Assembly: GCF_015062935.1 (NCBI RefSeq)
Contig: NZ_SUTM01000002.1
Location: forward strand, 92,252 to 156,251
Direction of reading: 5' to 3'
DNA length: 64,000 nt
Source of the DNA: Methanobrevibacter sp.
GTDB taxonomy: Archaea; Methanobacteriota; Methanobacteria; Methanobacteriales; Methanobacteriaceae
The notes beneath the pieces are model-generated. The model was not told the origin of the DNA, did not search any database, and saw nothing but the letters and a program-made list of their open reading frames with translations. Shown in pieces: positions 1 through 64,000 of this stretch. Numbering within the stretch: position 1 is the stretch's first letter; the number at the start of each line of letters is the position of its first letter. The position numbers and the translations under genes were made by a program.

Positions 1-815
1 GGTACAAGCCGATACTTGTTTTCATAATTGCTTTGATAATATATTCCATACTTACCCTGGTGCTGGTGGCAGTATTTTCAGGAATTTATGGAGAATCACT
101 TATTGATGCCCTCCTGAATGCGGGATATGAAGCCATGGACACTGAGGTGGGTCAAATCTTTAATCAGTTAGCGGTGATTATCCTGATACCGTCACTGTAT
201 ATTGCAACTAAGATTGTTAAAGACAGGCCATTTTCATCATATGCATCCTCACGGGGTGGATGGAATCATAAACTCTTCTTTAAGGCATTAATAATCCCAT
301 TTATTGTATTTCTTGTTGTTGGATTTATTGAAAATGCAATAGCTGGTTCTAAAGGTGAATATCATTTTTCAATACTGTTTTTTATCATCACATTGATTCT
401 TGTGCCTCTGCAGTCTATTGCAGAAGAGTATGCCTATCGGGGACTTATCATGCAGGCATTCGGCTCATGGTTTAACATACCCCTTTTAGCAGTAATTCTC
501 CAGGCCATAATCTTTGCACTATCCCATGGTTACAATAGTCTTGGAAACATTGAAGTATTTGTTTTCGGACTTCTAATGGGATTTTTAGCATGGAAATCCA
601 ACGGTATAGAAGTATCTTCAGCATTCCATGTCGGAAATAACCTGGCCATTGCATTATTGGTCATGTTCGGAATGCAGGCATCAACTTCAAACGTGCAAAT
701 GAATGATGTAATAATTGCATTCATTGTAGATATAGTTCTCACTATGGTTATTTATTATGTAGCTAAGAAAAGCAACTGGTTTGGTGAAATCCCTGAAAAC
801 TCTCAAAATGCATGA
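1..815 (+). CDS. CPBP family intramembrane protease, 5'-truncated by window edge
   Basis: A hydrophobic protein with several membrane segments and the hallmark motifs of the CPBP (CAAX protease / bacteriocin-processing, Abi) family: a double-glutamate motif EEYAYRG, then FALSHG, then a late His/Asn segment (FHVGNN). In characterised relatives the paired Glu and the two His residues form the metal-independent or metal-assisted intramembrane active site. The frame is open to base 1 (it reads in frame through YKPILVFIIALI before the first TTG at 33), so the true start lies outside the window and the TTG is probably not the start. The substrate cannot be told from sequence. It ends in TGA overlapping the first base pairs of a terminator hairpin. 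The next gene is convergent. Confidence 0.85.
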   Translation, partial: YKPILVFIIALIIYSILTLVLVAVFSGIYGESLIDALLNAGYEAMDTEVGQIFNQLAVIILIPSLYIATKIVKDRPFSSYASSRGGWNHKLFFKALIIPFIVFLVVGFIENAIAGSKGEYHFSILFFIITLILVPLQSIAEEYAYRGLIMQAFGSWFNIPLLAVILQAIIFALSHGYNSLGNIEVFVFGLLMGFLAWKSNGIEVSSAFHVGNNLAIALLVMFGMQASTSNVQMNDVIIAFIVDIVLTMVIYYVAKKSNWFGEIPENSQNA

Positions 816-848
816 TTATTCTAATGAATAATCTTTTTTTCTTTTTTT
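814..848 (+). terminator. Hairpin terminator after the CPBP protease
   Basis: A perfect 8-bp stem GATTATTC / GAATAATC with a TAAT loop (814-833) is followed by an uninterrupted run of seven T (834-840) and a second T run. It overlaps the stop codon of the upstream gene and sits in the short convergent gap with PAN, so it may also help end the opposing transcript. Confidence 0.7.
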
Positions 849-2028
849 AAATGTTTTTCATGATTTTGTCGATGGCGTCGAGGAAATCTTTTGAAATCAC
901 TTCTTTTCTCTCAGACCTTATTGCAAACATTCCGGCTTCAGTACAGACTGCCTTTAAATCTGCACCTGAAAGGCCTTCGGTTATTTCGCTTATTTCATCA
1001 AAATTGATGTTTTCTGCAAGCTTCATCCTTGAAGTGTGTATTTTAAGAATCTTTTCCCTGCTTTCCTTGACTGGATTTGGAACCTCAATTGTCCTGTCAA
1101 ACCTTCCAGGTCTTAAAAGTGCTTCATCAAGAATATCTGGTCTGTTGGTTGCTCCAACGATTCCAACATCACCTCTTGATTCGAATCCGTCAAGTTCAGC
1201 CAACAGCTGCATCAAAGTCCTTTGAACCTCTCTGTCAGCTCCTTCGCTGCTTCCAACCCTTTTTGTTCCTATTGCATCGATTTCATCTATGAATATTATT
1301 GCAGGGCTTTTTTCCTTTGCAAGGTCAAAGACATCTCGAACAATCCTTGAGCCTTCACCAAGGTACTTGTTCACGAATTCTGAAGCCACGATTTTAATGA
1401 ATGTTGCATTGGTTTCATTGGCCACAGCCTTTGCAAGCAGGGTCTTACCGGTTCCCGGAGGTCCGTAAAGCAGTATTCCCTTTGGAGGATCAATACCAAT
1501 TTCCTCAAATATTTCAGGATTTTTTATAGGAAGTTCCACGGTCTCCTTGATTTCGGTAATCTGTGTGTCAAGTCCCCCAATGTCGGCATATGTAACATCA
1601 GGCTTTTCATCAATCTCCATTGCAGATACATTCTTGTCCTTTTTGGCAGGAAATACATTGACTACAGTGAGGCTATTCTGGTTCAGGGCAACTCTTGCTC
1701 CAGGCTCAAGCAAATCCCTGTTAATTGAACCAGGACATGTCACAAGAAACTCGTGGCCGACAGCACCTTGAATTCCTATTTTGGTTTCATCAAAAACTTC
1801 AGTCACTGTTGCAAGAACCAGAGGTGTCTTTTTAAATGAGTTGATTTCACCCTTGAGCTCTTTGATTTTTCCCTCAAGCTGACGGTTGCTCACGTTTGAT
1901 TTCAGCTGTTCGCCTTCAAGGGCCCTTACCTTTTGCATCAGTTCGTCCTTGGTTTTTTCATTTTCTTCCTTTAGTGATTCAATTGTTTCAAGAAGCTGTT
2001 CCTTTGAATTTTCATTAGCGGACTCCAT
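847..2028 (-). CDS. pan: Proteasome-activating nucleotidase (PAN) AAA+ ATPase
   Basis: Hexameric AAA+ unfoldase that feeds proteins to the archaeal 20S proteasome. The order is N-terminal coiled coil (about residues 1-60), OB-fold domain, then an AAA domain with Walker A GPPGTGKT, Walker B IIFIDEIDAIG, sensor GATNRPD and arginine-finger region LRPGRFDR. I chose the ATG at 2028 (MESANENSKEQ) because the ribosome binding site GGGAATGAT overlaps the upstream ATG at 2037. The C-terminus reads DKIMKNI and lacks the hydrophobic-Tyr-X tail that in studied PAN proteins docks into the proteasome alpha ring. Whether that is normal for this lineage I cannot say. It is a single gene with a convergent neighbour downstream. 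Confidence 0.95.
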   Translation of the reverse strand: MESANENSKEQLLETIESLKEENEKTKDELMQKVRALEGEQLKSNVSNRQLEGKIKELKGEINSFKKTPLVLATVTEVFDETKIGIQGAVGHEFLVTCPGSINRDLLEPGARVALNQNSLTVVNVFPAKKDKNVSAMEIDEKPDVTYADIGGLDTQITEIKETVELPIKNPEIFEEIGIDPPKGILLYGPPGTGKTLLAKAVANETNATFIKIVASEFVNKYLGEGSRIVRDVFDLAKEKSPAIIFIDEIDAIGTKRVGSSEGADREVQRTLMQLLAELDGFESRGDVGIVGATNRPDILDEALLRPGRFDRTIEVPNPVKESREKILKIHTSRMKLAENINFDEISEITEGLSGADLKAVCTEAGMFAIRSERKEVISKDFLDAIDKIMKNI

Positions 2029-2087
2029 TAAAATCATTCCCTATGTTGTATGGTTAAAGTTATGTTTTTTGGAGTAATATAATATTT

Positions 2088-2190
2088 ACATTAACGTCAG
2101 CTATTGGCAGTTTTCATTGTATTTCAGCTAGTGGATATATATCCCAGTTCAAAAATCAGGTGAGAATTTCAAAAGGTTAATGTTAATGTG
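2088..2190. repeat. 104-bp inverted-repeat element, copy A
   Basis: Begins with ACATTAACGTCAGC and ends with GGTTAATGTTAATGTG. The ends form an inverted repeat (CACATTAAC / GTTAATGTG in the better preserved copies). A perfect 12-bp palindrome GGATATATATCC lies near the middle (2133-2144). Two further copies at 3608 and 5108 bracket the duplicated gene pairs. It has no coding capacity and looks like a MITE-sized or regulatory palindromic element. Confidence 0.75.
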
Positions 2191-2236
2191 GAAGGGAATT
2201 CATTAAATGGGTGTTAGCTAAATTGAAATAAAGATG

Positions 2237-2905
2237 TTAGCTGCAGGATTTAAATTCAGCAATGTTTAAAAAGTTTGTTTTGTGGGCTGTTATTATATCA
2301 ATCATCTTGATGTCTGCTGAAACGAATGTTAAGTTGTCATGTGCTGTGCCACAGTCATGGGCATCTGCAATGATTTTGCAGTCCGGTTTGTGAATGCCCC
2401 ACATGTAAAGCTGTTTTGCATAATTTAAATATTTTAAATAGTTGTCTGGGCCGCAATCATGTAAAATCATTATTTTTTTTAACATTTTCTGTCTTTCAAT
2501 GTATACTTTTTGAAAATCATGTAGATATTCACTGAACTTCAGATAAATGAGTTCTGATATTCCTTCATTTAGCAGAGAGTTGTTCCAAAAACTTTCTAGA
2601 ATTTTTTGTTTTTTAGTGATGTCCAATTCACATCCTTTTGTTTTTTCAAGAATAATATTTTCGAATTCAAAATAATTTATAAAATCATTTTCGTTTGTTT
2701 TCAAAATGGATTTGCAGTTTTCTAGGAAAATTTTTACCTGATCGATTATGTCATTTAATGTTTCATAATATTCTGATTCCACTAAAGTAGACCAAAAAAT
2801 GGAATCATTTTCATGATTATCTATAAATGTTTTTGATTGTTCATGCCATTTGTCATGGATGACTGTGTAACCAATTGGAATGTTGGTGTCTAGAAAAAAG
2901 TTCAT
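2237..2905 (-). CDS. Predicted PIN-domain toxin-like protein, copy 1
   Basis: A protein of 222 aa. The start MNFFLDTNIPIG matches the PIN-domain first strand with the metal-binding Asp at residue 6. Further acidic positions follow in VESEYYE, and the C-terminal part carries CKIIADAHD and FVSADIKM, the usual PIN pattern of late Asp residues. A longer helical insert than in short VapC proteins lies in the middle. The upstream in-frame extension to 3049 is rejected: the ATG at 2905 has GGGAGTGAT three bases before it and lies four bases after the stop of the preceding gene, exactly as in the second copy. The last 75 residues from LHDCGPDN to FKSCS are identical to copy 2, while the rest is roughly half identical by eye. 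The likely role is RNase toxin of a two-gene module. The activity is inferred, not shown. Confidence 0.65.
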   Translation of the reverse strand: MNFFLDTNIPIGYTVIHDKWHEQSKTFIDNHENDSIFWSTLVESEYYETLNDIIDQVKIFLENCKSILKTNENDFINYFEFENIILEKTKGCELDITKKQKILESFWNNSLLNEGISELIYLKFSEYLHDFQKVYIERQKMLKKIMILHDCGPDNYLKYLNYAKQLYMWGIHKPDCKIIADAHDCGTAHDNLTFVSADIKMIDIITAHKTNFLNIAEFKSCS

Positions 2906-2909
2906 GAAA

Positions 2910-3446
2910 TCACTCCCGTAAACTTTTGTGAATTTCATACATTTTTTCATCAGTGTAACTGCCACTAGACTGATAAATGTCACCATAAAAGAGGTATCTG
3001 TAATTCCAATATTTTTCCTTAAATTTTTTTTGTATGGTTTTGAATTCATTGTGTGATATTTTCACTGATGAATAATAAAATTCGGTATTGGTTTTAAATA
3101 ATTCTGTAAAAAAGTTGAGCAATTCAATAGCAAAATTGCAATGTCCAAATGTTGAATCAATTGAATTTTGATAAACTATGTATAATATATAATCTGAAAT
3201 TGAAAGAAAGAAATTAAATTCATCGTATAATTTTAATTCCTTTAATTTGGATGCAATTTCATCAAATTTTTGATCTAATTCGTTGTAAAATTCAAAATTT
3301 GGGGTTTTAACTTTTTTTTCATTAATTTTTGCTTTGACAAATCTGTTAAGTTTCTCAAATCCTTCTTTTATCATTTCTTTGATATTAGTTAATTTTTCGG
3401 GGTCATAAACAATGGGGATGTTTTCGTTGATGTTCATATTATTCAC
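2910..3446 (-). CDS. Unrecognised small protein, putative antitoxin partner, copy 1
   Basis: A protein of 178 aa, charged and helical, in no family I recognise. The first ~35 residues (MNNMNINENIPIVYDPEK and following) are identical to those of the second copy apart from one Asp/Glu change. The remainder diverges in sequence but keeps a pattern including an SDYILYI-like helix and the motif FGHCxFAxEL. It precedes the PIN-like gene by four bases, which is the usual antitoxin-first order, and its stop lies just before the toxin ribosome binding site. The conserved N-terminus with a variable C-terminus fits a DNA- or partner-independent region plus a toxin-specific binding region, but this is inference. 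The start is supported by GGTGAATAAT before the ATG. Confidence 0.6.
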   Translation of the reverse strand: MNNMNINENIPIVYDPEKLTNIKEMIKEGFEKLNRFVKAKINEKKVKTPNFEFYNELDQKFDEIASKLKELKLYDEFNFFLSISDYILYIVYQNSIDSTFGHCNFAIELLNFFTELFKTNTEFYYSSVKISHNEFKTIQKKFKEKYWNYRYLFYGDIYQSSGSYTDEKMYEIHKSLRE

Positions 3447-3534
3447 CTTAATATTGAGTATATTTTAATTATATTTAAATATTTTTATTCGTAAGTATTT
3501 TTAAATGATTTATTTAGCTTATAAGGTAATATTA

Positions 3535-3591
3535 ACTTTTATTTTAAAAATTGAAGTCATTTGGTAAAATTGCTGCGACTTTGTAAAATTG
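3535..3591 (-). promoter_or_regulatory. 19-bp direct-repeat array upstream of PIN module copy 1
   Basis: On the minus strand, CAATTTT occurs at 3591-3585, 3572-3566 and 3553-3547, an exact 19-bp period. The units read CAATTTTACAAAGTCGCAG, CAATTTTACCAAATGACTT and a weaker third. It lies about 90-145 bp upstream of the first gene and 5' of an A/T-rich TATA-like stretch (about 3470-3485). The same array precedes the other three modules of this window. Confidence 0.6.
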
Positions 3592-3607
3592 TTGTGAAAT
3601 ATGGATT

Positions 3608-3711
3608 CACATTAACGTCAGCTATTTGCAGTTTTTGCTGTATTTCAACTGGCGGATATATATCCCCGTTCAAAAATCAGAGGGGAATTTCAAAACGTTA
3701 ATGTTAATGTG
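3608..3711. repeat. 104-bp inverted-repeat element, copy B
   Basis: The best preserved copy, with outer arms CACATTAACGT and ACGTTAATGT (10 bp perfectly complementary) and the central palindrome GGATATATATCC at 3654-3665. It separates the two gene-pair units and forms the recombination junction of the tandem duplication. Confidence 0.8.
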
Positions 3712-3757
3712 GAAATGACTTCATTAAATTGGGATTAGTTATATTGAAATAAAGCTG

Positions 3758-4423
3758 TTAGCTGCAGGATTTAAATTCAGCAATGTTTAAAAAGTTTGTT
3801 TTGTGGGCTGTTATTATATCAATCATCTTGATGTCTGCTGAAACGAATGTTAAGTTGTCATGTGCTGTGCCACAGTCATGGGCATCTGCAATGATTTTGC
3901 AGTCCGGTTTGTGAATGCCCCACATGTAAAGCTGTTTTGCATAATTTAAATATTTTAAATAGTTGTCTGGGCCGCAATCATGGAGTAGTAAAGTTCTATT
4001 TAAGTTCTTATCTCTGAGGAGGTACATTTTCTTGAAATTTTTATTATGATTTTTAAAATTCAAATATAGTAAATTTGAAATTCCATAAATGAATTGGTAT
4101 TTTTCCCAATAATGATTCAATATTTTTTGTTTTTTAATGGTATCTAAATTACAATTTTTAGTTCTATTTAAAACATATTTTTCAAAAGAATAATAGTTAA
4201 TAAAATCTTTTTCATTAGTTTCTAAGATTTTTTCAGCAGATTTCAAAAATATTTCTATTTCATCAAGAATTTCATCGAATTTTTCAGTATATTCTTCTTG
4301 AACTAAATTGGACCAAAATATATCTTCTTTAGATTCATGTATCAGTCTCTTCGATGATTCATGTATTCTGTCATGAATAATGGAATATCCTAATGCAATA
4401 TTTGTGTCAATGAAAAATGGCAT
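3758..4423 (-). CDS. Predicted PIN-domain toxin-like protein, copy 2
   Basis: A protein of 221 aa, paralog of the gene at 2237. The PIN-like start MPFFIDTNIALG has Asp6, then LVQEEYTEK in the second acidic motif, and the C-terminal 75 residues are identical to copy 1, including IIADAHD and FVSADIKM. The N-terminal ~145 residues differ at about half the positions. Four bases separate its ATG from the stop of the partner gene, and an ACTCC complement (GGAGTAAT on the coding strand) supplies the ribosome binding site. The identical base sequence of the 3' end in both copies points to recent recombination. Predicted ribonuclease toxin; the target is unknown. Confidence 0.65.
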   Translation of the reverse strand: MPFFIDTNIALGYSIIHDRIHESSKRLIHESKEDIFWSNLVQEEYTEKFDEILDEIEIFLKSAEKILETNEKDFINYYSFEKYVLNRTKNCNLDTIKKQKILNHYWEKYQFIYGISNLLYLNFKNHNKNFKKMYLLRDKNLNRTLLLHDCGPDNYLKYLNYAKQLYMWGIHKPDCKIIADAHDCGTAHDNLTFVSADIKMIDIITAHKTNFLNIAEFKSCS

Positions 4424-4427
4424 GCAA

Positions 4428-4946
4428 TTACTCCTTTAGACTTTTTACAAATTCATACATTTCATTTTCATCGAAATCATCGCTATATTCATAGATGTTC
4501 CAATAGAATTCTCGTCTGTATTCATGGTATCTTTTTTTGAAGTCTAATTTGAGTGTTTCATGATTTTTTAATTCTGTTTTAGAATAATTTTCTATCAATC
4601 TGATTTTCGCATTCCAGATTTCAACGAAAAAGTCGAATAACTCTAAAGCAAAATCACAATGTCCAAAATAGGAATCCTTGCAGTTTTGATCAATGATATA
4701 TAATATCTCATCTGAAATCAGTTGGAGATATGTTAATTCATCATTTAAAAATTCATATCTTTCTAAATTATTTGCAATATCTTTAAATTTTTCATCTAAT
4801 TCATTATAAATATTAATTTTTAGAGGTTCGGATTTTATAAGGTTTTTAAGCTTGTCAAATCCTTCTTTTATCATTTCTTTGATATTAGTTAATTTTTCGG
4901 GGTCATAAACAATGGGGATGTTTTCGTTGATGTTCATATTATTCAC
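4428..4946 (-). CDS. Unrecognised small protein, putative antitoxin partner, copy 2
   Basis: A protein of 172 aa, paralog of the gene at 2910. The N-terminus is the same (MNNMNINENIPIVYDPEK and on), then divergent sequence with a preserved ISDEILYI helix, an FGHCDFALEL motif and a closing EMYEFVKSLKE. It is six residues shorter than copy 1. It is the first gene of the module and is followed by the PIN-like gene after four bases. The co-divergence of its C-terminal part with the N-terminal part of its neighbour suggests that these two regions contact one another. No database family was recognised. It could also be a non-TA accessory protein. Confidence 0.6.
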   Translation of the reverse strand: MNNMNINENIPIVYDPEKLTNIKEMIKEGFDKLKNLIKSEPLKINIYNELDEKFKDIANNLERYEFLNDELTYLQLISDEILYIIDQNCKDSYFGHCDFALELFDFFVEIWNAKIRLIENYSKTELKNHETLKLDFKKRYHEYRREFYWNIYEYSDDFDENEMYEFVKSLKE

Positions 4947-5034
4947 CTTAATATTAGGTATATTTTAATTATATTTAAATATTTTTATTTGTAAGTGTTT
5001 TTAAATGCTTTATTTAGATTATAAGGTAATATTT

Positions 5035-5091
5035 ACATTTATTTTAAAAATTGAAGTCATTTGGTAAAATTGTTGGGACTTCGTAAAATTG
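5035..5091 (-). promoter_or_regulatory. 19-bp direct-repeat array upstream of PIN module copy 2
   Basis: CAATTTT on the minus strand at 5091-5085, 5072-5066 and 5053-5047, again exactly 19 bp apart. The segment is nearly identical to the array upstream of copy 1, as it lies in the homogenised shoulder of the duplication. Confidence 0.6.
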
Positions 5092-5107
5092 TTGTGAAAT
5101 ATGGATT

Positions 5108-5211
5108 CACATTAACGTCAGCTATTTGCAGTTTTCATTGTATTTCAACTAGTGGATATATATCCCGGTTCAAAAATCAGATAAGAATTTCAAAACGTCA
5201 ATGTTAATGTA
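5108..5211. repeat. 104-bp inverted-repeat element, copy C
   Basis: Third copy, with left arm CACATTAACGT, central palindrome GGATATATATCC at 5154-5165 and right arm ACGTCAATGTTAATGT (one mismatch). It closes the duplicated island on the thiC side. The 60 bases between it and the thiC stop hold nothing recognisable. Confidence 0.75.
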
Positions 5212-5274
5212 AAAAAGAGTCAATTAAATTCAATGTTAAAATAAAAAAAGAAGTTAAAATAGATAGGAATCTAT

Positions 5275-6573
5275 CTATTTAATTAAGTCAGAATCGGATT
5301 GGTCTAACCATTCGTTTACGATTTTTACTGCACAGTAGTTACCGCACATGGTACAGGTGTCCTCTTCTTCAGGAGGTCTTTGATCTCTTTTTGCACGTGC
5401 AGCATCTGGGAACATTGCGCATTCGTATTGTGCTTCCCAATCGAGTCTTTTTCTTGCTTCAGCCATAGCTAAGTCTTGTGAACCATCAATTTGACCGGTT
5501 GCTAAGTCTCCAGCGTAAGCTCCAATTTTGGTAGCTATTACACCTTCCCTTACATCATCAGGGTTTGGAAGAGCTAAGTGTTCTGCAGGGGTTACGTAAC
5601 AGATGAAGTCAGCTCCGGCTTTTGCGGAAGATGCTGCACCGATTGCAGATACGATGTGGTCGTAACCTGGTGCTACATCACATACAATAGGTCCTAACAT
5701 GTAGAACGGAGCGTTGGAACACATTTTCTTTTGAATCATTACATTTGTTGGAATTTCATTGATTGGAATGTGTCCTGGTCCTTCAATCATACATTGTACT
5801 CCAGCTTCACGTGACCTGTCGATTAATTCACCTAAAATGATCAATTCTTGGATTTGTGCCCTGTCGGTTGAATCAGCAATGGATCCTGCTCTCATACCGT
5901 TTGCAAGGGAGAGTACTACGTCATGTTCTTTAGCTATTTCTAAAACATAATCGAAATTTTCGTATAATGGGTTTTCTTTTTCATTTTCAACAATCCATCC
6001 GGACATGAATGATCCTCCACGGGATACGAGTCCGGTTACACGGCCTTGTCTTTTAAGTCTGGTCAAGGTTTCGATGTTGATACTACTGTGGATTGCCATA
6101 AAGTCAATACCATCTTTTGCCTGTTTTTCGATAGCATTGAATAAGTCATCTTCATCCATGTCAACTACTGAACCATGCTCTCTGATACTTTCAATAGCGG
6201 CCTGGTAAACTGGTACAGATCCTACTGGTAATGGAGACATGTCCAATACTCTTCTTCTGATTACATCTAAGTCTCCTCCAATACTTAATTCCATTAAACA
6301 GTCTGCACCGTTGTCAATTGCGATTTGTGCTTTTTGAACTTCTTCATCGAAGTTTACGATATCTGTTGAGGTACCTACGGTTGCGTTTACTTTGGTTCTG
6401 AGTCCTGCACCGATACCTGCTGCATCAATATCTCTGTGTACGTTTCCTGGAATTACTATTGTACCTTTTGCTACTGAATTTAAAATGAAATCTTCTGAAA
6501 CACCTTCTATTTTAGCTACATGTTTCATTTCATCGGTTAATATGCCTTTTTTTGCATCACTAATTTGTGTCAT
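5275..6573 (-). CDS. thiC: Phosphomethylpyrimidine synthase ThiC
   Basis: A protein of 432 aa, the radical-SAM enzyme that converts 5-aminoimidazole ribotide to the hydroxymethylpyrimidine phosphate unit of thiamine. Diagnostic features are the C-terminal cluster motif CTMCGNYC (CX2CX4C), the IEGPGHIP and [13 protein letters not shown] segments, and [11 protein letters not shown]. The start is the ATG at 6573 ([10 protein letters not shown]), because the upstream TTG at 6588 falls inside its GAGG ribosome binding site. It stands alone: no other thiamine gene is adjacent, and the 240-bp upstream region is plain A/T-rich with no TPP riboswitch that I could recognise. Confidence 0.96.
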
Positions 6574-6815
6574 TATACCATTCCTCAAATAATAGATTAA
6601 ACAGTCAAATTAATTTTATGATATTCTCATCATAGATTGATATTGTGTTATTTTTATTTAATAGTATTTAAATTAATTGGATTAATGTTAATTCAAACTT
6701 TATTGATATAAGTAAATTTTTTTTTAAAAAATAGTGATTTTTAAGTTAGTATAACAAAATTAAAGGCGTGTTGATAAATATAAAGTTTACTTTAAAAAAA
6801 GTTAAGAAAATGGAT

Positions 6816-7730
6816 TTAGTAAAATCCATTCATTCTTTCATATGCATCATCAAAGCTAGGCATGTTGGTTTGACATCCTTGGTGTTCAATGATGAATGAT
6901 GAAACGGTTGATGCGAATTTGGCGGATTCCTCTAATGATTCGCCATTTAAGAATCTGGATAAGAATCCTGCACGGAATGAATCTCCTGCTCCGGTCGGGT
7001 CGACAACATCTGTTGGAATTGCATCAATTTTGATTTTATCTTCATTGGAATATATTTCACTTCCGTTTGCACCGCATGTTTTCACGATTATTTTAGGTCC
7101 TAACTGTCTGAGGCCCTGCAAATCAAGTTCCAGTGCGTCCAATATCCTTTCGATTTCATGGTGGTTTCCGAAAAGAATAGTGGTATTCTGCAAAACATCA
7201 ATAAGTTTTTTGGTGTCGTACATTCCAAGGTCTTGGCCAGGGTCGAATGAAACAAGCAAATCTTCATCCTTTGCCTCTTCAGAGCATTTCCAGTTGAAAT
7301 TTGGATCTCCTGTTGCAAGGTGAATTGCTTCTGCATTTTTTATGGCTCCTGTCGGAACTTTGCTTTCTGCAAATTCACGAGCGGCACCCCAGTAGAAATA
7401 GCTGATCTGGTCATCGTTGTCATCTGTGAGGACAAATGCTGTAGGGGTTGCTTCACCAGGAACAATAATTAATGAATCAGTATCGATGCCTAAATTTTGC
7501 ATATGTTCAAAGTATTCGGTTTTCTTAAAATCACCACCAACAGCAGAAACCAAAGATGTTTTTAATCCTAGTTTTGCTCCAACACATGCAACATTAGCTG
7601 CTGCACCACCATTAAAGGTTTTCATGTTGGTTATTGGTGCTGAGAAATTCGCTTTTGGAAATTCAGGCACTCTAATAATGTAATCATGAGCAGAATGGCC
7701 TATTGCTAATAAATCTATGTTTTTTACCAT
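6816..7730 (-). CDS. PfkB/ribokinase-family sugar or nucleoside kinase
   Basis: A protein of 304 aa. PfkB-family signs are the N-terminal di-glycine region FNGGAAANVACVGAKLG and the C-terminal signature DPTGAGDSFRAGF with its catalytic Asp. The closing GCQTNMPSFDDAY resembles the methanogen nucleoside kinase group (characterised in Methanocaldococcus as a broad-specificity nucleoside kinase), so a nucleoside substrate is likely, though a sugar cannot be excluded. The start is the ATG at 7730 (MVKNIDLLAIGHS) with AGGCGAT three bases upstream. The longer frame reaching 7820 has no such site. Apparently monocistronic. Confidence 0.85.
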   Translation of the reverse strand: MVKNIDLLAIGHSAHDYIIRVPEFPKANFSAPITNMKTFNGGAAANVACVGAKLGLKTSLVSAVGGDFKKTEYFEHMQNLGIDTDSLIIVPGEATPTAFVLTDDNDDQISYFYWGAAREFAESKVPTGAIKNAEAIHLATGDPNFNWKCSEEAKDEDLLVSFDPGQDLGMYDTKKLIDVLQNTTILFGNHHEIERILDALELDLQGLRQLGPKIIVKTCGANGSEIYSNEDKIKIDAIPTDVVDPTGAGDSFRAGFLSRFLNGESLEESAKFASTVSSFIIEHQGCQTNMPSFDDAYERMNGFY

Positions 7731-7891
7731 AATATCGCCTTTTTTTATCTCAATTCTATATTGTGTTTTCTCATTATTTAATGTTTTGAAAATCACAAAA
7801 ACACCGATGTGAAATTCCACATAGTCACTATTAACTATATTATATTATATAATTATTTTCACTTTCCCAAGAGCATTTGAAAAGTAATATT

Positions 7892-8758
7892 TTATAATGG
7901 TATGAAGCCCTGATTTTCGATGGATTCCTGGCCGTCATTCAGCAGATAATCAATAAATTCATCCACTTCGCTTTTATCTTCATTAACTTTAACTAAACTA
8001 ATTACATGCTGGGTATCATACTTTAAAAGTTCATTTCCTTTAAAATAACTTGCATTTAAAAAACAGTGAAGGTTTTCGGAATTTCTCACTAACTTAAAAG
8101 CGTCAAACTGTGAATTGACCTTAAATTTAATGTTGTAGCTTATGTCATAATGTTTCAGTGTTGTCCATGCAAGCCTCTGGGCCGAACCGGTAACATTGAC
8201 AAAATTCAAGTCATTCAAATCGCTGATTTTGCTAATCTCCTCGCAATTCGGACTTGAAATTAGGACAAGATAATCGTAAGCTATTGGGGTAAAGTCAATA
8301 TCCCTTTCATATGCTATAAGTGGATCGTCCAAGGTCAGGATGTCCACGGCACCCCTTTTTGCAAGTTCAAACGCATCCTTGTCTGAACTGCTGTATATGT
8401 TTGCATTGAATGGATGTTTGATACTTTCCAGAAGCCCCGTACTTATGTGGCCTCCTGCAATGTTCAGGTTGGCGGTGTTTTCAATTTTAATTAAATATTT
8501 CTGAAATTCTTCAAGCAAGTCAAGACCATTTCTTGTAAGGATTGTGCCGTTGCCAACCTTTTCGGTAATTTTAAATCCCAGCTTGTCCTCGGCTTTAAGC
8601 AATCTTCTATTAAAAACAGTATGTGATATATTCAGTTCTTTGGCTGATTTTCTTTGGGATTTTGTTCTGGACAGTGATTCTAAACTTTGGTATAATTTAT
8701 AGTCATAAATTTCACCATTTATGTCCAGGCTAATCAATCCTCTGCTGTTGAATTTCAT
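7892..8758 (-). CDS. ModE/LysR-like transcriptional regulator with ligand-binding domain
   Basis: A protein of 288 aa. Residues ~15-80 look like a ModE/LysR-type winged helix-turn-helix (SQRKSAKELNISHTVFNRRLLKAEDKLG, then ILTRNGLDLLEEF). Residues ~90-285 look like a periplasmic-binding-protein-type ligand domain (ISTGLLESIKHPF, AVDILTLDDPL, INFVNVTGSAQRLAWTTLKHY in outline). Proteins of this design in archaea are often linked to molybdate or tungstate control. Here it is divergent from hxlB and lies beside fdhD, fdh, moaA, mobB and fwd, which supports an oxyanion-sensing role. The ligand and targets are inferred. Palindromes upstream of fdhD/fdhC are candidate targets. Confidence 0.75.
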   Translation of the reverse strand: MKFNSRGLISLDINGEIYDYKLYQSLESLSRTKSQRKSAKELNISHTVFNRRLLKAEDKLGFKITEKVGNGTILTRNGLDLLEEFQKYLIKIENTANLNIAGGHISTGLLESIKHPFNANIYSSSDKDAFELAKRGAVDILTLDDPLIAYERDIDFTPIAYDYLVLISSPNCEEISKISDLNDLNFVNVTGSAQRLAWTTLKHYDISYNIKFKVNSQFDAFKLVRNSENLHCFLNASYFKGNELLKYDTQHVISLVKVNEDKSEVDEFIDYLLNDGQESIENQGFIPL

Positions 8759-8822
8759 TAATTATATATAAAGTTTGATGCATAATATAAATTATATTGT
8801 TTTAATTTTTAGGTAGATAAAT

Positions 8823-9413
8823 ATGGAAATAATGAAAGATTCAATCAATGCAATATTGGACAATATTGTAAATGCAGTGGATTATCTGGAAGAGGATATC
8901 ATAGAACAGTTTGAAGATATAGTCATTGCCTCAAAAAATGTTTTTGTGACTGGTGCGGGAAGGTCTGGTCTTGCTGCCAAAGCATTTGCTATGAGGTTAA
9001 TGCATTTGGGGATAAGTGCATATGTTGTCGGTGAAACTATCTCTCCGGCTATCTATGAAGATGACTGTATTATAGCCATTTCCGGTTCCGGAGAAACTAA
9101 TACTATTGTTTCCGCTGCAAAAATCGCTAAGTCCAGAGGTGCTAAGGTACTTGCCGTTACTTCTTATCCTGAATCCAGTCTCGGTCAACTGGCTGACGGA
9201 TACATTTTCGTTAAAGGAAGAACTAAACAGGAAGTGGATGATGAAAACTATATGAAACGTCAAATTCATGGTAATTATACTTCACTGACTCCTCTTGGAA
9301 CTGCTTTCGAATTGACTACTCTGGTATTTTTGGATGCTATTGTTTCTGAGTTAATGGAAAAAATGCAACAGACAGAAAGTGATTTGAAAAATAGACATGC
9401 TGTTTTAGAGTAA
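8823..9413 (+). CDS. hxlB: 6-phospho-3-hexuloisomerase
   Basis: A protein of 196 aa with a SIS fold. It interconverts hexulose 6-phosphate and fructose 6-phosphate. In methanogens, which lack a full oxidative pentose pathway, it works with hexulose phosphate synthase in reverse to make ribulose 5-phosphate. Motifs are VTGAGRSGLAAKAFAMRLMHLG and AISGSGETNT with VLAVTSYPESSLGQLAD, typical of the PHI/HxlB group. The ATG at 8823 follows TAGGTAGATAAAT. It is divergent from the ModE-like regulator and convergent with fdhD, whose stop lies two bases away. The partner synthase is not in this window. Confidence 0.92.
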   Translation: MEIMKDSINAILDNIVNAVDYLEEDIIEQFEDIVIASKNVFVTGAGRSGLAAKAFAMRLMHLGISAYVVGETISPAIYEDDCIIAISGSGETNTIVSAAKIAKSRGAKVLAVTSYPESSLGQLADGYIFVKGRTKQEVDDENYMKRQIHGNYTSLTPLGTAFELTTLVFLDAIVSELMEKMQQTESDLKNRHAVLE

Positions 9414-9414
9414 T

Positions 9415-10164
9415 TTAGTCAAAAATTACTCTATTTTTATTATTATAAACGTTACAGCGTTGGCCTCTTAAAAATCCAACTAATGTAATGTTTCCTTTTT
9501 TTGCAATATTATATCCTGAATTAGCGGGTGCCGCATTTGAAGCCAATATCGGTACACCTGCCCTTGTCATTTTTATGACCATGTCTGCAGGCATTCTTCC
9601 GCTGTAGATTACATATGACTGTGAAAGGTCAAAACCGTTGAGCAGACCGTATCCGATTACTTTGTCAACTGCAACATGGCGGCTGACGTCTTCTTTTACT
9701 ACAAACTGGCCATTGTGAACGATTCCTGCAACATGTGTTCCGCCTGTGGCCTGCCAGATTTCGGCATTGTTTTTCAGCTCTTCGATTCTGTCCAGTAATT
9801 CACTTACATGGACCTGGAAATCGGATTCGACTGGATTGACATGTTTGATTTTGCTTCTCCATCCTCCTGCGGAATCTGAACACAGCACGGTTTCATTTGT
9901 TTTAAGGAGGGTGTCGTCGATTTCGACATTGATCTGATTTCCGTCAATGTCTATGCTTTTGATGTCATCCAGTGATTTCACCATATTCTCGTTGAAAAGG
10001 TATCCCACTGCAAACTCTTTAAGTGAATCTTCTATTGCAGATAGGCTACGGCTTATTTCTTTGTTGATTGTTAATGTGATGGTTTCGTCAAGAACTACTT
10101 TTTCTTCAACATCATTTGCTTTTCCGTTATTGTAATTTATTGCATCAATCTTTTCAACTTTCAT
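9415..10164 (-). CDS. fdhD: Formate dehydrogenase accessory sulfurtransferase FdhD
   Basis: A protein of 249 aa. In bacteria FdhD passes sulfur from a cysteine desulfurase to the molybdenum or tungsten centre of formate dehydrogenase. Recognised by the closing GFLRGQRCNVYN, the segment TGGTHVAG and the substrate-pocket strand SRHVAVDKVIGYGLL. The catalytic loop here reads VLCSDSAGG, with a single Cys where the E. coli protein has a CXXC pair. Transcribed away from fdhC across a 717-bp region, an obvious partner of the fdhCAB genes. The start ATG is preceded by GAGG(AGT). Confidence 0.93.
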   Translation of the reverse strand: MKVEKIDAINYNNGKANDVEEKVVLDETITLTINKEISRSLSAIEDSLKEFAVGYLFNENMVKSLDDIKSIDIDGNQINVEIDDTLLKTNETVLCSDSAGGWRSKIKHVNPVESDFQVHVSELLDRIEELKNNAEIWQATGGTHVAGIVHNGQFVVKEDVSRHVAVDKVIGYGLLNGFDLSQSYVIYSGRMPADMVIKMTRAGVPILASNAAPANSGYNIAKKGNITLVGFLRGQRCNVYNNKNRVIFD

Positions 10165-10290
10165 ATTTACTCCTCTAATACTTATTTTTTTAATTTTATT
10201 TTTTATATCTTTGTTGTGAAATCTAATTCCATTTCACCGAATTTTGCCTGTTTTTTGGGATGTTTTTTCATGTTTTTCATGACATGATTA

Positions 10291-10308
10291 TATTCGTTAT
10301 AACGAATA
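10291..10308. promoter_or_regulatory. Perfect 18-bp palindrome, candidate ModE-like operator
   Basis: TATTCGTTATAACGAATA, fully self-complementary, 127 bp upstream of the fdhD start. The CGTTATAACG core recalls the CGTTATAT arms of E. coli ModE sites, and a ModE-like regulator is encoded at 7892-8758. Binding is inferred. Confidence 0.45.
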
Positions 10309-10421
10309 AAATTAATTTTATATATTTCGAACTAAATGTAAAACAATAATGTCTTGTGTTGTTATTTCAATTTCTTTCGATTATATTTTGTTTTTCTTTA
10401 AATAATCTTATTTAATCATAT

Positions 10422-10438
10422 TTTTAGGTTAACTAAAA
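10422..10438. promoter_or_regulatory. AGGTTAAC(C)T palindrome shared with the mobB/fwd region
   Basis: TTTTAGGTTAACTAAAA differs from the perfect palindrome TTTTAGGTTAACCTAAAA at 17336-17353 only by one missing C. Both lie in intergenic regions that control molybdenum/tungsten enzyme genes. Confidence 0.45.
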
Positions 10439-10771
10439 TTTTTTATTTATTTTATTTTTTGAAATGATTTTTACCAACGAAATTGTTACGATATATATAA
10501 AGGAGTGATATGAAAAGTAGTTATATTAGTATTTTTGCAAAAATTTGCATTTATTATTATTTAAGTTAAAAAATGATTTAAATGGTTTATTTTAATAGTG
10601 TGCTATGAATAATATCTATATTAGCGTTAAAAAATCTTGTTAAATGTTTATTTTTTAAAAAAATAGTGATTGTCGATATGATAAGTTATTTATAATGATT
10701 AATTATTACAATTATATATAACTCGATTCTCCTATTTAAATATTTCTTTTAGCTTCATATAACAAAGCCTT

Positions 10772-10780
10772 TTTATATAT
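10772..10780 (+). promoter_or_regulatory. Probable fdhC TATA box
   Basis: TTTATATAT within TTTTTATATATAAAAG, the strongest TATA element near fdhC. It predicts a transcript start near 10800 and a leader of about 80 bases. Confidence 0.5.
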
Positions 10781-10881
10781 AAAAGACTAACATATTATCA
10801 TAATACTTTGTATTAATCTTAATATGGGATTCCATAGTATTATTTTTTAAATTTAAAAAAAGGGAATAAGAGGTTGATAAT

Positions 10882-11688
10882 ATGAGTTCATCTTTTAAAA
10901 GTCCAGTAGAAACAGCAAAAGCAATTTCTGCTACTGCTGGATCTAAAAATTCTGCTGGCCTCGTAAATGTAATTTTACTCTCCTTCTTAGCAGGAGCATA
11001 TATTGCATTCGGTGGTTTATTAGCAGTTGTTGCAAGCGCAGGTATGTTAAAAGCAGGCGCTCCAATTGGTTTAGAAAAATTTGTATTCGGTGCAGTGTTC
11101 CCTGTTGGTTTGATCATTGTAGTTCTCGCAGGATCTGAACTATTCACCGGAAACGTAATGTTCATGACTTTAGGTGTTTTAGACGGTTCCGCATCTGTTG
11201 GCGGTCTCGCTAAAAACTGGGTTGTAAGTTGGATTTTCAACTTTGTAGGTGCTTTATTCGTAGCTTACGTTCTCGCTTTCATGGGCGGAATTACCCCTAC
11301 TGACGCAACCGCACCAGCATACGCTATTTCAGCAAAAGCAATTGCTGTAGCTGAAGGTAAAGTCACAATGCCATTTACAGTAGCGATGATTAAGGCTATT
11401 GGTTGTAACTGGCTTGTATGTTTAGCTGTATGGTTAGCTAATGCATCTGATGATATCATCGGTAAAATCGTTGGTATTTGGTTCCCAATTATGGCTTTCG
11501 TTACCATTGGATTTGAGCACAGTGTTGCAAACATGTTCTTCATACCATTAGGTATGTTCTTAGGTGCTAAAGGCGTAACTTGGAGTACTATCATCGTAAA
11601 CAACTTAATTCCAGTAACAATCGGTAACATTATCGGTGGTGCAATTTTCGTTGCATGTATCTACTGGTACACTTATCTTAAAGAATAA
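10882..11688 (+). CDS. fdhC: Formate transporter FdhC (FNT family)
   Basis: A protein of 268 aa with about six membrane helices, of the formate/nitrite transporter family. It imports formate for the dehydrogenase encoded downstream. Family signs are the SPVETAKAI start, the AGAYIAFGG helix, the [10 protein letters not shown] loop, [11 protein letters not shown] and the [15 protein letters not shown] motif. GAGGTTGATAAT precedes the ATG. A strong hairpin separates it from fdhA, so it may be expressed at a different level from the enzyme. Codons are strongly biased in the same way as fdhAB and fwd, suggesting high expression. Confidence 0.96.
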
Positions 11689-11710
11689 GTAAGATAGAAA
11701 CAAAAAAACT

Positions 11711-11738
11711 AAAGAAGCTTTTTTAAAAGCTTCTTTTT
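11711..11738 (+). terminator. Hairpin between fdhC and fdhA
   Basis: AAAGAAGCTTTT / AAAAGCTTCTTT (12-bp perfect arms, 11711-11736, tiny TT loop) followed by more T. It is either a terminator with a separate fdhA promoter or a partial terminator/processing site that sets the fdhC:fdhA ratio. Confidence 0.65.
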
Positions 11739-11780
11739 CTTATATTCATTAAATTAAAAATATATTTTGGAGATTATAAA

Positions 11781-13946
11781 ATGGTTGAAATTAAATATGT
11801 TCCAACAATTTGTCCATACTGTGGTACAGGTTGCGGACTCAATTTCGTTGTAAAAGACGGAAAAATTGTTGGTGTAGAACCTTTAAAAAGACACCCTGTA
11901 AATGAGGGTAAAGTATGTCCAAAAGGTAACTTTGGATATCAGTTTATTAATAGGGAAGACAGATTAACTACTCCTTTAATAAAAGAAAATGGTGAATTCA
12001 GAGAAGCTTCTTGGGATGAAGCATTAGACTTAGTTGCTAACAAACTCAAAGAAGTATCCGACGAAGATCCAAACAAAGTTGGATTCTATGCATGTGCTCG
12101 TTCTCCTAACGAAAACATCTACATTACTCAGAAATTAGCAAGAGTAGCTTGTGGTACCCAAAACGTAGACCACTGTGCACGTATCTGTCACGGTCCTACT
12201 GTAGCAGGTTTAGCTAACACTTTCGGATCAGGTGCTATGACCAACGGATTCGACAGTATCAAAGAAGCAGACTACATCTTCTGTATCGGTTCCAACAACA
12301 TGGAAGCACACCCATTGTTCGGACGTAAATTAATCCAAGCAAAACAAAACGGTGCTAAATTAGTTGTATTAGACCCAAGATTCACTCCTACTGCTAAAAT
12401 TGCAGATGAATACGTACAATTCGAAACCGGTACTGACGTAGCTTTAATGAACGCAATGATTAAAGTAATCATTGACAGAGGCTTACAAGATGAAGAATTC
12501 ATCCACTACAGAACCAAAGGTTTCGAAGAAATGAAAGAAACCGTACAAAAATACACTTTAGATATGGCTTCTGAAATTACTGGTATCAAACCTGAAGTAA
12601 TCGAACACTTAGCTATTGATTACGCATCTGCTGACAAAGCAGCTATCGTATACTCATTAGGTATTACCGAACACTCCCACGGTGCTGACAACGTTATGTC
12701 CACTGCAAACCTTGCAATGTTAACCGGTAACATTGGTAGAGAAGGTACTGGTGTAAACCCATTAAGAGGACAAAACAACGTACAAGGTGCTTGTGATATG
12801 GGTGCATTACCTTCCGATTACGTAGGTTACAGAAAAGTTAAAGACCCAGAAACTACTGCATGGTTCAATGACTACTACAGTGGATACGGTTACGAAGTAA
12901 ACTTACCAACCACTCCAGGTTTAACATTAGTAGAAATGATGAACGCTGCTCACGCTGGTGACTTAAAAGTATTATACATCCACGGGGAAGACCCAGTTCT
13001 CTCTGATGCAGACGTACAACACACCAAAGAAGCACTCGCTAACTTAGAAATGTTAGTTGTTCAAGAATGTTTCTTAACCGATACCGCACAATGTGCTGAC
13101 GTTGTATTACCTGCAGCAGGTTGGGGTGAACAAGAAGGTACCTTCACCAGTGGTGAAAGAAGAGTACAATGCTTACACAAAGCACAAGAACCTCCTGAAG
13201 GTGCATGGGTAGACTGGAAAATCATGGAAGAAATCGCTGTTAGAATGGGCGTTCCTAGAGAATTATTCCACTACGAATCTGCTGAAGAAATCTTTGATGA
13301 AATCAGAGAATGTGCTCCTATCATGGCAGGTATGAACCGTGAAAGATTAGACACTCCAGAAGCACTTCACTGGCCTTGTCCTTCCGAAGACGACCCATGT
13401 CAACCATTAATGCACAAAGTAAAATTCGCACACCCAGATGGTTTAGGTGTCTTCCAAGCATTAGAACACAAAGGACCTGTTGAAACCGTAGATGAAGAAT
13501 ACCCATTATTATTAACTACTACAAGGATATTGTTCCACTACCACGCAGCAATGACCAGAAGATGTGAAACCTTAAACAATGAGGTAAAAACTGGATTCAT
13601 CGAAATCAACACTAAAGATGCTGAAGCAAGAGGAATCCTCAACGGTGAAGTTGTAAGAGCATTCTCTAGAAGAGGAGAAATCGCAATTCCTGCTCGTGTA
13701 ACTGACGACATCAAAGAAGGTATTGTAAACATTCCAATGCACTTCGTAGAATGTGCAGCAAATGTATTAACTAACTCCGATTCTTTCGACCCTAAATCCA
13801 AAATGGTTGAATTAAAAGCTTGTGCTATCCAAGTAGAAAAACTCCCAGATGTTGTTGAAATGAAAGGAGAAGTCTACAAAGATGGTACTGACACTGAAAT
13901 TAAAGCTGAAAACATGGCAACTACCACCGTAAAAGTAGGTAAATAA
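11781..13946 (+). CDS. fdhA: F420-dependent formate dehydrogenase, alpha subunit
   Basis: A protein of 721 aa, the catalytic subunit that oxidises formate to CO2 at a bis-pyranopterin Mo/W centre. The N-terminal [4Fe-4S] motif is [10 protein letters not shown], then KVCPKGNFG. The metal ligand is Cys136 in [11 protein letters not shown], where some methanogens have selenocysteine, so this is the Cys form. A C-terminal molybdopterin-dinucleotide-binding domain follows ([32 protein letters not shown]). It ends in a short charged tail after the usual domain end. GGAGATTATAAA supplies the ribosome binding site. fdhB follows after 17 bases. Confidence 0.97.
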
Positions 13947-13963
13947 ATAGGGAGTAGATTTAA

Positions 13964-15169
13964 ATGAGCGCAAAAATTAACGATATGTACTACGCATACT
14001 CTGCTATCGAGGATATCAAAGAAAAAGGAGAGTACGGTGGAGTAGTAACTACTATCATGAAATACTTATTAGAAGAAGGTATCGTTGACGGTGTTGTTGG
14101 AGTAACCCAAGGTCACGATATTTATGATGGTGTACCAACTCTTATAACTGACCCTGCTGACGTTATTAAAACTGCAGGATCCATTCACTGTGGTACTTTA
14201 AACATTGCTAAATTTGTATCCAAATACTTAGATGGTGCAAGATACATGAAATTAGCAGTCGCATGTAAACCATGTGATGCAATGACCATCAGAGAATTAA
14301 TGAAAAAAGGAAAAATCATCGAAGAAAACGTCATTATGATCGGTGTTAACTGTGGTGGAACTATGTCACCTGTTCCAACCATGAACATGATTAGAGATGT
14401 ATACGATTTAGATCCTAAAGATGTTATCAAAGAAGAAATCGCTAAAGGTAAACTCATCATGGAAACTGCTGACGGCGAAAAAGCTTTCAAAATCGATGAA
14501 TTAGAAGAACAAGGAATGGGTAGAAGAGAAAACTGTCAAAGATGTAATCTCAAAATACCTTCCAACGCTGACTTAGCTTTAGGTAACTGGGGAGTTATCG
14601 GTCCTTTAGCTGGAAAAGCTACTTTTGTTGAAGTATTCACTGAAACTGGTGCTGACGTTTTAGGTAAAGTAATTGACGCAGGTTTAATTGCTACCGAAGA
14701 ACCAATCGCAAAAGGTATCAAAATCAGAGAAAACATTAACAACTTCATGTTAAAAGAATCCCAAGCTAAAAAAGAAATCGATTACGCAGGAACTACCGGA
14801 GACATCATCGATGTATTCTACCAATACGAAGATGAATTCTCTAAATGTATGAAATGTTACGGTTGTCGTGAAGCATGTCCATTATGTTTCTGTGAAGACT
14901 GCTGTCTCGAAGCTGAAGGTCCTGAATGGGTACCTGGTGGATACACTCCTGCTGCTCCATTCTTCCACTTAACACGTATGGTGCACATGGTTGACGCATG
15001 TACTAACTGTGGTCAATGTTCCGAAGTATGTCCATGTGAAATTCCTGTAGCTAAAGTATGGAGTACTGTAAACAACAAAGTTAGAGAAATCTACGGATAC
15101 ATCCCAGGTATGGGTAGTGATGATCCACTTCCATTCACTGACCACGTATCCAAAGCTAAATGGTTATAA
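13964..15169 (+). CDS. fdhB: F420-dependent formate dehydrogenase, beta subunit
   Basis: A protein of 401 aa that carries FAD, the F420-binding domain and iron-sulfur clusters, passing electrons from FdhA to F420. Motifs are the FrhB-like N-terminal half ([41 protein letters not shown]-type [10 protein letters not shown]), and a Cys-rich C-terminal half with [16 protein letters not shown] and [13 protein letters not shown]. The ATG follows GGGAGTAGAT and overlaps no other gene. Same operon as fdhA. A hairpin terminator directly follows the stop. Confidence 0.97.
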
Positions 15170-15200
15170 GGATTCGTCCTTATTTCCCATTTTTTCTTTT
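15168..15200 (+). terminator. Terminator of the fdh operon
   Basis: AAGGA-TTCG-TCCTT (15168-15181), a 5-bp stem with the stable TTCG tetraloop, then T-rich sequence. It starts on the last bases of the fdhB stop codon. Confidence 0.65.
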
Positions 15201-15286
15201 TTTTGAGATGTTAAATTAACAATGTTATATTTCAGTTATATAAAAAATAATATTTGGCTTTAAAAAGCGTTCTTTTTTAAAAAAAA

Positions 15287-16216
15287 TTAGGAATTAAACG
15301 GTTCACGGTTGTTAATTCCTTTTAAGAATATCTCTTCCAGTTCTTCCTCGCTTGCACCATTTCTGACATATGAAATCAGCTCGACAAGATTGTCATTTCT
15401 AAGCAGGCAAGGTTTGATTTTACCGTCAGGTGTTATCCTTAATCTGGAGCAGTTTGCACAGAATGTAGCATTATCCACTGGTTTAACTACCTCGATTTCT
15501 CCACCGTCTATGTAATATTTTTTACGTCCCTGCATAAATTTACGTTCATGAACCTCATCAGCTATATCGGCCAGCTCTTTTTCGATGTCATCAAGCTTAT
15601 AGTGATAGTCGGCACTGAATTTGTCATCGTCACAGTTCTCACTTTCAATCAGTTCAATAAGCTGGAGGACAATGTCATGCTCTTTACAGAATTCAAACAT
15701 ATCATCGATTTCATTCTGATTGATGTCCTTCATTATGACCATGTTTATTTTAACAGGATACATTCCAACTTCAACTGCTTTGAGAATTCCTTTTTTGGCA
15801 TCTTCAAGATAATCCTTTTTGGTAATGAATTCAAAAGTTTCCCTGTTAAGGGTGTCCAGGCTTACATTAACTCTGTCAAGGCCTGCATCCTTAAGGTCCT
15901 GTGCATATTTTTCCATAAGAATGCCGTTTGTGGTCATTGAAATGTCCTTGAAATCAAGACTGGCTATTTTTTGAACTATCTCTACAATGTCCTTTTTAAG
16001 CAACGGTTCTCCGCCTGAAAGTCTGATTTTCTTAACGCCAAGTTTTTTAGCTATTTTACAGATGGTATACAGTTCATCAGCTGTCATTTCATCCTTGGAT
16101 TTGACCATTCCGTCATGATGACAGTACAGGCAGTTTACATTGCACCTGTTTGTTAATGTGATTCTCAGTGAAACAATGGGTCTTTCATATCTGTCTGTAA
16201 CATAATCTTCAAGCAT
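15287..16216 (-). CDS. moaA: GTP 3',8-cyclase MoaA
   Basis: A protein of 309 aa, the radical-SAM enzyme for the first step of molybdopterin synthesis. The N-terminal cluster motif is [12 protein letters not shown] (CX3CX2C), then [12 protein letters not shown]. The C-terminal second cluster motif is [20 protein letters not shown]. The last residues REPFNS lack the GG tail of many bacterial MoaA proteins. GGGAGAATGATAAT precedes the ATG, overlapping the mobB stop region. Second gene of a mobB-moaA operon. Confidence 0.95.
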
Positions 16217-16220
16217 ATTA

Positions 16221-17258
16221 TCATTCTCCCACTGTAACGTTTATCTTGTTGATTTCACTGTCAATTTTAAGTGAACTGACAACTGCAAATATTGTTTCCT
16301 TTAAAATGCCCTGTGTAAATTCGTTGATTTCAACGTCATGGCCGTTGGTCTTAAGGCTGATGTGTGCATTTTCCAGTTTTTTGCCCGTGATGTCTTTTAT
16401 TTCAATATCAATCAGTTTGACATTATCTTCAGTTTTGATGGCATTGATCATTCCCTTTATGGAATTTGATACAATGTTTCTGGTAAATGCGTTGATTTCA
16501 AGATTTTCATCATTGATTAAAATTGTGCATTCAGCATCTATCGGGTTTTTTGGGGTATTTTCATTGGGGATTACGACTTCTATTTTGCCGATTTCGGAAA
16601 CGTCATACTCTTCAAGATTCAAGGTGTTTATGACTCCGACAAGACTTTGTTTTATGTAATCGCTGACAAATCTGTTAAGACCTACAACTTTACCGTCTAT
16701 TGATAAATAGCTTTTTACATTATCCAAATCGTCTACACTTAAATTTCCATTTCTTATTTCACTTGCAATGACTTCTCCATTGTTGAATCCACAGTTATTT
16801 GCAAATAATGTGTCAACTATGTCATGACCTCTCTGTTCTATTAAATCTGCAAGTTCGCTGACTCCCTTATCATCTATGGTAAAAGAGTCAACCTCTTTTA
16901 TTGTGTATTCATCCCTTACGTTAGGTGAAGTTATGATTTTAGGGTAGTTGTAACTTTTGTATCCTTCAATGATTACAAAGTCAAAATCGTCAAAGTGTTT
17001 TAGCAGGTATAATATCCTGTTTAAGTCGTGTTCTTTTCTTGCATTAAAAAAAGTTGTTGACCCAACACCTACAACCAGATTGGCTCCGGCCTGTTTATGT
17101 TTCCAGGTGTCTGTATTTTCTTTGTCCATTTCTATTGAATGGTGTGAATGCTTGATTGAGGCTACGTTGTATCCTCTTTTGGTTAGCTCTTCGATAACTT
17201 TAACAGTTAGCGATGTCTTTCCTGTATTTTTCTTCCCGACAATAGATACTATTTTCAT
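16221..17258 (-). CDS. mobB: MobB-like molybdopterin guanine dinucleotide GTPase with repeat domain
   Basis: A protein of 345 aa. The N-terminal ~165 residues are a MobB GTPase with P-loop [15 protein letters not shown], the switch-like [20 protein letters not shown] and [13 protein letters not shown], which in bacteria helps attach GMP to molybdopterin. The C-terminal ~145 residues hold three units of one pattern, each with a short strand then a helix: [38 protein letters not shown] and [19 protein letters not shown]. This triple repeat is absent from the bacterial protein. First gene of the operon, with GGGGAG before the ATG. Transcribed divergently from the fwd operon. Confidence 0.88.
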
Positions 17259-17318
17259 TTTTACTCCCCTTATAATAATATATTATTCGTATTAATTAAA
17301 AATTTCTACATGAGTTCA

Positions 17319-17335
17319 TGTGTAGTTACTACACA
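17319..17335. promoter_or_regulatory. TGTGTAG dyad 1 (mobB side)
   Basis: TGTGTAGTTACTACACA, a perfect 7-bp inverted repeat with a 3-base centre, 61 bp upstream of mobB. It could serve mobB-moaA, or both directions. Confidence 0.55.
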
Positions 17336-17353
17336 TTTTAGGTTAACCTAAAA
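17336..17353. promoter_or_regulatory. Perfect palindrome TTTTAGGTTAACCTAAAA
   Basis: A fully self-complementary 18-mer immediately next to dyad 1, nearly repeated upstream of fdhC at 10422. A candidate binding site for a regulator common to both operons. Confidence 0.5.
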
Positions 17354-17564
17354 ATTTAGGTCATTTTTCACTGTTTTTGTAATACTTTTTACATCGATTG
17401 ATATTATTTTCACAACGATTTTTTTTAAAAATTTAAAGATTTCTCAAAACATATTTACCTAATTATTCTTCTACACTTTAAAAATTATATCTGTTAAAAA
17501 TAAATAAGGTTTACTGATTCTGTTTGCTTAATACTCTTTTTATATTAATTTTTGAAAAAATTTT

Positions 17565-17581
17565 TGTGTAGTTATCCCACA
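17565..17581. promoter_or_regulatory. TGTGTAG dyad 2 (degenerate right arm)
   Basis: TGTGTAGTTATCCCACA matches dyad 1 throughout the left arm and centre, with two changes in the right arm. Located about 40 bp upstream of the fwd TATA box. Confidence 0.45.
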
Positions 17582-17586
17582 GTAAT

Positions 17587-17608
17587 ATTTAAGTCTTTCG
17601 ACTTAAAT
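17587..17608. promoter_or_regulatory. Inverted repeat ATTTAAGTC-TTTC-GACTTAAAT
   Basis: Perfect 9-bp arms, located between dyad 2 and the fwd TATA box. It may be a further operator. It lies upstream of the expected transcript start, so it is not an RNA hairpin of fwd. Confidence 0.4.
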
Positions 17609-17620
17609 CTAGTAGGCAAC

Positions 17621-17632
17621 TATATTTATATA
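17621..17632 (+). promoter_or_regulatory. fwd operon TATA box
   Basis: TATATTTATATA, preceded by GGCAAC. It predicts transcription starting near 17650-17656, inside dyad 3. Confidence 0.6.
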
Positions 17633-17641
17633 AGAAAACAT

Positions 17642-17660
17642 ATGTGTTATCATTACACAT
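17642..17660. promoter_or_regulatory. TGTGT dyad 3 over the fwd transcript start
   Basis: ATGTGTTATCATTACACAT, a 19-bp dyad of the same family, placed directly after the TATA box and before the ribosome binding site GGTGATT of the HTH-ferredoxin gene. The position suits repression, perhaps by that first gene product. Confidence 0.55.
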
Positions 17661-17672
17661 TGGTGATTTTAA

Positions 17673-18131
17673 ATGCCGAAACATATTGCATCTGGTCTTA
17701 AATATTTGGCTGCGGTCAAGTTGAAAGATGAGGGTAAAAGTCATCAGGCAATTGCCGATGAGTTAGGCGTTGATAGATCTACCATATCTCACTATCTGAA
17801 TGGTAGAAACCTGTCTTGGAACTCAATTGACGTTGCAAGAACAATCATCGAGCTGTGCCCTCCAGATTTCCTGAAAATGGCGGAGGCAATATTTGAGGAA
17901 CCAGAACAGAGTCGTAAAATTGTGAGTATTTGCAGAGAAAGAGATTTCGAAGTAATTATAGAAGATTCTTGTATTGGTTGCGGTTTATGTGTAAATGCAT
18001 GTACAATGAAAGCTATTAAATTAGAATCATTGCAAGCGCATGCAGACTCCATGCAATGTTGTGGTTGTCAGCTGTGTAGCGAAGATTGCCCAACGAATTC
18101 TATAAAAATTTTGGAGATTGAATATGATTAG
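17673..18131 (+). CDS. HTH-ferredoxin fusion protein leading the fwd operon (FwdH position)
   Basis: A protein of 152 aa. Residues ~8-50 are a clear helix-turn-helix (KLKDEGKSHQAIADELGVDRSTISHYLNG). Residues ~95-150 are a two-cluster ferredoxin with CIGCGLCVNAC and CCGCQLCSEDCP. It occupies the place of fwdH in the fwdHFGDACB operon of Methanothermobacter. The combination suggests an iron-sulfur-dependent transcription regulator of the operon, possibly sensing redox state or cluster supply, rather than only an electron carrier. The last 8 bases overlap the fwdF start. GGTGATTTTAA precedes the ATG. The DNA-binding role is inferred from the fold and the dyads upstream. Confidence 0.8.
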   Translation: MPKHIASGLKYLAAVKLKDEGKSHQAIADELGVDRSTISHYLNGRNLSWNSIDVARTIIELCPPDFLKMAEAIFEEPEQSRKIVSICRERDFEVIIEDSCIGCGLCVNACTMKAIKLESLQAHADSMQCCGCQLCSEDCPTNSIKILEIEYD

Positions 18132-19221
18132 AAATTTAAAAGAGGTTAAAGACAACAACTTTGACATCACAAGATCTGCTGAAGAAGTTAGAAACTTGTC
18201 TTTCAATGACCACACCTGTTTAGGTTGTGGAATTTGTGAATCCACTTGTCCTGTTGAAGCGATTACCTTAAACGCAATCGCTGTCGACGCACGTCACAGA
18301 GTATTCAATGACGTTTACTTCAGTGGTCACGAAAAGATTGCTCAAAACTTCAAAGAAGATTTCGATGTTCAAAGAATAAGCATTGACGAAAGTAAATGTG
18401 TATTATGTGGTATGTGCAGTGGATTATGTCCAGTTGATGCCTTAGTATTAACTATCGATGGCGTACCTATCAAAGAAATTGAAGCATATCCTCATTACAA
18501 CGCTTTCTCAGAAATCGATGATGATGAATGTATTTACTGTAAAAGATGTGAAACTGCATGTCCTCGTGATGCAATTGTCATTGAAAGAGTTTTACCAAAC
18601 CGTGCTGACTTAGTAACTGGTGAAATTAACGTAAATGATGAAGAATGTATTTACTGTGGAGTATGTCAAGAATTATGTCCTGCAGAAGCAATTGTTGTAG
18701 ATCAAGAAACAGGAAAAGAATCCATTGTTATTGATAAAGACAAATGTGTATACTGTCTCGTATGTAAAAAAGCTTGTCCTACCAACGCTATTAAAGCAAT
18801 TTGTAGAGCATGTAACTACGGTGAATATGACTTAGATCCTTCCAATGCAGTTGTAAAAGGAAATTCAGTTATTGATTCTGATCTTTGTGTATTCTGCGGT
18901 TGGTGTGAAGGCGTATGTCCAACTGACGCAGCAAAACATAAAAAACCATTCCAAGGTTCTATTGAAATTGATGACGACAAATGTCAAGCTTGTGGAGCTT
19001 GTGTAGATATTTGTGGATGTAACGCATTAGCATTTCCAGTATCCTCAGGTCCTGGTTCTAGAATGGAACATGTAATTGCTTACAATGATTACTGTGTAAA
19101 ATGTAAAGCATGTGCTAACGCATGTCCTAACGGTGCAATTACTGTAAAAAGAACTGAAATTGACCACACACCTATTAGCTCAACTACTTGGAAAGAAGCT
19201 TTAGACGCAATTAAAGACTAG
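18124..19221 (+). CDS. fwdF: Formylmethanofuran dehydrogenase polyferredoxin FwdF
   Basis: A protein of 365 aa with eight ferredoxin cluster motifs of the CX2CX2CX3C type, from CLGCGICESTCP through CVLCGMCSGLCP, CIYCKRCETACP, CIYCGVCQELCP, CVYCLVCKKACP, CVFCGWCEGVCP and CQACGACVDICG to CVKCKACANACP. It wires electrons through the formylmethanofuran dehydrogenase complex and on toward heterodisulfide reductase. The ATG at 18124 follows GGAGATTGAAT. The in-frame TTG at 18118 is closer to that site and less likely. It overlaps the preceding gene by 8 bases. Confidence 0.95.
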   Translation: MIRNLKEVKDNNFDITRSAEEVRNLSFNDHTCLGCGICESTCPVEAITLNAIAVDARHRVFNDVYFSGHEKIAQNFKEDFDVQRISIDESKCVLCGMCSGLCPVDALVLTIDGVPIKEIEAYPHYNAFSEIDDDECIYCKRCETACPRDAIVIERVLPNRADLVTGEINVNDEECIYCGVCQELCPAEAIVVDQETGKESIVIDKDKCVYCLVCKKACPTNAIKAICRACNYGEYDLDPSNAVVKGNSVIDSDLCVFCGWCEGVCPTDAAKHKKPFQGSIEIDDDKCQACGACVDICGCNALAFPVSSGPGSRMEHVIAYNDYCVKCKACANACPNGAITVKRTEIDHTPISSTTWKEALDAIKD

Positions 19222-19229
19222 GTGATTAG

Positions 19230-19460
19230 ATGGAACTTAAAGTTAATCAAGATAATTGTTTAGGATGCGGGATTTGTGTTATTGCTTGTCCTGTAAATGC
19301 AGCTATCAGTCCAGAAAATGCTGGTGGTAATGGTGCAAAGACTGAAGAAGTTATTATGATGGTAGAAAACGGATTTATCAAACTTTTCAGTCCTGAAAAA
19401 TGTGAAGAATGTGGAACATGTCAAATGTTTTGTCCAGTAAATGCTATATGGTTAGAATAG
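19230..19460 (+). CDS. fwdG: Formylmethanofuran dehydrogenase ferredoxin subunit FwdG
   Basis: A protein of 76 aa, a two-cluster ferredoxin with CLGCGICVIACP and CEECGTCQMFCP, the small electron-transfer subunit of the Fwd complex. The length fits the family (about 80 aa). GGTGATTAG, overlapping the fwdF stop, is its ribosome binding site. Confidence 0.93.
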   Translation: MELKVNQDNCLGCGICVIACPVNAAISPENAGGNGAKTEEVIMMVENGFIKLFSPEKCEECGTCQMFCPVNAIWLE

Positions 19461-19472
19461 GGGGATTATTAT

Positions 19473-20042
19473 ATGCATTATGCTAATACTTATTTAGAAA
19501 AACCTGTAGTACCAGATGTAAAAATTACTGGTGAAGGAACAACTGACGTACTTAAATGTATGTTAAACACCGGATCTGACATCTACCAAGGTGCTTGTAA
19601 AAAAAGAGGATCCACTTTAAAAGAAGAATACAAAAACGCTTCAGGTACTTGTTACATGGATCCTAGAGATATGGCAAAATTAGGTGTAAACAACTGGGAT
19701 ACTGTACTTGTAAAAACTGATTTCGGTGAAGTAGTAGTAAACTGTGCAGTATCAAGAGACGCACCTCACGAAGGAACTGTATTCATTTGTAAAGGACCAT
19801 GGGCTAACACTATCGTAAGTCACGATACTTACTGCTGTTCTGACCCTACCTACAAAGGAATCAAATGTACTGTCGAAAAAACCGACAGAAAAGTATTACT
19901 CATGGCTGACTTAATGAGATGGGTATACAAAAAATACGTTGATGAAGAAGATGACGATGTTGTTGAAAACATGGAATCTTTAGGTGAATTACCTGTTTAT
20001 CACGGACGTAAATGGGAGGAGTTGATTGACCATGACTTATGA
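19473..20042 (+). CDS. fwdD: Formylmethanofuran dehydrogenase subunit D
   Basis: A protein of 189 aa. This is the molybdopterin-dinucleotide-binding domain which in other enzymes is the C-terminal part of the catalytic chain (compare FdhA). Signs are the [11 protein letters not shown] strand and the [19 protein letters not shown] segment that contacts the pterin. It overlaps fwdB, so translation is probably coupled. GGGGGATTATTAT precedes the ATG. Confidence 0.92.
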
Positions 20043-21408
20043 ACCACCTGTAACTGATTATGATTACATTGTTGAAAATTGTACCTGTGCATTCTGTGGT
20101 TGTAACTGTGACGATTTAGATTACTTAGTAAAAGATAATCACGTAGTTGCTGTAAGACACGCATGCAGATTAGGAGCAAGTAAAATTATGGAAGATATGG
20201 ATCAAAGATTACTTGTTCCAATGATTAGGGATGAAAACGGAGAACTTATGGAAGTAGATTGGGATACCGCTTTAGACAAAGCTGCAGAATACATTGCTAA
20301 TTCCATCAGACCTGTATTCTACGGATGGTCTGAAACTTCTACCGAATGTATGAAAGAAGGAGTAGCATTAGGTGAATACATTGGTGCAGTATTAGATAAC
20401 CAAGCTACTATCTGTCACGGTCCTTCTCTCCAAGCTGTACAAAACGCAGGATACCCTATTCAAACTTTAGGAGAAGTTCAAAACAGAGCAGACGTTATTG
20501 CTTACTCTGGAAGTAACGCTATGAACTCTCACCCAAGACATATGGCAAGATACGCTGTATTCTGTCGTGGATACTTCAGACAAAGAGGAAGATTCGACAG
20601 AACTGTTATCACCATGGATCCAAAATTCTCAGATACCGCAAAATGTTCTGACAAATGGATTGGATTCGAACAAAACGGAGACTACGGTTTCTACAACGCT
20701 ATTAGAGCTGTACTCAGAGGAAAAGAATTATACCAAGACGTAATTTCTGGAATTCCTAAAGAAGACATTTACGAATTAGCAGAAGAAATGAAAAACGCAG
20801 AATTCGGTGTTCTCTTCTTCGGTTTAGGTTTAACCCACACTTTATCAAAACAAAGAAACATTGATATCGCTATTAAGATGGTACAAGACTTAAACAAATA
20901 CAGTAAATGGGGACTTACTCCAATGAGAGGTCACTTTAACGTAAACGGTTTCAACATTTTCATGGCATTCGAATGTGGATTCGCTTTCGGTGTTGACTAC
21001 TGTAGAGGTTACCCAAGATATATGTTAGGAGAAACCAACACTATCGATTTATTAACCAGAAAAGAACCAGATTGTTTCATGGTTATTGCAGCTGACCCAG
21101 GTGCTCACTTCCCTAACGGAGCAAACCAACACTTAGCTAACATTCCTGTTATTCAAATCGATATTCACTGGGGCCCATCTACCGAACTCGCTGACGTAGT
21201 ATTACCAGGTTCATTCATTGGTGTAGAATGTGCTGGTACCAGTTACCGTATGGATGGAGTTCCTATCTACATGAAAAAAGCTATCGACAAACCAGAAACC
21301 TGTCGTGACGACGAATGGATTGTCCGTGAATTGAAAGAAAGAGTAATGAAACTCAGAGAAGAGCCAAACGTAGCTCCAAAATATGTGCCAAATCCAAACG
21401 CACTATAA
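20032..21408 (+). CDS. fwdB: Tungsten formylmethanofuran dehydrogenase subunit B (catalytic)
   Basis: A protein of 458 aa that reduces CO2 to formate at a tungsten bis-pterin centre. The N-terminal cluster motif is [11 protein letters not shown] with a later Cys in RHACRLG. The metal ligand is Cys128 in ATICHGPSL, in the Cys rather than selenocysteine form. GGAGGAG at 20014-20021 fits the ATG at 20032 better than the TTG at 20026. The order D-B-A-C differs from the D-A-C-B reported for Methanothermobacter, and no fused D domain is present. Confidence 0.95.
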
Positions 21409-21418
21409 AGGTGATATA

Positions 21419-23131
21419 ATGGAATATATTCTTAAAAACGGTATTGTCTACGACCCTGCTAATGAAGTAAACGGGGAAAAGATGGACGTAATGTTCAAAG
21501 ATGGTATTATTGTAGATAACGTTTCCTCCGACGCTAAAGTCTTAGATGTTACCGATAAAATAGTCATGCCAGCAGGTGTTGACCCTCACGCACACGTTGC
21601 AGGTCCTAAATTAGTAGTAGGAAGATTATACAGGCCTGAAGATTCCAGAAGAGGTGTTACTCAAAAAACTAAAGTTTTAAGATCAGAATCTGGTTTCTCC
21701 ATTCCAAGTTGTCCTGCAACCGGTTACAGATACTCAAGATTAGGTTACGGTACTGTTGTAGAAGCAGCTATGCCTCCTCTTGAAGCAAAACACACTCACG
21801 AAGAAATTGCAACTATTCCACAATTAGACATCCCAGCTTTACCATTATTCGGTAACAACTGGTTCGTAATGGAATACGCTAAAGATAATAATATTGAAGA
21901 CATTGCAGCATTTGTATCTGCATGGTTAAAAATCTCAAAAGGTTACGGTATCAAAATCGTAAACCCATGTGGAAGTGAAGCATGGGGATGGGGTATGAAC
22001 GTACACGGTGTAAACGACAAAGCTCCTTACTTTGACGTAACTTCCAAAGAAGTTATCGTTGCACTTGCAAAAGCTAACGAAATGTTAAACTTACCTCACT
22101 CTATCCACATTCACCCTAACGACTTAGGACACCCTGGTAACGTACCAACCACTATCGAAACCATGGATGCTGTTAAAGGAATCAAAAAAGGTAAAGGCGC
22201 AGCTGAAATTAGGGATCAAGTTATGCACTTAACTCACTTACAATTCCACTCCTACTTAGGAAACAGTTGGAAAGATGTAACTTCCGGTGCTGAAGAAGTC
22301 GCTAAACACTTCAACAAAGCTGACAACTTAACCTGTGATATTGGTCAAGTAACTTTCGATGAAACCACTACCATGACTGCAGACGCTCCTATGGAATACG
22401 ACTTATTCAAATTATCCGGTCTTAAATGGACCAACAAGGATATTGAATGTGAAACTGCAGCAGGTATCATCCCATGTATCTACTCCAAGAAAAGTCCTGT
22501 TAGTACCTTACAATGGGCTATCGGTCTTGAATTATTCTTGTTAATCGAAGATCCATGGAGAGTATGTTTAACCACTGACCACCCTAACGCAGGTCCATTT
22601 ACCAGATATCCTAGAATCATTTCCTGGTTAATGAGTAATGAGAAAAGACAAGACATGTGTGACAATGAAGTTCACAAATGGGTACACAAAAGAACTCTTC
22701 TCCCTACTCTTGAAAGAGAATACGATTTCTACGATATTGCAACTATTACAAGAGCTGCTCCAGCTAAAATCTACGGATTCACTGACAGAGGTGCACTCAC
22801 CCCTGGTTACAGAGCAGACATTGCAGTATACGACATAAATCCTAATGACATTGACCCATCCAAACAAGCTGATGAAATCGAAAAAGGTTTCAACGTAGCT
22901 GACTACACTATTAAAGATGGTCAAATATTAGTAAAAGATAAAGAAATTGTAAAAGTTAAAGAAAGTCAAAACATTTGGGTTAACGTAAAAGGATGGGAAC
23001 AAAACGAGCAAAAAGTTATCGACAACATTATGCCGTTCTTCACCCAATACTACTCAGTTAAATGGGAAAACTATCCAGTACACGACCACTATGTATCAAA
23101 CCCAATTAGAGTAGACGTTGACGGTAAATAG
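21419..23131 (+). CDS. fwdA: Formylmethanofuran dehydrogenase subunit A (amidohydrolase)
   Basis: A protein of 570 aa. Zinc amidohydrolase that condenses formate with methanofuran. Metal-site signs are PHAHVAGPK near residue 56, a lysine region [38 protein letters not shown] and [10 protein letters not shown]. The ATG at 21419 has GGTGAT three bases upstream. The longer frame from 21383 is part of the fwdB 3' end. Coordinated with FwdB through an internal formate tunnel in the known structure. Confidence 0.96.
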
Positions 23132-23142
23132 GGGTGTTTAAT

Positions 23143-24009
23143 TTGAAAACAATTACATTTGATCAAATCAAAACTTCATCAATCGCATTAGAATTTGATG
23201 AATTAATTCCTGATGAAATTTACTCATGGACCGAAGCAGATTTCGCTAAATATCAAGTTCCTATTGGAAATTCCAGATTCCCAATCACTGACTTCTTCGA
23301 CATCACTGTAGAAGGAGAAGCTAACGGGCCTGAAGAAGTTGAAATGATTTTAAACGGTGACTTAAACAGAGTAAAATACATCGGTTGTAAAATGAGCGCT
23401 GGAAACATTGTCTGTAACAGTAGTGTAGATTTACACGTAGGTGCAGAAATGTCCGGTGGATCTATTCTCGTTAAAGGTGACGCAGCTGCTCACGCTGGAA
23501 GAGAAATGTCTGGTGGATACCTTGAAATCGAAGGAAATACCAAAGAATTTACTGGTGCTTCTTACATCGGTGAATGGAGAGGTATGACCGGAGGACAAAT
23601 TGTTGTTGGCGGTAACGCTGGTAAACAATGTGGTGAATGTTTAACTGGTGGAAGAATTCACGTTAAAGGTAACTGTGATATCTTAGCTGGTATTCACATG
23701 ACCAAAGGTCTTATCGAAATTGACGGTGACGTAAACCGTTGGCCGGGTGGTCAAATGAAAAACGGTAACATTGTCATCCACGGATTCCTCGGTAGATTAC
23801 TCGAAGGATTCGTTCTCGACGGTGTTGTCGTAGATCCTGAAGTAGAAGGAACCACTTTCAAAGGAAAATATATTCACTACACTGGAGATATTGGTCTTAA
23901 CGGTAAAGGTAACCTTTACTTAGACGCTGAAGCTAACAAAGAAAAATTAGCTGAATACGGAGAAATTGACGACGAATATACTTCAATCAGAGAATACAGG
24001 AATTTATAA
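23143..24009 (+). CDS. fwdC: Formylmethanofuran dehydrogenase subunit C
   Basis: A protein of 288 aa with a beta-helical structural subunit related to the C-terminal domain of glutamate synthase. It shows the expected Gly-rich repeats: [45 protein letters not shown] and [11 protein letters not shown] prefer the TTG start at 23143 ([10 protein letters not shown]), which has GGGGTG seven bases upstream. The GTG at 23134 lies inside that site. Last gene of the fwd operon, followed by a T-rich terminator-like stretch. Confidence 0.94.
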
Positions 24010-24056
24010 TTCCTTTCTCTTTTCTTTTTTTTTTAAAATAATTTTGGGCTGATAAT

Positions 24057-24347
24057 ATGGTAAAAGAAGTAGAAATGACTTTTGATGAGGTTGTAGAATA
24101 CGTTAGGAATAAAGTATATGTTGGAGATGTTTTTGAAATTTCCTATAATCGTATTTTTGCTCCAGGAGAAGTTTTAGGTCTTACTGAAGAAGATGAAGTG
24201 ACTGGAGAAGGTCTCAGAGTCGGTTTACAGTTAACCGGTGAAATTTTAAATCAGGCAGTTGAAGTTGACTTGCATGAAATTGCCGACGATTTATTAGAAA
24301 TCCGTCATATTCACGATGGCGATGAAATTATAATAGAAGTATTATAA
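24057..24347 (+). CDS. Small methanogen protein, paralog 1 (DUF2097-like)
   Basis: A protein of 96 aa, acidic, with no membrane segment and no Cys. It resembles the methanogen-restricted DUF2097 group as I remember it, but I cannot verify this. The pattern VGDVFEISYNRIFAPGEVLG and the ending DEIIIEVL match the next gene (MHDRIEIAYDRIFAEGEVLN, VDVTVI), so the two are tandem paralogs of identical length. Function unknown. Position after fwdC and before the nitrogen regulator gives only weak clues. Confidence 0.75.
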   Translation: MVKEVEMTFDEVVEYVRNKVYVGDVFEISYNRIFAPGEVLGLTEEDEVTGEGLRVGLQLTGEILNQAVEVDLHEIADDLLEIRHIHDGDEIIIEVL

Positions 24348-24467
24348 TTCTCTTTTTTTATTTATTTTTCATATTTTATTTTTCATTGAAAATTTTTTTT
24401 GTTCGATATCATACAAACAAACTTTTATATGATGAGATTTATAATATTATGTAAGGGGTGGATTGTC

Positions 24468-24758
24468 ATGAAAGAAATAGAATTAACCACACAAGAAGCT
24501 GTAAAATATTTAAAAGAAAATGTAAAAATGCATGATAGGATCGAAATAGCTTACGATAGAATTTTTGCAGAAGGAGAAGTCTTAAACGTTGATTTTTCCG
24601 AATATTTCGGCAAACCTGGATTTAAAATGTTAGTGTCTCTTGATGAAAGTGAACTTGGTGCCACAGTTGAAATCGATGTCTATGAGGTCGAAGAGGATAT
24701 AATCGAGTTTATCCATTATCCGAAAGATGGTGAAGCTGTGGATGTTACTGTAATATAA
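24468..24758 (+). CDS. Small methanogen protein, paralog 2 (DUF2097-like)
   Basis: A protein of 96 aa. The start is the ATG at 24468 (MKEIELTTQEAVKYL) with GGGGTGGATTGTC upstream. The longer frame from 24399 runs through the promoter region, where TTTTATATGATG (24423) looks like a TATA element, so this gene probably has its own promoter. Same length and core pattern as the gene at 24057, about 40 % identical by eye. It is convergent with nrpR, the stops lying two bases apart. Confidence 0.75.
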   Translation: MKEIELTTQEAVKYLKENVKMHDRIEIAYDRIFAEGEVLNVDFSEYFGKPGFKMLVSLDESELGATVEIDVYEVEEDIIEFIHYPKDGEAVDVTVI

Positions 24759-24760
24759 TA

Positions 24761-26443
24761 TTACAGTCTATCCATATTTTCAAAAGGCATCAGCTGCTCA
24801 ATTGCTTTGACATGTATGTCAACACCACGTTCTCTGACTGCTGCAATTGAGTTCAAACCGCTTCCGGCAACGACACCGAAATTATAGTTTTCCGCCTTTG
24901 CATTGTAGGTAACCTCTCTAGGTTTGCCTATTTTATAGATTGAAAAACCAATTTTATCTAATGTGTCCAGTAAATCCACTGCATATTCACGTGCGATATA
25001 GGGGATCTCTTTAAAACTGGCCAATATCTTATTCGGACCGAAATTTCCGCTGATTGAAGTCATATTTTTTGCAATGAATATCTTATGGGGATCAACAGTG
25101 GAACCGTTGTATGAAATCAGCTCTATGAATAGTGGAGGTTCTGTAAGTTCTAGCAATCCTCCATATTTCGGATTTGACATAATTCCATTGTTTATCAACA
25201 GTCCGTCTATACTCAAACTGCATATTGTAGCTATTCCAACCATGTTATCGTCGCTCGGATGATTTACAATCTTGTAATATGGGTTTATGTATTTTGGATT
25301 GCTGTTGTAGGTTTCTTCCATTATGCCAAGTGTTTTGTCAAGATCTTCTTTTTTAAGATAGGACACATTTGATATGATGTCTCCTTTTCTTTTTTCGATA
25401 TCGAAATTAACCTGCTGGATTAAGTTCCATGATTTTGAGAGTAAAAATGATATTTTCGGTTGCGGAGTATGTTCAACAGGTTTTAAGCCGTATTTGATTG
25501 TTGATGTGATTGGGGACAATGTATTGAAGTCTCTGATTTCTTCCGCTATTTTTATGTCAATTTCCTGACCCTGTTCCTGAATTGCACGAAACGGAGTTAT
25601 TCCTCCGACGATTGATATTCCGACCATTCCTTTAGGTACTGTAATTCCAAGTATGTCTTTTCCCTCGTCACTTATGGCTATTATTCCGCCTATTCCAATC
25701 TTGTCAAGCTTTTTGATTATTTCTATTGTCTTTTCACGGCCGATTCCAGGTATAAGTCTGAAGTTTGCAGGTATCAGTCCGTCACCTGAAGTTACCACAT
25801 CCATAACTGAGGTCCTGTTAGGTGATGAAAATGCATCCAGCGGTGTAAGGGATGTTTTCTTGTAGGATATCAGCTCTTCAAAGCGTATAGGTTTGTAGTC
25901 CTCAATTCTGAGAAGTCCTCCGTATTGAGGTTGTGCAGGAATTCCTTCATTCAAAAGTATCCCGTCAATTGTTGTACCGCATAAAGTTGTCACTTCAATT
26001 TTGCCCTTACTTTTATCTTCATTTATATTAACGTAAGGACTAACAGAAAGACCACTTTCAATAATACTTTTAAGTATATTGATTGATTCTTCATTATAAA
26101 TGGTTGATGTGTTGACAACAACATTTCCTCTTTGTGTGATATAGTTGAAGTCAGTTAAATATATCATTTCTTCAAATTTTGAATAGATGAAATCAACCTG
26201 GTCATATATCAGTCCCTTTTCCAGCTTGTCACGGCCAAGTTCGGTAATGACTCTTCCAGAATATCCCTTTCTTTCAGTGTAGCCCTTTTCATCCAAAATC
26301 TGCATGTGGTATCGAACGGCACGTTCGCCCAGGTTAAAGCCCTTTTCGTTTAGTTCATCTGCTATCAGTTTTGAACCGATTGGCTTTTCCTGCTGGCTCA
26401 ATATCCTTAAAATTTCAATCATTCGGGGTTCTGAATCTGACAT
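24761..26443 (-). CDS. nrpR: Global nitrogen regulator NrpR
   Basis: A protein of 560 aa. The N-terminal winged helix (residues ~5-70, LRILSQQEKPIGSKLIADELN and ERAVRYHMQILDEKGYTER) is followed by two tandem NrpR (DUF128) domains, each with a TTLCGTTIDGILLNEGIPAQPQYGGLL-like or TICSLSIDGLLINNG-like core. In Methanococcus NrpR represses nitrogen genes until 2-oxoglutarate releases it. It lies 39 bases downstream of glnA on the same strand, so it is probably co-transcribed with glnA and thus under its own control through the operator at 27885. GGAGCCGAAA precedes the ATG. Confidence 0.93.
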   Translation of the reverse strand: MSDSEPRMIEILRILSQQEKPIGSKLIADELNEKGFNLGERAVRYHMQILDEKGYTERKGYSGRVITELGRDKLEKGLIYDQVDFIYSKFEEMIYLTDFNYITQRGNVVVNTSTIYNEESINILKSIIESGLSVSPYVNINEDKSKGKIEVTTLCGTTIDGILLNEGIPAQPQYGGLLRIEDYKPIRFEELISYKKTSLTPLDAFSSPNRTSVMDVVTSGDGLIPANFRLIPGIGREKTIEIIKKLDKIGIGGIIAISDEGKDILGITVPKGMVGISIVGGITPFRAIQEQGQEIDIKIAEEIRDFNTLSPITSTIKYGLKPVEHTPQPKISFLLSKSWNLIQQVNFDIEKRKGDIISNVSYLKKEDLDKTLGIMEETYNSNPKYINPYYKIVNHPSDDNMVGIATICSLSIDGLLINNGIMSNPKYGGLLELTEPPLFIELISYNGSTVDPHKIFIAKNMTSISGNFGPNKILASFKEIPYIAREYAVDLLDTLDKIGFSIYKIGKPREVTYNAKAENYNFGVVAGSGLNSIAAVRERGVDIHVKAIEQLMPFENMDRL

Positions 26444-26482
26444 TTTCGGCTCCGGTTAAAAATAAAAAAGGAATATTTAGAA

Positions 26483-27838
26483 TTAGATATCTAAATATTT
26501 TCTTTGTTCGTATCCAAATACTTGAACACGGTATTCGTCCCATTCCTGATATTTGAGCTCTAGGAATTTTTCGCTGACGTGAGGTCCCAGTGCATTGAGT
26601 ATCAGAGGGTCTTCTTCTAAAGAGTGGTAAGCTTCCCATAAACTGGTTGGCAGCAGTTTGATTCCTTTCGCTTCCCTTTCCTCTTCAGTCATTACATAAA
26701 TGTTTTCTTCAACAGGGTCTCCAGGATCGATTTTGTTAACGATTCCGTCAATACCTGCTTCAAGCATTACTGTAAATGCGAGATATGGGTTACATGCAGG
26801 GTCAGGAGATCTGTATTCAATACGTGTAGCTTTACCACGTGCTGCAGGCACTCTGATTAATGCTGACCTGTTTCTAAGACCGTATGCCCTGTATACTGGA
26901 GCTTCATAACCAGGAACTAAACGTTTGTATGAATTTACGATAGGGTTTGTGATTGCTGTAATAGCTGGAGCGTGCTTGAGTAATCCTCCCATGAAGTACA
27001 TTGCATCTTTTGACAGACCTGTTTCTGAGTCAGGGTCTGAAAAGAGGTTTCTGTCTCCTTTAAATACTGACTGGTGGCAGTGCATACCACTTCCGCTTAC
27101 TCCGAAAAACGGTTTAGGCATGAATGTTACTCTGTAGTCCATCTGGTCAAATGTAGCCATGTTGTCTACGATAGCTTTGATAGCCTGTTTGAATGTAATT
27201 ACAGCATCTGCTGTTTTTAAAGCGTCTTTGAATTTGAATGCGATTTCGTTTTGACCCGGTGCCACTTCGTGGTGTGAAGCCTCAACTTCAAAGTCCAAGT
27301 CTTCCAGGTTTAAGGTTAGTTCTCTTCTGAAGTCCGGACCTTTGTCCAATGGTTCAACGTCAAAGTATCCTGCATCATCGTAAGGCATAGGATATCCGTT
27401 TTCATCAATGTCCACAATGAAAAATTCAGGTTCAGGACCGATGTTGTACTGAAGGCCCATTTTTGCTATGTGTGCAAGGGATTTTTTAAGAACTCCCCTT
27501 GGGTCTCCTATAAACGGTTCTCTGTCTGCTGTCCAGACGTCACAGATAAATCTGCAGGTTGCGGATTCTTCAGGTCTCCATGAAAGTCTTGAGTAAGTGT
27601 CAATATCAGGTTTCAATACTAGGTCACTGTCGTTTACTCCTACAAATCCTGCTATGGATGATCCGTCAAACAACATTCCTTCGTTAAATAATTCCGCCAT
27701 ATCTTCTCCATTGAACGGAATTACGATGTTTTTAACGGTACCATTAATATCAACAAATTGTAAACGGATAAATTTGATATTATCCTCTTTCATTTTTTCT
27801 CTTATAAGTTCTATTTTTTCTTCTGGAATATCACTCAT
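26483..27838 (-). CDS. glnA: Glutamine synthetase, type I
   Basis: A protein of 451 aa that assimilates ammonia by making glutamine. Motifs are the FDGSSIAGF loop, the ATP/metal motif [13 protein letters not shown], the active-site [18 protein letters not shown] and the loop [19 protein letters not shown] with [12 protein letters not shown]. No adenylylation-type Tyr region is obvious, as expected in archaea where GlnB-type proteins and NrpR control it. GGAGCTTGATTTAG precedes the ATG. First gene of a glnA-nrpR operon. Confidence 0.97.
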
Positions 27839-27884
27839 CTAAATCAAGCTCCGAATTTTATAAGACTGAGTTTTTTCAATAGTC

Positions 27885-27898
27885 GGAAATATACTTCC
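27885..27898 (-). promoter_or_regulatory. NrpR operator upstream of glnA
   Basis: GGAA-ATATAC-TTCC is an exact match to the GGAA-N6-TTCC operator established for NrpR in Methanococcus maripaludis. It sits between the TATA box and the glnA start, at the expected transcription start, where binding would block initiation. Confidence 0.85.
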
Positions 27899-27925
27899 TA
27901 TTAATTTTATATCTAAATTTATTAC

Positions 27926-27933
27926 TATATAAA
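27926..27933 (-). promoter_or_regulatory. glnA TATA box
   Basis: TTTATATA on the coding strand, about 30 bp upstream of the NrpR operator and about 90 bp upstream of the glnA start. The rest of the 240-bp gap up to the ThiF-like gene is plain A/T-rich. Confidence 0.6.
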
Positions 27934-28079
27934 GATTTTGAAAAAAAATAAGCTAGTTAAAAGGATAATCAACCGTTATATCCAAATTAAATTAATTTTT
28001 ATAAAAAATTTCTATGATTTTTTAATTTTATTGAATACTGTTCAATCTTATATAAAAAATAGTTAAAAATTTGATTTAT

Positions 28080-28823
28080 CTACAGTTCCTCTGTTGTAAA
28101 AGAGGTAAAATCCAATAAATCAAATGTCAATATTTTAGGCACAACTGTTACCTTTCCGATTCCTGTAATTATTTTAAAGGCTTCTATGGCTTCAAGACAC
28201 CCTATCAGATTTGGAGTAGGTCCGATTGCAGGCGGTGTTGTGCTGGCAATGCCTTTAAGCTCGTCAATGACATCACTTGTCAGTTCCCTTTCAAATGAAG
28301 GAAGGTTGAAAAGTTCCTCATAGCTTTTTGTATTTGACAGGAAGACTGTAATCTGACCCATTGTTCCGTGAATCGCTCCATGGATAAAAGGTATTCTGTT
28401 TTCTCTTGCCTTTCTGGAAACGATGACTCTGGTGAGGACATTGTCAAGTGCATCGATGACGATATTTGCATCCTGAATAAGCTTGTCAATGTTGCTTTCA
28501 TCCACATGCTCTGTAAAGCACTCCACATTAACGTAGGGGTTAATCTGTTCAACTTTCTGTTTGGCAACTTTGCTTTTTTCAAATCCTATGTCATTTGCTG
28601 TTGCAAGGGTCTGTCTGTTGAGGTTTGTCCAGTCAAAGGTATCCTCATCTACAAGAACCAGGCTGCCTATTCCCATTCTTGCAAGCATTTCGATGGTCTG
28701 GCCCCCGATTCCTCCGCAGCCGATTACTGTTATTTTTGCATTTCTGAACTTTTCCTGTTCTTCTTTGTCTAAAAGGGGCATTTGGCGTGTAAGGATTTCC
28801 CAGTATCTATCATCATTTTCCAT
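28080..28823 (-). CDS. ThiF/MoeB/HesA-family adenylyltransferase
   Basis: A protein of 247 aa with an E1-like fold: nucleotide motif GCGGIGGQTIEMLARMGIG, VDEDTFDWTNLNRQ, KVEQINPYVNVE and IDALDNVLTR. In relatives it adenylates the C-terminal Gly of a ubiquitin-like sulfur carrier (ThiS, MoaD, SAMP). The zinc CXXC pairs of MoeB are absent, as in many short archaeal members, and no partner carrier is adjacent. Lies 9 bases downstream of the aldo/keto reductase, with AGGTG before its ATG, so both are likely co-transcribed. Exact substrate unknown. Confidence 0.85.
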   Translation of the reverse strand: MENDDRYWEILTRQMPLLDKEEQEKFRNAKITVIGCGGIGGQTIEMLARMGIGSLVLVDEDTFDWTNLNRQTLATANDIGFEKSKVAKQKVEQINPYVNVECFTEHVDESNIDKLIQDANIVIDALDNVLTRVIVSRKARENRIPFIHGAIHGTMGQITVFLSNTKSYEELFNLPSFERELTSDVIDELKGIASTTPPAIGPTPNLIGCLEAIEAFKIITGIGKVTVVPKILTFDLLDFTSFTTEEL

Positions 28824-28832
28824 TTTTTACAC

Positions 28833-29999
28833 CTAAAAGTGGTCAAATTCACTTCCGAAGTATTCATATACCTTCTGAAGCTCTTCAGGTATATTCAGCA
28901 TTTGGGTACAGAACGGAAGACATTCTTCACAGTTGACGCAGCTGTCCGCCCTTGAATCATCATCAATCAGTGAGAAATACTGCATTGCACTGGCCTTAGG
29001 GTCGTTAAGCATGTGTGCGATATTGTATTCGGTCAGGCAGTTGATGATGTCCACTCCATGAGGGCATGGCATACAGTAGCCGCATCTGGTACATCTGTTT
29101 CCTAAAAATCCTCTGTATGTTCTTGCAACCTCCCTGATTATTTCCTGGTCGTAATCGCTGATTTTATCAATTCTTGAAGCTATTTCAATATTCTCTTTCA
29201 CCTGATCAAGGCTTGTCATTCCGCTTAAAACGCAGTCGACATCATCCCTGTTCCATAAGTATTGAAGAGCCCATTCAACAGGAGTCCTTTTGACTTCTGC
29301 CATCTGCCACAGTTCATTAACTTCCGGCGGAATGTTGTTTACGAGTCTTCCACCTCTTAAAGGCTCCATAATCATGCTTCCCATATTCACTTCCTTGAGA
29401 TAGTTCAGTCCCATGATTCCTGACTGATAATATTCGTCCAGGTAGTTCATCTGGGTCAGCCCCACTTCCCATTTCGGATATTCGTCAATGATTTCAATTA
29501 CATAGTCAACTTCAATGTGTGATGAAAACCCTACATGGCCCACTTTTCCGGATGAAAGGCAGTCGTCGAGAAAATCAAGGACATTCAAATCCTTAACCTT
29601 GTACCAGTCCGGAACTGTCAGGGAATGGAGCAGATAAATGTCAATATAATCAGTCTGAAGTTTTTTGAGCTGTTCGTCGAGATAATATTCGAAATCCTCT
29701 TCCTTTTCAATAGCCCATGAAGGAGATTTTGTCTGAAGGTAAACTTCGTCCCTCATGCTGTTTTCAGCTAAAAATTCACCAACAAATGTTTCACTGTTTC
29801 CGCTGCCTTCCAATGTTTTGCTGTGGTAAGGATAAGCGGTATCTATGAGATTTATTCCGTTTTCAATTCCGTATTCAAGCATTTTGGATGCTTCAGTCTT
29901 GTCGATATTGTCATTGGAACCGATTGTTGGAAGTCTCATTGTTCCAAAACCAAGTCTTGAAACCTTCAGTCCGGTTTTTCCAAGTTTATTATATATCAT
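28833..29999 (-). CDS. Aldo/keto reductase with C-terminal ferredoxin domain
   Basis: A protein of 388 aa. The N-terminal ~270 residues form the aldo/keto reductase barrel (LGKTGLKVSRLGFGTMRLP, NLIDTAYPYHSKTLEGSGNSE, DYIDIYLLHSL). The C-terminal ~100 residues carry cluster motifs CTRCGYCMPCPHGVDI and CVNCEECLPFC, as in COG1453-type proteins common in anaerobes. It probably couples an oxidoreduction to ferredoxin-type electron transfer. The substrate is unknown. First gene of a two-gene operon with the ThiF-like gene. Confidence 0.88.
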   Translation of the reverse strand: MIYNKLGKTGLKVSRLGFGTMRLPTIGSNDNIDKTEASKMLEYGIENGINLIDTAYPYHSKTLEGSGNSETFVGEFLAENSMRDEVYLQTKSPSWAIEKEEDFEYYLDEQLKKLQTDYIDIYLLHSLTVPDWYKVKDLNVLDFLDDCLSSGKVGHVGFSSHIEVDYVIEIIDEYPKWEVGLTQMNYLDEYYQSGIMGLNYLKEVNMGSMIMEPLRGGRLVNNIPPEVNELWQMAEVKRTPVEWALQYLWNRDDVDCVLSGMTSLDQVKENIEIASRIDKISDYDQEIIREVARTYRGFLGNRCTRCGYCMPCPHGVDIINCLTEYNIAHMLNDPKASAMQYFSLIDDDSRADSCVNCEECLPFCTQMLNIPEELQKVYEYFGSEFDHF

Positions 30000-30104
30000 T
30001 TCAAATCCCTATATGGTATATTAGAAAGAAAACTATAAAATTGTTATGATTTGAAAAATTATTTAAAAAATAGTAATTAAGATGGGAATTCCTGGGATTT
30101 AAGA

Positions 30105-30213
30105 TGCCGGGGGCGGGATTCGAACCCGCGATCTCACGGTATCCCAGGAATAAGCTAGAGCACGCTTTATTACCCTATGAGCCGTGCGCTCTAACCAGCT
30201 GAGCCACCCCGGC
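30105..30213 (-). tRNA. tRNA-Met (CAU), elongator, with 35-nt intron
   Basis: The mature form folds as acceptor GCCGGGG / CCCCGGC, D arm GCTC / GAGC, anticodon arm CACGG / CCGTG around CTCATA-A, and T arm GCGGG-TTCGAAT-CCCGC, with discriminator A. Exon 1 is 30213-30176, intron 30175-30141, exon 2 30140-30105. The intron sits at the canonical position after base 37, where archaeal splicing endonuclease cuts. CCA is not encoded. Anticodon CAT and the absence of initiator features (no three G-C pairs in the anticodon stem) indicate the elongator. Mature length 74. Confidence 0.93.
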
Positions 30214-30373
30214 ATCTAACAAATATATTTATTTTAATCATTACATTTAAAGTTTTTGTTTTTTTGGTCTATTTTTACTCCACTTTACATTTTTTGAAAA
30301 ATATTTAAAAACTAAAAGTTAAAATATTACGGATTGAATAATTAGAATTATCAACTGAAAAGTATGTGATTCA

Positions 30374-31006
30374 ATGCAAAAGTTCTGTAAAAACTGCGGG
30401 GCATACGTCGGTGAAACCACAAGGTTCTGCCCCGATTGCGGCAGGGAAGTTCAAAACAATTCCATAAGGTACTGTCCTCACTGCGGTGACGAGCTTGTAG
30501 AAAATGAATACTTCTGCAAAAACTGCGGTACAAAGCTTAAGGAACCAAAAAAGGAGAGTCTGCTTGACAGGCATAAGATTCCTATTATCATTGTTCTTGT
30601 TATTGCAGTGATAGGCGTAATTGTACTGGGCGCCGCTTCCATGATGCTTCCTTACGGGAGTCAGGAAGTCCAGGTCGATACATTTTCCTTTGAAATTCCT
30701 GAAGACTATGTTTACAATGAGGATTTAAGCAGCAGTGAAAATACTGCAGGCCTTCAATACGTCACAGGATACTGGGACAACTACGGCGACTATATCCAGA
30801 TAGACGTGATGTATACGACATCCTATCATGTGGATCAAAATGAAGTCGCAAAGGAAGTCGGCGGAGAGCGCCGCAGCATGATGGGCTATGATGGTTATTA
30901 CAATGACCTTTCAGATGCATATTCATTCAGTTTTGTAAAGGATAACAAGCTAATCACTATATACACTTCCAATGAGGATTTGTTCAATCAGATAAGCGTG
31001 TTGTAA
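30374..31006 (+). CDS. Membrane-anchored zinc-ribbon protein
   Basis: A protein of 210 aa. It has two zinc ribbons of four Cys each at the N-terminus (CKNCGAYVGETTRFCPDCG and CPHCGDELVENEYFCKNCG, residues ~4-55). Then come a basic stretch, one membrane helix (IPIIIVLVIAVIGVIVLGAAS, residues ~70-90) and an extracellular domain of ~115 residues containing SFEIPEDYVYNEDLSSSENTAG. The topology is probably ribbons inside and domain outside. No known function. GTGATTCA precedes the ATG. Single gene between tRNA-Met and ahcY. Confidence 0.82.
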   Translation: MQKFCKNCGAYVGETTRFCPDCGREVQNNSIRYCPHCGDELVENEYFCKNCGTKLKEPKKESLLDRHKIPIIIVLVIAVIGVIVLGAASMMLPYGSQEVQVDTFSFEIPEDYVYNEDLSSSENTAGLQYVTGYWDNYGDYIQIDVMYTTSYHVDQNEVAKEVGGERRSMMGYDGYYNDLSDAYSFSFVKDNKLITIYTSNEDLFNQISVL

Positions 31007-31092
31007 TCTTTTAATTTTTTTTATAAAATGATAATTTTAAAACTTATGAAAAATATATTATTAATAGTTAGTTTATTAGGAGACATGTTAAA

Positions 31093-32343
31093 ATGAGCAA
31101 AGTTAAAGATATGTCACTTGCACCTGAAGGTGTAAGAAAAATCGAATGGGTTCAAAAACACATGCCTGTTTTGGAATCCATTAAAGCAGAATATTTAGAA
31201 ACCCAGCCTTTCAAAGGAATTACTATTGGTTCATGTTTACATTTAGAACCTAAAACAATCAATTTAGGTTTAACATTAATGGCCGGTGGTGCGGAAGTCG
31301 CAATGACCGGATGCAATCCATTGTCCACTCACGATGATGCAGTTGCAGGAGCAGCTGATTTAGGATTAAATGTTTATGGATGGAGAGAACAGGATGATGA
31401 AGAATACTACCAGACCATCAACATGGTTCTCGACCACAAACCTGACATCATCATCGATGACGGAGCAGACATGATTATGGTACTTCACAATGAAAGAACT
31501 GAACTTTTAAGCCACATCAAAGGGGCTTGTGAAGAAACCACAACAGGTGTACATCGTCTTCAGGCAATGCACGCTGACGGCGCATTGAAATTCCCGGTAA
31601 TTGCAGTAAACGACGCATACACTAAATATCTCTTTGACAACAGATACGGAACCGGACAATCAAGTTTCGACGCAATCATGGGAACAACCAACATGGTCAT
31701 TGCCGGAAAAACCGTTGTAGTATGTGGATACGGATGGTGCGGTCGTGGACTTGCACTCAGAGCAGCAGGTCTCGGAGCAGACGTTATTGTAACTGAAGTA
31801 GATCCAATCAGAGCACTTGAAGCTAGAATGGACGGATACAGAGTAATGACAATCAGAGAAGCTGTAAAACAGGCTGATTTAATTATCACTGTAACCGGTA
31901 ACGCTGACATCATCTGTGGAGATGACTTCAAATACATGAAAGACGGATGTATGCTTGCAAACTCCGGACACTTCAATGTAGAAATCAACAGGCCAGACCT
32001 TGAAGCAATTTCAACTGAAGTTAAAGAAGTACGTGAAAGTATTGAAGAGTTCACCACTAAAGACGGAAGAAAAATCTATCTTTTAGCTGACGGACGTTTA
32101 GTAAACCTTTCAGCAGCACGTGGACAGGGACACCCTGCAGAAATCATGGACATGAGTTTCGCAGTACAGGCTTTATCTGCAAAACACATCCTTGAAAACG
32201 ACCTGCCTGTAGGCGTAACCAAAGCACCAGATGAAATCGACTACACCGTAGCAAGTATGAAACTCGATGCTATGGGAATTGAAATCGACTCTTTAACCGA
32301 CAAACAAAAAGCTTACATGGCTAACTGGCAGGAAGGAACATAA
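31093..32343 (+). CDS. ahcY: S-adenosylhomocysteine (or S-inosylhomocysteine) hydrolase
   Basis: A protein of 416 aa, AhcY family: NAD-binding GKTVVVCGYGWCGRGLALRAAGLGA, the substrate region HLEPKTINLG, DDGADMIMVLH, and the C-terminal region ending KQKAYMANWQEGT. It clears the by-product of methyl transfer. In Methanocaldococcus the homolog was shown to prefer S-inosylhomocysteine, so that activity is likely here. GGAGACATGTTAAA precedes the ATG. DUF2119-like gene follows after a T-rich gap. Confidence 0.95.
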   Translation: MSKVKDMSLAPEGVRKIEWVQKHMPVLESIKAEYLETQPFKGITIGSCLHLEPKTINLGLTLMAGGAEVAMTGCNPLSTHDDAVAGAADLGLNVYGWREQDDEEYYQTINMVLDHKPDIIIDDGADMIMVLHNERTELLSHIKGACEETTTGVHRLQAMHADGALKFPVIAVNDAYTKYLFDNRYGTGQSSFDAIMGTTNMVIAGKTVVVCGYGWCGRGLALRAAGLGADVIVTEVDPIRALEARMDGYRVMTIREAVKQADLIITVTGNADIICGDDFKYMKDGCMLANSGHFNVEINRPDLEAISTEVKEVRESIEEFTTKDGRKIYLLADGRLVNLSAARGQGHPAEIMDMSFAVQALSAKHILENDLPVGVTKAPDEIDYTVASMKLDAMGIEIDSLTDKQKAYMANWQEGT

Positions 32344-32369
32344 TTCCTTCAATTTTTTTTCTTTTTTTT

Positions 32370-33020
32370 ATGTCTTATTTTAAATATATTGACAATGGTG
32401 ACGGACCAACCAAACTATTCGTTGGCGGAATCCATGGAAATGAAGGTTTGACCTCTTTAAAATTCATTGAAAACATTAATGAGGATGATTTGTCCAGCGG
32501 ACAGTTTTATTTTTACAATTTCGATAAGACTCCATATATTTCCACAATCAAAAAGGAGTATTATGAATCTGAAATTGGCCAGAAGATACTGAATCTGATA
32601 GAATATTTCGAACCTGATTTCTATACGGAACTCCACTGCTATAACCTTAAGAATTATGAAAAGTTAACTTCCATGGAGAGATATGAAAAAACAGGTGTTC
32701 CTCCATTGATAAAGCTTGGAAATCATGTTCTTGTATCATCAGTTTCACCGCTGATTAGAATGACCTATTTTTCAACAGATACTGTCTGCAAGACCCTGGA
32801 ATTTCCATGTTTTGAAAAACTGACTCCCGAACTAATTGAAAAATATGATTTTAATGAGTCAAAAGCCATTGAGACTTATGAAGATTTGCTGAAACTTATT
32901 TTAAAATCACCTTCAAGGGATTATTTCGAAACTGCAATGTTAAAGTATTATAAGCCTCAGGTAGATTTGGCAGTTAAATTTGCAAAAAAAGTTTTCGGCG
33001 AGGATTTCCCGCCTTATTAA
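32370..33020 (+). CDS. Predicted zinc carboxypeptidase/deacylase-like protein (DUF2119-type)
   Basis: A protein of 216 aa. The start LFVGGIHGNEGLTSLKFI and the later FYTELHCYNL match the H-G-N-E and E-x-H-type metal-binding pattern of M14-like carboxypeptidase/succinylglutamate desuccinylase folds. I associate it with the methanogen DUF2119 group, unverified. Substrate unknown. No clear ribosome binding site (a T run precedes the ATG), so it may be translated through the ahcY transcript or leaderless. Convergent with fen. Confidence 0.75.
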   Translation: MSYFKYIDNGDGPTKLFVGGIHGNEGLTSLKFIENINEDDLSSGQFYFYNFDKTPYISTIKKEYYESEIGQKILNLIEYFEPDFYTELHCYNLKNYEKLTSMERYEKTGVPPLIKLGNHVLVSSVSPLIRMTYFSTDTVCKTLEFPCFEKLTPELIEKYDFNESKAIETYEDLLKLILKSPSRDYFETAMLKYYKPQVDLAVKFAKKVFGEDFPPY

Positions 33021-33027
33021 TTAATTT

Positions 33028-34011
33028 TTAAAACCAGGCGTCAAGACTTCCCTGTGATGAGTTTAAATTTTTAAGTTTATCCGCTGCCTTTGACACACGT
33101 TCCTGTGAGAATCCATGTTCAAAGCATAGGAATTCTATCAGTTTATCCTGATTAGGTTTTTCCCATTTGATTTTATAATCGGTATTCACGTTATGGTTTA
33201 AGAATAGCTGTCTGACTTCATCCAAATCGTGTGTGGATTCCTTTTGAAGCTCTGCAATTTTTTCTTTGAGCTGTCCTTTATGGGCTAATTTCAGCGCAGT
33301 TTTTGCACCCACTCCTTTTAGGCCTTCACAGAAGTCTGTTCCAATCAGTATTCCCATATCGATAAGTTCTTCACGGCTGATTTTAAGTTCTTTCAATACC
33401 CTGTTCAGCTCATAGTATTCCAGATTTCCTAAATTTGAATTAACTGCCAGGTTTCTAACAACCCTTTTGGCTCCAAACAGCAGACAGTCATAATCCTGTG
33501 AAGCAACAGCATACGCATCTCCGTTAGCTACAAGATATGCGGCCTGGGCCTCACCTTCCCCTTTGGCTTCAACATATGGTATTCCCATCAATGTCAATAG
33601 CTTTTTGGAGGATTCGATAATTTCAGGAGACAGCTTTGAGGATCTCATTGCAAACTTGCGGGCCTTTTCAGTATCTCCCTCTGCAAGCGCTTCCTTGTAG
33701 ATTTGTTCTGCTTCGTCACGGATTTCTCTTCTTTTGGCTTGGGTGTCACTTTTCAGTTCTGATGACTTGCCGTCAAAGACATAAATTGGCTTGATGTCCT
33801 TTTCAATCATTGATGAGTTTCTGTATAGTATTCCGCTTAAATGGGAAGTGATGTTTCCGTTCTCATCAGTCAGAGGTCTTCCGTCCCTTTGTCTGATTGT
33901 GGATAAAAATTGGTAAAGTGTATTGAAGGCATCTATGGATACCGCTCTGCCTTCCAAATCTTTAAAGTCAATTTTTTTAGGTTCAATTATGTCTTTTAGT
34001 TTTACACCCAT
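33028..34011 (-). CDS. fen: Flap endonuclease 1
   Basis: A protein of 327 aa, the structure-specific nuclease that removes 5' flaps in DNA replication and repair. XPG-N motif VSIDAFNTLYQFLSTIRQ, XPG-I motif GIPYVEAKGEGEAQAAYL, and IGTDFCEGLKGVGAKTA. The C-terminus SSQGSLDAWF is a PCNA-interacting box (Q-x-x-L-x-x-W-F). Last gene of a five-gene minus-strand run with the aks and chorismate-lyase-like genes. Confidence 0.96.
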   Translation of the reverse strand: MGVKLKDIIEPKKIDFKDLEGRAVSIDAFNTLYQFLSTIRQRDGRPLTDENGNITSHLSGILYRNSSMIEKDIKPIYVFDGKSSELKSDTQAKRREIRDEAEQIYKEALAEGDTEKARKFAMRSSKLSPEIIESSKKLLTLMGIPYVEAKGEGEAQAAYLVANGDAYAVASQDYDCLLFGAKRVVRNLAVNSNLGNLEYYELNRVLKELKISREELIDMGILIGTDFCEGLKGVGAKTALKLAHKGQLKEKIAELQKESTHDLDEVRQLFLNHNVNTDYKIKWEKPNQDKLIEFLCFEHGFSQERVSKAADKLKNLNSSQGSLDAWF

Positions 34012-34026
34012 GTTTACACCTTGAAT

Positions 34027-34581
34027 TCATTTAAAATAACTTAAAGGGAATATCTCTCTTGACCAGAGCCTTACCTTTTCGTGCTGGCTTATGGTGTATT
34101 CTCTTCTAAGCATATCTTCGTCTGTTTTGAATAGTTCTTTAAGTATTGGTGTAGGTTTTTCAATCACGAGATTGCTGATGTCTCTGATGGTTTCAATATT
34201 ATTGTCGAATATTATTTTATCTATTGTAATCTTTTCATCAAGCAGAGCCTGTTTAATTGTATCTTTAATCCTTCCTGTAGGTATCAATGACAATGCATAA
34301 AATAGAGGACGGCCGCCTTTAAACACAATGACTTCCCTGTAAATTATTTCACAGTTCTCATCCATGTCCAGATGTTCTTTTTCCTCGTCAGTGGAATTTC
34401 TGACCTCCTGTTTAAGAACGAACAGGCTTAAAGGTCCATATATTGCACTTAAAGGTGATCCGATTGGACCTAAAGAACATAAAATTTTTTGCATTGATGA
34501 CAGTTCCACGCCATATTCTTTTTCGGTTTGTTTTATCAAGTTATAGGTTTCGTTTTTGATTTTTTTACCTGAGGATTCCAT
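34027..34581 (-). CDS. Chorismate lyase-like (DUF98) protein, paralog 1
   Basis: A protein of 184 aa of the UbiC-like / DUF98 fold, with IIYREVIVFKGGRPLFYALSLIP and LKELFKTDEDMLRREYTI as the characteristic segments. Bacterial relatives release pyruvate from chorismate to give 4-hydroxybenzoate. The substrate in methanogens is unknown. It lies beside a second copy (34594), 15 bases upstream of fen. The pair differs throughout, so the duplication is old. Confidence 0.8.
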   Translation of the reverse strand: MESSGKKIKNETYNLIKQTEKEYGVELSSMQKILCSLGPIGSPLSAIYGPLSLFVLKQEVRNSTDEEKEHLDMDENCEIIYREVIVFKGGRPLFYALSLIPTGRIKDTIKQALLDEKITIDKIIFDNNIETIRDISNLVIEKPTPILKELFKTDEDMLRREYTISQHEKVRLWSREIFPLSYFK

Positions 34582-34593
34582 TTGCTCACCTCT

Positions 34594-35151
34594 TTATATT
34601 TCTGTAAAGTAAGAGATTGGGAATACTTCCTTAATCCACATTAACACTTCATCGTTGTTGATGATCACGTATTCACGTGCCAGCATTTCCTCCTCGGTGT
34701 GGAATAATTCCCTTAATTTAGCATTCGGTTCTTCGATGTATATCTTTCTGATTTCACGTCTTGATTCTATATTGTAGTTTTTTAATATTCTTCCTATTGG
34801 AATATCCGCTCTGATTAAATCGGCGCACACGTCATCGCTGCACCTGAAAAGAGGTATGTGTGATATTGCATATATCAGGGGTTTTGCACCCTTGTGCATC
34901 ATAACCTCCCTGAAATTGATTTTTGTGCCGGCTTCTACATCGACCAGTTTTGCATGCTCTTCATCGGCATCTTCAAAGTGCTGGTCTAATGTAAACAGGC
35001 TGATTTTTCCATATAATACATCTAAAATGGCGGTTATTGAGCCGTCAGTAGTCAGCAGTATTTTCTGGGTATTTGAGAAATGCTTATTGTTTTCATTTTC
35101 AAGGTCGTTGATTTTTTCAATTAGTGGTTTGTTCGCTTCATTTTTCGCCAT
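34594..35151 (-). CDS. Chorismate lyase-like (DUF98) protein, paralog 2
   Basis: A protein of 185 aa. The core INFREVMMHKGAKPLIYAISHIP and LRELFHTEEEMLAREYVI parallels paralog 1. I prefer the ATG at 35151 (MAKNEANKPL), nine bases after GTGATT. In-frame starts at 35157 and 35166 are closer to or inside that site. It immediately follows the aksD-type gene, its leader overlapping that stop. Confidence 0.8.
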   Translation of the reverse strand: MAKNEANKPLIEKINDLENENNKHFSNTQKILLTTDGSITAILDVLYGKISLFTLDQHFEDADEEHAKLVDVEAGTKINFREVMMHKGAKPLIYAISHIPLFRCSDDVCADLIRADIPIGRILKNYNIESRREIRKIYIEEPNAKLRELFHTEEEMLAREYVIINNDEVLMWIKEVFPISYFTEI

Positions 35152-35165
35152 TGTCATTTTAATCA

Positions 35166-36419
35166 CTATAAGTCTTTTGGATTGGTAATAACTCCTGTAA
35201 TTGCTGAAGCAGCTACTACTTTGGAGTTGGATAAGTATACTGATGAGTTTGGATCTCCCATTCTTCCCTTGAAGTTTCTGTTTGTGGTTGATATGCAGCT
35301 TTCACCTTCACTTAACACTCCCATGTGTCCTCCAAGACAAGGTCCGCAGCCAGGATTGCATATTATTGCTCCCGCATCTATGAATGTGTCAATGTAGCCT
35401 AAATGCATGGCCTTTTTATAAATTTCTTTTGAAGCCGGAAGGATAAGAAGCCTTATGTCATCGCATATTTTCTGGTTTTCAAGTATTTCACAGGCATCCT
35501 TTAAATCTGACAGCCTTCCGTTGGTACATGAACCGATTAGGCACTGGTCGATTGGAGTTCCTTCAACCTTTGAAATGTCTTTAACATTATCAACATCATT
35601 CGGACATGCGATTTGAGGATCCATGTCGGTTATGTCAAAGTGCATTTCCTTTGAATATGTTGCATCGCTGTCTGATTTAACGATAGTTAGTTCAGATTCA
35701 TTTTTTCCGGTTCTTTTGCAGATGTAGTCGACAACGTCACGGTTAGGTTCCATTATTCCGTTTTTAGCTCCCATCTCGATTGCCATATTGCACATGGTTG
35801 CTCTTCCTTCAACACCCATGTTTTCAATTGTAGATCCGCAGAACTCTGCAGTCTTGTAGGTCGCACCGGCAATTCCTATTTCACCTATGATGTTTAGTAT
35901 GATGTCTTTTGGAGCAATGTAGGGATTGAGTTCCCCTTCAATTTCCATTCTTATAGCTTCGGGAACCATGAACCAGGTTTTACCTGTTGCCCAAACCATT
36001 GCAAGGTCGGTTGCACCCATTCCTGTTGAAAACGCTCCGAAGGCACCGTATGTGCATGTGTGTGAATCTGCACCCACTACAACCATTCCAGGTTCAACAA
36101 GTCCCATTTCGGGAACGACCTGGTGGCATATTCCTTCTCCGTGAATAAAGTTTTTAGTAATGTTCTGGGTTTTGATGAAATCTCTGCAAACCTTTTGAAA
36201 CTCGGCGGAACCTATTGTATTTGCAGGGACGTTGTGGTCGAAAATGATTGCTATCTTTTCCGGGTCCCATACCTTATCCGCTACCTTTTCAAAAGTTTTG
36301 ATGGCAGGGGGGCTTGTTCCGTCGTGGGACATTGCAAGGTCAACCGGAATTTCAATTATTTCGCCGGGAGTTACTTCATGTCCTGCCTTTTTGGATAATA
36401 TCTTTTCTGTAATGTTCAT
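35166..36419 (-). CDS. aksD: Homoaconitase / isopropylmalate isomerase large subunit, probable AksD
   Basis: A protein of 417 aa, aconitase family: HDGTSPPAIKTF, the cluster-binding Cys in CLIGSCTNGR and CNPGCGPCLGGH, GADSHTCTYGAFGAF, and DPNSSVYLSNSKVVAASA. Because it directly follows the homocitrate-synthase-type gene (9 bases), the homoaconitase of 2-oxosuberate (coenzyme B) synthesis is the likelier role than leucine synthesis. LeuC cannot be excluded from sequence alone. The small subunit is not in this window. Confidence 0.85.
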   Translation of the reverse strand: MNITEKILSKKAGHEVTPGEIIEIPVDLAMSHDGTSPPAIKTFEKVADKVWDPEKIAIIFDHNVPANTIGSAEFQKVCRDFIKTQNITKNFIHGEGICHQVVPEMGLVEPGMVVVGADSHTCTYGAFGAFSTGMGATDLAMVWATGKTWFMVPEAIRMEIEGELNPYIAPKDIILNIIGEIGIAGATYKTAEFCGSTIENMGVEGRATMCNMAIEMGAKNGIMEPNRDVVDYICKRTGKNESELTIVKSDSDATYSKEMHFDITDMDPQIACPNDVDNVKDISKVEGTPIDQCLIGSCTNGRLSDLKDACEILENQKICDDIRLLILPASKEIYKKAMHLGYIDTFIDAGAIICNPGCGPCLGGHMGVLSEGESCISTTNRNFKGRMGDPNSSVYLSNSKVVAASAITGVITNPKDL

Positions 36420-36428
36420 GTTATGACC

Positions 36429-37592
36429 CTATTTTTTTGTATTTTTAACTATTTCTTTAAATACCTGGTCGTTAATGTATTTTCCTTCTTCCCTTTGTTT
36501 TTTAACCTGTCTTACGATTTCAATAAGCTCATCGTCACTGACGTCAAGCTCGCATTCATTCAGTTTTGCTCTAACTGCTCTGCATCCTGAATGTTTACCG
36601 AGTACGAGCTGGCGTTTCTGTCCGACAAGTTCTGGAACGTAAGGTTCGTAGCATAAAGGCTCTTCTATAACTGCATCAACGTGTATTCCTGATTCGTGTC
36701 TGAATACGTTGTTTCCTACAACAGGCTTGTTGTAAGGGATTGGAAGTCCGCTTGCTTTGGATACGATATTTGATAATTCTGTAATGTATTTGGTTTTGAA
36801 TCCAAGGTCTTTTCCGTATAATATTTTCAATGCCATGATAAGCTCTTCAAGTGATGCGTTACCTGCTCTTTCACCGATTCCGTTGACGGTTGTGGAAATA
36901 CCTTTTGCTCCTGCAAGAACTCCTGTAATTGAATTGATTACAGCAAGACCGAAGTCATTGTGGCAGTGCAGTGCTATGTTGATGTCAAGATCTTTAACAA
37001 GCTCCCTGACGAGATAGTCAATACCCTGCGGAGTTATTGCACCGGTTGTGTCTGCAATATGTACCCTGTCTGCACCGCATTCCTGAGCTTTTGAGTAGAT
37101 ACGTTTTAAAAATTCAATGTCGGTTCTTGTTGCGTCTTCTGCTGAGAATGCAACATATAAACCATGGTCCTTAGCATAGTCAACTGCGGTTTCACATAAG
37201 TTGATTGCGTCTTGTCTTGTAATGTGCATCTTATGGTCAAGGTGAATGTCTGATGTTCCGACAAATGTGATGATTCCGTCGACATCACAGTCGATTGCGG
37301 CATCGATGTCTTCAGGTTTTGTCCTGGTCAGTGCCAAAATGTCCGCATCAAGGCCTTCATTGGCTATTGTCTTTACGGATTCTCTTTCTCTTTGTGAAAC
37401 TATTGGAAAACCAGCTTCAATCTGATGGATTTTAAACTGGTCAAGTTTTTTAGCTATTTCTAATTTGTCTTCAAGGCTGAAACAAACTCCCGGGGTTTGT
37501 TCACCGTCTCTTAATGTTGTATCATAAATTATAAAATCTTTAGGGAAAGCAATTTCACTTTCTTTGTTATAATGACTTATAAAATATTGCAA
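36429..37592 (-). CDS. aksA: Homocitrate synthase-family enzyme, probable AksA
   Basis: A protein of 387 aa, the LeuA/AksA/NifV family of acetyl-CoA condensing enzymes: IIYDTTLRDGEQTPGV, HCHNDFGLAVINS (metal His pair) and NGIGERAGNASLEE. The absence of the long C-terminal regulatory domain of leucine-pathway IPM synthase, together with the following aconitase-type gene, favours AksA, which elongates 2-oxoglutarate toward coenzyme B. The start is a TTG at 37592 with GAAGTGATAAA before it. First gene of the operon. Confidence 0.86.
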   Translation of the reverse strand: MQYFISHYNKESEIAFPKDFIIYDTTLRDGEQTPGVCFSLEDKLEIAKKLDQFKIHQIEAGFPIVSQRERESVKTIANEGLDADILALTRTKPEDIDAAIDCDVDGIITFVGTSDIHLDHKMHITRQDAINLCETAVDYAKDHGLYVAFSAEDATRTDIEFLKRIYSKAQECGADRVHIADTTGAITPQGIDYLVRELVKDLDINIALHCHNDFGLAVINSITGVLAGAKGISTTVNGIGERAGNASLEELIMALKILYGKDLGFKTKYITELSNIVSKASGLPIPYNKPVVGNNVFRHESGIHVDAVIEEPLCYEPYVPELVGQKRQLVLGKHSGCRAVRAKLNECELDVSDDELIEIVRQVKKQREEGKYINDQVFKEIVKNTKK

Positions 37593-37633
37593 TTTATCAC
37601 TTCTAATCTATTTTAATATTATTAATATAATAT

Positions 37634-38182
37634 TTATATATTATATAAGTTTTCTAAAAGTTCCAGATAGGAAGTTCTCTCAAAGCCTTCTGTAATGCCC
37701 AATTTTTCAAAAAGTTCGAAAATTTTATTCTGGGCCTTGCTGTAGTCTTCGCCGTCTTCAAGACCTATTTCTATTTCCATGTATGGCTCAAGACCTTCCA
37801 CGTCATCAAGGGATATTTCAAAATTTTCATAGGCGTAGTACTGGCGGTTCTTTCTCACTGCCCTTACTTGTTTGAAGCCGATTTCCTTAAATATGTCTGC
37901 ACACTTTTCAGAGTCTTCGATTTCCATTTCTATTTCCTTTCTGGTCTTTGATGACTTGTCTATTTTGGGGCCCTTGTAGGTTATAAATATTTTAGTGTCT
38001 TCATCTTCTTTTGTGGTTCTGATTCTCAGGGCTTCGTCGGTTTGGGCAAAATCAACTATTGGGCTGTTAAAGTAGATGTCTTCCTGAAACTCTTTTTTAG
38101 TTTTAACAGCGCCTAGCTGTGATAATTTCTCTTCAATTTCTTCGAAACTTTCAATTTTGGCTTTAACTTCAACTTCTATCAT
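37634..38182 (-). CDS. CYTH-domain protein (class IV adenylate cyclase-like)
   Basis: A protein of 182 aa from the ATG at 38182 (MIEVEVKAKI), which carries the ExExK signature of the CYTH fold as EVEVKAK. Further basic and acidic pairs follow (ALRIRTTKE, FITYKGPK, RKEIEMEIED, EISLDDVEGLEPYMEIE). Members cleave or cyclise triphosphates (thiamine triphosphatase, CyaB). Archaeal substrates are uncertain. An alternative ATG at 38194 adds MHDN. Neither has a ribosome binding site, and a TATA-like element at 38211-38220 suggests a leaderless transcript. Confidence 0.82.
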   Translation of the reverse strand: MIEVEVKAKIESFEEIEEKLSQLGAVKTKKEFQEDIYFNSPIVDFAQTDEALRIRTTKEDEDTKIFITYKGPKIDKSSKTRKEIEMEIEDSEKCADIFKEIGFKQVRAVRKNRQYYAYENFEISLDDVEGLEPYMEIEIGLEDGEDYSKAQNKIFELFEKLGITEGFERTSYLELLENLYNI

Positions 38183-38194
38183 GTTATCATGCAT

Positions 38195-38689
38195 TCGATT
38201 TTTGTATTGTTATATATTATTATGGAACTTCAATATTTAATTTTTTTAATTTTCAATTTTAGGGCCTGGCTATTTGCAGCTGCTTTATATATTAGATATT
38301 TTTTAATGCATTTTTCAATGGGTGTTGATTATATACATAATGGTTGTTCGGGCCAACCACATCGGCAGTTTTCATATTTAAAGGATTGTCATTTAAAAAA
38401 TTTTTTTAAAATTAATTTCAGGTGGTGTTTTTTTCAAAAAATCAATAAAAATTAGTAACATTTATATAGGGGGTATTGTCAATATTGAAATCCGTTATAT
38501 ATAAACGATAGTATTTTATTTCAAAATTTTAAAATTTTTCATTTTGTTTATATTTTTCAATATATATTTTAAATAAACATACCTTTATATACTATTTAAA
38601 TAATATATTTTAATAGTAAAAATTTAATACATTTTTTTGTTTTCTTAAATTTTACTGTCTACTTTTAAAAAGAAATTGGAGGTTTTGAG
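38195..38689. other. 495-bp intergenic region upstream of tbp, with GC-richer hairpin
   Basis: Mostly A/T runs. A GC-richer island at about 38259-38370 contains a hairpin TGGTTG-TTCGGGC-CAACCA (38341-38359) after a TATA-like TTATATACATAA. Other TATA-like elements lie at 38462 (TTTATATAGG) and at 38585 (TTTATATAC), the latter the likely tbp promoter. A plus-strand frame of 88 codons through the island looks non-coding. See findings. Confidence 0.5.
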
Positions 38690-39241
38690 TTGACCGATGT
38701 TGAAATTAAAATTGAAAACATTGTTGCTTCTGCAAGCATTGGTAAAGACATCGATTTAAAAGAAATTGAAGGCTCTAATGCATTAGAGGGCGTTTCTTAC
38801 AATCGTGAACAATTTCCAGGTCTAGTCTTTAAACTTCCGGAACCAAAAACCGCAGCATTAATTTTTGGATCCGGTAAACTTGTTTGTACTGGAGCAAAAT
38901 CTATAGATGATTCTAAAATAGCAATCAAGAAAACTGTAGATTTAATGAGGACTGTCGATACAGACATCCCCGAAGAATTCGAAATTAAAATTCAAAACAT
39001 TGTGGCTTCTGCTAACTTGGAATCCACATTAAACTTAGAGGCTGTAGCTTTAGAACTCGAAGATACTGAATATGAACCTGAACAATTCCCTGGTTTAGTA
39101 TACAGATTATCTGATCCTAAAGTGGTCTTGTTATTATTTGGTTCTGGTAAAGTTGTTTGTACCGGAGCTAAAACCCGTAGCGACGCTAAATTAGGCGTCG
39201 AAAGAGCTTACGATAGATTAAGTGAGCTAGATTTAATATAA
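38690..39241 (+). CDS. tbp: TATA-box-binding protein
   Basis: A protein of 183 aa, the archaeal TBP with the expected two direct repeats: IKIENIVASASIG...FPGLVFKLPEPKTAALIFGSGKLVCTGAK-type and IKIQNIVASANLE...FPGLVYRLSDPKVVLLLFGSGKVVCTGAK-type segments. It begins with TTG, seven bases after GGAGG. It recognises the TATA boxes annotated in this window. Followed 13 bases later by the serB fusion, perhaps in one transcript. Confidence 0.97.
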   Translation: MTDVEIKIENIVASASIGKDIDLKEIEGSNALEGVSYNREQFPGLVFKLPEPKTAALIFGSGKLVCTGAKSIDDSKIAIKKTVDLMRTVDTDIPEEFEIKIQNIVASANLESTLNLEAVALELEDTEYEPEQFPGLVYRLSDPKVVLLLFGSGKVVCTGAKTRSDAKLGVERAYDRLSELDLI

Positions 39242-39254
39242 TTTGGTGGTATTA

Positions 39255-40919
39255 TTGATTAAACTTGTAGTATTTGACTTAGATAACGTTATTATTGATG
39301 GTGAAGCGATAGATGAGATAGGTAAATTAGCAAATGTTGAAGAGGACATAGCTGCAATTACTGAAAAAGCTATGCAAGGTGAAATAGACTTTGAAACTTC
39401 TATTAAAGACAGAGTTCAACTTCTTGAAGGAACTTCTATTGAAGACATTGAGAAAGTTGCTGATGATCTCCCATTAATGGCTGGCGCTGAAAAAACCATC
39501 GCATGTCTAAAAGAAAAAGATGTAGATGTAGCTATCATTAGTGGTAGTTTTGATGTAGTGGCTGAAAAAGTAAAAGATAAACTCGGTGTCGACGCAGTTT
39601 ATACTAATAGTTTCACAGTCGAAGATGGTAAATTAACTGGTGAAGTGACTGGTCCTTTAGTATCTGGTTCCAAACTAGACGTATTAAAAGACCATGTTGA
39701 AGAAGCAGGAATTACTTTAGATGAAGTAGTTGCTGTTGGAGATGGCGCAAACGACATTTCCATGATTGAATCAGCAGGTTGCGGAATTGCATTCAATGCA
39801 AAAGATTCTGTAAAAGAAATTGCTGATGTAGTAGTAGATGAAAAAGACTTATGCAAAGTCTTAGATGAAATTCTTAATCAATTAACCACTGAAGAAGAAA
39901 ACGAAGCTGTTGACGACGAAGAAACTGAAGAAGCTGTTGAAGCTAGTGAAGAAGCAGAAGAAACTGCTGAAGAAGCTGCAGACGAAGAAGCTGCAGACGA
40001 AGCAGAAGAAACCGAAGAAGCTAGTGAAGATGCTGCTGAAGACAAAAAAGAAGATAAAAAAGAACTTCCTAAATCTGAATTTGTTCTTGCTGACACCATG
40101 GAAGGTGTAAGAAAACAAAAAGATGAAAAAGAAGCTGAAATCTCCAAAGTTGCAGATGAAAGGGAAGAATTCAACAGAATAGCTAAAGAACAACGTAAAA
40201 TACGTGATGAATTAAACGCATCATTAAAAGAAAACTTAAATAAAGCTATTGAATTCAGAAACGAGCGTAATGAAATCAACAAAGAAGTTGAAGCTGCTAA
40301 AAAGGCTCGTAATGAAGCAAATAATAAAATTAAAAGTCTCGAATGGTCTTCAGGTAAACGCGATAAAATTAAAATAGAAAATGAAATCAAGAAAATTGAT
40401 AAAATCATTGAAACTCGCGTTTTAGATATCAAAAAAGAAAATCAGCTTGTTAAAAATGCAAATGATTTAAGAAAACAGTTAATGGAAATTCATGAAGATG
40501 AATCCATTAAAACTGAAGCTCAAGAACTCAAAAAAGTTTCTGAAGAAGAACATGAAAAAGTTATTTCACTTTCCGAAAAAGCTCAAGAAGCTCACGAAGA
40601 AATGCTCACCTACTTCAGAAAAACTGATGATATCAGAACCGCTGCTGACGAAGCTCATAAAAAATTCATCGAAGCACGTAAAAACGCTTCAGCTAAACAT
40701 GAAGAATTTAAAGCTATCTTAAGCGACATCCATGTTATCAACAAAAAATTAGGTTCCAACAAACCTAAGAGAAGGAGAAATGATAACAAAGGTAGTTCTG
40801 GCGGTAACAAAAACCGTGAAGAAAAAGAAAGAGCTGAAGAAATCTTTGCTAAATTTAAACAAGGTGGAAAAGTTTCCACTGAAGAGATTTTACTCTTGCA
40901 AAAATATAATATAGGTTAA
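39255..40919 (+). CDS. serB: SerB-type HAD phosphatase fused to acidic linker and coiled coil
   Basis: A protein of 554 aa. Residues ~1-205 are a phosphoserine phosphatase-like HAD domain: motif I VFDLDNVIID, motif II AIISGSFD, motif III Lys in VSGSKLD, motif IV VGDGANDISMIE. Residues ~210-275 are an acidic Glu/Ala linker. Residues ~280-554 are a long coiled coil ending FKQGGKVSTEEILLLQ, resembling the stand-alone archaeal coiled-coil proteins. The start is the TTG at 39255 (LIKLVVFD) after GGTGGT, the frame from 39243 running through that site. The fusion suggests the phosphatase is tethered to, or regulated by, a structural partner. Confidence 0.85.
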   Translation: MIKLVVFDLDNVIIDGEAIDEIGKLANVEEDIAAITEKAMQGEIDFETSIKDRVQLLEGTSIEDIEKVADDLPLMAGAEKTIACLKEKDVDVAIISGSFDVVAEKVKDKLGVDAVYTNSFTVEDGKLTGEVTGPLVSGSKLDVLKDHVEEAGITLDEVVAVGDGANDISMIESAGCGIAFNAKDSVKEIADVVVDEKDLCKVLDEILNQLTTEEENEAVDDEETEEAVEASEEAEETAEEAADEEAADEAEETEEASEDAAEDKKEDKKELPKSEFVLADTMEGVRKQKDEKEAEISKVADEREEFNRIAKEQRKIRDELNASLKENLNKAIEFRNERNEINKEVEAAKKARNEANNKIKSLEWSSGKRDKIKIENEIKKIDKIIETRVLDIKKENQLVKNANDLRKQLMEIHEDESIKTEAQELKKVSEEEHEKVISLSEKAQEAHEEMLTYFRKTDDIRTAADEAHKKFIEARKNASAKHEEFKAILSDIHVINKKLGSNKPKRRRNDNKGSSGGNKNREEKERAEEIFAKFKQGGKVSTEEILLLQKYNIG

Positions 40920-40960
40920 GCAATTAACCTTTATTTCTTTTATTTTTTTAGGGTAATAAT

Positions 40961-41122
40961 ATGGCTGAAGAAAAAATTGAAACTTGTTTTATCTGTGGTA
41001 AAAAGTTTGACATGAATAAGGCAGATTTGGCATATTACAGAAATGGCCAATTTCCAATCTGTGATTTCTGCGCTGATTTTTACCGTTTTTACAATGAGGA
41101 GTTAACTCCTAAAAAAGAATAA
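40961..41122 (+). CDS. 53-aa zinc-finger protein
   Basis: MAEEKIETCFICGKKF followed by an aromatic-rich middle and ICDFCADFYRFY, giving two CXXC pairs 25 residues apart, a typical treble-clef or zinc-ribbon spacing. The ATG has GGGTAATAAT upstream. It lies 41 bases after the serB fusion and is followed by T runs. No family is recognised. The intact frame, start signal and paired Cys support a real small gene. Confidence 0.75.
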   Translation: MAEEKIETCFICGKKFDMNKADLAYYRNGQFPICDFCADFYRFYNEELTPKKE

Positions 41123-41265
41123 TTACTTTTTTTAACTTTTTTTCAAATTATAAATACATTTTCGTTATTTTTCTCTACTGATTTTTTGCAATGTTGAAAT
41201 AGTAATATTTTTATATTAAAAATTTCATTAAAATATTTTATAAAAAATGAGTAGGTAGAAGTATA

Positions 41266-43431
41266 ATGCATGAAGTAATAATTTGCGAAAAGCCAAGTTC
41301 AGCTGAAAAAATAGCAAAAGCGCTTTCACCTAGCGCAAAAAAGAAAGTATACAATAAAAAAGTTAAATACTGGGAATTAAAAAGGGATTCCAAGGATATT
41401 ACAGTCGTTTCCGGTGTCGGTCACCTTTATTCACTGATTCCAAAAAACGATGCAAAATACCGGGTATCATTTGATCTTCATTGGGTTCCTTCCTATGAGG
41501 CAAGCAAAAGCAGTTCCTTTACCAAAAACTATCTTAATGCTATTAAAAAAGTTGGAAAGGGCGCTGATTCATATATTCATGCCTGCGATTATGATGTTGA
41601 AGGAACATTGATTGGTTATAACGCTTTAAGATTTGCCTGCGGTGAAGATTCACTCAACAAGTCATCAAGGATGAAATTTTCAACATTAACAAAAAAGGAC
41701 ATTGTTGATGCTTATGAAAACAGAATCGACATTGACATGCACCAGGTTGACAACGGAATAGCCCGTCATATCCTGGATTACTATTTTGGAATGAACATTT
41801 CCATTGCTCTTTCAGACACAGTTAAAAAAACCAAACACAGATTCCTGAAACTGTCTGTGGGCAGGGTTCAGACTCCTACCTTATCCATTTTGGTAAACCG
41901 TGAAAAGGAAATCAGAAACTTCGTTCCTGAACCTTACTGGGTTTTAAGAGCTATTCTTGACTTTGAAGACATTGAAATCAAGCACGTTGACGGAAACATA
42001 TTCGACAGGCAGCGTGCAGATGAAATATTTGACAAATGCAACGGCAAGGATGCAACAGTCGATGAGATTACCATTTCAAATTCAAGAACCAGGCCTCCTG
42101 TACCGTTCAATTTAAGCGGTCTTCAGGCTGAAGCATATAATGTATTTGGTTTTTCACCTAAAAGAACTCAGGTTGCAGCTCAAAACCTTTATAGTGCAGG
42201 TTATACTTCCTATCCACGTACTTCATCTCAAAAATTACCTGAAAGCTTAGGTTTTGCAAATATTTTCAAGCAACTGTCTGCAAACCACGAATTCAAAAAG
42301 CATATAGACCAGCTGCCTGCAAAGCTTAAACCTAATAACGGTAAAAAAGAGGATGCTGCTCACCCTCCTATTCACCCTACAGGAATACTGCCTACATCTA
42401 AATTAAGCAATGACGAGCAGAAAATCTATGATTTGATTGTCTACAGATTCATTGCAGTATTTTTCGATGCGGCCAAATTCGAAACCATGAAAACCGTTCT
42501 GGACATTGAAGGTGAAAAATTCAAGTTCTCAAGAAGAAGAGTAACCTACAAAGGCTGGATGGAACATTATCCATTTAAAAAGATTGATAACGAGCCTTTC
42601 CCTGAAGTTGAGGAAGGGGACTTGATGAGCGTTAAGGAGCTTATTAAGGATGAAAAGGAAACCAAACCTCCTGCCCGTTATAATCAGGCTTCTCTGATTA
42701 AGGAACTTGAAAAGAAAAACCTCGGAACCAAGGCTACCCGTGCGGATATCGTCGACAAGTTATATGACAGGAAATATATAGAAGGAAGCAAAATCGAGGT
42801 CAATGCCCTTGGGGAGCATTTGATTGATACTCTAAACACCTATTGTAATAATCTCACAAGTGAAGAGCTTACAAGGGATTTGGAAAATAAGCTTGAAGGC
42901 ATCAATCAGGATGAAACCACCCGTGACAGCGTTGTCAATGAAGGAAAAAAGGATGTCAAGGATATTCTCGTTGACATTAACAATAACATTCAGGGAATCG
43001 GTTCCAAACTTTATGAGGCTTATCAGGCAAGTAACATTGTCGGAGAATGTAAATGCGGTGGAAAGCTTGTTAAAAGATCCGGCCGTTACGGAAAATTTGT
43101 CGGATGTACCAACTATCCTGACTGCAACGTTACTTATTCCCTTCCGCGCAATGCATCTGTCATCAAAAAGACATGTGAGAAATGTGGCCTTCCTATGATT
43201 GTGGCCGGCAAAGGCAGAAACAAGAGGGAAATGTGTCTTGACCCTAACTGTGGTAAGGACTCAAACACCAAATCCCATAATCCTGAAGAGGTCGGTGAGT
43301 GTCCTAAGTGTGGCAAGACCCTTTTGAAGCGTTCCGGAAGATTCGGTGATTTTGTTGGTTGCAGCGGATTTCCGAAATGTAACTTTACATGTTCCCTAGA
43401 GGAGCTTGAAAGCAAATTAAATAATTCATAA
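41266..43431 (+). CDS. topA: DNA topoisomerase I (type IA)
   Basis: A protein of 721 aa. TOPRIM domain at the N-terminus (IICEKPSSAEKIAKAL, HACDYDVEGTLIGYNAL), catalytic Tyr316 in GYTSYPRTSSQKLP, and three C-terminal zinc motifs (CKCGGKLVKRSGRYGKFVGC, CEKCGLPMIVAGKG...C-N-C, CPKCGKTLLKRSGRFGDFVGC). Relaxes negatively supercoiled DNA. Single gene, with a 140-bp A/T-rich leader region and GGTAGAAGTATA before the ATG. Confidence 0.97.
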   Translation: MHEVIICEKPSSAEKIAKALSPSAKKKVYNKKVKYWELKRDSKDITVVSGVGHLYSLIPKNDAKYRVSFDLHWVPSYEASKSSSFTKNYLNAIKKVGKGADSYIHACDYDVEGTLIGYNALRFACGEDSLNKSSRMKFSTLTKKDIVDAYENRIDIDMHQVDNGIARHILDYYFGMNISIALSDTVKKTKHRFLKLSVGRVQTPTLSILVNREKEIRNFVPEPYWVLRAILDFEDIEIKHVDGNIFDRQRADEIFDKCNGKDATVDEITISNSRTRPPVPFNLSGLQAEAYNVFGFSPKRTQVAAQNLYSAGYTSYPRTSSQKLPESLGFANIFKQLSANHEFKKHIDQLPAKLKPNNGKKEDAAHPPIHPTGILPTSKLSNDEQKIYDLIVYRFIAVFFDAAKFETMKTVLDIEGEKFKFSRRRVTYKGWMEHYPFKKIDNEPFPEVEEGDLMSVKELIKDEKETKPPARYNQASLIKELEKKNLGTKATRADIVDKLYDRKYIEGSKIEVNALGEHLIDTLNTYCNNLTSEELTRDLENKLEGINQDETTRDSVVNEGKKDVKDILVDINNNIQGIGSKLYEAYQASNIVGECKCGGKLVKRSGRYGKFVGCTNYPDCNVTYSLPRNASVIKKTCEKCGLPMIVAGKGRNKREMCLDPNCGKDSNTKSHNPEEVGECPKCGKTLLKRSGRFGDFVGCSGFPKCNFTCSLEELESKLNNS

Positions 43432-43738
43432 TTTTGAATTTAAATTATATTTTATTTTTATTTAAGTTTACATTACTCTGAATTATTCTTAACTGTTCGT
43501 TTAGGGATTTAAATTCAGATTTATCTTTTTTTATTTATTTTCCGTTTTGTTGAATATTGTTATTTTTCTGATATGCACAATACTTAATAATGTTAAAAAA
43601 TATAAATATATCTTAATAAAAATATTATCCCTTTTATTAATATTTTTATTTAATATCGATATTAAATTTAAAAAATGAACTTAATATTATTCGATTGTTT
43701 CGACAATCTTTAACAAAAAAAGTAAACGAGGATTTTTA
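43432..43738. other. A/T-rich region upstream of aglB
   Basis: 307 bp without genes. It contains TATA-like AAATATAAATATAT (43598-43611), a perfect 18-bp palindrome TTTAATATCGATATTAAA (43649-43666) and, in the probable leader, a hairpin GATTGT-TTCG-ACAATC (43693-43708) about 30 bases before the start codon. T runs after topA may serve as its terminator. Confidence 0.55.
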
Positions 43739-46468
43739 ATGAATAGAGAAAATTTAATGACAGTGGCTAAAGGAGCGCTTATCATAATCATCCTATTAGC
43801 TTTTGTCTTTGCATTAAAAGTTCCTGCAGCCGATTTGAATGGTCTTTCAGACGATATCAAGGGAGAATATATAGATTCTTCCGGTCTGCCTTACTTCAGT
43901 GAAATGGATTCATATTATAACTATAGGCTGACAAATGACTATGTCGAACACGGTTTTGTGGGAGATGAAATGGTAAACGGTAGTGAGTGGGATATGCATA
44001 GGTATGCTCCTACTGGTAATCAGATTAATTATGAGCTGGGAATTGTATATGTTACATCGTTCTTCCATAATATGTTCCCTGATCATTCAGTAAAAGAAAT
44101 CGCATTCTGGACTGGTGCGATTATTTCAACTTTGGCAGTAATTCCTGCATTCATATTTGCAAGAAGACTGACAAATGACTGGGGTGCAATAGTTGCAACA
44201 TTAATCATAGTTCTTGCACCGAACTACTTTGCGCACACATTCCCAGGATTTTTCGATACAGATATGTTCTACTACATATTTTCGCTGTTCTTTATATTCT
44301 TCTTTGTAGAGAGTATACGGGCAAAGAACATTATATTCAAGATTATATTCGCAATATTTTCTATCCTATCAATCGGTCTGTTCTCAATTTCATGGACTGG
44401 TTATATCTTTTACATAGGTGTAATGGGAATATTCTCAATTGTTTATCTAATTGCATGTTACATATTCAATGTCGGTGATGAAAGCCCTGATGAATATCCA
44501 AGTAAAATACAGTGGTTTATTCGTCAAAATGCATTGCTGTCAATTGTAATTTTAGGCGTAATTGGAGTCATAGGTCTGGCTATTTTCAGAGGCTTCTCTG
44601 GTGTAACCGGATTATTCGGAAGTTTATTAGGCTTGCTTTCCTTGCAATCCGCTTCAAGGGTAGTCGGCGGATTCCCGAACGTACTTGTTTCTGTTGCAGA
44701 GATGCAAATGCCAAGTTTACTTGGTGGAGGAATGGCTTCTGCATTTTTAGCAAATACCAACGGTGTAATTAACGGTATCGGTGGTATTTCAATATTATTC
44801 ACAGGTTTAGCAGTATTATACACTTTAGTCAAAAGGGTTTTCGGACTCAGAAAAGCTAGGGTAAAAACAAATAATACAACAACCAAAAAACCTCCGAAAG
44901 GAAAAAGAAAAGCTTCAGCTAAGAAAATTGATGACGAACGTAAATTTAAATTGAATGTTGGCAGTTTCGAATTCGGTTCTACCGATGAACTTTTAGCTTC
45001 AAAACAGACAACAGTTTTATACGCATGTCTGTTTGTTGTTTGGGTAGTTCTTACCGCTCTTGCAGTAAGTAGAGGTTCAAGGTTCATTACCACACTCGTA
45101 TTACCATTCGCACTCATGACTGGTATATTTGTAAGTCTTGCAATCGACTACATCAAAAACAGACTGTCCAATGACAAACTCATTGTTGGGGCATTCTTCC
45201 TTACAGGTTTCCTTGCAGCTATACCTTTAGCTCAAATCAATTCCATGTACGGAATATTAATGTTTTTAGCTATTGTCGTAATCGGTTTAATCACTGTTTA
45301 TGCAATCAAATCCAATTCAGCTGACAAAAAAGTACCTCTTAAAAAATACGTTCTTGTAATTGCACTTGTGCTTGCACTGATTTCACCATCCATATGCGGC
45401 GCTTATCAGACTTCATATGGTGTTGTTCCAGGTACAAGTGACCCAATGTGGAACGCATTGGAATGGGCAAATGAAAACACTGACAATGATACCGTACTCA
45501 CATCCTGGTGGGACTTCGGGTACCTGTTTGAGGTTGCAGCCGACAGACAGGTAACCTTCGACGGAGGTTCTCAATCAGGTGACCGTGCATTCTGGCTGGG
45601 TCAGGCGATGACAACAAGCAATCTGGAACTGTCAGCCGGTATCTTCAGAATGCTGGATACAACAGGTACATTGGCTCAAGAGGCATTGATTAACTATACA
45701 GGTGATTCAGGTAAAGCAACTGATATATTAATCGATATCTTACCGAAAACAGCAAGTGACGCTCAAAAAGACTTGACAAGTAAGTATAAATTAACAGCTG
45801 AACAGGCAAGCACTGTAGTTAACTACACTCACCCTGAAAACCCACGTCCTGTAATATTCGTGGCATCTTCAGATATGCTTACAAAAGCGGGCTGGTGGAC
45901 CTACTTCGGAGCTTGGGACTTTGAAAACCAATCTTCTGAAAACTACAACTACTACATGCCTCAGCCTGGTACTCCTTCATCAGTTGAAGTACAGCCTGGT
46001 CAAACCAACAAAATCCAATTGCTTGACGACCAAGGTATGACAATCAACGCTGTCATAAGCAGAGGTACAGGCAACAATACAACTACAGCATATACTGAAG
46101 CGGTTTACAGCCAGACTGGTGAGCAGATTATGATCAATGACACTCCGTACAACCCATTGAACATTTCACATATAATGGTAATTGAAGACGGTTATGTCAT
46201 GAAAAATGAGTCCATCGGCAGTGTTAAGGACGCTAACTTCACACTCCTTCTGATGGGTAACGATAATCAGTACACACCTATCCTTATGAGCAATGAATTG
46301 AGAAATTCAATGTTTACTCAACTGTTCCTTTTAGGTGGAGCCGGTCAGGACATCTTTGAAAATGTTCACGTGGAAAGCGGTGTAATGCTGTTCAATGTAA
46401 ACTTCAACAATACTGTTGCTGGTGGAGGCTCCGGCAGCAGCTCAACTACAAACACAACACAAACTTAG
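43739..46468 (+). CDS. aglB: Archaeal oligosaccharyltransferase AglB/STT3
   Basis: A protein of 909 aa. About a dozen membrane helices (residues ~10-540) are followed by a large exterior catalytic domain. Diagnostic motifs are the metal-binding FFDTDMF in an early loop and the WWDFGY signature near residue 590. It transfers a lipid-linked glycan to Asn of surface proteins, probably including the Ig-like secreted proteins of this window. An unusual cytoplasmic basic loop near residues 375-400 (TTTKKPPKGKRKASAKK) interrupts the helices. It ends in a Ser/Thr/Asn-rich tail. Confidence 0.95.
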   Translation: MNRENLMTVAKGALIIIILLAFVFALKVPAADLNGLSDDIKGEYIDSSGLPYFSEMDSYYNYRLTNDYVEHGFVGDEMVNGSEWDMHRYAPTGNQINYELGIVYVTSFFHNMFPDHSVKEIAFWTGAIISTLAVIPAFIFARRLTNDWGAIVATLIIVLAPNYFAHTFPGFFDTDMFYYIFSLFFIFFFVESIRAKNIIFKIIFAIFSILSIGLFSISWTGYIFYIGVMGIFSIVYLIACYIFNVGDESPDEYPSKIQWFIRQNALLSIVILGVIGVIGLAIFRGFSGVTGLFGSLLGLLSLQSASRVVGGFPNVLVSVAEMQMPSLLGGGMASAFLANTNGVINGIGGISILFTGLAVLYTLVKRVFGLRKARVKTNNTTTKKPPKGKRKASAKKIDDERKFKLNVGSFEFGSTDELLASKQTTVLYACLFVVWVVLTALAVSRGSRFITTLVLPFALMTGIFVSLAIDYIKNRLSNDKLIVGAFFLTGFLAAIPLAQINSMYGILMFLAIVVIGLITVYAIKSNSADKKVPLKKYVLVIALVLALISPSICGAYQTSYGVVPGTSDPMWNALEWANENTDNDTVLTSWWDFGYLFEVAADRQVTFDGGSQSGDRAFWLGQAMTTSNLELSAGIFRMLDTTGTLAQEALINYTGDSGKATDILIDILPKTASDAQKDLTSKYKLTAEQASTVVNYTHPENPRPVIFVASSDMLTKAGWWTYFGAWDFENQSSENYNYYMPQPGTPSSVEVQPGQTNKIQLLDDQGMTINAVISRGTGNNTTTAYTEAVYSQTGEQIMINDTPYNPLNISHIMVIEDGYVMKNESIGSVKDANFTLLLMGNDNQYTPILMSNELRNSMFTQLFLLGGAGQDIFENVHVESGVMLFNVNFNNTVAGGGSGSSSTTNTTQT

Positions 46469-46500
46469 ATTAGGTTTTTCCTAATCTCTATTTTTTTATT
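46467..46500 (+). terminator. Terminator of aglB
   Basis: AGATTAGG-TTTTT-CCTAATCT (46467-46487), a perfect 8-bp stem beginning on the stop codon, followed by T runs. Confidence 0.7.
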
Positions 46501-46613
46501 TTTTTCAATATTTTGTTTCGATACTGCTATTTTTTCAAAGTATTTATATGATATTAACAACATAAATTAAGCTATAATATATACTTTTTATTAATGATTA
46601 TTGTGGCGATTTT

Positions 46614-47708
46614 ATGGGTATAGAAGAGAAAATTAAAGATATTGAAGAGGAAATTCAAAAGACTCCATATAATAAAGCTACTTCACACCATATTGGTAAA
46701 CTTAAAGCAAAATTATCAAAATTAAAAGAAGAATCATTGCAACGTAGCAGCGGAGGATCAAAAGGCCAGGGTTTTCATGTAAAAAAATCTGGTGATGCTA
46801 CAGTTGTGCTTGTAGGTTTTCCTTCTGTGGGCAAATCTACATTACTGAATAATATTACTAATGCTGAAAGTAAAGTTGGAGCTTATCAATTCACAACATT
46901 GGACATTGTTCCAGGTGTAATGGAACACAAGAACGCTAAAATTCAGGTTTTTGACATTCCTGGAATTATCACAGGTGCAAGTAGCGGTAAAGGAAGAGGT
47001 AAGGAAATTTTATCCGTTGCAAGAACTGCAGACTTGATACTTGTTGTTCTTGACACTTTCAATCCGCAGCACATCAATGTTATTCTTGATGAATTGAGGG
47101 CCATTGGAATCAGGCCGAACGAACAGCCTCCTGACGTTACTGTCAAAAGGAAAAAACTGGGCGGTGTAAAGGTATCATCAACCTGCCCGTTAACTCACAT
47201 GGATGAAAAGACAATCAGGTCAATCCTCAATGAGTACGGATATATTAATGCGGACGTTCTTTTCAGGGACGATGTGACAATGGACCAGTTTATTGATGTG
47301 CTTGACCGAAATAAATCATATGTTCCAATGCTTGTTCTATTAAACAAGGTGGATCTTGTAGATGAAGCATACCTTGAAGAGCTTAAAAAATACATTCCGG
47401 AATTCATTCCGATTTCCGCAGACAAGAACACTAATATCGATGAGCTTAAAGACGTAATTTTCGATAATCTTGACCTGGTCAGGGTTTATCTTAAACCTCA
47501 GGGCAGAAAAGCGGACATGGAAGATCCATTGGTTATCAAGAAAGGCTCTACAGTCATTGATGCATGCAGAAAATTGCACAGGGAATTCGTTAAAAATTTC
47601 CGCCATGCAAAAATCTGGGGAACCTCAGTCAAGTTCCCAGGCCAGAAGGTAGGTCCCGACCACGTACTTGAAGATGAGGATGTTTTAAGGATTATTCTTA
47701 AAAAATAA
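46614..47708 (+). CDS. drg: DRG-family GTP-binding protein
   Basis: A protein of 364 aa. An N-terminal helical hairpin ([27 protein letters not shown]) is followed by the G domain with G1 [10 protein letters not shown]3 DIPGI and G4 NKVD, then a C-terminal TGS domain ([16 protein letters not shown] and following). Archaeal/eukaryotic DRG GTPases bind RNA and ribosomes and act in translation. GGCGATTTT precedes the ATG. The Fap7-like gene begins 20 bases downstream. Confidence 0.95.
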
Positions 47709-47728
47709 TTCTTTCTTTTTTGATTTTT

Positions 47729-48268
47729 ATGAGCGAAGCTATTTTTATAACAGGTACTCCGTGCACAGGAAAAACCACAGTCAGCGAATTGTTGTGTGAA
47801 AAATTAAACTGCAGGCTGATTAAGATTAACGATTTGGCAATTGAAAACGATTTTGTTTTGGGAATTGATGATGAGAAAGGCTATAAGGTCATTGACATTC
47901 CCGCCTTAAATGAAAAGGTAGCTGAAATCATTAGTGAAAGTGATGAGCTTCTTATTTTTGAAGGGCATCTGGCACATTTGTGTGACGGTGCAGATAAGGT
48001 AATTGTTTTAAGGGTCAGACCTGAAATTCTGCGCTCAAGACTTGAAGGACGTGACTATTCTGAAGCTAAAATCCGTGAAAACCTTGAAGCCGAAGCAATG
48101 GGAGTCTGCACAGCAGAAGCATATGACATCTATGATGAAAACATCTCAGAAATTGATGTAAGCGATTTGACAGTTGAGGAAATTGTTGATGAGCTTTCAA
48201 GTGTAATTTCAGGTGAGAAAACTTATCCTGCGGGTGAAGTCGACTTCATGGACTGGCTGATTTCATAG
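47729..48268 (+). CDS. Fap7/hCINAP-type adenylate kinase-like NTPase
   Basis: A protein of 179 aa. P-loop GTPCTGKTTVSELL at the N-terminus and a central LIFEGHLAHLCDGADKVIVLR segment identify the Fap7/hCINAP (AK6) group, which in eukaryotes and archaea takes part in small-subunit maturation with Rps11/Rps14. The ATG at 47729 is preferred over the in-frame TTG at 47720. No clear ribosome binding site, so it may rely on coupling to drg. It marks the left border of the second accessory island. Confidence 0.88.
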   Translation: MSEAIFITGTPCTGKTTVSELLCEKLNCRLIKINDLAIENDFVLGIDDEKGYKVIDIPALNEKVAEIISESDELLIFEGHLAHLCDGADKVIVLRVRPEILRSRLEGRDYSEAKIRENLEAEAMGVCTAEAYDIYDENISEIDVSDLTVEEIVDELSSVISGEKTYPAGEVDFMDWLIS

Positions 48269-48286
48269 TGAACTATCATTTCACAG

Positions 48287-48362
48287 CAATTTTACAAAAT
48301 CATAACAATTTTATTAAATCGCTTCAATTTTTCTAAATGACTACAATTTAACCTATTTTTTT
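48287..48362 (+). promoter_or_regulatory. 19-bp direct-repeat array upstream of vapBC-like module 1
   Basis: Four CAATTT(T) units at 48287, 48306, 48325 and 48344, exactly 19 bp apart: CAATTTTACAAAATCATAA, CAATTTTATTAAATCGCTT, CAATTTTTCTAAATGACTA and a last weaker unit. Each contains a partial dyad ATTT-N5-AAAT. It lies about 65 bp upstream of the TATA-like AATATTTATATA (48424-48435), which in turn is ~100 bp before vapB. Confidence 0.65.
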
Positions 48363-48536
48363 AATTTTTGATTTTAAATTTCATTATATTGAATATGCAC
48401 GTCTGTGACTTTTCATACTTGAAAAATATTTATATACGTGCGAGTTAAATTATAATGTATAGGTTCTTAATTTCAAGTGAATGTCCTGCATTAAATTTTT
48501 AAATGATTTAACTCATATGAATTATCAAGTGAGAAC

Positions 48537-48917
48537 ATGGCCGAAATTAATGTAAAAATCAATGATGAATTAATTGAGGATTTGTCTGAGGTTTGTTTAA
48601 AGAACAACTTGAATTTGGAAGAACTTGTATTGAATTATGTCCAACAGGGTTTGGATAATGATAAAGGAGTTGATAATATGTCAATGATAAGTTTGGATAG
48701 AGATGTAATGGAAAAAGTGAATATTGTGGTTAGATTAACTGATCAGACTCCTGAAGAAGTTGTAAATGATGCCTTGAGAGATCAATTAAGGACAGTTGAA
48801 GATGTCCCTGATAATGTTGATTATGAAAAAATTTGGAATGCTCTTGACCATGATAAACCTGAAGGCGATGATATTTTGGATAATCTTGTTCGTCTTGGTG
48901 AACAGAGTATAGATTAA
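48537..48917 (+). CDS. vapB: VapB-like antitoxin with two ribbon-helix-helix halves, copy 1
   Basis: A protein of 126 aa. Residues 1-40 (VKINDELIEDLSEVCLKNNL, then NLEELVLNYVQQGL) and residues 48-90 (SLDRDVMEKVNIVVRLTDQT, then PEEVVNDALRDQL) both have the strand-helix-helix pattern of an RHH domain, so the protein looks like a fused pair. The tail DHDKPEGDDILDNLVRLG is shared by all three antitoxins here and probably binds the toxin. GTGAGAAC precedes the ATG. An internal start at 48678 has a stronger ribosome binding site (see separate entry). Followed after 31 bases by the PIN toxin. Confidence 0.75.
   Translation: MAEINVKINDELIEDLSEVCLKNNLNLEELVLNYVQQGLDNDKGVDNMSMISLDRDVMEKVNIVVRLTDQTPEEVVNDALRDQLRTVEDVPDNVDYEKIWNALDHDKPEGDDILDNLVRLGEQSID
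48663..48680 (+). promoter_or_regulatory. Internal ribosome binding site and ATG within vapB copy 1
   Basis: AAAGGAGTTGAT (48663-48674) stands four bases before an in-frame ATG at 48678, the start of the second RHH half. Initiation here would give a 79-aa antitoxin of the same design as the solo protein at 49368. Confidence 0.55.
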
Positions 48918-48948
48918 ATTCCTTATTTAACACCACTGGGGAATTTAA

Positions 48949-49347
48949 ATGATTTTTTTAGATAGTTCATATATCAAAGGTTTGATGATTAAAAGAGATC
49001 CTCATAAGAAGTTTTCTAATAATATTCGGCCTTTTTTGAAAAATGAGACTAAAGTTATCAATATCACCGTACTCGTTGAAGTGTTAAATTCTCTAAAAAA
49101 GAATAATTTTCAGGGCAGCATAAATGATATTATCAATCAATTGCTCAATCTTGATATTTTTGATTGGTTAAGTGTTGAAGATTACAAATCTGCTGCTGAA
49201 AAATTCAAATATTATAATGGTAGTGTTAATTTTGCAGATTGCACTATATTAGTTACTATGGAAAAATACGGAATCACAAAAATTGTTACTACTGATTCTG
49301 ATTTTGGAAAAATCCGTGGTATACGTAGAATAAGTGGGATTTTTTAA
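48949..49347 (+). CDS. vapC: VapC-like PIN-domain toxin, copy 1
   Basis: A protein of 132 aa, the usual VapC length. PIN acidic residues are Asp5 in MIFLDSSYIKG, the Glu in TVLVEVLNS, Asp in NFADCTIL and the late TTDSDFGKI. A predicted ribonuclease whose target is unknown. GGGGAATTTAA precedes the ATG. It forms a module with the two-domain VapB upstream, and a solo short antitoxin follows 20 bases downstream, so the toxin is flanked by antitoxin genes on both sides. Confidence 0.88.
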   Translation: MIFLDSSYIKGLMIKRDPHKKFSNNIRPFLKNETKVINITVLVEVLNSLKKNNFQGSINDIINQLLNLDIFDWLSVEDYKSAAEKFKYYNGSVNFADCTILVTMEKYGITKIVTTDSDFGKIRGIRRISGIF

Positions 49348-49367
49348 AATATTGTGGAGTTGGTAGT

Positions 49368-49595
49368 GTGGCTACAATAACAGTTGATGAATCAATAATG
49401 GAAAAAATAAACATTAGATGTAAACAGTTAAACTGTTCTCCTGATGAACTGGTTAATGATATTCTATATGCTCATTTGAGGCATGTTGAAGAAATTCCTG
49501 ATGATATTGATGCCGAAAGAATCTGGAATTTGCTTGAACATGACAAACCTGAAGGTGATGACATTTTAGATAGGATTACTGACATGTTTGACTGA
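49368..49595 (+). CDS. Solo short VapB-like antitoxin (single RHH half)
   Basis: A protein of 75 aa beginning with GTG after TGGAGTTGGTA. It matches only the second half of the long antitoxins: ITVDESIMEKINIRCKQLNC, then SPDELVNDILYAHLRHVEEIPDD, and the tail EHDKPEGDDILDRITDMFD. The last residues differ from the LVRLG ending of the two long copies. No toxin follows. It may be a remnant of a module, or a third component giving an extra single-domain antitoxin dose or blocking the toxin of related modules. Confidence 0.75.
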   Translation: MATITVDESIMEKINIRCKQLNCSPDELVNDILYAHLRHVEEIPDDIDAERIWNLLEHDKPEGDDILDRITDMFD

Positions 49596-49645
49596 ATATT
49601 TCAAGCATATCATTTAATCGAATTGCTTTTGATAAAATAATGGTT

Positions 49646-49669
49646 GAAAGGATATATTGGTATCCTTTC
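49646..49669. terminator. Bidirectional hairpin terminator
   Basis: GAAAGGATA-TATTGG-TATCCTTTC, a perfect 9-bp stem, between the solo antitoxin and the convergent frameshifted Ig-like gene. T-rich sequence on the plus side. Confidence 0.55.
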
Positions 49670-49681
49670 TTATTTATTCCA

Positions 49682-50273
49682 TTATTTTTTTACTTTAACG
49701 CTTTTTTTAACTGTATCTTTAACGTATGTTGCAGAGTAAGTTACTTTTTTACCAACTTTGAGTTTTTTCAAGACACTTGATTTGATGGTTACTTTTGCAA
49801 CACCTTTTTTATCGGTTTTTGCTTTGAAAGTTTTGCCGTTGAACTTAAAGGTAATCTTTTTGGATTTAAGGAATTTTCCTTTTACCTTCTTAAGTGTTGC
49901 AGTTAAAACTAATTTTTTAGCTGATTTTTTAACGGTAACTTTTTTAAGTGTTAAAATCTGTTTTACAGTTAATTTTTTAGTCACTGTTTTTCCGAGAACT
50001 GTGGCTGAAATCTTATAGGTTTTTGGCACCTGTGTTATTTTTAGACTTGCAACACCTTTGCCGTTTGATATTGGAATCATTTACAGATAGTGCTTCATTG
50101 TCAGCTTCTGTCTTTAAAATTTCGTTTGTCTTTAGATTTTCATTTGACAATTCTATTGATGAATCGTCCGCACTCAGTGAATCATCTGTAATGTTGTCTG
50201 ATGCACTAACTGCACTTATTGTAAATATGGTCAGTAAAAGTAAACTGACTAAAAGTAGTTTTTTAAACTTCAT
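49682..50273 (-). pseudogene. Frameshifted secreted Ig-like repeat (adhesin-like) protein
   Basis: The first part (start 50273) has a signal peptide MKFKKLLLVSLLLLTIFTIS-AVSAS and an acidic, Asn/Ser-rich stretch ending near LSVNDSN. The second part, in another frame from about 50080 to 49682, is the mature domain with TYKISATVLGKTVTKKLTVKQ and GKTFKAKTDKKGVAKVTIKSS, the beta-rich, Lys-rich repeats seen in Methanobrevibacter surface proteins. The frames meet at about 50060-50095. A small indel or deletion best explains this. A sequencing error or programmed shift is possible. The whole would be about 195 aa. Confidence 0.75.
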
Positions 50274-50458
50274 GTTTTATATTTCTTTAAGATTTTTATA
50301 AAAAAACAATATTATTCAATTAATAATAGTATAAGGCATTTTTAATGTTTTTGACAACAGTTGCAAAATTTTGAATTTTATTTTATCATGTGGGATGATA
50401 TCTTGCAGACGAAAATAATCAAAGTGGTGGATTTCAATTCTTGATTTTTATTTCACAA

Positions 50459-50515
50459 CAATTTTCTATAATGGGAGCAATTTTCATAAATCATAACAAT
50501 TTTTCTTTTTTAGGT
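50459..50515 (+). promoter_or_regulatory. 19-bp direct-repeat array upstream of vapBC-like module 2
   Basis: CAATTTT at 50459, 50478 and 50497, exactly 19 bp apart, 65 bp before a TATA-like ATTTTATATATTC (50579-50591). The wider 50274-50695 region otherwise shows only A/T-rich sequence. A GCACG motif downstream of the array is shared with module 1. Confidence 0.6.
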
Positions 50516-50695
50516 CAATATTTAATTAAAATTTATATTTTTTTATAATGCACGCTTATGCAATTGTGTATTTCGAAAATATTTTATATATTCGAATTTA
50601 ATATTAACATGATTGTTCTAGCTAGTTCAAGCATGTTTAGAAGTGGTTAACATTAACTCTTTTGATGGTTTGAACAGATTATGTGTTGTGGTAAT

Positions 50696-51073
50696 ATGGC
50701 TAATATATGTTTAGATATTGATGATGACTTATTTGAAGAGTTAAAAAAACAGGCTTTTAAAAATAATTTAAATTCGGATGATTTAATTGAAAAATACATC
50801 CAGAACGGATTAATTAATAAAGAGGTTGAAAATATGCAGTCAGTTCAGATACCTGATGAAATAATGGAAAAGATGAATGCTAGATGTAGTGAACTTAAAT
50901 GTAATCCTGAAAAATTGATTCATAGTATCCTTTTTGATTATCTAAAAAAAGTTGAGTGTATTCCAACTACTATTGATCGTGAAAAAATGATGATGATGCT
51001 TGAACAGGATAATCCTGAAGGCGATGATATTCTGGATAATCTTGTTCGTCTTGGCAGACAGGGATGGGATTAA
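50696..51073 (+). CDS. vapB: VapB-like antitoxin with two ribbon-helix-helix halves, copy 2
   Basis: A protein of 125 aa from the ATG at 50696 (MANICLDIDDD), which has GTGGTAAT upstream. The ATG at 50681 is less well placed. The two halves align with copy 1 over their whole length: residues 1-40 and 47-88 each show the RHH pattern, and the tail NPEGDDILDNLVRLGRQ is nearly identical. An internal Met at 50834 follows GAGGTTGA (50822-50829), the same arrangement as copy 1. Conservation of the internal start in two diverged copies suggests it is used. Confidence 0.75.
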   Translation: MANICLDIDDDLFEELKKQAFKNNLNSDDLIEKYIQNGLINKEVENMQSVQIPDEIMEKMNARCSELKCNPEKLIHSILFDYLKKVECIPTTIDREKMMMMLEQDNPEGDDILDNLVRLGRQGWD

Positions 51074-51103
51074 ATTAATCTAAACACCACGTGAGGAATT
51101 TTC

Positions 51104-51502
51104 ATGATTTTTTTAGACACATCATATATTAATGGATTAATACTCAATAACGATAACTATGCCAGTCTTTCTAGAAGTATGAGGCCATTTTTAAAAAATG
51201 AGAGAAAAGTAACTAATATCACCGTTCTTCTTGAAGTTTTAAATAGTATCAATAAGTATAATTTTTTTGGAGACCTTGAATATTTAAAAAATCAATTGAT
51301 AAATCTTAATGTTTTTGATTTTTTGACTTGTGAAGATTATGAAAGTGCATTTGAATTATTTAAATTCTATAACAAAAGCTTGAATTTTGCAGATTGCACA
51401 ATACTTCAGACTATGCAGAATCATGGTATTTCCAGAATTGCATCATTTGATTCTGATTTCGATAAGATTAAAGGTATTGAAAGAATATATGGGTTTTATT
51501 AA
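51104..51502 (+). CDS. vapC: VapC-like PIN-domain toxin, copy 2
   Basis: A protein of 132 aa, the same length as copy 1 and about half identical. Asp5 in MIFLDTSYING, Glu in TVLLEVLNS, Asp in NFADCTILQ and late SFDSDFDKI make a complete PIN active site. GAGGAATTTTC precedes the ATG. Together with the antitoxin it forms a full module, the second of the island between the Fap7-like gene and rnp4. Confidence 0.88.
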   Translation: MIFLDTSYINGLILNNDNYASLSRSMRPFLKNERKVTNITVLLEVLNSINKYNFFGDLEYLKNQLINLNVFDFLTCEDYESAFELFKFYNKSLNFADCTILQTMQNHGISRIASFDSDFDKIKGIERIYGFY

Positions 51503-51703
51503 CCCTTTATTTTTTTTCAATTTCATTAATTTTTAAAGGAATTTTCAAATAATCCATAACCTTTATTAATAGCAATAAACATAATTATTCTTAATATTCA
51601 TATTAACCTAAGGTTATTCTAACTATGGTTTTTGTTTTAATTTGCGCAAATCATTTTAATTCAATTTTGAATATTATATCCTACATTTTAAAGGAGGATA
51701 TTT

Positions 51704-52069
51704 TTGAGTAGAGGAAAACGACCAAAGTGGATGATTGATATAGCGATTGAAAGAATGAACATTCTTTTTGAGCGTGCCGAGATGGAATTCATCACCCATC
51801 CGGAAAGGTCCGATCGCTATGTTGAGTTAGCATTGAAATTGTCCACAAAATACAATACCAAAATCCCTGAGAAATGGGCCAGAAGGTATTGCAAGAATTG
51901 TAAGAGTTTCCTTTATCCTGGCCATAATTGCACCGTCCGGCTGGTTAACTCAGAAGTTAACATTTTTTGTGGTGAATGTGGTCATGTCATGAAAATTCCT
52001 TATCACAAGGAAAAAAAGTTAAAAAGGAGAGCTAAATATGAGTCAAAGCAAAAAAGAAATGATGAATAG
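51704..52069 (+). CDS. rnp4: RNase P protein component 4 (Rpr2 family)
   Basis: A protein of 121 aa. N-terminal helices (IAIERMNILFERAEMEF) and a zinc ribbon with CKNC and CGEC pairs identify the Rpp21/Rpr2 protein of archaeal RNase P, which matures tRNA 5' ends. The start is TTG with a strong AAGGAGGAT upstream. Overlaps yhbY by 32 bases, so coupled. First gene of the conserved translation cluster. Confidence 0.95.
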   Translation: MSRGKRPKWMIDIAIERMNILFERAEMEFITHPERSDRYVELALKLSTKYNTKIPEKWARRYCKNCKSFLYPGHNCTVRLVNSEVNIFCGECGHVMKIPYHKEKKLKRRAKYESKQKRNDE

Positions 52070-52295
52070 AGCTCTTAATGCGATGACAATCAACATTGGT
52101 AAAAGCGGCGTCAACGATAATGTTATTGAAGAAATCAAACGTCAGCTCAAGGCTAATGAGATTGTTAAACTTAAATTTGCAAAGAATATCGCTAGAAATA
52201 AAGATGATTACATAGATGAAATAGTCTCTAAAACAAGAGCACAGCTCATTGACGTTAGAGGCCATGTTGCTGTAATCTATAAGAAAAAGCCTTAA
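52038..52295 (+). CDS. YhbY/CRM-domain RNA-binding protein
   Basis: A protein of 85 aa: a single CRM (YhbY) domain with the conserved INIGKSGVNDNVIEEI start and LIDVRGHVAVIYKK end. Bacterial YhbY binds 50S precursors. AAGGAGAGCTAA precedes the ATG inside the rnp4 3' end. Confidence 0.92.
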   Translation: MSQSKKEMMNRALNAMTINIGKSGVNDNVIEEIKRQLKANEIVKLKFAKNIARNKDDYIDEIVSKTRAQLIDVRGHVAVIYKKKP

Positions 52296-52390
52296 ACATT
52301 TTAAATTTAGAGTTACAGGCCCTATTTTTTAGGTCTTAAATTTACAGTGGATTAAGCTACAATTATTTAATAAAATATTGGAGAATTAAT

Positions 52391-52828
52391 ATGACTACTG
52401 TATTTGATGTACCTGCAGATTTATTAATTAAAAAAGTCGCAGAAGAATTTAAAAATAACGAAAAAATCAATTCCCCTGCATGGTCCAATTTTGTTAAAAC
52501 CGGTGTTCACAAAGAAAGAAAACCTGAAGACAAAGATTGGTGGTTTATTAGGACTGCTTCTATTATCAGAAGAGTTTACATGGATGGTCCTGTAGGAGTA
52601 ATGAGTTTAAGAACTTTCTACGGTGGTAAAAAAGACCGTGGCGTACGTCCTGAAGTTTTCAGAAAAGGAAGCGGATCCATTATCAGAACCGCACTTCACC
52701 AATTAGAAGACGCAGGATATGTAGAAAAAGTTGAAGGTGGAAGAGTTGTCTCCCCAGCAGGAAGATCATTCTTAGATAAAATTTCTGCTGAAATCATCAA
52801 AGATATTCCTGAACTTGAAAAATACTAA
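52391..52828 (+). CDS. rps19e: 30S ribosomal protein S19e
   Basis: A protein of 145 aa. The S19e signature is complete: [51 protein letters not shown] and [19 protein letters not shown] winged-helix protein of the small subunit head. GGAGAATTAAT precedes the ATG. Same transcript direction as its neighbours. Confidence 0.97.
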
Positions 52829-52849
52829 TTATATTTCGGAGAGTTTGAT

Positions 52850-53215
52850 ATGAGCGATTTAGATGAAATTCGTCGTAAAAGAATGGCTGAATTACAAGCT
52901 CAACAGGCTGCTATGCAAAATCAGCAAATGCAGCAACAACAGGCTGCTGCTCAAGCACAACAGCAAGAAGCACAAAGACAACAGTTCGAAGCTCAGAAAA
53001 AACAAATTTTAGGTCAGATAATGACCCCTGAAGCTCGTACTAGATTGGGTAACCTCAAACTTACAAAACCTGAACTCGTAAATCAGATTGAACTTCAACT
53101 GATTCAATCCGCTCAGGCCGGAAGCTTAAGAGGTAAAGTCACTGATGAGCAATTGAAAGTATTGTTACGTCAAATTGCCGGTCAGAAAAGAGAAATTAAA
53201 ATTACAAGGAAATAA
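52850..53215 (+). CDS. PDCD5-like DNA/nucleic-acid-binding protein
   Basis: A protein of 121 aa. A Gln-rich N-terminal helix (residues ~10-50) is followed by the compact PDCD5 three-helix core (TPEARTRLGNLKLTKPELVNQIE, then LLRQIAGQKREIKITRK). Archaeal members bind DNA or RNA, but the exact role is not known. Fixed position after rps19e. CGGAGAGTTTGAT precedes the ATG. Confidence 0.93.
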   Translation: MSDLDEIRRKRMAELQAQQAAMQNQQMQQQQAAAQAQQQEAQRQQFEAQKKQILGQIMTPEARTRLGNLKLTKPELVNQIELQLIQSAQAGSLRGKVTDEQLKVLLRQIAGQKREIKITRK

Positions 53216-53220
53216 TATCG

Positions 53221-53805
53221 ATGAAAGCAGCTGTTTTATATAGTGGAGGTAAAGACTCATCCTTTATGGCTGTAATGCTTAAAAGGTTAGGAGTCGACGT
53301 TGAACTTTGCACTGCAAATTTTGGCGTTTACGATTCATACATTCCAGCTAGTAAATCAGCGAAATCCCTGGGATTTGAACACAGGGTTCTCAACCTGGAC
53401 ATTGACATTCTCGACAAGACTTGCGATATGATTATGGAAGACGGATTTCCAAACGACGGAATAAAGTACATCCATGAAAGTGTTGTTGAACAGGTTGCCG
53501 AAAAATATGATATTATTGCCGATGGGACAAGACGTGATGACAGGACTCCCAAATTAAATGTTAATCAGATAAGAAGCCTTGAAGACAGAAAAGACGTTCA
53601 GTACATAAATCTGGACAGTTTCGGTCATAAGTCTGTAAAGTTCATAACCTCAAACCTGTTTGAGATTTCACATGAAAAGTCCAACAAGGACAACAGTTCA
53701 GACTATGAGGTCGAAATCAGAACTCTGATTGACGAGAAGGGAGGAAATTCACTTGACATTTTCCCTGAACATTATCAAACTCGTGTTATAGGATATAAAA
53801 AATAA
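53221..53805 (+). CDS. PP-loop (adenine nucleotide alpha-hydrolase) protein
   Basis: A protein of 194 aa. [10 protein letters not shown] is the ATP-pyrophosphatase loop of the N-type/tRNA-thiolation superfamily, followed by a second conserved [15 protein letters not shown]. Members adenylate tRNA bases for thiolation or amidation. This archaeal group, commonly encoded among ribosomal genes, has no proven substrate. The PP-loop and its place in the translation cluster favour RNA modification. Five-base gap from the PDCD5 gene. Confidence 0.82.
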
Positions 53806-53825
53806 TTATTATTACAGGTGAGAAA

Positions 53826-53981
53826 ATGAGTAGAAATAAACCATTAGCTAAAAAATTAAGAATGGCAAAAGCAAACAAACAAAATAGGAGAATTCCAATC
53901 TGGGCTTATGCTAAAACTAACCGTAAACTTAGATACAGACCAAAACCTAGACATTGGAGAAGAAACAGTCTTAAATTATAA
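53826..53981 (+). CDS. rpl39e: 50S ribosomal protein L39e
   Basis: A protein of 51 aa, strongly basic: [19 protein letters not shown], then the [12 protein letters not shown] segment and closing [10 protein letters not shown], the full L39e signature. It lines the exit tunnel of the large subunit. GGTGAGAAA precedes the ATG. Too short for most automatic gene cut-offs. Confidence 0.96.
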
Positions 53982-53992
53982 GAGGGGTTAAA

Positions 53993-54238
53993 ATGGAAAG
54001 AGTTTACACAATTCCACTTAGAAATGTAAAAAATGTCAAAAGGACTATCAGAGCTCCTAGAGCTATTAGAGAAGTTAAAAACTTCTTAATCAAACACATG
54101 AAAGCTGAAGAAGTTAAAATTGATGAATCTATCAATCACGCAATTTGGGAAAGAGGTATCCAAAAAATACCTTCCAAAATCACTGTAAAAGCAGTTAAAG
54201 ATGATGATGGTGTAGTGACAGCTACTTTAGCAGAATAG
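53993..54238 (+). CDS. rpl31e: 50S ribosomal protein L31e
   Basis: A protein of 81 aa: [23 protein letters not shown] and the [16 protein letters not shown] segment are typical. Large-subunit protein near the tunnel exit. GAGGGGTTAAA precedes the ATG, twelve bases after rpl39e. Confidence 0.96.
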
Positions 54239-54283
54239 CTATAAGTACCTTCGCCATATATTTGATTAATGTGAGGTAACAAT

Positions 54284-54958
54284 ATGTTGAAAAGAGTTGA
54301 TATTGTAGGAAATCCGAATATAGGAGTATTTATTCTTGCAACTGACGATGTAGCTGTTGTTCCTTTTAATCTCTTGGATGAAAAAGCTGAAATTATTAAG
54401 GAAACATTGGAAGTCGATGTTGTTAAATCTTCTATTTCCGGCAGTAATCTTATAGGATCTTTAGCTGTAGCTAATTCAAAAGGTATCGTTGTTTCCCCAC
54501 ACGTATTGGACAGAGAAGTTAAACAATTTGAAGATTTGGGATTGAATGTTGCAACAATTCCGGGCAATTACACTGCAGTGGGTAACATTATCGCTGCAAA
54601 TGATGCCGGTGCAATTGCAAGTCCTTTTTTAACCGAAGATGCACTCAACATTGTCGAATCCACTTTGGATGTTGACGTTGAAGCACGTTCCATTGCAGGA
54701 ACCGACATCATCGGATCCCTTATTAAGGTGACAAACAAAGGATTTTTAATAAGCAAAAACGCAACTTCCACAGAAATTAACTTCGCTCATAAAGTATTTG
54801 GTGTAGAAGGAGATATTGGTACTGTTGGCAAAGGTATTTCTTTAGTAGGGGCTTGCTCTATTGCTAATTCTAATGGGGCAATTGTAGCTAAAGATAGTAC
54901 TGGTCCTGAAATGGCTAGAGTTGAAGAAGCATTAGGCTTTTTGGATGATAATTTTTAA
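54284..54958 (+). CDS. eif6: Translation initiation factor 6
   Basis: A protein of 224 aa with the fivefold pseudo-repeat of aIF6 visible as recurring G-N-x-x-I-G and I-A-N-S/N patterns (NPNIGVFILAT, SGSNLIGSLAVANSKG, AAND-AGAIASPFL-type, GTDIIGSLIKVTNKG, SIANSNGAIV). It binds the large subunit and prevents premature joining. GAGGTAACAAT precedes the ATG. Confidence 0.96.
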   Translation: MLKRVDIVGNPNIGVFILATDDVAVVPFNLLDEKAEIIKETLEVDVVKSSISGSNLIGSLAVANSKGIVVSPHVLDREVKQFEDLGLNVATIPGNYTAVGNIIAANDAGAIASPFLTEDALNIVESTLDVDVEARSIAGTDIIGSLIKVTNKGFLISKNATSTEINFAHKVFGVEGDIGTVGKGISLVGACSIANSNGAIVAKDSTGPEMARVEEALGFLDDNF

Positions 54959-54982
54959 TTAATATATCATGAGGGATTTTAT

Positions 54983-55207
54983 ATGATAACAAAAATTTAC
55001 AGAGTTAAAGGTACTTTTTTAATGGGCGATGACTACCATGAATTCACTAAAGAATATAAGGCTACCAGTGAAGCTGACATAGAACAGAAAATCTATGACA
55101 GATTCGGTAGTAAACATGGTATTAACAGGAACCAAATTTCTATCAAATCCATTGAAGAAATTGCTCCTGAAGATGTCGTAGACCCTATTGTAAAAGAAAT
55201 TTTATAG
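54983..55207 (+). CDS. rpl18a: 50S ribosomal protein L18Ae (LX)
   Basis: A protein of 74 aa: the archaeal LX protein with YRVKGTFLMGDDYHEFTKEY and KIYDRFGSKHGINRNQI-type segments. Fixed place between eif6 and pfdA. GAGGGATTTTAT precedes the ATG. Confidence 0.93.
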   Translation: MITKIYRVKGTFLMGDDYHEFTKEYKATSEADIEQKIYDRFGSKHGINRNQISIKSIEEIAPEDVVDPIVKEIL

Positions 55208-55223
55208 ACACATAGGTGTTACT

Positions 55224-55658
55224 ATGGAAGATCAGCAAAGATTAAACAGTCTTCTTAATGAAATTAACGCATACAGACAACAAGCTGAATTAATCAAACA
55301 ACAGATTGAAATGATTCAAACCTCAATCGCTGAAGTTGACGCATTATTCGCAACTTTGGATGACATCGAAGGCAAAGAATCAGTTGAAGCTTTTGTTCCT
55401 GTAGGTGCTGGTTCTTTCATTAAAGGAGAACTTAAAAGTACTGATGAAATTATTGTAAGTATTGGTTCCGGAATCGCAGTCAAAAAAGACGCAGACGGAG
55501 CTCGCGAAATTCTCACAGGTCAAAAAGAAGATTTAAAAGACAGCTTAGACAAAATGTTAGCTAACTTACAGCAATGCAGTGACATTGTTGGATCTCTTCA
55601 GGCTCAGGCTGAGCAGATTGCTGCTGCAGCACAAGGCAACATGACCCAAATGAGATAG
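55224..55658 (+). CDS. pfdA: Prefoldin alpha subunit
   Basis: A protein of 144 aa with two long coiled-coil helices (residues ~5-45 and ~100-140) and a central beta hairpin region (AFVPVGAGSFIKGEL, IIVSIGSGIAVKKD). Chaperone that hands unfolded proteins to the thermosome. AGGTGTTACT precedes the ATG. In relatives ftsY follows directly. Here 3.3 kb of accessory DNA intervenes. Confidence 0.95.
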   Translation: MEDQQRLNSLLNEINAYRQQAELIKQQIEMIQTSIAEVDALFATLDDIEGKESVEAFVPVGAGSFIKGELKSTDEIIVSIGSGIAVKKDADGAREILTGQKEDLKDSLDKMLANLQQCSDIVGSLQAQAEQIAAAAQGNMTQMR

Positions 55659-55714
55659 ACAATATTTTACAATTTTTTCTTTTTTTCTATTTTTTTTATA
55701 TTGATTTTAATTAT

Positions 55715-55992
55715 TTTTTTTCTAAAGATTCTTATTTTGATAGTGTTTTTTCAACGAAATCTGGGGTGACGTTTAGTGTTTCGGTTATTTCAGTTATTGT
55801 GAATCCTTTTTTTCTAAGGTTGATTATGATTTGTTTATTGTTTTCATTTACTTTGTCTTCTGCATATTCTTTTGCGTATTCTTCTACGTTTTTCATGTTT
55901 CCACCTACTATGTTTGTTATTCTTTTGTTCAGCATTTTGTCTTTGACGAATTTGTCGCATAGTATTAGCACTATTCCTTTGGCAAATTGTGC
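55715..55992 (-). pseudogene. Truncated 3' duplicate of the Rpn-type gene
   Basis: Nearly base-identical to 56051-56352, the 3' end of the neighbouring intact gene, but lacking two 12-bp units (YAKE codons) in the repeat tract. It encodes only the last ~85 residues (LILCDKFVKDKMLNKRITNI to FVEKTLSK). The match stops abruptly at GGCAAATTGTGC. A remnant of a partial tandem duplication, not an intact gene. Confidence 0.8.
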
Positions 55993-56066
55993 TATGTTTC
56001 TATTTTTTATATCTGATTTTTAATTGATTTCAATGCAGTCAACTTAATTGTTTTTTCTAAAGATTC

Positions 56067-56915
56067 TTATTTTGATAGTGTTTTTTCAACGAAATCTGGG
56101 GTGACGTTTAGTGTTTCGGTTATTTCAGTTATTGTGAATCCTTTTTTTCTAAGGTTGATTATGATTTGTTTATTGTTTTCATTTACTTTGTCTTCTGCAT
56201 ATTCTTTTGCGTATTCTTTTGCATATTCTTTTGCGTATTCTTCTACGTTTTTCATGTTTCCACCTACTATGTTTGTTATTCTTTTGTTCAGCATTTTGTC
56301 TTTGACGAATTTGTCGCATAGTATTAGCACTATTCCTTTGGCAAATTGTGCAATATCCTTTTTTAATCTTGGTATGTTAGTTATGAGTTCTGCTGAATCA
56401 AGGATGGTATGTTCCAAGTCTTTTGTATGTTTCATGAAGCAAAATAAGCTTATCATGAGTAATTCCTTTTCGCTGAAGTATTCTTCATGTTCTATTTTTG
56501 TATTAATATTATTTATAAACTTGTCTCCATCAATGCTTTTTAGTGAATGGATATATATTGGAAATCGGGAATCGGCATTGACTTTGTAGCATTTTGTTTT
56601 TTCCTTTTCAACAGTGCTTAGCACATGAACCTCTATCGGCTTTTTGGATTTGATTTTTGCCTGGTCAATTATGGCGCTGTAGAATCGAAATCTTCGCTTG
56701 TCATTGACATCTACATAGGTACTTTGAAATTCCAGAATCACTATTCTATCTTCAAGCTCAAAAACAAGATCTGGTTTGTACATTTTCGGATCTACAATTC
56801 CATATTCAGTCTGGTGCACTTCCACTATTTTCCCTTTGATGTTGATGATTTCTATCAGTTCCTGTCCGTATTTCTGGCCTTCAATTTTGAAAATTGTATC
56901 CTCATGAAATTCCAT
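56067..56915 (-). CDS. Rpn family PD-(D/E)XK nuclease / putative transposase
   Basis: A protein of 282 aa. The N-terminal PD-(D/E)XK core reads KPDLVFELEDRIVILEFQS (Asp, then Glu-x-Gln), with a supporting RFRFYSAIID. Rpn proteins promote RecA-independent recombination in E. coli. Many archaeal relatives are mobile or defence-linked. A heptad-like tract EYAKEYAKEYAKEYAEDK (four copies of YAKE) joins the core to a small C-terminal helix-turn-helix (KKGFTITEITETLNVTPDFV). GAGGTGAAAATCT precedes the ATG. Inserted between pfdA and ftsY. Confidence 0.85.
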   Translation of the reverse strand: MEFHEDTIFKIEGQKYGQELIEIINIKGKIVEVHQTEYGIVDPKMYKPDLVFELEDRIVILEFQSTYVDVNDKRRFRFYSAIIDQAKIKSKKPIEVHVLSTVEKEKTKCYKVNADSRFPIYIHSLKSIDGDKFINNINTKIEHEEYFSEKELLMISLFCFMKHTKDLEHTILDSAELITNIPRLKKDIAQFAKGIVLILCDKFVKDKMLNKRITNIVGGNMKNVEEYAKEYAKEYAKEYAEDKVNENNKQIIINLRKKGFTITEITETLNVTPDFVEKTLSK

Positions 56916-57063
56916 AGATTTTCACCTCTTTTAAAGTTATTCATTATTCTTTATTTTTAATTTAAAAGAATATAAATCTTTTGATATGGATATAGGTCAA
57001 TATTATTGTATTAATTCAATAAAATAAGGTTAAATAAATATTTATCTTAAAAATGCAAGAATA

Positions 57064-57086
57064 CCTCAACCTCTCTGAGGTTGGGG
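57064..57086 (+). other. Left-end hairpin of the tnpB element
   Basis: CCTCAACCT-CTCTG-AGGTTGGGG, nine pairs including one T-G, of the kind recognised in single-stranded form by IS200/IS605 transposases. Confidence 0.55.
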
Positions 57087-57338
57087 ATGAATTGCACTGT
57101 TGGGTGTATGGGTGTAAAATACCTTTTTGTGTTTTTATTTTTAAAAAATATTGATTTATTGTCATTATTTGTTTTTAATTTTATATTTGGTGTACTTTTC
57201 ATAAAAATTGTAATGTTACTTTTCAAATGCTCTTTGTAATTGTTTATATATTATTGCATATGAAATAGTATAATGTCATTTAAAAAAATTAAATATTTTT
57301 TTTTTGAGTGAATAGATTATATTAAAAAAATAATTTGT

Positions 57339-58595
57339 ATGAAGGTTTTGTTAATTTTGAAAATTGTTAATAAGTATCTTGAAGTTCGTATTTATCCGTC
57401 TCAAATGGATAAGAATGATAATGGTGAAAAAATCGTCAGTATTAATGAAATAGAATCCAATATAGGCATTTACCGTTTCATCTATAACAAGGAATTGGCG
57501 TTTATAAATTATTTTAGACAATTGTTAAAACAGAATGGTTATGAGGATAAATTATGGATTACTCAAAGTTCATGTGATGTTATTTTAATGATGTTAAGAC
57601 AGGAATATGCTTTTTTAGAAAAAGCAGAGTCAAGCAGCAGACAACAATCTCAAAAAGACTTGGTAACGGCTTTTAAACGATATTTTAAACATGATTTAAA
57701 ATCCCATTATCCTGTTTTAAAAAAACGTAAAAACACTCAAAAATTCACATTCAGAATAATGAATAATAACAACAACATCCGAATACAGAAAGATAAAAAC
57801 GGATACTACAAAATTAAATTAGCCAAACTAGGACTGGTCAAATTCAAAACCAGCAAAGAATACAAAAAACTACTACTAAAAGGAAGCAATCCCAACGATG
57901 AAAGTGTAAAAATAAAGCATGTGGTTGTTAAACGTGTAAATGACAAGTATTATGCTGTTTTCAACATCGAATGGATTCACGTTCCTGTTAAAATTATCGG
58001 ACCACAACAACAACTTGGAATTGATATTGGATGCAGCAAACTAGCTGTTTTTTCTAACGGCAAGGAGATACCCAATCTAAACCTAGAAAAAGAAACAGAA
58101 AAAATCATACAATATCAAAAAATGATGTCACACCACAAAAAAGACTCCAACAGATACAAAAAAGCAAAAAAACTCTACCACAAATGGATGCGCAAACTAG
58201 TCAACAAAAGAAACGATTATTACGATAAAATAACTACATGTATTGTTGAGAATGCTTGTTTCATTGCTGTTCAAAATGAAAACATCATAGCATGGAAACA
58301 CAACAAATTCTTATCTAGAAAACTACAATTAAACGCACCACGCAAATTCATGGACAAAATAGAATACAAAGCACAATGGAACAATATCGGATTTGTTAAA
58401 GTTTCTAAAAATTTCCCGTCCACACAAACCTGTAGCAAATGCCGAAAAATAAACCCAAATGTCGGTGGAATAGGAAACCTGGGAATAAGAGACTGGATTT
58501 GCCCAAAATGCGGCACACATCATAACAGAGATGTTAATGCAGCAATTAATATACTTAATAACGGATTAGAAATCGTAGGGACTACGATGCAGTAA
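57339..58595 (+). CDS. tnpB: TnpB, RNA-guided nuclease-type transposon protein
   Basis: A protein of 418 aa with a RuvC-like fold: Asp229 in LGIDIGCSKLAVF, the second acidic position in AVQNENIIAW (Gln312/Glu314), zinc ribbon CSKC...CPKC, and final Asp398 in HHNRDVNAAINIL. Related TnpB proteins are RNA-guided DNA nucleases that use RNA from the element right end. The NENI variant of the second motif is also found in IS1341-type relatives as I recall. No good ribosome binding site is seen before the ATG, and a nearby ATG start could differ. Codon use is A-rich compared with the neighbouring ribosomal genes, supporting transfer. Confidence 0.85.
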   Translation: MKVLLILKIVNKYLEVRIYPSQMDKNDNGEKIVSINEIESNIGIYRFIYNKELAFINYFRQLLKQNGYEDKLWITQSSCDVILMMLRQEYAFLEKAESSSRQQSQKDLVTAFKRYFKHDLKSHYPVLKKRKNTQKFTFRIMNNNNNIRIQKDKNGYYKIKLAKLGLVKFKTSKEYKKLLLKGSNPNDESVKIKHVVVKRVNDKYYAVFNIEWIHVPVKIIGPQQQLGIDIGCSKLAVFSNGKEIPNLNLEKETEKIIQYQKMMSHHKKDSNRYKKAKKLYHKWMRKLVNKRNDYYDKITTCIVENACFIAVQNENIIAWKHNKFLSRKLQLNAPRKFMDKIEYKAQWNNIGFVKVSKNFPSTQTCSKCRKINPNVGGIGNLGIRDWICPKCGTHHNRDVNAAINILNNGLEIVGTTMQ

Positions 58596-58668
58596 AAACA
58601 TCCAAAAAATATACATTTTTTTTGGTTTGCGAATCCCCGTCGTCTCCAACGGTGGGGAAGTTCAAATG
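58596..58668 (+). ncRNA. Candidate right-end guide RNA (omega RNA) region
   Basis: The 3' end of tnpB and the following segment with the G/C-rich hairpin CCCCGT-CGTCTCCA-ACGGTGGGG (58635-58656) are where TnpB guide RNAs are encoded in studied elements. Sequence beyond about 58668 would be the guide. This is position and hairpin evidence only. Confidence 0.4.
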
Positions 58669-59005
58669 AAAATATAGTAGCTATCTATTGAAATCAATAT
58701 TTTCATGTGCATGAAGTTTGATGAAATTGATTGTTGATTTTTGGCAAGAGGTATGCTTTTCATATTTCAGGAATTCAGATTCAATGGGGGTTATATGCAC
58801 AATCACCAAACAAAGACATCAAAAATCCAACGGCCCAGAAGCAATAATTAACAAAGAAAATTCAGCATCAACTATAAACCAACACAAAAAACATGAAATT
58901 AATTTTGGAGTATTATAATTTTTTTACTCTTTTTTTAAATACTATGAAAAATAAAAATATTAATAATTAAATTTTTTTAACTAAACTAATAAGGTTGGGT
59001 TAATT
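58669..59005. other. Gap between tnpB element and ftsY
   Basis: About 340 bp without a supportable gene. A 66-codon frame (58718-58918) lacks a ribosome binding site and any family resemblance and may be decayed DNA. The last 90 bp are A/T-rich, with GGTTGGGTTAATT before the ftsY TTG. Confidence 0.5.
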
Positions 59006-60547
59006 TTGTTTGAATCATTAAAAAAGAAATTTTCACGTACAAGTGAAAAATTGGAAGAGGAACTTATAGAAGAAGCGGAACAGGAAAATAACCTTCAGGA
59101 GGAAAAAGGTACCAGATTCTCATTTTTCTCATTCGGTAGGAAAAAGGAAGACGAAAAAGAAGAGGAAGACGAATCCAATTTACTTCCGGAATCAGAAGAA
59201 GAAGTTAAAGAAGATAAAGCTGATGTTTCTGAAACTGAAGAAGTTGAGGAAGTTAAAGAAGAGAAAAAATCCCGCTTCTGGAGCAGGAACAAGTCTGATG
59301 ATTCTGAAGATGAAAAAGAAGCTGACGACGAGGCGGAAGTTGAAGCTGAAGAAGTTTCTGAAGATGAGGAAGAAGTTGAGGAAGTTAAAGAGGAGAAAAA
59401 ATCTCACTTCTGGAGCAGGAATAAATCTGATGATTCTGAAGAAGCTGAAGATGAGGAAGAAGAAGTTGAGGAAGTTAAAGAAGAGAAGAAATCTCACTTC
59501 TGGAGCAGGAGCAAGTCTGATGATTCTGATGATGTCGAAGAGGTAGAGGAAGCTGAAGAAGACGAGGAAGAAGAGGAAAAAGAGGAAAAATCTCACTTCT
59601 GGAGCAGGAAAAAGAAAGAGGACGTTTCAGCAGACGGCGAAGCTACCGGAGGAATTTTCTCATTCATCCGTGAAAAAACCATTCAGGAAAAACACGTGGA
59701 AGACATACTCTTCGAACTTGAAATGGAACTTCTGCAAGGTGATGTGGCTATGGAAGTTGCAACCGAAGTTGTGGAAGGTGTAAAAGACAATCTTGTCGGT
59801 AAAAAAATCAAAAGAAGTAATGATATTCCTGAACTCACATATAATGCTTTAAAAGACACTGTCGCTGATATCATTGACGTTCCGGGTAAATCAATGACTG
59901 AAATGATTGAAGAGAAAAAGGCACAGGGCGAACCTCTTGTTGTAATGTTTGTCGGAATCAACGGAACCGGAAAAACCACAACAATCGGAAAACTCGCAAA
60001 TTACTATCTCAAAAAAGGATACACTCCTGTTATCGCAGCATCAGATACCTTCAGGGCAGGTGCTATCGAGCAGGTAACATATCACGCTGACAATGTCGGA
60101 GTTAAAATAATCAAGCACCAAAAAGGATCAGACCCTGCGGCTGTTGCATATGATGCAGTTGAACATGCAAAAGCTCAGGGAAAAGAACTGGTGTTAATCG
60201 ATACTGCTGGAAGAATGCAGACCAACACCAACCTTATGGATGAAATGAAAAAGATTAAAAGGGTTTCCAAACCTGACCTTGTGGTATTCGTCGGTGATGC
60301 ATTAACAGGTAATGACGCAACCGAACAGGCTAAAAAGTTCAACGACGCTATCGACATTGACGGAGTTATCTTAACCAAGGCTGACGCTGACAGTAAGGGA
60401 GGAGCTTCCCTGTCCATCGGTTATGTCATCAACAAGCCTATCATGTTTTTAGGTGTAGGTCAAGGATATGATGATATTATGGAATATGATGCCGATTGGA
60501 TGTTAAATCAGTTATTCTCCGATGATGAGGCAATGGAGGCAGAATAG
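59006..60547 (+). CDS. ftsY: Signal recognition particle receptor FtsY
   Basis: A protein of 513 aa. Residues 1-215 are a very acidic, membrane-associating A domain with a repeated FWSR motif. Residues ~225-300 are the N domain, and ~305-510 the G domain with GINGTGKTTTIGKLA, DTFRAGAIEQ, LIDTAGRMQ and TKADADSKGG. With SRP54 it docks ribosomes at the membrane. Start TTG after GGTTGGGTTAATT. In relatives it follows pfdA directly. The 3.3-kb insertion separates them here. Confidence 0.96.
   Translation: MFESLKKKFSRTSEKLEEELIEEAEQENNLQEEKGTRFSFFSFGRKKEDEKEEEDESNLLPESEEEVKEDKADVSETEEVEEVKEEKKSRFWSRNKSDDSEDEKEADDEAEVEAEEVSEDEEEVEEVKEEKKSHFWSRNKSDDSEEAEDEEEEVEEVKEEKKSHFWSRSKSDDSDDVEEVEEAEEDEEEEEKEEKSHFWSRKKKEDVSADGEATGGIFSFIREKTIQEKHVEDILFELEMELLQGDVAMEVATEVVEGVKDNLVGKKIKRSNDIPELTYNALKDTVADIIDVPGKSMTEMIEEKKAQGEPLVVMFVGINGTGKTTTIGKLANYYLKKGYTPVIAASDTFRAGAIEQVTYHADNVGVKIIKHQKGSDPAAVAYDAVEHAKAQGKELVLIDTAGRMQTNTNLMDEMKKIKRVSKPDLVVFVGDALTGNDATEQAKKFNDAIDIDGVILTKADADSKGGASLSIGYVINKPIMFLGVGQGYDDIMEYDADWMLNQLFSDDEAMEAE
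59230..59620 (+). repeat. Tandem FWSR repeats in the FtsY acidic domain
   Basis: Four units with FWSR at residues 91, 135, 165 and 198, each preceded by EE(V)KEEKKSH/R and followed by N/SKSDDSE. The base sequence GAGAAAAAATC-TCACTTCTGGAGCAGG recurs, so the expansion is recent. An earlier variant RFSFFSFGRKK occurs at residues 37-47. Confidence 0.8.
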
Positions 60548-60630
60548 CCAATAAAAAACTTTATAAAGGATAATCTATTTAATTTTATATTGCAAAACAT
60601 GGAGTGAAATTTAAAATAGAGGGTGATATA

Positions 60631-62457
60631 ATCAAATATAAATCGGTATTTATCATTTGCATGGCTCTAGCTGTATTCCTTTGTGTGGGTGCAGTTTGTG
60701 CAAGTGATTTAAACCAAACAGATGATTTACAATCTTATGAAAATGATGATTCACAAAGTATTAGTTTAGATGTGGATGATGAACTTAAAGCGGAAAGCGA
60801 TGATACTCTGCAGGCCAACAGCTCAGCTGCGGCTCAAAAGAAAATAGGTACAACCGCAAAAACATCATCCGGTACTGTTTTTGTTCAAAATTCAAAATAT
60901 GATATCCAGATTCTGGATGAAAAGGGAAATCCCCTATCAAAAAAGGTAGTTCAGGTCAGCTACAAGGGTAAGGTTTCAAATTTAACCACCAATGCAAAAG
61001 GACATGTCTATGTTAATCTGTATGCTAAAGGAACCTATAAATTGACATATTCATTCAAGGAGGTTGGATATACTCCGCTTAAAGGTTCCAAAACAATAAC
61101 AATAACCGGAGGCACCGCATCCAAGATTAAGGGTTCAAATTATGTTGCCTATGCAGGGGCTAAAAATCCTTTCACAGTTACACTGTCCACCGGCGGCATC
61201 AAGATGCCCAACAAAAACGTGGTTTTCACCATCAAGGGCAAGTCATATACCAAAAAGACTGATTCCAAAGGTCAGGCAACACTGAACATCAATCTGGCAA
61301 AGGGCTCATATACAATCAAGTATAAGTTCAAAGGTGTCACCAACGCCAAAGCGGCCAGCGGTTCAGCAAAGATAACTGTTAAGAAAGGAATGCCTACAAG
61401 AATTACAAATCAGATTACTCTTAACTATAAGGCTAAAACTCCTGAACCGTTTACAATCAAATACAGGGATATCAGAGGCGATCCTATACCTTACAAAAGC
61501 ATAGTCTTTAAGGTAAATCAAAAGACCTATATTGTCAAAACTGCCAAGGACGGTTCAGCCTCATTTACAGTCAATCTTAAAAAGGGAGTTTACACACTCA
61601 AGGTCAACTCCTACAATACTGATGTTTACAAGAAATCCCAGTGCACATACATCCTCAAGGTAAAGGGTGTTGACGACGGCTCCAAAAAGAACGGATTCTG
61701 GCTTTTCGGATCTGACATGAAAAAGGTCAACTTGAAGACTGTGGCCAGCAAGGGCATCAACCAGATATTTTTAAACTTCTACGCCTTTGAGCTTTACGGC
61801 AAAGGGGAAGTTTCCAATTTCGTCAGTACCGCCCGAAGCTACGGCATTGACGTTCACATATGGATGCAGGCATTCTATAAGGGAGGATGGATTTCTCCGG
61901 TAGACAGCAATGGAAAGTATAAATACAGCTTATTCAATTCAATTATCAAGCAGGCAAAGGAATATGCAAGCATCGACGGTGTTGCGGGAATACACTTCGA
62001 TTATCTGAGATTCCCTGGCACTGCATACAAGCACACAAACGGTGTTGCTGCAATCAATTACTTTACCAAAAAGGCCTGCAGCGAATTGCACGCACTGAAC
62101 CCTGATTTAATAGTTTCAGCAGCGGTAATGCCTGAGCCTTCCTCAATGAAATATTATTACGGACAGGACATTCCGACAATAAGCAAATACCTGGATGTCA
62201 TTGTTCCTATGGTTTATAAAGGCAATTACGGTCAGGGAACTTCATGGATTAAGTCAGTGACTTCAAAATTCGTATCCCAGTCAAACGGGGCCGATGTATG
62301 GACAGGTCTTCAGGGATATGCGTCAGACAGCAATGTCAATAAGCTATCTGCCCTGACTTTGATGAACGATGCAAACCATGCTATAATGGGAGGAGCATTG
62401 GGAGTGATTATATTTAGATATTCATTATTCAATTTCTTCGATTTCGACAGTTTATAG
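60631..62457 (+). CDS. Secreted Ig-like repeat protein with TIM-barrel glycosidase-like domain, paralog 1
   Basis: About 608 aa. Signal peptide KYKSVFIICMALAVFLCVG-AVCAS, an acidic linker, three Ig-like repeats (residues ~60-340, each with a K-G-x-Y-x-x-x-Y pattern), then a ~240-residue barrel domain with VHIWMQAFYKGGW, AGIHFDYLRFPG, VSAAVMPEPS, YYGQDIP and LDVIVPMVYKGNY, as in GHL10/DUF187-like putative glycosidases. It may act on cell-wall or host glycans. The start is uncertain: GGTGAT stands directly before ATA ATC, where an ATG would be expected, and the nearest standard start is GTG at 60604. Confidence 0.8.
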   Translation: MKYKSVFIICMALAVFLCVGAVCASDLNQTDDLQSYENDDSQSISLDVDDELKAESDDTLQANSSAAAQKKIGTTAKTSSGTVFVQNSKYDIQILDEKGNPLSKKVVQVSYKGKVSNLTTNAKGHVYVNLYAKGTYKLTYSFKEVGYTPLKGSKTITITGGTASKIKGSNYVAYAGAKNPFTVTLSTGGIKMPNKNVVFTIKGKSYTKKTDSKGQATLNINLAKGSYTIKYKFKGVTNAKAASGSAKITVKKGMPTRITNQITLNYKAKTPEPFTIKYRDIRGDPIPYKSIVFKVNQKTYIVKTAKDGSASFTVNLKKGVYTLKVNSYNTDVYKKSQCTYILKVKGVDDGSKKNGFWLFGSDMKKVNLKTVASKGINQIFLNFYAFELYGKGEVSNFVSTARSYGIDVHIWMQAFYKGGWISPVDSNGKYKYSLFNSIIKQAKEYASIDGVAGIHFDYLRFPGTAYKHTNGVAAINYFTKKACSELHALNPDLIVSAAVMPEPSSMKYYYGQDIPTISKYLDVIVPMVYKGNYGQGTSWIKSVTSKFVSQSNGADVWTGLQGYASDSNVNKLSALTLMNDANHAIMGGALGVIIFRYSLFNFFDFDSL

Positions 62458-62465
62458 GTGATTTT

Positions 62466-63977
62466 ATGAAAAGGATTTTAATATTTCTAATACTGACATT
62501 AACGTTATTGTCTCTTTCAGCGGTTTCAGCTGCAGAAAATGCAACTGATGCTGTTGAGCTCGACGATAATGCCGACATCATTCTGGATGATGCAAGCCCT
62601 GTTAATGTAGCCAACTCAACAGAGGATAACGTCGTTCAGGAAAGTGAAATTTCAGCCAAACCAACAACAGGTTATGAGAAGTTTACAACTCAATTCAGCG
62701 TAACATTAACTTCAAACGGCACAGCTTTAGCATCAAAACCGGTTACAATCAGTCTGAATAAGCAGACTTACGACAGGGTGACTGACGATAACGGAACTGC
62801 AACAGTCAACGTTAAGCTTACAAAAGGAACCTACACAGCTACATTTTCATTTTTAGGTGATGAAAACTACACTGCATCAAACGGAACTGCTAAAATCACT
62901 GTAAAAAGTCCATATAATACTAAATTAAGTGTGGCTGACAAGAACATCAATTACAGGCAGGGTTCAAAATCGGTATTTATTGTCCGTCTTCTTACAACTT
63001 CAGGAAGTGCAGTCAAAAACCAGCAGGTAACATTCAAGGTCAGCGGAAAGACCTACACTGCAAAAACCAATTCAAAAGGTTACGCACAGATATTTTTAAG
63101 CCTTAAAAAGGGAACACGCAAGGTTACCTACTCCTTCAAGGCAAACAATCCTTATCTTTCCTCAAGCGGTTCATACAGCATTAAGGTTAAAGCTCCAATC
63201 GCCAAAGGAAACGGATACTGGATGTGGGGAGAGTCCATGAAAAAGGTCAATCTCAAAAACCTTAAAAACAAGGGAACCAAACACATTTTCCTTCATTCCT
63301 ATTCAATAAACCTTTTCGGAAAATCCGCTGTAACATCATGGATTGCAAAGGCCGCCAAATATGGAATCAAGGTGCATATCTGGATGCAGATATTCTATGA
63401 CGGAAAATGGATCAGCCCAATCAACAAGGACGGCTCCTTCAAGTACAGCTACATGAACAAGAAAATCAAGCTGGCAAAAACCTATGCCAAAATGAAGGGT
63501 GTTGCCGGAATACATCTTGACTATACAAGATTCGGCGGAACCGCACCTAATTACGGTGATGCTGTAAAGGTAATAAACTACTTTGTTAAAAAGGCATGTG
63601 TTGAGGTAAGAAAGGTAAAGTCCAACTGCATAATGTCATCATCCGTAATGCCTGAGCCTGGAATGACAGATTATTATTATGGTCAGGACATTCCTACAAT
63701 GACAAAATATCTTGATGTCATTGTTCCTATGGCATATAAGGGAAATTACCACAAGACTACAACATGGCTTAATTATGTAACCAAGGCATTTGTCCTGGAT
63801 TCCAACGGTGCGCAGGTATGGACCGGTCTTCAGGCATACAAGTCTGACAGCAACGCCAAACGTCTGTCCACATCCGAACTTCTAAAGGATGCCAAGGCTG
63901 CTAAAAGCGGCGGGGCAAAAGGAGTAATGCTGTTTAGAATAGGTCTAACTTATGCATTGAATTTCAATAAGGTATAA
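62466..63977 (+). CDS. Secreted Ig-like repeat protein with TIM-barrel glycosidase-like domain, paralog 2
   Basis: A protein of 503 aa. Signal peptide MKRILIFLILTLTLLSLSAV-SA, acidic linker, two Ig-like repeats (residues ~60-230), then the same barrel domain as the upstream gene: VHIWMQIFYDGKW, AGIHLDYTRFGG, SSSVMPEPG, YYGQDIP, LDVIVPMAYKGNY, VWTGLQAYKSDSN. It lies eight bases after paralog 1 with GGTGATTTT before the ATG, so one operon. The one-repeat difference arises between the linker and the barrel. Both are likely substrates of AglB glycosylation. Confidence 0.85.
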   Translation: MKRILIFLILTLTLLSLSAVSAAENATDAVELDDNADIILDDASPVNVANSTEDNVVQESEISAKPTTGYEKFTTQFSVTLTSNGTALASKPVTISLNKQTYDRVTDDNGTATVNVKLTKGTYTATFSFLGDENYTASNGTAKITVKSPYNTKLSVADKNINYRQGSKSVFIVRLLTTSGSAVKNQQVTFKVSGKTYTAKTNSKGYAQIFLSLKKGTRKVTYSFKANNPYLSSSGSYSIKVKAPIAKGNGYWMWGESMKKVNLKNLKNKGTKHIFLHSYSINLFGKSAVTSWIAKAAKYGIKVHIWMQIFYDGKWISPINKDGSFKYSYMNKKIKLAKTYAKMKGVAGIHLDYTRFGGTAPNYGDAVKVINYFVKKACVEVRKVKSNCIMSSSVMPEPGMTDYYYGQDIPTMTKYLDVIVPMAYKGNYHKTTTWLNYVTKAFVLDSNGAQVWTGLQAYKSDSNAKRLSTSELLKDAKAAKSGGAKGVMLFRIGLTYALNFNKV

Positions 63978-64000
63978 TCCTTATTGATTACCATTTTCTT

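Follow-up and report, generated by a model that had tools for sequence, protein, structure and literature searches.

Three dyads between mobB and the fwd operon

Here we find that three copies of the dyad TGTGTA-N5-TACACA, located between mobB and the fwd operon in a stretch of Methanobrevibacter DNA that was analysed at its full length of 64,000 nucleotides (the window), are real and kept throughout almost all of the class Methanobacteria. Comparison among genomes makes it reasonably likely that these dyads, D1 to D3, are the operators of FwdH, the HTH-ferredoxin protein that the operon itself encodes. The features of the region are as follows.

15287-16216, minus strand: moaA, molybdopterin-cofactor gene, left of mobB
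16221-17258, minus strand: mobB, divergent molybdopterin-cofactor gene
17319-17335, no strand: D1, perfect 17-bp dyad TGTGTAGTTACTACACA, 0 mismatches to TGTGTA-N5-TACACA
17565-17581, no strand: D2, dyad TGTGTAGTTATCCCACA, 2 mismatches, directly 5' of the distal TATA-like box
17584-17592, plus strand: distal TATA-like box AATATTTAA, TATATAA in most relatives
17609-17616, plus strand: conserved CTAGTAGG, about 24 nt 3' of the distal TATA-like box
17621-17634, plus strand: proximal TATA box region TATATTTATATAAG
17643-17659, no strand: D3, dyad TGTGTTATCATTACACA, 1 mismatch, over the expected start of the proximal promoter
17662-17667, plus strand: probable ribosome-binding site of fwdH, GGTGAT
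17673-18131, plus strand: fwdH, HTH + 2[4Fe-4S] ferredoxin protein of 152 aa, candidate regulator
18124-24009, plus strand: fwdF-G-D-B-A-C, downstream operon; FwdF scores above the NCBIfam cut-off and the rest are named by similarity to the known operon

All three dyads of the original prediction were recovered with their common pattern, and D1 is indeed perfect, but D3 starts at 17643 and not at 17642, the latter being the A that precedes it. A pattern search of the 2.5-Mb genome to which the window belongs returned a single perfect copy of TGTGTA-N5-TACACA, which is D1. Together, D1 to D3 are three sites with at most two mismatches inside 341 bp, and such triples are expected by chance about 0.004 times, as estimated from 75 sites per 2.5 Mb. 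The loose motif showed no enrichment, either in the window with three mismatches allowed (19 found, 34 expected) or in the genome with two (75 sites, 115 for the reversed control). Motif counts alone are therefore weak evidence, and we did not take them as proof; the cluster of three dyads stands out, and the decisive evidence is conservation. The other one-mismatch sites of this genome fall in ORFs or at an ORF start, except for a site at hdrA.

The palindrome TTTAAGTC-TTTC-GACTTAAA adjoining D2 was considered as a further element and rejected, as it is not conserved. Two other symmetric elements were observed near D1. An AGG-N4-CCT palindrome adjoins it at 17341-17350 and is conserved in 18 of 30 Methanobrevibacter. 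The inverted repeat GTAATAC-N14/15-GTATTAC at 17380-17406, 44 nt 3' of D1, occurs strictly in 11 of 30 Methanobrevibacter and in 0.8% of shuffles, and resembles a second operator with NikR-like spacing.

Conservation and genome-wide specificity of the motif

Phylogenetic footprinting, proposed with the original prediction as a check, found the dyads kept 5' of orthologous fwd operons far outside Methanobrevibacter. Among the 72 named FwdH loci with enough upstream sequence that made up the footprinting set, D2 was present in 71, about 105 nt 5' of fwdH (-100 to -114), with its TGTG and CACA nearly invariant. The full D3 was found in 47 of the 72; about a third of the loci have it reduced to its right half, TACACA, which is retained almost everywhere, and the spacing between D2 and D3 is 77-79 nt wherever both score. 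D1 is perfect in most Methanobrevibacter. The exception to the D2 position is Candidatus Methanoflexus (L354 and L225 denote one locus), in which the D2-TATA-D3 block is shifted by about 190 bp yet intact, showing that the sites go with the promoter rather than with the start codon. The D2/D3 pair was also found in Methanothermobacter- and Methanothermus-like genomes, and the motif persists down to 47-56% FwdH identity. Variants include TGTGTG-N5-CACACA as D3 in one family (f2) and GTTGTAGTAACTACATA as D2 in genome G049, which we take to be Methanothermus fervidus.

Genome-wide, the motif is almost confined to fwd/mobB/hdrA. Exact TGTGTANTWACTACAYA in 23 Methanobrevibacter genomes occurred nowhere but in the fwd/mobB region, upstream of hdrA or next to FwdH-region contigs, the matches being assigned to loci partly from coordinates, and the reversed TGTGTANTWACTACAYA control gave no match in the same 23 genomes. 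Of the 26 perfect TGTGTA-N5-TACACA sites found in 24 genomes, fwd/mobB accounts for 24. The two others are TGTGTACTAAATACACA at G004:C13:51250-51266 of a Methanobrevibacter, away from fwd/mobB, and a site within a gene of an FwdH-less genome. The window's own genome was searched by pattern; for G047, presumably M. thermautotrophicus Delta H, a matrix trained on Methanobrevibacter only was run on 1.6 of 1.75 Mb. The fwd dyads ranked first and third of the 1.6 million positions, and the other high-scoring sites were mostly intragenic.

Probable additional targets at mobB-moaA and hdrA

D1 lies about 60 nt from the mobB ATG and at about -354 relative to fwdH. At loci where mobB is parted from fwdH, by a ferredoxin pair or by extra DNA, mobB has a perfect dyad to itself, at a distance from the ATG of 57-63 nt in many loci and of about 105-110 nt at other loci; fwdH retains the copy near -353. 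Since each gene keeps a copy when the two are separated, D1 is probably common to both in the window, and mobB-moaA would be a probable second target through D1. In several Methanobrevibacter (L177, L180, L181, L295), a ferredoxin gene and a FwdF-like polyferredoxin gene are inserted between mobB and fwdH; the window's genome has its ferredoxin/FwdF-like pair on a separate contig (C20), without a dyad.

In 28 of 30 Methanobrevibacter, hdrA is preceded by a TATA box with a TGTGTATTTACTACATA-like dyad directly 3' of it. We rejected the hdrA dyad as a class-wide feature, as it is present in Methanobrevibacter and a few relatives only. The window's genome also contains a duplicated 5'-end fragment of hdrA with an upstream dyad, AATGTAGTTAATACACA (G000:C7:31179-31369). 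Separately, the hdrA leader of Methanobrevibacter (L057-L086) has a conserved perfect palindrome, CTTGTACAAG, directly 5' of the ribosome-binding site GGTGA, which is also seen in other Methanobacteriaceae, as well as a conserved inverted repeat, TATCTAAT...ATTAGATA; leader regulation through these two is possible.

Autoregulation by the HTH-ferredoxin protein had been offered as the simplest reading of the dyads. Their retention with fwdH agrees with it, but the term proves too narrow, because the motif has a role at mobB-moaA too and, in Methanobrevibacter, at hdrA.

FwdH is an HTH-ferredoxin protein of Methanobacteria

The HTH-ferredoxin gene directly precedes fwdF both in the window and in G047, and thus corresponds to fwdH of Methanothermobacter. 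FwdH is catalogued as a subunit of the tungsten formylmethanofuran dehydrogenase, encoded by the first gene of fwdHFGDACB (PMC3087415). Its Pfam matches above cut-off are HTH_23 and HTH_3, and Fer4 was also matched. Two Cx2Cx2Cx3C motifs provide eight cluster cysteines, which are invariant, together with the recognition-helix residues, across 55 FwdH sequences. Relatives of FwdH turned up only in Methanobacteria, barring a few short partial matches.

The AlphaFold2 model of FwdH has a mean pLDDT of 93. Its ferredoxin half alone matches FwdF and FwdG of 5t5i and 9sw6; the HTH half has no matching chain among the solved Fwd structures, an absence that does not exclude its presence in cells. The HTH fold gave no Foldseek match below E 0.001, and by sequence the HTH matched weakly, best a designed protein at E 0.0081, with lambda cI at E about 0.1. 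Beyond the 3' end of the fwd operon lie two DUF2097 genes and a gene for the nitrogen regulator NrpR (window 24761-26443, minus strand; 24057-24758, plus strand).

Promoter layout and proposed repression by FwdH

In relatives, the elements before fwdH follow one order: D2, usually TATATA, a conserved TTTC and CTAGTAG, the proximal TATA box, and D3. TATATA typically lies 2-4 nt 3' of D2, and columns 22-27 are conserved over 71 sequences. CTAGTAGG at 17609-17616 is possibly the initiator region of a distal promoter. The layout suggests two tandem promoters with predicted start sites and one operator each. The earlier proposal that D3 covers the expected transcript start is consistent with its position, given that its centre lies about 22 nt past that of the proximal TATA box, at the predicted start. 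D3 also stands, as described, directly before the HTH-ferredoxin gene, ending at 17659 with fwdH starting at 17673.

We infer that a FwdH dimer would read the 17-bp palindrome, with TGTG-N9-CACA as its core. Bound at D2, it would overlap the TFB-recognition (BRE) region beside the distal TATA-like box, and at D3 it would cover the start of the proximal promoter and block it. With D2 on the BRE/TATA region and D3 on the start, FwdH would most simply repress its own operon, and the same repression would reach mobB-moaA via D1 and, in Methanobrevibacter, hdrA. The two [4Fe-4S] clusters may sense redox or Fe-S/W supply, one state leaving FwdH bound to DNA and the other releasing it. FwdH would thereby act in autoregulation, probably as repression tuned by cluster state.

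Another reading of the same layout is that FwdH activates from D2 by recruiting TBP/TFB, and that D3 is a feedback brake. D2 abuts the conserved TATA-like box in fixed register and is better conserved than D3, and some archaeal activators work from just 5' of BRE/TATA. However, D3 and the hdrA dyad lie at or just past the TATA box, so that a protein bound to them would be expected to obstruct RNA polymerase, and D2 would overlap the BRE; we regard activation as rather unlikely.

Regulation by FwdH may have a wider meaning. Fwd is the first enzyme of CO2 methanogenesis, and the bifurcating subunit HdrA feeds electrons to Fwd. We put forward, tentatively, that FwdH is a ferredoxin doubling as a regulator, which would read the redox state or supply of low-potential [4Fe-4S] carriers and set the levels of Fwd, of MobB-MoaA, which make its pterin cofactor, and, in Methanobrevibacter, of HdrA, forming a dedicated redox regulon at the entry to methanogenesis in the class Methanobacteria.

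Co-occurrence of the dyads with FwdH

One sister genus (g25), probably Methanosphaera, keeps fwdGDBA but lacks both FwdH and FwdF at that locus; in none of six g25 genomes was a dyad of at most two mismatches seen at fwd. The absence of the dyads from this FwdH-less genus points to co-loss, probably in one evolutionary event. FwdH is the best candidate for the binder because the dyads track its presence and absence, its HTH has invariant recognition residues, its HTH half resembles none of the solved Fwd chains, and Tfx is absent from the dyad-bearing Methanobacteriaceae tested. We counted against FwdH that the FwdH-less genus is probably a single loss and is also without FwdF, that no known structure matches the HTH fold with confidence, that D3 is half-lost in about a third of the loci, and that Fwd is described as "formed constitutively" (PMC3087415).

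The dyads could instead be operators of another regulator encoded elsewhere, FwdH being only an electron-transfer partner whose HTH serves some other purpose. Such a protein is conceivable as a more general regulator, since hdrA bears the motif in Methanobrevibacter, and the catalogued role of FwdH is that of an enzyme subunit (PMC3087415). Yet throughout the class the motif goes with fwdH, being absent at fwd when FwdH is absent, and the regulon is centred on fwdH itself, so that we consider a regulator other than FwdH unlikely.

As explanations of the dyads, RNA hairpins, terminators and chance palindromes are all very improbable. On the plus strand D1 does read as a hairpin followed by T, and the loose motif is not enriched, but D1 and D2 precede the promoter, compensatory symmetry is not in excess and the bases themselves are conserved, an Rfam search gave no credible match, and D3 moves with the promoter when the start codon shifts.

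Tfx, the reported fmdECB regulator and the sole DNA-binding protein for a formylmethanofuran dehydrogenase operon in the literature searched (PMC3087415), is hardly credible as the binder: among the genomes tested TFX_C (PF14601) matched only in G047 and G038, and was missing from the genome of the window, from nine further Methanobacteriaceae with FwdH and from G049, all of which keep D2, and none of G047's high-ranking motifs was found at tfx/fmd. For Methanobrevibacter the Tfx reading fails, barring a Tfx so diverged that the model misses it, and the absence of Tfx from the Methanobacteriaceae tested calls for a distinct fwd regulator, as the original reading implied.

Comparison with known systems

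In the literature that we searched, mostly outside subscription journals, FwdH was not found as a regulator and was listed only as a subunit. Our gene is the same by position as that of the catalogued FwdH subunit (PMC3087415), but is read here as a candidate regulator with an HTH, the half unmatched in the solved Fwd chains. Tfx of the Methanothermobacter Tfx/fmdECB system binds DNA, as is proposed for FwdH; its gene likewise adjoins a formylmethanofuran dehydrogenase operon, and it is tied to Mo/W use (PMC3087415). Unlike FwdH, it belongs to the TFX_C family, is without ferredoxin, concerns another operon and is absent from the Methanobacteriaceae tested.

MsvR is likewise methanogen-specific and binds DNA as a homodimer in a redox-sensitive manner (PMC3729527); it is modulated by cysteine residues, has no ferredoxin-fused HTH, and is set apart from FwdH by domain architecture. 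XRE/lambda-repressor-like proteins and the C-protein C.Esp1396I share weak HTH similarity with FwdH, and their dimers bind palindromes of about this length. In contrast to FwdH, they were not found to carry a ferredoxin domain, and the fold match is not significant (TM about 0.35).

No H2 sensor has been found in methanogens so far (PMC3087415). Control of the first, ferredoxin-driven step of CO2 reduction in methanogens is poorly known. With the operator conserved, the candidate regulator named and the target promoters few, it can now be tested directly, in rumen methanogens among others. FNR and IscR are HTH proteins with Fe-S clusters that can tune DNA binding. FwdH, for which cluster-dependent binding is predicted, differs from them in carrying two clusters in a ferredoxin domain behind an unrelated HTH. 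If true, the known iron-sulfur regulators would gain a new variant, an autoregulator whose HTH is fused to a ferredoxin and whose operator is conserved.
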